Of a stretch of 22,978 nt of DNA, positions 1 through 22,978 are shown piece by piece. The number at the start of each line of letters is the position of its first letter. Position 1 is the stretch's first letter. Made by a program: the position numbers and the translations under genes. Under the pieces are notes generated by a model. The model did no database searches and was not told where the DNA came from. It worked only from the letters and a program-made list of their open reading frames with translations. The stretch spans positions 1 to 22,978 of the IMG/VR virus record IMGVR_UViG_3300020419_000736. One strand, 5' to 3'. The DNA comes from a virus.

Positions 1-86
1 CGCTTCCTTGCTTGACGCAATGCTTGTGGTTTAAGATGACGCTTCTTTTCTTTTTTAGAGTGGTGTTGCCAGTTAGGAGTCGTCAT
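1..86 (-). CDS. Small basic protein, 3' part cut off by the window edge
   Basis: An ATG at 86-84 opens a frame that stays open to base 1 (28 codons visible). It begins MTTPNWQHHSKKEKKRHLKP and is strongly basic (Lys/Arg/His). It overlaps the last 14 bases of gp46 in another frame, the same tight packing as the other genes here. I do not recognise a family. A basic peptide of this kind could bind nucleic acid, but that is only inference. The rest of the gene lies to the left of the window, so its length is unknown. Confidence 0.55.
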   Translation of the reverse strand, partial: MTTPNWQHHSKKEKKRHLKPQALRQARK

Positions 87-1791
87 CGGATATCACCTTT
101 GAAAAATCGTTTATCTTTTCAAACCGTAAGGTTTTATCAAATTTATCTAATAATATATCACCTTTGTGTGAGATTACAAAGAAGTTTGTCTTGTCATCCA
201 GTCCTCTAAGAATTTTAAATAATTCTTCTGTTGATGCACTGTCCAAAGAGGAATCAAATACCTCATCTAGTATCAATAGATTAGTAGCAGCAGAGTTTTT
301 CATCTTTGCTATGTCTCTCCACGTGAATAGGAGTGATAAATCTATCTTTTGTTTCTCTCCTTCGGAAAAGGATGCGTATGAAAACTCATCACGGAAACGA
401 GACTTGATAATCTCATTAAACTCTTCGTCAAGTGTGAAGTTGACAAAGAAATCCATGCTTTGTAAGTATTTATTTATCCTTTGATTAATAATAGGGACAA
501 ACTTTGCTATAATTCTACTCTTAATACCACCATCTTGGAGTAAAGAGGAGACAGTTTTTAAATTGTCCGACTCATGATTGACTTTTGAGCAATCTTTCTG
601 TTTCTTCTTCTGTTTTTTCTTAAAATCTGATAGTTTTGCCTTCTCTACCTTGACATCAGGTGCTTCTTGGTTTGTATCCACTAATAATTTCTTTGATTTT
701 AAAAGAAGACTCTCGGATTCTCTCTGATTACCTAGTATTTCTGTCTGGACTGCAGTAATTTTGTCACAAGTTTCCTTTTGTTGCTTGATTTCTTGAAAAC
801 AATCATTGATTTTAACAGTGATATCATCTAAACCACCTGTCATCTTCTCTACTTTTACTTCTGCAGTTTCTACATTCTTTTTCTTAAGGTTTGCAGGAAG
901 TTTTTGTGTGCAAGTAGGACATTCATCGTTAGTTTGATAGAATTTTACTTCTTTCTGTGCTCTCTTTAGATTACTTTTAATCTTTGCACGCATATCTCTT
1001 AACTCTTCATGCATTTTCTGATTCTCAGGCATGGTATTTACCTTGTTACCTAGAGATTCTATAAGTAATTTTTTATTTTCTACCTCTCGTGACAACTCCT
1101 GTATCCTTTCTTCATTCTCATCAAACTGTTTGTGAAGTCTTTTCATATAGTCATCATTCATCTTCTCCATATTCTCAACAGTATTCTGTTGCATAGCAAC
1201 TTGTTGCTCTGCTATCTGTAATAGATGCTCACACTCCTTTTGATTCTCTTTAATATCTTTTACTCTATCTTTAAGGAGTAGATTCATCCTAGAAAAGATT
1301 TGTATATCCAATAAATCTTCTATGACTTCCCTTCTATGAGGAGCAGTAAGCTGCATAAATGGAACGAAAGTGCTACTCCCCAGAATAACAACCTGAGTGA
1401 AAGACTTGAAATTAAACTTGAGTATGCTTTGCTCAAGATATTTTTGGTAATCTTTGTTTGCTGCATCTTGGTCAAGTAATTGACCGTTACGATATATCTC
1501 AAAGACATTTGGTTTTATTCCTCGAATTATTTTATACTTGACACTACCAATATAAAATTTAATCTCAACTACACATTCTCTTTCGTTAATGGTATTGATA
1601 AGTTGTCTTCTAATAATCTTTCTAAATGGTTTATTAAACAAAACAAAGCACAATGCATCAAGCATAGTGGATTTGCCTGCACCATTAGACCCTAGTATTA
1701 AGTGTGAGGGAGCATCATCTATTTGGATTTCAGTGAAAGAGTTACCTGTCGACAGAAAATTCTTCCATTTAATCTCTTCAAAAACTATCAT
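73..1791 (-). CDS. 46: gp46-like recombination endonuclease subunit (Rad50/SbcC type)
   Basis: This is the 572-aa ATPase subunit of the phage Mre11/Rad50-type nuclease, which resects DNA ends for recombination-dependent replication. T4 gp46 is about 560 aa. Walker A is GSNGAGKST at residues 34-42. A long central coiled coil carries a CPTC zinc hook at 291-294. The ABC signature FSEGE is at 475-479, and Walker B LLILDE at about 505-510 is followed by a D-loop (SSLD) and a switch histidine in VISHKGD. The ATG at 1791 is coupled to the preceding 26-aa frame by a TAATG overlap. Its partner gp47 lies two genes upstream. Both ATPase halves are complete, so the protein should be functional. Confidence 0.97.
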   Translation of the reverse strand: MIVFEEIKWKNFLSTGNSFTEIQIDDAPSHLILGSNGAGKSTMLDALCFVLFNKPFRKIIRRQLINTINERECVVEIKFYIGSVKYKIIRGIKPNVFEIYRNGQLLDQDAANKDYQKYLEQSILKFNFKSFTQVVILGSSTFVPFMQLTAPHRREVIEDLLDIQIFSRMNLLLKDRVKDIKENQKECEHLLQIAEQQVAMQQNTVENMEKMNDDYMKRLHKQFDENEERIQELSREVENKKLLIESLGNKVNTMPENQKMHEELRDMRAKIKSNLKRAQKEVKFYQTNDECPTCTQKLPANLKKKNVETAEVKVEKMTGGLDDITVKINDCFQEIKQQKETCDKITAVQTEILGNQRESESLLLKSKKLLVDTNQEAPDVKVEKAKLSDFKKKQKKKQKDCSKVNHESDNLKTVSSLLQDGGIKSRIIAKFVPIINQRINKYLQSMDFFVNFTLDEEFNEIIKSRFRDEFSYASFSEGEKQKIDLSLLFTWRDIAKMKNSAATNLLILDEVFDSSLDSASTEELFKILRGLDDKTNFFVISHKGDILLDKFDKTLRFEKINDFSKVISDDDS

Positions 1792-1868
1792 TAATTATGG
1801 GGGTCGAAATAACGAATCAAATATGCTGTAGCTGCTATGAGCACAGCGATAACAATAAATGCAATCAT
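1791..1868 (-). CDS. 26-aa single-pass membrane peptide
   Basis: A 26-codon frame starts with ATG at 1868-1866 and reads MIAFIVIAVLIAATAYLIRY then FDPHN. It is almost entirely a hydrophobic helix with an Arg-containing C-terminal end. Support comes from its fit: its ATG overlaps the stop of the 86-aa gene as ATGA, and its stop overlaps the gp46 start as TAATG, so it exactly fills the gap. No function can be assigned. It may be a small inner-membrane phage protein, or a translational link to gp46. Confidence 0.6.
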   Translation of the reverse strand: MIAFIVIAVLIAATAYLIRYFDPHN

Positions 1869-2125
1869 GTAACAGGGGGTGGGATGACTATATCATCAGT
1901 TGTGATGATAGAAAATTTATAACCATAATTTTTACAACTTGTTTTAACCTCATCTTCTTCCATGAATCTGACGTTTAACTTACGTGGGTAGTCAGCGTCC
2001 TTCAACATACTATAATAACGCACTGCGTCGTCTTTGTCAACAAAGATTTGGACAACCCTATCTACAGTATTGTCATCACGGACAGCATACACTCCTCCAG
2101 TCTTCTGGTCTGTTAATACAAACAT
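1865..2125 (-). CDS. DUF3110-like small protein between gp47 and gp46
   Basis: 86 aa. The sequence has an N-terminal strand (MFVLTDQKTGGVYAV), then DRVVQIFVDKDDAVRYYSML-KDADYP, an acidic stretch, a Cys-containing turn (SCKNYGYKF) and an IPPP tail. From memory this follows the pattern of DUF3110, a small cyanobacterial family (FVLLFN...DRxVVLMFExEDDATRYAxxLExQDFP...C...GY). The resemblance was not checked by search. Function is unknown. It lies in the recombination operon, joined by TAATG to gp47 upstream and ATGA to the 26-aa peptide downstream. A host-family protein fixed in this slot would support a cyanobacterial host. Confidence 0.8.
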   Translation of the reverse strand: MFVLTDQKTGGVYAVRDDNTVDRVVQIFVDKDDAVRYYSMLKDADYPRKLNVRFMEEDEVKTSCKNYGYKFSIITTDDIVIPPPVT

Positions 2126-3156
2126 TATACTTCTTGTGCCTCCAAATATAGAGATTTTAAAATACCAAAAATTTCATGTCCATTATCAAACTCGGTTACA
2201 CAACTCTCTAATATGGTAAGTGTATCCTCAACTTCAACATCAATATCTTCATCTAAATCATAACTCATGTCCTCAATAATCTTGAGGTCTGCGAGGTCTG
2301 CTTTATGTAAACGTCTTACAGTTTTGTCGAATGCAACTTGGTCTGTCTTGTCTTCAACAATGAGTTTTACATATGTGCCTTTGACACTATCTATTTCCTC
2401 GTCAGTAATTCCCACTCCATCCTTATAGAATAACTTACTGAAAGTATTATAAGGATTCTTAATGAATTCTAAATTGGCATCAGTAGTATTTAGAATATGA
2501 AACCCTCTTTCATGACCATAGTCATTCCAGTATAATTGGTAGGGGTTACCCAAGTATTGTATTCGGTCTCTTCTACTACGCATGTGGTAGTGACCACTAC
2601 AAGTCAGTTTAAATTTCTTAAATATGTCTGGACTATCACCATGCTCCATAGTATATCCAGGTACAGGAGAGAAACCATTTAACTCAAGGTGACCCATGCA
2701 GTATTGTGCTTTAGATTTACTAATCATATCTAAAGTTTCTTCTCTATTCTCGTCACATATCCATGGCACTAGCATCATTTTCTTACCACCAATAGTCATT
2801 TCTGTAGGGTTACTGACTACGTTGATGTTTTGATATTGTGTAAGTAACAAATCTGGTGATGATACTTTTAAAGTATTCTTATAATATATGTCATGATTAC
2901 CAACGAGACAGGTCATACGAATGCCTCTGTCTGCTACTGGTTTAAACCACATATCATGTGTATAATCAAGAGAGTTGAAGTTTACATATTTACGTCTATC
3001 AAATGTGTCGCCAAGATTTATTATCTCAGTGATACCATGCTCATCAATATAAGGTAAGACTATATTTTCGTAGAATAATCTATATCTTTCTAGGTAATAT
3101 TGATTGTCATTGCGGACACCGAAGTGTTGGTCTGTGATTAATAATACCTTACTCAT
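2125..3156 (-). CDS. 47: gp47-like recombination endonuclease subunit (Mre11/SbcD type)
   Basis: 343 aa; T4 gp47 is about 339 aa. It is a calcineurin-like metallophosphoesterase forming the nuclease subunit that pairs with gp46. Metal-binding motifs appear in order: DQH at 9-11, GDTFDRR starting at 49, GNHD at 86-89, a CMGHLE histidine and then SGHYH. The C-terminal third is acidic and probably contacts gp46, as in Mre11-Rad50. The start overlaps the methyltransferase stop as ATGA and its stop overlaps the next gene as TAATG, so it is translated as part of one operon. All nuclease motifs are intact. Confidence 0.96.
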   Translation of the reverse strand: MSKVLLITDQHFGVRNDNQYYLERYRLFYENIVLPYIDEHGITEIINLGDTFDRRKYVNFNSLDYTHDMWFKPVADRGIRMTCLVGNHDIYYKNTLKVSSPDLLLTQYQNINVVSNPTEMTIGGKKMMLVPWICDENREETLDMISKSKAQYCMGHLELNGFSPVPGYTMEHGDSPDIFKKFKLTCSGHYHMRSRRDRIQYLGNPYQLYWNDYGHERGFHILNTTDANLEFIKNPYNTFSKLFYKDGVGITDEEIDSVKGTYVKLIVEDKTDQVAFDKTVRRLHKADLADLKIIEDMSYDLDEDIDVEVEDTLTILESCVTEFDNGHEIFGILKSLYLEAQEV

Positions 3157-3941
3157 ACAAAAACACTTGCAAGTGGATTTACTTTCTTTAGTCTTTCTTC
3201 TGCCATTCTAACATACTCTTCATGCAGTTCGCAACCTACCCATCTACGGTCTAGATTCTTAGCAGAGACAGCAGTAGTGCCACTGCCCATAAATGGGTCT
3301 AATACTAGGTCATACTTAAAAGAATAGTATTTAATAATTCTGTCACTTAGTGCTGTAGGGTATGGTGCTAAGTGTTTTGATTTTGTTTCTGGTGGAAACT
3401 GCCATACATTAGTCCTTTCATATCCATCTTCTACTAATGAATCGTTTACTACATGGTCAGAGTATGAGCGGACAATTTTGTCTATCAAACCATCCATAGG
3501 TTTCTGAAATACAAATATAGTTTCAGTAACAATATTAGGTTTGTATGCTACAGGTTTCCTGTGTTGAAAGAAGTTACCGTTTCTATTAATAGAAGCACCT
3601 TCTTGTTTCATCCATACAATGTCATCGATATATTTCCAACCCATTCCTTTCATGATAGTAAAAAAGTCGAATGTGATAGGCAGTCTACTACTCTCATGTG
3701 CCCTAGACTCTCTAGGTTTAATCACAGGAGATAGATTTACACAACACATTCTACCTTTTTCAGTTACACGATACACTTCTTTGAATGTAACGTATAGAAA
3801 AGAAAGGTATTCTTCATAGGTAGGCCATGTAGAATACGCTTTTGCATTATAATATGGAGGAGAGGTGCAAGTAAGATGCACACTCTCATCACCGAGAATT
3901 TTCATGCGCTCTCGGCAGTCACCTAATAAAATTGTATTCAT
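3153..3941 (-). CDS. DNA methyltransferase, N4/N6 amino type
   Basis: 262 aa, Pfam N6_N4_Mtase type. The catalytic motif IV is TSPPY at residues 26-30, and the SAM-binding motif I is DPFMGSGTT at 215-223, followed by RRWVGCELHEEYVRMAEERL. Motif IV before motif I is the beta-class order. SPPY is commoner in N4-cytosine than in N6-adenine enzymes, so m4C is a reasonable guess; the target site cannot be read. It is coupled by TAATG to gp55 upstream and ATGA to gp47 downstream, and no restriction partner is seen. The likely role is protection of phage DNA or marking of replicating DNA. Complete, with no sign of decay. Confidence 0.93.
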   Translation of the reverse strand: MNTILLGDCRERMKILGDESVHLTCTSPPYYNAKAYSTWPTYEEYLSFLYVTFKEVYRVTEKGRMCCVNLSPVIKPRESRAHESSRLPITFDFFTIMKGMGWKYIDDIVWMKQEGASINRNGNFFQHRKPVAYKPNIVTETIFVFQKPMDGLIDKIVRSYSDHVVNDSLVEDGYERTNVWQFPPETKSKHLAPYPTALSDRIIKYYSFKYDLVLDPFMGSGTTAVSAKNLDRRWVGCELHEEYVRMAEERLKKVNPLASVFV

Positions 3942-4417
3942 TAATTACGCATGTTTGTTTCGATTCTACTCTTAATACTATTCATATTAGAAGAATCGTC
4001 TTTAGTATCGGAATGGAATACTTGCTCGTAACCATTCTTTTCAATAAGTTTATCTCTTATGTCCATCTGTCTTTTTTCTTTAGCAATCCTACGAAGAAAT
4101 GCAAAGTAAACTATTTGTGTAAAATAGGCAAAAGGATTTTTGGATTTGGTTGGGTCAAAGTTATCGATATATTGGACGCAATTTTCAACACCGTCAGATA
4201 CCATGTCTTCTTTAAACATATAGTTTATAAAGTTAGGGCGATAGGACAGGTGAGTTGCTATCTTTAAAAAACATTCGCCAAGATAATGAGGAATGCGTGG
4301 TTTAGTTTTGTCTAATAGACGAGCTTCTTCTATAGACTGGCGGTATTCGATAATCTTTGCCAGAAATAATTTGTTATCTACATAATGGGCTTTTCTTTTT
4401 GCGGGCATTTTACGCAT
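3941..4417 (-). CDS. 55: gp55-like late-transcription sigma factor
   Basis: 158 aa from this ATG; T4 gp55 is 185 aa. In T4, gp55 binds core RNA polymerase and recognises TATAAATA late promoters. The motif ECFLKIATHLSYRPNF, then DMVSDGVENCVQYIDNFDP and NPFAYFTQIVYFAFLRRIAK, is a region-2-like sigma segment typical of T4-like gp55. The frame continues upstream to a GTG at 4438, but a perfect sigma70 promoter would start transcription near 4434, downstream of that GTG. I therefore chose the ATG at 4417; an in-frame ATG at 4408 is also possible. Neither has a clear Shine-Dalgarno. Late promoter boxes for it to act on are present elsewhere in the window. Confidence 0.9.
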   Translation of the reverse strand: MRKMPAKRKAHYVDNKLFLAKIIEYRQSIEEARLLDKTKPRIPHYLGECFLKIATHLSYRPNFINYMFKEDMVSDGVENCVQYIDNFDPTKSKNPFAYFTQIVYFAFLRRIAKEKRQMDIRDKLIEKNGYEQVFHSDTKDDSSNMNSIKSRIETNMRN

Positions 4418-4440
4418 ACAGTTTTTTGTATCGCTCACTC

Positions 4441-4469
4441 ATTATAAGTGACGACTGGATTTGTGTCAA
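4441..4469 (-). promoter_or_regulatory. Perfect sigma70-type promoter for gp55
   Basis: On the minus strand TTGACA (4469-4464), exactly 17 bases of spacer (4463-4447) and TATAAT (4446-4441) form a consensus host promoter. The predicted start is near 4434, about 17 bases before the gp55 ATG at 4417. This suggests early or middle expression by unmodified host polymerase of the operon gp55-methyltransferase-gp47-gp46. Confidence 0.85.
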
Positions 4470-4477
4470 GCTTGACA
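4464..4477. repeat. 14-bp perfect palindrome overlapping the gp55 -35 box
   Basis: TGTCAAGCTTGACA is its own reverse complement. Each arm ends in TTGACA, so it supplies a -35 box on both strands. It could be a dimeric repressor or activator site; no candidate regulator is visible in the window. Confidence 0.7.
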
Positions 4478-4500
4478 GGTTACAGAATGTGGTGTACACT
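4472..4500 (+). promoter_or_regulatory. Possible divergent promoter (antisense direction)
   Basis: On the plus strand TTGACA (4472-4477) is followed after exactly 17 bases by TACACT (4495-4500, 4 of 6 matches to TATAAT). A transcript would start near 4507 and run antisense into the 141-aa gene, with no convincing plus-strand gene ahead. The weaker -10 makes this less certain than the gp55 promoter. Confidence 0.35.
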
Positions 4501-4515
4501 AACCGTGTAGCGGTT
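4501..4515. other. Small hairpin downstream of the 141-aa gene
   Basis: AACCG-TGTAG-CGGTT is a perfect 5-bp stem with a 5-base loop, 11 bases past the stop of the 141-aa gene. No T-tract follows on either strand, so it is not a standard intrinsic terminator. It could attenuate or process the upstream mRNA. Confidence 0.35.
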
Positions 4516-4526
4516 CAGAAACGATA

Positions 4527-4952
4527 TTATATATTCTTCTTCCATTGGTCTTCAAGTCTCTTACGAATCTCAGAAACTTTTCCGACCAGACCCATATTTT
4601 TATTTGCTTTTACTTCCCAGTTTGAATCATCTTCAACACCATTTTCTTTTCTCAACCATAATTTATATGTCTGCTCAGCAAGTAAAGACATAGGTGCTAT
4701 TGAAATAATATCTGCTTCTTGAAGAATAAAAAACTCTTCGTCACTCCACATCATCCATTTAACCAAACCTATAGCAAGACCTACTTGACCTTGATGGTTG
4801 ACTGGTGCTTCTCTAGGAGTAGCAGGGTCTTGGACAAAAATTAGCGACTGACCTTTTTCTTGAGTTGCAATCATTACACCCATAACCTCATCGCCAGATG
4901 ATAGTTTGGCAACTCCGTAGAATTCGTGGTCGTGTCTTATGTAAGTAATCAT
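4527..4952 (-). CDS. Conserved-context hypothetical protein between uvsW and gp55
   Basis: 141 aa. The N-terminal half (YGVAKLSSGDEVMGVMIA, then LIFVQDPATPREAP) looks like a small beta-barrel, loosely Sm/Lsm-like. It is followed by WMMWSDEEFFILQEADIISIAPM, and the C-terminal third is charged and helical, ending in Lys residues. I do not recognise a named family, and the Sm-like impression is weak. Its start overlaps the uvsW stop as ATGA, so it is the last gene of the uvsY-uvsW transcript before the gp55 promoter region. A regulatory or nucleic-acid-binding role is inference only. Confidence 0.85.
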   Translation of the reverse strand: MITYIRHDHEFYGVAKLSSGDEVMGVMIATQEKGQSLIFVQDPATPREAPVNHQGQVGLAIGLVKWMMWSDEEFFILQEADIISIAPMSLLAEQTYKLWLRKENGVEDDSNWEVKANKNMGLVGKVSEIRKRLEDQWKKNI

Positions 4953-6409
4953 TTCTTAAAGGATACTTTAGTGACTTCATAATCAAATTTCTCTTCGTCG
5001 TATATTTTCATTCTTTCAATAAGATGACGAAAAGTATAGTTGTAGGATTGACCCCTTGAGCAGTCGTCTGCTATGTCATACAACATTGCTTGCGCTTTGT
5101 TGTCCCCCTTTCTCAAAACTCGTCCTATAGACTGTAAGTTTCTTACTCTAGATTTACTGGGTGATGCGAAAATAACATTATGTAGGTTACGGATATTTAT
5201 ACCTGTAGAAAACGTGCCATAAGATGCAATGATAATTGCGTTGGTTTCCTGCTCGCAAATCTTTCTTGCTTCTTCACGTGCTACAGCATCTACACCGCCA
5301 TGTATAAAGAAGACCTTTGTGCCTTCCTGTACTTTACTATTTAGCATTTCCCATAGGGGCTCACCATGCTTTTCGACGTAGTTAAAGAGTATTAAAGTAT
5401 TGCCTGATACATCTATTGCTAGATTACATATAAAATTGTTACGTTTAGAGTGGGTAATCAGGTAATCTATCTCTTGATGGTATGAATCAAAGGGCACATG
5501 ACCATGCTCTAGCATGCATATCTTCACTTTTAATGGTGTGAGTTGTCCCTTTTTCATCAGGTCTGATGTAGTTGTAACCTTATCACATCTACCAAAGAGA
5601 CCTTCTAGTATTAACTGATGACACTGCATACCGTCTAGTGTCCCTGTTAATCCCACGCGATATTTTACATCATGACACTTGGCAAGTATACCAGTCAGTG
5701 ATTTTGCTTTGTATAAGTGTGCTTCATCTCCTATTACAACATCAAACCTTTCAAAGAAATTCTTTTTCTCTTTGTATATACTCTGCCATGTAGATATAAC
5801 AACTGGTTTCTCTGTATATTTCTCTCTACCTTGCATAATCTCATGGACATATGCATTTGCATTCCATCCATAGTCTTTAAAGTCTTGTTTTAATTGTGAT
5901 ACCAATGATGTGGTAGGCACAATGATAAGTACATTTCTCTTCGCTGCTCTATGCCATCTTACTAATCCGTAGATGATGAGGGATTTTCCTGACCCTGTTG
6001 GGGATAGTAAAAGTTTGCGACGTTGTTTAATAGCTTGGAATATTGCTTTGAGTTGGTAATCTCTTGCCTTGAAAGGTAACCGTAGATGTTTAACGAAAGT
6101 CGCAATCCCCTCAGGTGTGACATAATTTTCTTCCTCGTTTGGGAGACCATAAAACTGTGAGTCTTTAAGGAAAAACTCGTAACCCTTTTCCTCTAGGTAG
6201 TCTGCTAGGTAATCATAGAGACCAACATATATCTCACCTGTACCTGGTGAGTATAATCTTATCTTTCCATCCCAAAATTTCCTCCTATACTGAGGCATGT
6301 ATTTTGCACCAGGGACTTCAAACTGAAAGTATTCACTTAACTCTTTATGTAAGTGTTGCTCCCCTTCAATTTTTAGATAAACCTCATTCTTTTTTGAAAT
6401 GGTTATCAT
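4949..6409 (-). CDS. uvsW: UvsW-like SF2 DNA/RNA helicase
   Basis: 486 aa; T4 UvsW is about 500 aa. In T4 this enzyme unwinds R-loops and branched DNA, shutting down origin-primed replication and promoting fork regression and recombination-dependent replication. Walker A SPTGSGKS is at 136-143, the DEAH box at 228-231, motif III GLTGT at 253-257, and motif VI QSIGRVLRKG lies near the C-terminus. The N-terminal about 110 residues (SEYFQFEVPGAKYMPQ, FWDGKIRLY) match the substrate-binding region of UvsW. It is joined by ATGA to uvsY upstream and to the 141-aa gene downstream. All helicase motifs are intact. Confidence 0.96.
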   Translation of the reverse strand: MITISKKNEVYLKIEGEQHLHKELSEYFQFEVPGAKYMPQYRRKFWDGKIRLYSPGTGEIYVGLYDYLADYLEEKGYEFFLKDSQFYGLPNEEENYVTPEGIATFVKHLRLPFKARDYQLKAIFQAIKQRRKLLLSPTGSGKSLIIYGLVRWHRAAKRNVLIIVPTTSLVSQLKQDFKDYGWNANAYVHEIMQGREKYTEKPVVISTWQSIYKEKKNFFERFDVVIGDEAHLYKAKSLTGILAKCHDVKYRVGLTGTLDGMQCHQLILEGLFGRCDKVTTTSDLMKKGQLTPLKVKICMLEHGHVPFDSYHQEIDYLITHSKRNNFICNLAIDVSGNTLILFNYVEKHGEPLWEMLNSKVQEGTKVFFIHGGVDAVAREEARKICEQETNAIIIASYGTFSTGINIRNLHNVIFASPSKSRVRNLQSIGRVLRKGDNKAQAMLYDIADDCSRGQSYNYTFRHLIERMKIYDEEKFDYEVTKVSFKK

Positions 6410-6849
6410 CTAACACCATAATACTTGATAATGTCCATAGTATTCTTAATAGCAAACCCTCGCGAGTCTATCTGTTTAAGTATCCTATCAATACAATTTA
6501 TACAAGTTTCTAGGTAGTCTATTTTCTGGTTGGATTTACATATCTCTGGGTCACTATTGATGTATACATCTAAGTCACCTTTCAATACCTTAAGGTCAAA
6601 AGGATTTTCTCTGTATACCTCTGATGGTGCTTTGCCTGAGTAGTATTCAAACTTCATTCTATACAATACATTCTTCTTAACTTGTGCTTCTGACAGCATC
6701 AACTTAAATGAATTGTAGAATTGTACATACTTAGCATGAAGACGAGGTGTCTCCATACTGTCATTTGCTAATAGCTCAGGTAACTCTCTATGGTCAAAGA
6801 ATGCTTCAGAATCCTTTGCCCACATCTCTTGAATTTTTTCAAGATTCAT
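6406..6849 (-). CDS. uvsY: UvsY-like recombination mediator
   Basis: 147 aa; T4 UvsY is 137 aa. UvsY loads the UvsX recombinase onto single-stranded DNA by displacing gp32. The sequence is helical, starting MNLEKIQEMWAKDSE, with LHAKYVQFYNSFKLML and LYRMKFEYYSGKA matching the conserved N-terminal ssDNA-binding region of the family, and a C-terminal helix (RILKQIDSRGFAIKNTMDII) for oligomerisation. It begins 2 bases after the upstream virion-protein stop and overlaps uvsW as ATGA. uvsX is not in the window. Confidence 0.93.
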   Translation of the reverse strand: MNLEKIQEMWAKDSEAFFDHRELPELLANDSMETPRLHAKYVQFYNSFKLMLSEAQVKKNVLYRMKFEYYSGKAPSEVYRENPFDLKVLKGDLDVYINSDPEICKSNQKIDYLETCINCIDRILKQIDSRGFAIKNTMDIIKYYGVR

Positions 6850-6851
6850 GA

Positions 6852-7406
6852 TTATTCTAGTCGTGTATCCCTCTCTGTCTGCTCACCACGTCTAACCTGA
6901 TAAGCGTTAAAAGTAAATGATACACTTGCTGTAGCGTATTCTGTACCATCTATTGTAGCATTAAATTCCATTGCTGACAAGGACTGTGGAATCAAATCCA
7001 TAAACACTACATTAAAATTCTGTTTAAAGTTACTGTTTAAGATTACCAACGTGCCATCTGCAGTTAATTTGTCACTATTCCATTCCTTTAATTCTCTTTC
7101 CATAAAAGTTTTTCTCTCTTGGGTATCGTCAGGAGTACCTAGAGCACGTATCCAGTTATGTAGAATCATATAATTTTCTAAGTCCTCATCAATCAAGAAG
7201 GTCATGTTGAGAGGGTCATACCCAATGAATCCTTCTAAAGGTAAAGGACGCAAGGGTGTTGGTTGCTGCTGTATCCCTAGATTCATAGCGGGAATATTAG
7301 CAGACTGTGAAAAGTAAGGTATCTTAGGGTATTTTGATAGTAGAAACTTAAATCCTATAGGGGACAGGAAGTTTCTATTCGCTATCTGTTTGTTCCACGT
7401 TGTCAT
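6852..7406 (-). CDS. Tail-tube-fold virion protein (gp19/gp54-like)
   Basis: 184 aa. The N-terminus (SPIGFKFLLSKYPKIPYFSQ, then SANIPAMNLG) and middle (YDPLNMTFLIDEDLENYMIL, HNWIRALGTP) follow the pattern of myovirus tube-fold proteins: a beta-strand, an IDED/VDED segment and a helix with W-IR. T4 gp54, the tube initiator on the baseplate, shares this fold with gp19. A tail completion protein (gp3) is another possibility, because I recall cyanophage annotations naming gp3 between gp23 and uvsY. It is not the main tube protein, since gp19 is found separately. The ATG at 7406 lies inside the preceding 30-aa frame. Role is inferred from sequence pattern, not searched. Confidence 0.7.
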   Translation of the reverse strand: MTTWNKQIANRNFLSPIGFKFLLSKYPKIPYFSQSANIPAMNLGIQQQPTPLRPLPLEGFIGYDPLNMTFLIDEDLENYMILHNWIRALGTPDDTQERKTFMERELKEWNSDKLTADGTLVILNSNFKQNFNVVFMDLIPQSLSAMEFNATIDGTEYATASVSFTFNAYQVRRGEQTERDTRLE

Positions 7407-7467
7407 CGTAGTCTTCTCTTGGGTAGACGAGACCTAAATTCTCATCAAAGTATTCGTCTTCATTCAT
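7375..7467 (-). CDS. 30-aa acidic peptide leading the recombination operon
   Basis: An ATG at 7467-7465 opens a 30-codon frame, MNEDEYFDENLGLVYPREDY then DDNVEQTDSE. It is extremely acidic and overlaps the start of the virion-protein gene by 32 bases in another frame. It is the first frame after the terminator at 7506-7484. No family is recognised. It could be a real small protein or a translational leader for the downstream gene. Confidence 0.45.
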   Translation of the reverse strand: MNEDEYFDENLGLVYPREDYDDNVEQTDSE

Positions 7468-7483
7468 AATTCTATTTAGTAAT

Positions 7484-7506
7484 AAAAAAGCACCCCCTAG
7501 AGTGCT
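7484..7506 (-). terminator. Intrinsic terminator closing the gcvP cassette
   Basis: On the minus strand a 7-bp stem (AGCACTC with GGGTGCT, one G-T pair) and a 4-base loop (TAGG) run directly into six T residues. It starts 12 bases after the stop of the 48-aa gene, where a terminator for the gcvP transcript is expected. Confidence 0.8.
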
Positions 7507-7518
7507 TATTGACAGATC

Positions 7519-7665
7519 TCACATAAGGATGTCACTACAGATACGTTTGCAAGAGGACTGATTGTCTGTGCATTCTATTAGACATTCGTAATACTCGTCT
7601 ATTTTGTCCTCGTCATTTGCAGCGTCGTGTGTCCACCTCTGATTAAATGAAATTAAATTGTGCAT
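7519..7665 (-). CDS. 48-aa twin-CX3C protein
   Basis: A 48-codon frame from ATG 7665-7663. The N-terminal half is polar and acidic (HDAANDEDKIDEYYE) and the C-terminal half is CLIECTDNQSSCKRICSDIL. The cysteines sit at 28, 32, 39 and 43, giving C-x3-C-x6-C-x3-C. A twin CX3C helical hairpin can be held by two disulfides or bind a metal; which applies is not known. I recall similar cysteine-rich small proteins in cyanomyoviruses but cannot name the family. It is the last gene before the terminator at 7506-7484, so it probably shares a transcript with gcvP. No Shine-Dalgarno is visible. Confidence 0.65.
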   Translation of the reverse strand: MHNLISFNQRWTHDAANDEDKIDEYYECLIECTDNQSSCKRICSDILM

Positions 7666-7738
7666 TAGTTTTTACCATTATGTTTACTTCACAAAGATTA
7701 GGGGTTAAAGGTGCATTGTCCTGTCTCCAAATCCACAT
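7643..7738 (-). CDS. Possible 31-aa peptide after gcvP
   Basis: An ATG at 7738-7736 opens a 31-codon frame, MWIWRQDNAPLTPNLCEVNI then MVKTNAQFNFI. It overlaps the first 23 bases of the 48-aa gene. There is no Shine-Dalgarno and no recognisable family. Its only support is position: it fills part of the otherwise empty 111 bases between gcvP and the 48-aa gene. It may be chance. Confidence 0.25.
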   Translation of the reverse strand: MWIWRQDNAPLTPNLCEVNIMVKTNAQFNFI

Positions 7739-7756
7739 AATTATTTACCCGAGTTT

Positions 7757-7775
7757 AAACTTTGTCATAAAGTTT
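7757..7775. other. AT-rich hairpin just past the gcvP stop
   Basis: AAACTTT-loop-AAAGTTT is a perfect 7-bp stem with a 5-base loop starting 1 base after the gcvP stop on the minus strand. No T-tract follows, so it is not an obvious terminator. It could protect the 3' end of the gcvP message or separate it from the small genes. Confidence 0.3.
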
Positions 7776-7776
7776 T

Positions 7777-10479
7777 CTAACTACATGCACAGACGAGATT
7801 CCTGTCACCGTATACGTTGTCAATCCTTGAGACTGCTGGCCAAAACTTATTCTTTTGGTCAACGGGGTATGCTGCTTCCATACGGGTAAACTCATGTTTC
7901 CACTCTCCTGCTATTTCTTTTGCAGTATATGGTGCACCCTTTATTAACTCAGGTTTCTCCCATCTAATACAACTCATGGCGTAGGCAAATCTTTCCAACT
8001 CTTCCATTGATTCAGATTCTGTAGGCTCCACCATCATAGTGCCTGACACAGGCCATGACAGTGTGGGTGCATGGAAACCATAATCCATTAATCTCTTTGC
8101 CACATCTTCTGCTGTGAAGGGTAAATTTCTACAATCAAATATACATTCATGTGCAACTCTACCATTCTTTGCCTTATACAATACATCAAAATGTGGCTCT
8201 ATCAACTTTGCTAACCAGTTAGCATTTAAAAGTGCTACTTCTGTTGCTTGTCTAAGACCATCACCACCCATCATTCGTATATACATCCATGTAATAGGTA
8301 GAATGGATGCACTACCCTGAGTTACTGCTGATACTCTTTGGTTTACAAATGGTGTAAGGTGTTTTGCTACACCAATAGGACCTACCCCAGGTCCTCCACC
8401 ACCATGCGGTATACAGAATGTCTTGTGTAAATTTAGATGACATACATCCGCACCATACTCACATGGTTTTGCTAGACCTACCTGTGCATTTAGATTTGCA
8501 CCGTCAAGATATACCTGACCACCAAACTCATGCACGATATCACATATCTCTCTAATAGTTTCTTCAAATACACCATGAGTAGATGGGTATGTAATCATAC
8601 AACCCGCTAATTCATTTGCCTCTAAACATGCTTTTATTCTTAAGTCATGTATATCTACGTTGCCATGACTATCACAATCTACAGTAACAACTTCCATGCC
8701 TGCCATAATACATGTAGCAGGGTTAGTCCCATGCGCACTCTTAGGCACTAGAATTTTATTACGTTTCTCTCCATTTGATTCATGGTATTCTTTGATTGCT
8801 AACAACCCCGCATACTCTCCTTGTGACCCTGCGTTTGGTTGTAGAGATATAGAATCAAATCCTGTGATATCACATAACCACTTCTGCAAATCTACCATAA
8901 TTTGCTCATAACCTAGAGACTGACTAGGTGGTGCTAGAGGATGTATGCTGTTAAACTCTGGCCATGACACTGGCATCAACTCTGATGCTGAGTTTAATTT
9001 CATAGTGCAACTACCCAGTGGCATCATACCATTTACTAATGAGAAATCCTTAGATGATAACTCATAAATGTATCGCATCATATCGGTTTCACTATGATAT
9101 TTGTTAAATACTTCTTGTGTCAACCATTCCTTCTTACGATAAGGTATTGATAACCATTTATAATTTCCTACAGCATCCAAAACATGCGTCATAGTATCCG
9201 CTTTATTAGGAAACTCAACTTGACTATCGATAATTTTATGCAATTCATCTAATGTAGTGCATTCATCTAATGATAAAGTAACCCAACCATCGTCGTATTT
9301 GACATTAAAATCATCTAAAGCAAACGAGCTTTTAAATCTTACAGTATCGAATCCTTCTGATTCATCTGTTTCTATTCCACACCATTTCAATGCCAATAAT
9401 AGCGTTTGCCTATATCGCAATATTCTATTTGCTATTCTTTTCAGACCTTCTCTACCGTGGTAGACCGCGTAAAACCCTGCCATATTTGCGAGTAGTGCTT
9501 GGGCCGTGCATATATTACTTGTTGCTTTGTCTCTTCTTATGTGTTGTTCCCTTGTTTGTAACGCTAGCCTTAGTGCTGAATTCCCTTGGTTATCTACCGA
9601 CTGTCCTACAATCCGCCCAGGAACTTTCCGCTTATGCTTTTCAGTGGTTGCAAAAAATGCTGCATGAGGTCCGCCAAATCCCATAGGGACACCAAACCTT
9701 TGCATACTACCAACTGCTATATCAAATCCCATCTCTCCTACAGGTTTCATTAACACCTGTGCCATTGGGTCTACAATAGCAATCTTCATTACATTGAAGA
9801 CTTCACAACATTTTAATATACCATCTGGATATCTTAGTTTACCTTCAGTATTAGGTAACTGAATTATAATTCCGAATGCTTCTTGATAGTCAGGCAAATC
9901 CATAGACTTATCAAAGTCCATCAATAGTATTTTTATACCTAATGGTTTCGCTCTCGTGCGTAATACTTTTAATGTTTGCGGAAATATCTTACTGTCAACC
10001 AAAAGCGTATTTTTTTTCGACGCATTGTATGCTAGTATCATTGCTTCTGCTGCTGCAGTCCCTTCATCTAACAATGATGCATTAGTTATAGGCAGACCTG
10101 TTAACTCTGTGATTAATGTCTGATAATTAAACAGTGCTTCTAGTCTTCCTTGAGATATCTCTGCTTGATATGGAGTATAAGATGTGTAATAAGCTGGATT
10201 CTCGAGAACGTTTCTCTGTATAACTGGTGGTGTGATTGTTCCATAGTAACCCTGTCCTATTAGACTACGTTTAATTGTATTTTTCTGGGCAATTTCTTTT
10301 AATTCAGCAAGTGCTTCTGCCTCACTGCATGGTTTTGGTAGGTTATTGTCGCCTCGAAGTAGTATTGAATCGGGGACAACCTCTCTAACTAATTCATCTA
10401 ATGATGAGAGACCCAAATCTTCTAACATCTGAGTCTGTTGCTCCTGTGAAGGACCAATGTGTCTTCTGATAAAATCCAT
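7777..10479 (-). CDS. gcvP: Glycine dehydrogenase (decarboxylating), P-protein of the glycine cleavage system
   Basis: 900 aa, a one-chain P-protein slightly shorter than the usual 950-980 aa. This PLP enzyme decarboxylates glycine and passes the aminomethyl group to lipoyl-H-protein; with T- and L-proteins the system yields CO2, NH3, NADH and methylene-THF. The start MDFIRRHIGP and then DEGTAAAEAM (138-147) are typical. The C-terminal half holds SAHGTNPAT (581-589), the PLP lysine K686 in HLNLHKTFCIPHGGGGPG, and the terminal signature RIDNVYGDRNL. No internal stop or missing motif is seen. No gcvH, gcvT or lpd is in the window, so host partners would be needed. Both sides are bounded by terminators. 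In a cyanobacterium the host enzyme serves photorespiration and one-carbon supply. The call is firm; the benefit to the phage is inference. Confidence 0.98.
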   Translation of the reverse strand: MDFIRRHIGPSQEQQTQMLEDLGLSSLDELVREVVPDSILLRGDNNLPKPCSEAEALAELKEIAQKNTIKRSLIGQGYYGTITPPVIQRNVLENPAYYTSYTPYQAEISQGRLEALFNYQTLITELTGLPITNASLLDEGTAAAEAMILAYNASKKNTLLVDSKIFPQTLKVLRTRAKPLGIKILLMDFDKSMDLPDYQEAFGIIIQLPNTEGKLRYPDGILKCCEVFNVMKIAIVDPMAQVLMKPVGEMGFDIAVGSMQRFGVPMGFGGPHAAFFATTEKHKRKVPGRIVGQSVDNQGNSALRLALQTREQHIRRDKATSNICTAQALLANMAGFYAVYHGREGLKRIANRILRYRQTLLLALKWCGIETDESEGFDTVRFKSSFALDDFNVKYDDGWVTLSLDECTTLDELHKIIDSQVEFPNKADTMTHVLDAVGNYKWLSIPYRKKEWLTQEVFNKYHSETDMMRYIYELSSKDFSLVNGMMPLGSCTMKLNSASELMPVSWPEFNSIHPLAPPSQSLGYEQIMVDLQKWLCDITGFDSISLQPNAGSQGEYAGLLAIKEYHESNGEKRNKILVPKSAHGTNPATCIMAGMEVVTVDCDSHGNVDIHDLRIKACLEANELAGCMITYPSTHGVFEETIREICDIVHEFGGQVYLDGANLNAQVGLAKPCEYGADVCHLNLHKTFCIPHGGGGPGVGPIGVAKHLTPFVNQRVSAVTQGSASILPITWMYIRMMGGDGLRQATEVALLNANWLAKLIEPHFDVLYKAKNGRVAHECIFDCRNLPFTAEDVAKRLMDYGFHAPTLSWPVSGTMMVEPTESESMEELERFAYAMSCIRWEKPELIKGAPYTAKEIAGEWKHEFTRMEAAYPVDQKNKFWPAVSRIDNVYGDRNLVCACS

Positions 10480-10486
10480 ATACTAT

Positions 10487-10492
10487 ATTATA
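10487..10492 (-). promoter_or_regulatory. -10 box (TATAAT) immediately upstream of gcvP
   Basis: TATAAT at 10492-10487 lies 7 bases before the gcvP ATG (10479). At 17 bases further upstream the -35 position holds TTTCGG, which falls in the loop of the gp23 terminator and matches poorly. Transcription would begin at or next to the ATG, implying a leaderless or nearly leaderless mRNA. The box matches the late consensus TATAAATA poorly (5 of 8). Confidence 0.45.
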
Positions 10493-10496
10493 ACAT

Positions 10497-10523
10497 AAAA
10501 AAAGACACCCCGAAAGGTGTCTT
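10497..10523 (-). terminator. Strong intrinsic terminator after gp23
   Basis: A perfect 8-bp stem (AAGACACC with GGTGTCTT), a 6-base loop (TTTCGG) and a run of seven T residues on the minus strand, 24 bases past the gp23 stop. It ends the head-gene transcript and separates it from gcvP. Confidence 0.92.
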
Positions 10524-10547
10524 GATAAAAGGATATAAGCATCTCGC

Positions 10548-11909
10548 TTACATTAGGTTTGTTACCTTTACCCTTCTGTAGTAACGGTTAGCGTTGCTAG
10601 TTAAAGCACCCTGACCTTGTGTTAGACCCTCAGCGAATGGGTTTGCAACCATTCCGTAACGAGTCTTAAAGCCAATTTTTGGTTGGAATGTATCCTGACC
10701 AACGGCTCTAACCATTTGTAGAGGCACGTAAGGACAATAGAATAGTCCTGCATCGTATGCGCTACTACCTTTATATCCTGCAACATAGAAGTGAGAGTCA
10801 CTTACGTTTGCTGAATAAGGGTCAACATAAACCTTGATTCTTCCGTTAAGAGTACCAGCAAGTGTGCTGCTATTGTCATCAGGAAGTAGGTTGCTGTTGC
10901 CTGCAAGAGCTGGAGTGTAATCAAGCACACCCGCCATAGATAGAGCACTAGCTACGTCTGCTGAGCAGATTAAGATGTTACCCTTTCCTCTACGAGTTTC
11001 ATGCCCGATAGCATTCATATCTCTTTCAATCTGGAATAATAGTCCCTTGAATTTCTCAACTGACCATCTACCATTTGAGTCAACGTCTAGGTCGAATGTA
11101 CCAGCAGTTGCTGTGTTATTCTGTGCACCTGGGCGAGCAATTTTGTAGACTGTTCTTACAACTTCACGGTTGATTTCAGCAAGCACTTCTGTTGAAAGAA
11201 TGTTTGCTAATTCAGACTCAGCGTCTAGTCCGTGAACTGCCTTCAAGTCTTGAGCAAGCTCTAAACTGTACTCTGCCTTTAGGGCTCTTGACTTAGCAGT
11301 AACTGTTACTTTCTCGATTGAGAAACCCATTTCGTTGAAATGGTTTGAGCTACCGTCGCCAAGTGCTTCAGACTGAGCAGTTGTCATACCCTGTCCACCG
11401 ATGGTGTAGTTTCCTGCACCGTCTGCAAGTAAACCTGGGTTAGAACCTGTCTGGTCGTTAGAAGCAAGACCGTCTGCACTATTCTCTGAAGAATGCTCTG
11501 TGTCTACTTCGTTAAAGAATGTCTCAACAGCACTGTTGTTGATGTCTCTGTTTGTGCCTTTTGTAGAGCGCATTGCAAAGATAAGTCCTGTAGGACCTGT
11601 CATTGGTTGCACACCGCAAATGTCGTAAGCAATAAGCTTAGGCATACTACGACGGATTAAGCTGATTAATACTGGGTCAAAACCTGCAACTGGACCTGTA
11701 GCTGTGCTACCACCAGAGAAACCAGTACCACCAAGAGAGTTGGTTGGTGCTGCTTCAGTTACTAATCCTCTTTCTTCTTTTAGGAATCTTTCTTGATTCT
11801 CAAGGAGTACTGAGGTTACCGATTTTCTATACTTATCAGAAATCTCTTCGATTTCAGAGTGATTTAGAATAGGAGCCCACTTTTCCTGTAGATGTTCTGC
11901 GTTAAACAT
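10548..11909 (-). CDS. 23: gp23-like major capsid protein precursor
   Basis: 453 aa; T4 gp23 is 521 aa. It forms the hexamers of the head. Diagnostic segments are FDPVLISLIRRSMPKLIAYD, ICGVQPMTGPTGLIFAMRS, then ALKAEYSLELAQDLKAVHGL and ANILSTEVLAEINREVVR. The C-terminus has FKTRYGMVANPF. In T4 the gp21 protease removes an N-terminal propeptide; a plausible site here is after E52 in the segment LVTEAAPTN, just before a Gly/Ser-rich stretch, though this is inferred. The gene begins 20 bases after the gp22 stop with no strong Shine-Dalgarno, so it may depend partly on upstream translation. It is the last gene before the terminator. Confidence 0.98.
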   Translation of the reverse strand: MFNAEHLQEKWAPILNHSEIEEISDKYRKSVTSVLLENQERFLKEERGLVTEAAPTNSLGGTGFSGGSTATGPVAGFDPVLISLIRRSMPKLIAYDICGVQPMTGPTGLIFAMRSTKGTNRDINNSAVETFFNEVDTEHSSENSADGLASNDQTGSNPGLLADGAGNYTIGGQGMTTAQSEALGDGSSNHFNEMGFSIEKVTVTAKSRALKAEYSLELAQDLKAVHGLDAESELANILSTEVLAEINREVVRTVYKIARPGAQNNTATAGTFDLDVDSNGRWSVEKFKGLLFQIERDMNAIGHETRRGKGNILICSADVASALSMAGVLDYTPALAGNSNLLPDDNSSTLAGTLNGRIKVYVDPYSANVSDSHFYVAGYKGSSAYDAGLFYCPYVPLQMVRAVGQDTFQPKIGFKTRYGMVANPFAEGLTQGQGALTSNANRYYRRVKVTNLM

Positions 11910-11929
11910 TTAAGTTTGTGGATGATTGT

Positions 11930-12979
11930 TTACTTTCCCCAACGACTGATTGCCTGCACGTATGCTGACATTGAATCAGTTGAAGGTGTTTCCGCTACTT
12001 CCTTAGACTCGGTTACTACTTCAGCAGTACCCTTTACCTCAGGTTTTGTAGAGAAATATGATTCACGTAGTGTAGAAACTTTCTCGCGGAAAGATTCTTC
12101 ATTATCAAACTCAACAGCTTCCGCTAGAGAAATAAGCTTCTCTTTCTGAGAGAGACTTAAGCCCTCTGCGATTTCTGTCACAATCCCATTCTTAATATAG
12201 TTGCCGACTTGCTTAGACAATCCGACGTTTTCTTCAATCGACTCGTTGAGTTTTTCTTCCATAGTATTAAGTTGTCCCTGTAGGTCATCTACTAGGTCAA
12301 CTTTCTCGTCAGGAATTTCAATGAAATTCTCAACGAAAACTTGTTTGATTCCATCCAATACGGATGTTGCCATCTCTTGCTTAATTCCTGCTTCAACAGC
12401 GAGATTGTTTTTCTCCATCCACTGTGATACAGAGTAAGTAAGATACTCATCAACCTTTTCTGCAAGGTCTTTTTTGACTGAATCAATTTCTTCTTCAAGG
12501 ACTTTTGCATAATCCTCGTGCATTTTGTCTAGCTCTTCGTTTAGACGAGAGACAACAGCAGCTTCAAAGATTGTTTTTGCTTTATCTTTGAATTCCTCAC
12601 TAAGGTTTTCACCTTCAGTAAGTGCAGCAACGTCAGCAGAAAGGTCAACTTCAATGACTGCTCTTTCTTCTGATTCGTCCTCAGCAATGACCTCGCCTTC
12701 TGGCTCGTGTCCTGCTTTAACATCACCTTTATCAGACCATGTTGCTGTTGCAGATGATGCATCAGATGGTTTTGTTGTTGGTGCAGCAGCATTACCACCC
12801 GCGACAGTTTTCATTTTGTTGCTGTCGTCGTCTGGTTTGCTGTTGAAAGGTGTAGGACCGCCTAAATCTTGGATACCCGCAAGACTACTACCGTCAGAAC
12901 CCAGCTTGGGCATCGGTTCGCCTGGCTTGGCATTTGCGGTTACACTCGATTCATCTAGAGTTTTATTCTCTGTTGACAT
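11930..12979 (-). CDS. 22: gp22-like prohead scaffold core protein
   Basis: 349 aa; T4 gp22 is about 269 aa. The N-terminal third is low-complexity, rich in Pro, Ser, Gly and Asp, and becomes acidic. The middle and C-terminal parts are long amphipathic helices rich in Glu and Lys (coiled coil), with LSLSQKEKLISLAEAVEFDN and STLRESYF typical of T4-like scaffold proteins. The C-terminus ends YVQAISRWGK. It forms the core around which gp23 assembles and is degraded by gp21. A good GGAG lies 6 bases before the ATG, and a TATAAATA late box lies about 43 bases upstream. The larger size comes mainly from the disordered N-terminus. Confidence 0.92.
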   Translation of the reverse strand: MSTENKTLDESSVTANAKPGEPMPKLGSDGSSLAGIQDLGGPTPFNSKPDDDSNKMKTVAGGNAAAPTTKPSDASSATATWSDKGDVKAGHEPEGEVIAEDESEERAVIEVDLSADVAALTEGENLSEEFKDKAKTIFEAAVVSRLNEELDKMHEDYAKVLEEEIDSVKKDLAEKVDEYLTYSVSQWMEKNNLAVEAGIKQEMATSVLDGIKQVFVENFIEIPDEKVDLVDDLQGQLNTMEEKLNESIEENVGLSKQVGNYIKNGIVTEIAEGLSLSQKEKLISLAEAVEFDNEESFREKVSTLRESYFSTKPEVKGTAEVVTESKEVAETPSTDSMSAYVQAISRWGK

Positions 12980-13021
12980 TGTAGTCTCCGAAATCTGTAA
13001 TTGTAAGCTATTTGCTATATT

Positions 13022-13029
13022 TATTTATA
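13022..13029 (-). promoter_or_regulatory. T4-type late promoter box upstream of gp22
   Basis: TATAAATA on the minus strand at 13029-13022, just after the gp21 stop and 42 bases before the gp22 ATG. It matches the T4 late consensus exactly and would drive gp22 and gp23. Confidence 0.75.
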
Positions 13030-13030
13030 C

Positions 13031-13678
13031 TTAGAAAGATTTTAGTAGCTGTTGAAACGCGGAAAGTTTGATTTCTTCCATCTGGTTTTGCGCAGCATTC
13101 TTAATTCTTCCTTTGATTTGGTCTATTGTTTGCTCGTGTATAGCACCACCCGCATAGACCCACTCCCTTCCTTCCATAATTCCATTGACGAAAGCGTCAG
13201 GAGCAGAAGGATCTGCTACTATATCAGCAGCAGTTGCAAGCATGAAGTCGTCAGCAACGATTTTTATACCGTTTTCTTCCTTGATTGACCCCAATCCTCT
13301 TGAGGATACACCAAGTCTTACTCCTTCATCTAAAAGATTCTTAGCAATATTACCCATAGGTGTGTCTAAGATTCTTGCTTTTCCTACAAAATTATTACCT
13401 TCTTGTTTGAGTGAGGTAATCAAATGTGAAACGCGGTCAAGATTGATAGTAGGACCATCAGGATGACCTAACTCACCAAGTGAGCGTCCATTCTTAATGT
13501 AAGACTCATTGTATTTATCCACTTCTCTCGCAAGAGTTTCCGTGCGATACATACGTCCGTTACGATTTTTAATTGCACCCTGTAAAAATACACCTTCGAT
13601 AAAATGGTTTTTTCTACCACCCTTACCTTCTGTGATAACTACTTTACAAGTTTCAATCTCTTCCCGAATCAGTTTCAT
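13031..13678 (-). CDS. 21: gp21-like prohead maturation protease
   Basis: 215 aa from ATG 13678; T4 gp21 is 212 aa. It is a serine protease inside the prohead that degrades the scaffold and trims gp23. The protein starts MKLIREEIETCKVVITEGKG. The likely catalytic His is H72 in LGELGHPDG, and the likely serine is S125 or S126 in RLGVSSRG. FMLATAADIVADPSAPDAFV is diagnostic. The open frame extends to 13765, but the extra residues are basic and shadow the upstream gene, and an AGGA 8 bases before 13678 supports the start chosen. This start lies 26 bases inside the preceding gene. Confidence 0.95.
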   Translation of the reverse strand: MKLIREEIETCKVVITEGKGGRKNHFIEGVFLQGAIKNRNGRMYRTETLAREVDKYNESYIKNGRSLGELGHPDGPTINLDRVSHLITSLKQEGNNFVGKARILDTPMGNIAKNLLDEGVRLGVSSRGLGSIKEENGIKIVADDFMLATAADIVADPSAPDAFVNGIMEGREWVYAGGAIHEQTIDQIKGRIKNAAQNQMEEIKLSAFQQLLKSF

Positions 13679-13907
13679 CTGGAGTTTCCTCTGGTGTTTG
13701 TGCAACAGGTGCTTCGGCATCTTCTGGTTGCTCTGTATTTTCAGGTCCTTCTTCCTGAGGAGCAAACATTGCTTTACCGACTTCCTGTTTTTTATCGTCC
13801 ACAGCTTTAACAGCAGCAGCGTTCATACCAGTTGCAACGTAATCTGAAAGGTCTTTCTGACCTCCAAACAGCGCATTAACTATATCTTGAGCAGCTTGTG
13901 TTGGCAT
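13653..13907 (-). CDS. Small prohead-core-like protein between gp20 and gp21
   Basis: 84 aa. The N-terminal half (AAQDIVNALFGGQKDLSDYV, then MNAAAVKAVDDKKQEVGKAMF) is helical. The C-terminal half is an acidic Pro/Glu/Thr-rich tail. T4 has two small prohead core genes, 67 and 68, in this slot, so position and composition suggest an equivalent core protein. Direct similarity to gp67 or gp68 is not evident by eye. It is preceded by a late promoter box 22 bases upstream and overlaps the gp21 start by 26 bases. Confidence 0.8.
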   Translation of the reverse strand: MPTQAAQDIVNALFGGQKDLSDYVATGMNAAAVKAVDDKKQEVGKAMFAPQEEGPENTEQPEDAEAPVAQTPEETPDETDSGRD

Positions 13908-13929
13908 AATGTTAGTTTATCGTAATAAT

Positions 13930-13937
13930 TATTTATA
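13930..13937 (-). promoter_or_regulatory. T4-type late promoter box upstream of the prohead-core gene
   Basis: Exact TATAAATA at 13937-13930 on the minus strand, overlapping the gp20 stop codon and 22 bases before the ATG at 13907. It would drive the prohead-core gene and gp21. Confidence 0.7.
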
Positions 13938-15540
13938 TATCTCCCTTTTTATAGTCCGCAGGCTTGATACCTTGCTCCGCAGGGTCAACTGGTTCTGGCT
14001 CTAAAGACATTGCCATTTGCTCATGCTCCATGCTAGGCATAGCGAGTGGGTCGATTGCTTTTCCTTCCTTAATTTCAGCTTCCATTTGCTTATCTAAGTC
14101 TTGGAAGAGTTGCTCTGGTTGCTTCAACACTTGCTTACGCAAATATTCAAGGGAGAAGTAGCGACCAACAAAGGGATCCATCTGCTGCAGTAATGCCATA
14201 CGAGCATTCTGTATTTCTTGCTCTTTTAATTCAGAGAAGTAATTATCAGCGATGAAATCATACTGTATATGCTCCTTCATCTCATCCCATTCTTCAAGAG
14301 TAAAGATACCCTTTAAAACGACTTGAGTTTTTAGGAGGTCACTGAATAAATCAGAGAATCTTTTGCGCAATCTGACTACAAATTTCTGGAATTTTACTTC
14401 GTCTCTTGTAATCTCAGCACTTCTTCCAACATTAAATGCGGAATCAGATTCTAAACGTGACTCGGGTACGTTGAGTGAGCGGTAGAGTTTCTTCTGGAAG
14501 TACTTGACGTCCTCAAGTTCTCCAAGATTTTGTCCACCTGGGAGCGTAGAGATTTCAGTGCCTCGTCCCCCTTCTCTTCGTGGTAACCAGAAGTCTTCGA
14601 GCATTGACATGAATTTTTTGTCATCTCTTATCTCTCCTGTGTCTGCATTGTATACTAATTTATTTCTATAGCGAGCCATAACCTCACGGAGGTATTGCTC
14701 TGCCTTTTGTTTTGGTAAATTTCCTACATCGATGTAGAAAATCCTACGCTCAGGTGCGCGGGACATTCTATATATCACCAAACTATCCTCAATCATACGG
14801 AGTTGATTAAGGGCTTTGATTGATTTATGTAAATGTGACAACACAAAGTTGCGTTGCATATCCATTTGTCCTGAGTGACAGAAACAAATAGCATCTGTAG
14901 CAATTTTTATACCTTGATTCTCATACCCTTTTAATCCTTTAGGACTGTATATAAAATACTCAACTGCTTTAGGTATAAGCGCATTAACCTGTGGGTCTAC
15001 AGGTGATATGCGGTCTTTTGGTTTATCGTATTCGATTACTTTTTTAATCTTACGAGGGTCAATATACCTTAACTCAGTGATACCCTTCTTAGGATCTTCT
15101 GGGTCTATCATTTTATGATAAAAAAGACGACCATCGATATACCATCTACGGAAAATATCGTATGCTCGTCTGTCAAAATCTAGTAAAGACAATATATTTT
15201 CAAACTCTTCACGAATTCTATTCTTTACACTCTGAGAAACTTGTAGATTTGATAACTCAATATCTACTGGGTGGTCGTCAAGGTCACCCGCGATTGCTTC
15301 ATTAGTAATATCAGCGATTGCTGCGTCAGCTTCTGGGTGAATAGACATCTCACGATATCTACCTATGAGTTCTACCTCATTTGATTTATTTGCGGAGTCA
15401 CCTAGGTCAACGTACTGCCCAAAATAACCACCCGCTACTATGGGTTGCGCTGCATCATCACTATCTTTATGCACAAAAGAAGGACCCTTTTGGGCATCCT
15501 TCTTTTTGCGCTCAAGTGAATAACCAAATAATTGTGACAT
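13933..15540 (-). CDS. 20: gp20-like portal protein
   Basis: 535 aa; T4 gp20 is 524 aa. It forms the dodecameric portal vertex for DNA entry and neck attachment, and nucleates prohead assembly. Diagnostic segments include YREMSIHPEADAAIADITNE, FRRWYIDGRLFYHKMIDPED, LRYIDPRKIKKV, RAPERRIFYIDVGNLPKQKA, and LPGGQNLGELEDVKYFQKKL with RSLNVPESRL. The C-terminal 50 residues are acidic and Met/Pro-rich. The start MSQLFGYSLERKKK is usual for the family. A late-like box lies about 28 bases upstream. Confidence 0.97.
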   Translation of the reverse strand: MSQLFGYSLERKKKDAQKGPSFVHKDSDDAAQPIVAGGYFGQYVDLGDSANKSNEVELIGRYREMSIHPEADAAIADITNEAIAGDLDDHPVDIELSNLQVSQSVKNRIREEFENILSLLDFDRRAYDIFRRWYIDGRLFYHKMIDPEDPKKGITELRYIDPRKIKKVIEYDKPKDRISPVDPQVNALIPKAVEYFIYSPKGLKGYENQGIKIATDAICFCHSGQMDMQRNFVLSHLHKSIKALNQLRMIEDSLVIYRMSRAPERRIFYIDVGNLPKQKAEQYLREVMARYRNKLVYNADTGEIRDDKKFMSMLEDFWLPRREGGRGTEISTLPGGQNLGELEDVKYFQKKLYRSLNVPESRLESDSAFNVGRSAEITRDEVKFQKFVVRLRKRFSDLFSDLLKTQVVLKGIFTLEEWDEMKEHIQYDFIADNYFSELKEQEIQNARMALLQQMDPFVGRYFSLEYLRKQVLKQPEQLFQDLDKQMEAEIKEGKAIDPLAMPSMEHEQMAMSLEPEPVDPAEQGIKPADYKKGDI

Positions 15541-15567
15541 TCAACTTTTCCGCTACTATTATATGTT

Positions 15568-15575
15568 TATTTATT
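15568..15575 (-). promoter_or_regulatory. Late-like promoter box upstream of gp20
   Basis: AATAAATA at 15575-15568 (minus strand) differs from TATAAATA at one base. It sits in the 61-base gap between gp19 and gp20, 27 bases before the gp20 ATG. A TATAAT also occurs closer to the gene at 15563-15558. Confidence 0.5.
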
Positions 15576-15601
15576 ATACCACAGATTAGTAGTTTTGGAA
15601 A

Positions 15602-16261
15602 CTACGTGGTCTTGGCAGTCTCGTAACCTAAGTTAGTATCATCAGCATAACCCCAGTGTTGTACTTGGAATTCTACTGTATATTCCTCAGGAGTGTCATT
15701 ACTATCCCATGCTAAATCAATAGCAGAGATGTTAGATGGCCATATCTGATGGAATTTATAAGACTTAGCAACTGCTCCTTGACGGTTAAACTGTCTGACT
15801 ATAGCGTCTGCACAGTATTCACCTGGGTTGGAAGTATTCTGTAAGTTTTGCTGCAATGCCTGTATGTTAGTAGACCATGCTTCAAACTTAGAGCGAAGTG
15901 CAAATCCTGCATCATTGAGAATGGTAACTGTCCATGGCTCGAATGTGCGGTCTCCTGCAATCTTTAATACACGACCTCTGTAAGGTACGTCAATCACACC
16001 CACAGTTGATGCGGGAATGTTTGCTGCCTTTGCTAAGACAGTTGTGATACCTACGGTAGCAGCATTTGATGGATTATTTTTACCTAATCCTGCAAGACCT
16101 TCCGCAGCTGGACCTGTAGCACCTGGCTCTCCCCCGATAAATGGGACAGCACTTGCTATCTCAGGGAAACCTAATTCGATGTGAAACAGGTTGGGGCGTG
16201 CTAAATCCCCTATCTTATCCCTAAAGCTGGTTATTGGTAGACTTGAAAATTTCTTGTCCAT
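15602..16261 (-). CDS. 19: gp19-like tail tube protein
   Basis: 219 aa; T4 gp19 is 163 aa, and this longer form is what I would expect in cyanomyoviruses. It stacks as hexamers to make the inner tail tube. Features include the start MDKKFSSLPITSFRDKIGDL-ARPNLFHIEL, a central ASTVGVIDVPYRGRVLKIAG with TFEPWTVTILNDAGFALRSKFEAW, and a C-terminal strand pair ending TPEEYTVEFQVQHWGY. A Gly/Ala/Pro-rich loop (about residues 43-70) accounts for some of the extra length. The gene begins 19 bases after the gp18 stop and has AAGGAG 11 bases before the ATG. Confidence 0.95.
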   Translation of the reverse strand: MDKKFSSLPITSFRDKIGDLARPNLFHIELGFPEIASAVPFIGGEPGATGPAAEGLAGLGKNNPSNAATVGITTVLAKAANIPASTVGVIDVPYRGRVLKIAGDRTFEPWTVTILNDAGFALRSKFEAWSTNIQALQQNLQNTSNPGEYCADAIVRQFNRQGAVAKSYKFHQIWPSNISAIDLAWDSNDTPEEYTVEFQVQHWGYADDTNLGYETAKTT

Positions 16262-16280
16262 TGTTTTAGTGACTCCTTAA

Positions 16281-19052
16281 TTAGTTAACGATTTCAGAGA
16301 AACTAGAACCAGTCCTAGTTGCGGTGAATGTAAGTGTGATGAAGTTAATCGACCTTGTTGGTTTAACGAAGATTTCAGCGAAGAATTCACCTCTATCTAT
16401 AGCCTCAGGTGGGTTGTTTGTGCCATCGCAGACTACGAGGAAGTCTACAACACCGCGTCTTGACTGGACGGAGCGGAGGAAAGGCTCAACTATATTCTTG
16501 AATTGTGAGCGAGTAAACTCGTCGTTTAATTCAAATAACTGTGACTTAGCAGCGTCTGATATTGCTTCTTCCATCACTAGGAATAAGCGTCTGACGTTGA
16601 TTCTGTCGAAGGCAGACTGATAACCAAGTGCAGTCTTGTCTCCGAAGAGCACAATTCCTTCACCTGGGAATGCTACGATTGGGTTAACCCTTGCAGCATA
16701 AAGTCTATCTCTATGGTCTTTTAGAGGTGAGTATGCAAGTTTAATTGCATTAAGAATGTTTCCTCTATTGAATCCTGCAGGAGAGAACCATGCTTCTTGG
16801 TTAAGAGTTGTGCTTAACACAAGTCCTGCCATGTCTCCGTTACATGGAATGTAACGATAAACATCATTATACTTATCGTAGATATACTTGTAGTTGTTAT
16901 CAAATACAGCGTAAGATGTAGATGCCAACTGGTCAAAGTAATCGATAGTCTTAGTAACGATGTCGTTTGTGCTAGGTTGTCCTATAACATCACCTCTATG
17001 TGGTGAGATGAATGCCATGCAGTCTTTTCTAGAAGAAGCGATTGACATAATGTGCTGTGCCTTAGCGATTGTATCACTAAGTTGTGACATGCTAGACCCC
17101 ATAAGGATGTAGTCTATGTCAATAGTCTCAGCATCATCAAACAATGTATATGCGGAAAGTGTTTCTGGACGTGCTACTGAGTAACCGTCAACTCCACCTT
17201 GTAGTGCATATCTAATTGTTGATTGATGTTTTGTCCCGATTAATGGTTTAGCAGATGGGTTAGTGCCTGTTGGGTCATCTAAATCATTGATTGATACAGA
17301 AGACTTGATAAGGTCAAACTCTCTGTTGATACCTGATAGACCGAATCCACCTGATGAATTAGGGTCTTTATCGTAGATATCACCTGTCTCGTGACTACCC
17401 CAGAAGAGGTATTGTGACTGTGCTTTGATTACATCTTTATAGTAGATGTTATCTCCTTGAGGTGACTTAGCATCTGATGCTTTAGAAACATCTGTGAATT
17501 TCTCAACAACTGAGCCAGGTGTGCCTGTTAGTTGTCCGTCTCCATCAATAACCAAAATATGCATTAGGTCATTGTGTCCACCTCTTTCTGATACCCATGC
17601 AGAGGTTGTAGGACGTGGAGCAATGTTAGTCCACATTGTGTTAAGACCGTAACTACGTGTTGTGTAGTCTGACTCAACGTTAGCAATCGAGATTGTTGCA
17701 GCGTTTTTATCTACAACTGTCTGGTTTGGTTGGAAGTTTGGTGATAGTGGAAGAAGTGAAACACGTAACTGACGTGAAACGCTTGTTACAACTGCGCTGT
17801 CTCCTGTAGCAGAGCCAGGTGTGTTAGAGTTGTTTGCCAACTCAGTAATTGTATCTCCAACTTCGATGATGTCTGATGCAGTGTCATCGATAGTCATCTC
17901 TAACTTACGAGTCTCAGCATCCCATGCAACAACACGACCAGTAATACCACCTGATACAGCAGTAATGAAGTTGTCTTTCTCGAATGCACCTACCATTGTT
18001 GCACCCGCGTCCATCGTTACAATCACGGTGTAGGAATAAACCTTACCGTAGATGTTTGCGGAAGAGAATGCTAAGTCAGCGTTGTTTGTGAATTCCCATT
18101 CAGAAGATGTTGGTGCAGCAAGATAAAGCACTTGGTCAGCACCCGCGTCTGTCATTACAACACGTAATGAGTTAGCGTATTTTCCTGCAGTCCTTCCTGC
18201 CCACTTCCAGTTGTTAGATGCAGTCTCAACAGATGCTTCGTATACACTCATTGATTTGATGAGTGGAGCAGTAACACCAGTAGATGTTTGCTCGTTGATT
18301 TCTGTCTTTGCAGCAGTTACAGTTTGAAGTGTAACAGTTGACCCATCAGTGTGTGCAGCAGCAGTAGAACCTAATACTCCGCGCTCAACTGTGAGGTTGT
18401 CCCCAGCTACACCAGAGATTCTTAGAAACTCATCGTCAATTCTGATGTATGAGTTTGTGCTTCCTGCAAGTGCAGTAGCAGAAGTAACTGTTAGTGTAGT
18501 GTCAGATGAAGTAAATGTAGACCCTTCGTTGATTGTGGAAGATGTGCCTGCGGCTTCAATAAGAGTTATAGATGATTTTGCAGCGTGTGATGCAGCAGAT
18601 GTCTGTAACTGTCCTCTGGATACTGTGATGTCTAATCCATTGACAGCTCCAACAACCATCAATTCAGCGTCGACGAATAATACGTCACTTACATCAAAGT
18701 CAGTTGCTGATTCAACTGTAAGTGTAGTATCTGTTGCGCTAAAAGATGTTATGGTGAATTGTGCTGTATCAATCGCGTTTTTGAGTGCGGTGTTATCTGC
18801 ACGCACTACGCGGAGTGACCCGCCATAAAGTAAGAATTGTGCTGCTGTAAACCAATACTCGTAATTTAATTCGTTTGGTTTACCAAATGTTGCAAGCAGT
18901 TCTTTCTCACTTGTTATAGTTACTATGTCTTCGACAGGACCTTTTTCAAATGCACCAACGACAGCAGCCACGTTATCAACGGTGGAATTTACTACGTTAG
19001 TGAGGTCTCTTTCTAAAACAGCAACTCCTGGGGAAAGTTGTGTTGATGCCAT
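16281..19052 (-). CDS. 18: gp18-like contractile tail sheath protein with inserted repeats
   Basis: 923 aa; T4 gp18 is 659 aa. It forms the contractile sheath. The N-terminus (SPGVAVLERDLTNVVNSTVD, then VVGAFEKGPV) and C-terminal third (FAFPGEGIVLFGDKT-type segment, INVRRLFLVMEEAISDAAK, then FKNIVEPFLRSVQSRRGVVDF) are the conserved sheath core. The extra length lies mainly between about residues 95 and 450 and includes two similar beta-rich repeats at about 105-165 and 182-242. Such insertions normally face outward on the sheath. AGGAG stands 9 bases before the ATG and an exact late promoter box is 42 bases upstream. Confidence 0.97.
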   Translation of the reverse strand: MASTQLSPGVAVLERDLTNVVNSTVDNVAAVVGAFEKGPVEDIVTITSEKELLATFGKPNELNYEYWFTAAQFLLYGGSLRVVRADNTALKNAIDTAQFTITSFSATDTTLTVESATDFDVSDVLFVDAELMVVGAVNGLDITVSRGQLQTSAASHAAKSSITLIEAAGTSSTINEGSTFTSSDTTLTVTSATALAGSTNSYIRIDDEFLRISGVAGDNLTVERGVLGSTAAAHTDGSTVTLQTVTAAKTEINEQTSTGVTAPLIKSMSVYEASVETASNNWKWAGRTAGKYANSLRVVMTDAGADQVLYLAAPTSSEWEFTNNADLAFSSANIYGKVYSYTVIVTMDAGATMVGAFEKDNFITAVSGGITGRVVAWDAETRKLEMTIDDTASDIIEVGDTITELANNSNTPGSATGDSAVVTSVSRQLRVSLLPLSPNFQPNQTVVDKNAATISIANVESDYTTRSYGLNTMWTNIAPRPTTSAWVSERGGHNDLMHILVIDGDGQLTGTPGSVVEKFTDVSKASDAKSPQGDNIYYKDVIKAQSQYLFWGSHETGDIYDKDPNSSGGFGLSGINREFDLIKSSVSINDLDDPTGTNPSAKPLIGTKHQSTIRYALQGGVDGYSVARPETLSAYTLFDDAETIDIDYILMGSSMSQLSDTIAKAQHIMSIASSRKDCMAFISPHRGDVIGQPSTNDIVTKTIDYFDQLASTSYAVFDNNYKYIYDKYNDVYRYIPCNGDMAGLVLSTTLNQEAWFSPAGFNRGNILNAIKLAYSPLKDHRDRLYAARVNPIVAFPGEGIVLFGDKTALGYQSAFDRINVRRLFLVMEEAISDAAKSQLFELNDEFTRSQFKNIVEPFLRSVQSRRGVVDFLVVCDGTNNPPEAIDRGEFFAEIFVKPTRSINFITLTFTATRTGSSFSEIVN
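18327..18740 (-). repeat. Two diverged copies of a beta-rich module within gp18
   Basis: Residues about 105-165 and 182-242 share DTTLTV-(E/T)SAT, a middle FVDAELM / RIDDEFL strand, VGAVNGLDITVSRGQL / SGVAGDNLTVERGVL, and AASHAAKSSITLI / AAAHTDGSTVTL. They look like a tandem duplication of a surface domain. Similar modules with the pattern xxIDDE...ltVxRGxxGTxAAxH occur in other phage structural proteins, from memory. Confidence 0.75.
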
Positions 19053-19094
19053 TAGGTTAATCTCCTGTGGGATTCCAATTTACAATGCTGAAAT

Positions 19095-19102
19095 TATTTA
19101 TA
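19095..19102 (-). promoter_or_regulatory. T4-type late promoter box upstream of gp18
   Basis: Exact TATAAATA at 19102-19095 on the minus strand, in the 86-base gap between the zinc protein and gp18, 42 bases before the gp18 ATG. It would start the tail and portal transcript. Confidence 0.75.
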
Positions 19103-19138
19103 GAAAGGGTGTTTTACACTGGGGAAACAAGACGTGAA

Positions 19139-19363
19139 TTACCAATCAGGGTAGTCACCAACAGGAGTCTTACGTTTACGTTTACGTTTTACTCTCCATA
19201 TAGTACATGACTTACATTCATATGCATATGCAGATGGGTTAGACCCTCTATCTTTTCTAGTCTTATAGAATTCGTTTCGGAGATTTTTTTCTTGACCACA
19301 TATACGACATCTTCTATCTACAAACAGGAGATTATCTAATTCAAACTCCTCTTCTATACTCAT
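19139..19363 (-). CDS. Small zinc-binding protein next to terminase
   Basis: 74 aa from ATG 19363. It has two cysteine pairs, CRIC at 19-22 and CKSC at 50-53, separated by a segment with FYKTRKDRG. This is a treble-clef or HNH-remnant-like zinc module without the catalytic His residues. The C-terminus is strongly basic (KRKRKRK) and suggests nucleic-acid binding. A GTG at 19375 would extend it by 4 codons, but the ATG at 19363 makes an ATGA overlap with the gp17 stop, so I prefer it. Similar small proteins occur beside gp17 in other cyanomyoviruses as far as I recall. A role in packaging is possible but not shown. Confidence 0.85.
   Translation of the reverse strand: MSIEEEFELDNLLFVDRRCRICGQEKNLRNEFYKTRKDRGSNPSAYAYECKSCTIWRVKRKRKRKTPVGDYPDW
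19171..19188. repeat. Three tandem hexamers coding Lys-Arg
   Basis: TACGTT repeated three times on the plus strand encodes the KRKRKRK stretch at the C-terminus of the zinc protein. Changes in copy number would stay in frame and change the basic tail by two residues each. Confidence 0.8.
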
Positions 19364-21030
19364 CTGTAGTCCCACATATAACTACGGTCACCATATTCAT
19401 CTACATTCCATTCACTATTAGTATTCCATCTATCTCCTTCATCATCTGTAAAGGTCTCTTCATCATTAACACCATCACTAACAAATCCAAACGGAGCCAT
19501 GTCTGCCTCTATTGCATCTTTTTGCTCTTGATACATACGCATTCTTACATCACTATCATGTAACTCTCTGAAATAATCTGATGTTGCTAACCAACTAAAG
19601 ATAACAAGACACATAGCAAGGTCATCATTACATCCTTCTTCTGCCTCCCATGCCTGTCCTTTCTGTATAAAGGTTGTTAATTCTGTGATGATATCAAAGT
19701 CTGTGAATATGAGTTTGTCATCTTCAATCAACTGTTTCATGTTTGCACACCCTGTCTTCTTAACAGTAGTTGACATCTTAACACCTAATTGCACCTTACT
19801 GCCAGAGAATCCCTGACCTACAATCTGTCCCGCTCTACCTCTCATTGAGCACATGAGTAGATTATCATACTCTAAATCAAACTGCATGATGTCTGCTACC
19901 TGTCCACCTATATCATTTACTTCTATTAATGTATATGCATGGTTATATTGTGTGCATACCTGTGCAATTATGTTTGGAAACAAAAGCGGTTTAATTTTAT
20001 TGTTTCTATATTTTGCTACTAACTTATACGGTATCTCTGTAGTATCTACAATAACGAATGCGGAATAGTCTTTAGTAATACCGCGTGCTACGTCAACTGT
20101 GCACACATAGTCATGTCCTTCTATTGGGTCTTCAAATATATCCAGTCCTGCACTCTTCTTGATAGGGTCATCATATGGAAGCACCTTTAACTTACTTGAT
20201 GTAATCAATGTATTAACTGACCCTAAGAATTCACACTCAAACTCTTGGTTGAATTGCTCCTCAGATGTATTCTTAATAGTCTGCTCTTTCCATTCAGCAT
20301 CTCGGCCAGGTACTTGTGACCAATGGACTTCCGTAGTAGTATACTCATTCTTTCCTTTCTCCGCATCATGCCAGAGTTTATAAAACATATTCATACCCTT
20401 AGGGGTAGAGATGATTATAACCTTAGTTGACTTACCAGAGGATATAGTTGGATAGACAGAGCTAAAAAACTCATCAGCAATATGAGTTGGAATAAAGGCG
20501 AATTCATCGAGAAATATAATATTAAACGACATACCCCTAACAGCAGAAGCAGAAGTAGATGCAGCCATGATTTTACTTCCATTCTCCAATTCCAGTGATC
20601 CTCTGTTCCAGTTGACGACTCCTTGTTGCATCCAGTTTGGGAGGTTTTCATATGATAGTTGTAGACGTTGTAACATTTCACGAGCAGTCGCTGCCTTGTT
20701 AGCAAGGATTGCTACGTTGACATTATCATTAAATAGCACATACCATAATAGATAGGCAGTAACAACTGTAGACTTACCTGACTGTCTTGGTAGTTTTGCT
20801 ATATTAAATCTATTGTCATGAAACTTATTGACCATCGAAGCTTGAAAGTCATATAAGTCAAAGTTAACTAGACCTTTGTCTAGAGAGATAATCTTAATGT
20901 AGTGGACAATGAAATATACAGGGTCATTACTACACTTAATAAATTCTGAAACTTGCTCATCACTAAAATTCTGTGCGATGTTTGCACGTTTGAGGTTGGG
21001 ATTACCTAGATATATTTCATTTTGTGCCAT
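19360..21030 (-). CDS. 17: gp17-like terminase large subunit
   Basis: 556 aa; T4 gp17 is 610 aa. It is the packaging motor ATPase and headful nuclease. Walker A LPRQSGKST is at 80-88, Walker B IIFLDEFA at 171-178 with catalytic E176, and coupling motif STPKG at about 208-212. The RNase H-like nuclease has acidic residues D313 in TVDVARG, D321, D373 in EVNDIGG, and D469/D470 in GCNDDLAMCL. The ATG directly abuts the pcyA stop (TAG-ATG, no spacer), so it is probably translated by re-initiation from pcyA. All motifs are intact. The small terminase gp16 is not recognised in the window. Confidence 0.97.
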   Translation of the reverse strand: MAQNEIYLGNPNLKRANIAQNFSDEQVSEFIKCSNDPVYFIVHYIKIISLDKGLVNFDLYDFQASMVNKFHDNRFNIAKLPRQSGKSTVVTAYLLWYVLFNDNVNVAILANKAATAREMLQRLQLSYENLPNWMQQGVVNWNRGSLELENGSKIMAASTSASAVRGMSFNIIFLDEFAFIPTHIADEFFSSVYPTISSGKSTKVIIISTPKGMNMFYKLWHDAEKGKNEYTTTEVHWSQVPGRDAEWKEQTIKNTSEEQFNQEFECEFLGSVNTLITSSKLKVLPYDDPIKKSAGLDIFEDPIEGHDYVCTVDVARGITKDYSAFVIVDTTEIPYKLVAKYRNNKIKPLLFPNIIAQVCTQYNHAYTLIEVNDIGGQVADIMQFDLEYDNLLMCSMRGRAGQIVGQGFSGSKVQLGVKMSTTVKKTGCANMKQLIEDDKLIFTDFDIITELTTFIQKGQAWEAEEGCNDDLAMCLVIFSWLATSDYFRELHDSDVRMRMYQEQKDAIEADMAPFGFVSDGVNDEETFTDDEGDRWNTNSEWNVDEYGDRSYMWDYR

Positions 21031-21705
21031 CTAGGGTTTATCAAATAGGACGTTACTTATATATTTATCTGCCCACTCTTCACTAAACCACGCACTGAGC
21101 ACTGCTTTAGTTTTCTTATTCTTCATCTGTGATGTAGAATACCAACACTGGTCATCTAATCTTAGCATAGTGCCAACCCAGTCATCAGAGTGTTTTGCAT
21201 TCATGACGTTTTTATTGTATATGTTTAGATACTCGAGAACTACCTGATAGAATTTTGTCTGCTCATCTTCTGTTTTTAGTCTTGCAAACTTACAGTATGG
21301 TGAGAATATCTCACCCCATTCGGGTAATTGACGATTATCTTTAAATTGATATAACTTACTAATAGGTGCTATGCTATCACTCCAGTCAACTCCTTCCACA
21401 TATGATATATCTACTATGGCAGCAGTAACCCCTGCAGGGGTTTGTATTATATCTGCACCAAATATAGGTAGGTAGTATGATGGGTCTGGCCAAAAGACAC
21501 AGTGGACAATTTGTATTTTATCTGTCTCTGCTGTTTCTAAATGTATCCTACGCAAACCTCTACACTTCCACATTTCATTTTTAATAACAACCTTCTCGTG
21601 TGTTATTAAGTCATGCAGAGTAGTTATTTGCTCTAACTCTGGGAAGTCTGCAATACTATATCTAATTAGATTAGCAATGTCATCACGTATTTTTGGATAA
21701 TGCAT
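21031..21705 (-). CDS. pcyA: Phycocyanobilin:ferredoxin oxidoreductase (PcyA)
   Basis: 224 aa, slightly shorter than cyanobacterial PcyA (about 240-250 aa). It reduces biliverdin IX-alpha to phycocyanobilin using four electrons from ferredoxin. The sequence follows PcyA rather than PebS or PebA: CRGLRRIHLETAE, QIVHCVFWPDPSYYLPIFGA, AGVTAAIVDIS, LPEWGEIFSPYCKF and the end WADKYISNVLFD. Residues equivalent to Synechocystis E76, H88 and D105 are E57, H68 and D85; the H-D spacing (17) is identical and the E-H spacing is one residue shorter. No heme oxygenase gene is in the window, so biliverdin must come from elsewhere. It overlaps a small membrane-protein gene upstream and abuts gp17 downstream. 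Confidence 0.95.
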   Translation of the reverse strand: MHYPKIRDDIANLIRYSIADFPELEQITTLHDLITHEKVVIKNEMWKCRGLRRIHLETAETDKIQIVHCVFWPDPSYYLPIFGADIIQTPAGVTAAIVDISYVEGVDWSDSIAPISKLYQFKDNRQLPEWGEIFSPYCKFARLKTEDEQTKFYQVVLEYLNIYNKNVMNAKHSDDWVGTMLRLDDQCWYSTSQMKNKKTKAVLSAWFSEEWADKYISNVLFDKP

Positions 21706-21850
21706 ACCCTACCGCCAAAAATAATATAGCAAACACTAATAACACTAGGGGAGAGGTTACGATAGGATCCCAATTACCATGCTGTATTAGTGGTTGTTTT
21801 TCCCAAGTACCTGGTAATGAATATACCGAAGGGTTTGATAAAAATATCAT
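21683..21850 (-). CDS. 55-aa single-pass membrane protein upstream of pcyA
   Basis: A 55-codon frame from ATG 21850. The N-terminal half is polar with several aromatic and Pro residues (SNPSVYSLPGTWEKQPLI), and a transmembrane helix follows (PLVLLVFAILFLAVGYAL), ending in SKNT. Its start overlaps the 71-aa gene stop as ATGA and it overlaps the pcyA start by 23 bases, which supports it as a real gene. Similar short proteins are, to my recollection, present near gp17 in other cyanomyoviruses. Function unknown. Confidence 0.75.
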   Translation of the reverse strand: MIFLSNPSVYSLPGTWEKQPLIQHGNWDPIVTSPLVLLVFAILFLAVGYALSKNT

Positions 21851-22062
21851 CTATTTAAAAAGTAATGATTAATAATTTCAATTTTCTCATGTGCTTGAGC
21901 AATAGCAGCAATCTCGCCATCTATTGCTGACATAACATCAGAGTGCTCACCAATACCTACAGGTTGGTTGAGATAGATTTCTACATTTTGGGAATGTTTT
22001 GCAATCAAACCATTGTAATAGGTGATTTGATTACTCAGAATGTTGTCACGTAAGTTGACCAT
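21847..22062 (-). CDS. 71-aa hypothetical protein
   Basis: 71 aa, predicted mostly helical, starting MVNLRDNILSNQITYYNGLI, with GIGEHSDVMSAIDGEIAAIA and a C-terminal HEKIEIINHYF. No cysteine cluster, membrane segment or catalytic motif is visible. It looks like a small helical-hairpin protein of T4-like cyanophages, without a known function. It begins 3 bases after the nuclease stop and overlaps the 55-aa gene as ATGA. Because it lies upstream of gp17 I considered a small terminase, but it is far shorter than T4 gp16 (164 aa) and has no visible similarity. Confidence 0.85.
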   Translation of the reverse strand: MVNLRDNILSNQITYYNGLIAKHSQNVEIYLNQPVGIGEHSDVMSAIDGEIAAIAQAHEKIEIINHYFLNR

Positions 22063-22065
22063 AAA

Positions 22066-22530
22066 TTAACCTTCATTAAGTGTGCCTAGACCTCTACGAA
22101 TTTCACGTAGCTCTTCAAAATTCTTATTTTTCGTGCCCCCATCATACTCCCACGCATACCCCTCAGCAATCATTTGCTCGTTGAGAGATACATCCTCATC
22201 ACCAATATATAACCAACCAAGCAGACGACCATACTTACCCATCCCTCCTTTGAGTTCAGTTCGTATAGTAAGCTCATGCTCTCCATTGATTGTATCCTCT
22301 AGTGTGCCCTTCATCCAGTTTGTTGCATCAATACCGAGTGCCTTTTCTTCTAAGTCTCTCGTCCTTTTCTCAGGTGTATCGATACCCGCAATTCTTACAC
22401 GCTCGTGCTTATAGATGTCAAATCCTAAGTCGATAACGACGTCAATGGTATCACCATCAACTACTTTTTTTATCTCCGTCACTCGGAAGTTGTAACAACT
22501 CTTCCTGCTTGGGGGTGTCATCGCTCCCAT
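22066..22530 (-). CDS. Staphylococcal-nuclease-like (SNase/TNase) nuclease
   Basis: 154 aa from ATG 22530. Fold and active site match micrococcal nuclease: VDGDTID at 24-30 (D25, D27), RIAGIDTPE at 46-54 (R46, D51, T52, E54) and KYGRLLG with R102. These correspond to SNase D21, R35, D40, T41, E43 and R87, so it should be active and Ca2+-dependent. It has no clear signal peptide, so it probably acts inside the cell, for instance in host DNA breakdown. The frame reaches an ATG at 22551, but GGAG 7 bases before 22530 favours this start. The 58-aa frame upstream overlaps it by 74 bases. Confidence 0.92.
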   Translation of the reverse strand: MGAMTPPSRKSCYNFRVTEIKKVVDGDTIDVVIDLGFDIYKHERVRIAGIDTPEKRTRDLEEKALGIDATNWMKGTLEDTINGEHELTIRTELKGGMGKYGRLLGWLYIGDEDVSLNEQMIAEGYAWEYDGGTKNKNFEELREIRRGLGTLNEG

Positions 22531-22633
22531 AATCCATCTCCGAATATGCATACTTCATTATATATGCGATAATAATAGTGACTGCTATCACCAATATTAA
22601 CACCATTACATTTACGGAATGGACGACGGTCAT
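22457..22633 (-). CDS. 58-aa single-pass membrane protein overlapping the nuclease gene
   Basis: A 58-codon frame from ATG 22633. It has a transmembrane helix (VNVMVLILVIAVTIIIAYIM) followed by an acidic, soluble C-terminus (YSEMDYGSDDTPKQEELLQL and so on). The start overlaps the 27-aa frame as ATGA, and the 3' third overlaps the start of the nuclease gene in another frame. The clean membrane-plus-tail architecture and the start overlap support it. Function unknown. If the nuclease started at 22551 the overlap would be larger, which is a further reason to prefer the shorter nuclease. Confidence 0.6.
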   Translation of the reverse strand: MTVVHSVNVMVLILVIAVTIIIAYIMKYAYSEMDYGSDDTPKQEELLQLPSDGDKKSS

Positions 22634-22713
22634 TTCTTAGACTCTTCGTATTGGTATATAAAAAATAATCCTAGTGTAACCCAGAAAATTATCTCAAGAC
22701 CATAACCAGACAT
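22630..22713 (-). CDS. 27-aa membrane peptide
   Basis: A 27-codon frame, MSGYGLEIIFWVTLGLFFIY then QYEESKK: one hydrophobic helix and a charged tail. It starts 1 base after the stop of the upstream membrane protein and its stop overlaps the 58-aa start as ATGA. Those contacts on both sides are the main evidence. No function can be given. Confidence 0.5.
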   Translation of the reverse strand: MSGYGLEIIFWVTLGLFFIYQYEESKK

Positions 22714-22714
22714 G

Positions 22715-22978
22715 CTATTGTATTAGGGGTAAGATTTGCTCCTTTACCTTATCTGCAATTTCGCCAACGATATTGATATCTATACCCAAAAATGGTGGAA
22801 TAAATCCAATCATTCTAAAGAATCCTTCTGCAAACAATGCTAGAAAAACAAAACCTAATACCATACTAATCAAGCCAGCATTTCTATTGTGCTGACGAAT
22901 AGCATCGTCTATCATTTCTTGTACTTGTGATTCAGTTACAGTAATTGTTTTTTCTTTAGGACGTTTATTATCCTTTAA
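22715..22978 (-). CDS. Membrane protein, 5' part cut off by the window edge
   Basis: The frame is open to the right edge, so the gene starts outside the window; 87 residues are visible. Upstream of the internal Met at 22915 the frame reads LKDNKRPKEKTITVTESQVQ, a polar segment, followed by MIDDAIRQHNRNAGLISM, a transmembrane helix (VLGFVFLALFAEGFF), an IPPF turn and a short amphipathic tail ending PLIQ. There is no Shine-Dalgarno at 22915, so I do not take that Met as the start. Role unknown; it begins the run of small membrane proteins at this end. Confidence 0.7.
   Translation of the reverse strand, partial: LKDNKRPKEKTITVTESQVQEMIDDAIRQHNRNAGLISMVLGFVFLALFAEGFFRMIGFIPPFLGIDINIVGEIADKVKEQILPLIQ

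Follow-up and report, generated by a model that had tools for sequence, protein, structure and literature searches.

The window, by which we mean the whole stretch of DNA analysed (22,978 bases, GC 38.7%), is part of the genome of a marine T4-like phage, in which uvsY, uvsW, a 141-aa gene, gp55, an N6/N4 DNA methylase gene, gp47, a DUF3110 gene and gp46 all lie on the minus strand. Among cultured phages, those closest in this region belong to the marine cyanophages of the Kyanoviridae, with P-TIM40 at the top of the matches (gp55 identity 72%). The following features are found around the start of gp55.

3941..4417, minus strand: gp55, late-transcription sigma factor (PHROG 234, E 5.7e-67), start at ATG4417 or ATG4408
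4441..4469, minus strand: putative sigma70-type promoter of gp55, TTGACA 4469-4464, 17-bp spacer, TATAAT 4446-4441, score 12/12
4464..4477, no strand assigned: 14-bp palindrome TGTCAAGCTTGACA, containing the two -35 boxes, 2 bp apart
4472..4500, plus strand: putative divergent antisense sigma70-type promoter, TTGACA 4472-4477, 17-bp spacer, TACACT 4495-4500, score 10/12
4501..4515, plus strand: 15-bp start-site dyad AACCGTGTAGCGGTT, directly after TACACT, candidate operator of the antisense promoter
4527..4952, minus strand: 141-aa gene for an Sm-like domain protein (Pfam PF16243, E 3.8e-19, above the cut-off; PHROG 471)
4949..6409, minus strand: uvsW helicase gene (PHROG 16, E 2.2e-118)

The match of gp55 to Pfam Sigma70_r2 was slightly under the cut-off. 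Relatives of the 141-aa gene occurred solely in records labelled marine cyanophage or 'marine virus' and carry the label 'methylamine utilization', which looks misleading, the Pfam match being Sm_like instead; comparison of the protein with the PDB by sequence gave no match. The methylase gene (3153-3941, minus strand; PF01555, E 4e-44) lies between gp55 and gp47, where no DNA methylase is annotated in P-TIM40, S-H35, ACG-2014a and Syn9.

A perfect TTGACA-17-TATAAT on the minus strand before gp55 had been noticed in a previous sequence-only reading of this DNA, and it is present as described. It is the sole TTGACA-N15-19-TATAAT in the window; such a match occurred in 4 of 100 dinucleotide shuffles, and the exact 17-bp spacing appeared on average 0.013 times per shuffled window. 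Transcription is predicted to start near G4434. The GTG4438 that opens the reading frame is upstream of this point, so translation of gp55 from this promoter would begin at ATG4417 or ATG4408.

To assess conservation, the window was combined with 89 loci collected by gp55 protein alone, and removal of upstream regions at least 80% alike left 37 non-redundant loci; these share ancestry, so their counts are not independent events. A gp55 promoter scoring at least 10/12 was found in 34 of the 37, including two (L024 and L055) in which the top-scoring match is possibly not the true gp55 promoter, versus 6.7% of random stretches. The earlier proposal that such a promoter explains how the late sigma factor is made before late promoters can work is in agreement with this result, and a sigma70-type promoter independent of gp55 may be regarded as a general feature of these loci.

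The plus-strand TTGACA-17-TACACT is also located where it had been reported, and the starts expected from the two promoters, near 4434 on the minus strand and near G4507 on the plus strand, are those given before. The plus promoter faces the 3' end of the Sm-like gene, which lies some 11 bp further on, with uvsW beyond. Taken by itself, this match could be due to chance, as a mere consequence of the minus -35 box lying in a palindrome, since it scores 10/12 in the window and the number of such matches there equals the shuffled expectation. However, the antisense TTGACA-17-TAnnnT, with exact TTGACA and exact 17-bp spacer demanded, was found in 28 of the 37 non-redundant gp55 loci and only in about 4% of random 200-nt stretches. 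Its -10 element varies among relatives (TATAAT, TATACT, TAGAAT, TACACT), and its spacer carries a mean information of 0.45 bits versus 2.0 at the fixed positions. When one mismatch was permitted in the -35 box, the promoter was found in 41 loci of a larger set of 50, some members of which had been fetched by pattern, and TTGACA was perfect in all 41; by comparison, the gp55 -35 box is perfect in only about half of the cases listed for this set. The exact spacing, the intact hexamers and the dyad are kept across lineages with unrelated spacers, and a chance match, refuted by this conservation and by the dyad sites described below, is highly improbable. The idea of a divergent promoter antisense to the 141-aa gene and uvsW is upheld to this extent, and the identity of both elements as promoters is strongly supported by the comparison of sequences.

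The antisense promoter was absent at 9 of the 37 gp55 loci, the P-TIM40-like clade among them, and is therefore not essential. On the gp55 tree, its presence takes two changes, most simply two losses.

The 14-bp palindrome at 4464-4477 is indeed made of both -35 elements. Palindromes of this length are unremarkable alone (4 observed in the window, 1.8 expected), but the back-to-back arrangement TGTCAA-0..4-TTGACA is unusual, being observed once versus 0.017 expected. The window holds overlapping divergent promoter elements in a pseudo-symmetrical sequence. It had been suggested that a factor bound to the palindrome would control both directions at once. The perfect 14 bp of TGTCAAGCTTGACA are shared by the window and its three closest relatives (L001-L003), as would be expected of an operator, but the palindrome is perfect in only 4 of the 37 non-redundant loci. 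Elsewhere, the two -35 boxes slide relative to each other. Their offset differs by lineage (-10, -1 and +7 to +21 bp), while the spacing within each promoter remains constant. At +8, as in the window, the boxes are 2 bp apart; at -1, they have bases in common and read TTGTCA for gp55 and its complement for the antisense promoter; at -10, they cross, and in other lineages they are further apart. Because the promoters keep their geometry and only their mutual offset changes, the palindrome is best read as arising incidentally where the two -35 boxes meet. Conservation among relatives, proposed before as a check, holds for both promoters (34/37 and 28/37) and fails for the palindrome, whose role as the operator is thereby largely refuted and was rejected as quite unlikely. 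Joint control of both directions is plausible by another route, namely through exclusion of one RNA polymerase by the other. The offsets cluster near -10, -1 and +8 bp, i.e., in steps of about 9 bp, when L058, L061, L065 and L084 are compared with the window, L004 and L033 and with L075 and L080; these steps may mean that new gp55 -35 boxes arose repeatedly next to a fixed antisense one.

The dyad AACCGTGTAGCGGTT was not mentioned in the sequence-only reading and proved to be the most informative part of the locus. The consensus of its family is AACnnTGTnAGGGTT, with the pattern AAC(N)9GTT. In 27 of the 28 loci with the antisense promoter, it is situated 0-1 nt past the antisense -10 element and overlaps the expected start. 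IMG/VR was scanned for the dyad combined with TATANT, the -35 box being left out of the pattern, and this yielded 80 distinct stretches, 43 of them non-redundant. A perfect TTGACA was present at exactly 17 bp in all 43 non-redundant sites (0.18 in shuffles) and at no other spacing. Loci obtained by pattern scanning (L091 and above) are biased to the pattern and were excluded from the count of 28 in 37. The dyad plus TATAAT was also considered as an extra promoter toward gp55 and rejected: the element that never varies beside it is the TTGACA 17 bp away on the opposite strand, and where a lineage has TAGAAT or TACACT instead, this hexamer fits a -10 element only in the antisense reading. Because many cyanophages have kept the outward promoter together with a dyad at its start point, a regulatory antisense promoter is the probable reading, as opposed to a chance palindrome, and the dyad at the plus start is a better candidate operator than the palindrome.

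The same unit occurs beyond gp55. Among 119 matches in a scan for it, 63 were upstream of gp55 and 56 elsewhere; when 68 distinct units were considered, 54 were antisense, either ahead of gp55 or where a large gene ends, and 12 pointed into genes. The large gene, of about 1,030 aa and ending LIADLRAIALAT, carries the antisense unit at its 3' end in many IMG/VR contigs (L211-L321, e.g., L227:3263-3286) and is probably structural. In several of these contigs, the start codon of the next gene overlaps the -35 box of the unit. The genes entered by the unit in IMG/VR include those of a 2OG-Fe(II)-oxygenase-like protein and a CpeT-like protein, both named by sequence resemblance.

In cultured phages, a strict long pattern of the unit gave no match, because the gap between the -10 element and the dyad is either 0 or 1 nt, and the pattern was then relaxed. 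The antisense copy with its dyad was found before gp55 in Syn9, Syn33, S-RIM2, S-RIM8, S-RIM44, S-H35, ACG-2014a and ACG-2014d, and P-HM1 has the antisense promoter with an altered dyad. Sense copies are located before cpeT (Syn33), before CP12 (ACG-2014a) and in a small-gene cluster near gp88 (Syn9, S-RIM8, Syn33, S-RIM2 and ACG-2014a). A blastn search with the intergenic stretch of the window also led to the small-gene cluster, in S-RIM50 and S-RIM8 (81-83%). The unit was absent from the whole genome of P-TIM40 with either of two patterns.

Summarizing these data, we lean, somewhat beyond an even balance, towards a pair of overlapping divergent promoters in which the outward one, under regulation at the dyad, acts as a competitor of the gp55 promoter and helps to set the timing of gp55. 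The inward promoter would provide gp55 mRNA by means of unmodified host RNA polymerase, while the outward promoter (TTGACA-N17-TAnnnT plus the start-site dyad) would transcribe antisense over the Sm-like gene and uvsW. In 26 of 28 relatives, a distance of 54-86 bp separates the two starts, and the -35 boxes abut, have bases in common or cross each other. The expected polymerase footprints therefore overlap, and one RNA polymerase would be expected to exclude the other at the paired promoters. A candidate factor at the dyad would regulate the outward promoter, which would in this way compete with the gp55 promoter and oppose read-through from uvsW; the net outcome may concern the timing of gp55, the genes upstream of it, or both. 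It is from these arrangements of sequence that we infer promoter activity, polymerase exclusion, a factor at the dyad and an effect on timing. Competition between RNA polymerases at divergent promoters was measured in Escherichia coli (PMC12825309), which favours this reading, but its appearance there only if one direction is strongly active counts against it. Another point against it is that the closeness of the two promoters could also be caused by a very short intergenic gap.

The outward promoter may instead have been selected because of what it produces: a long antisense RNA would pair with the mRNA of the Sm-like gene and uvsW and lower or time their expression, while an effect on gp55 would not be under selection. 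No intrinsic terminator was found on the plus strand between 4400 and 7600, so antisense transcription would be able to reach through both genes, the first of which has its 3' end so near to the promoter and codes for an Sm-like domain. An antisense RNA, CfrI, is known from cyanophage S-PM2 (PMC2984593), and the second antisense unit, at the 3' end of the large gene, fits this explanation as well. However, Rfam covariance models gave no match at the gathering threshold on either strand between 3000 and 7000, and an RNA product alone leaves the constant overlap with the gp55 promoter unexplained. We consider this explanation rather doubtful, though worthy of attention.

It was also considered that the outward promoter primes phage DNA replication by an R-loop, as in T4 oriF(uvsY), with UvsW later clearing the R-loop. 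The origins oriF and oriG of T4 consist of a promoter and a downstream unwinding element, and their R-loops are unwound by UvsW (PMC3016281); here, too, a promoter stands near uvsY and uvsW, without a coding gene in its direction. In contrast to oriF(uvsY), it is placed between the Sm-like gene and gp55 and aimed at uvsW, and no A+T-rich unwinding stretch follows it: the A+T content of the 100 bp downstream is no higher than that of the surroundings (mean difference -0.001, 27 loci). Moreover, other copies of the unit drive ordinary genes. The replication-origin reading is weakened by these observations and appears quite improbable.

Competition between the paired promoters, the reading we favour, has its nearest counterpart in the bidirectional sigma70 promoters of Warman et al. 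(PMC12825309), with which it has in common divergent transcription from a pseudo-symmetrical stretch and RNA polymerase exclusion, both predicted for the cyanophage locus. In contrast to those promoters, the symmetry here is produced by the -35 boxes of two distinct promoters, whose offset differs from lineage to lineage, and a dyad is present on one side only. The RNA CfrI of S-PM2, of about 225 nt and antisense to psbA and a homing endonuclease gene (PMC2984593, PMC5931967), is similar in that antisense transcription, here predicted, takes place in a T4-like cyanophage; the present antisense promoter differs from it in its position at uvsW/gp55, in the lack of a visible terminator and in its conservation across many genera. 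A literature search joining cyanophage, antisense RNA and uvsW found nothing in the collection of papers searched.

Promoter motifs conserved in T4-like cyanophages have been met before. Doron et al. 2016 reportedly described an early regulatory element common to Syn9 and P-TIM40, as well as host-like promoters of middle genes. The present promoters resemble those elements in being conserved motifs and in their sigma70-like character, which is a property of middle genes there. P-TIM40 lacks the dyad unit throughout its genome, which makes identity of this unit with the early element of Syn9 and P-TIM40 improbable.

Cyanophages are devoid of MotA and AsiA, and the order of early, middle and late transcription in T4-like cyanophages was described as unsettled (PMC2984593). 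Against this background, we put forward, as a tentative and somewhat speculative possibility, a distinct class of T4-like cyanophage promoters that would combine the sigma70 consensus with the dyad AACnnTGTnAGGGTT and be read by a phage or host regulator, with one conserved antisense copy overlapping the gp55 promoter and acting as a polymerase-exclusion switch that times the late sigma factor without MotA/AsiA. A conserved promoter class with a start-site dyad offers a concrete cis element for seeking a binding protein, and a conserved antisense promoter overlapping that of gp55 provides a switch that can be tested, at the very gene by which late transcription is opened.

Two further observations concern other parts of the window. 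TTGACA-17-TATTAT (11/12; 2012-2040, minus strand), without a dyad, is situated inside the DUF3110 gene, upstream of gp46. An auxiliary metabolic gene of the ferredoxin oxidoreductase type (21031-21705, minus strand; PHROG 7278, E 1.2e-85) adjoins the gene of the terminase large subunit.
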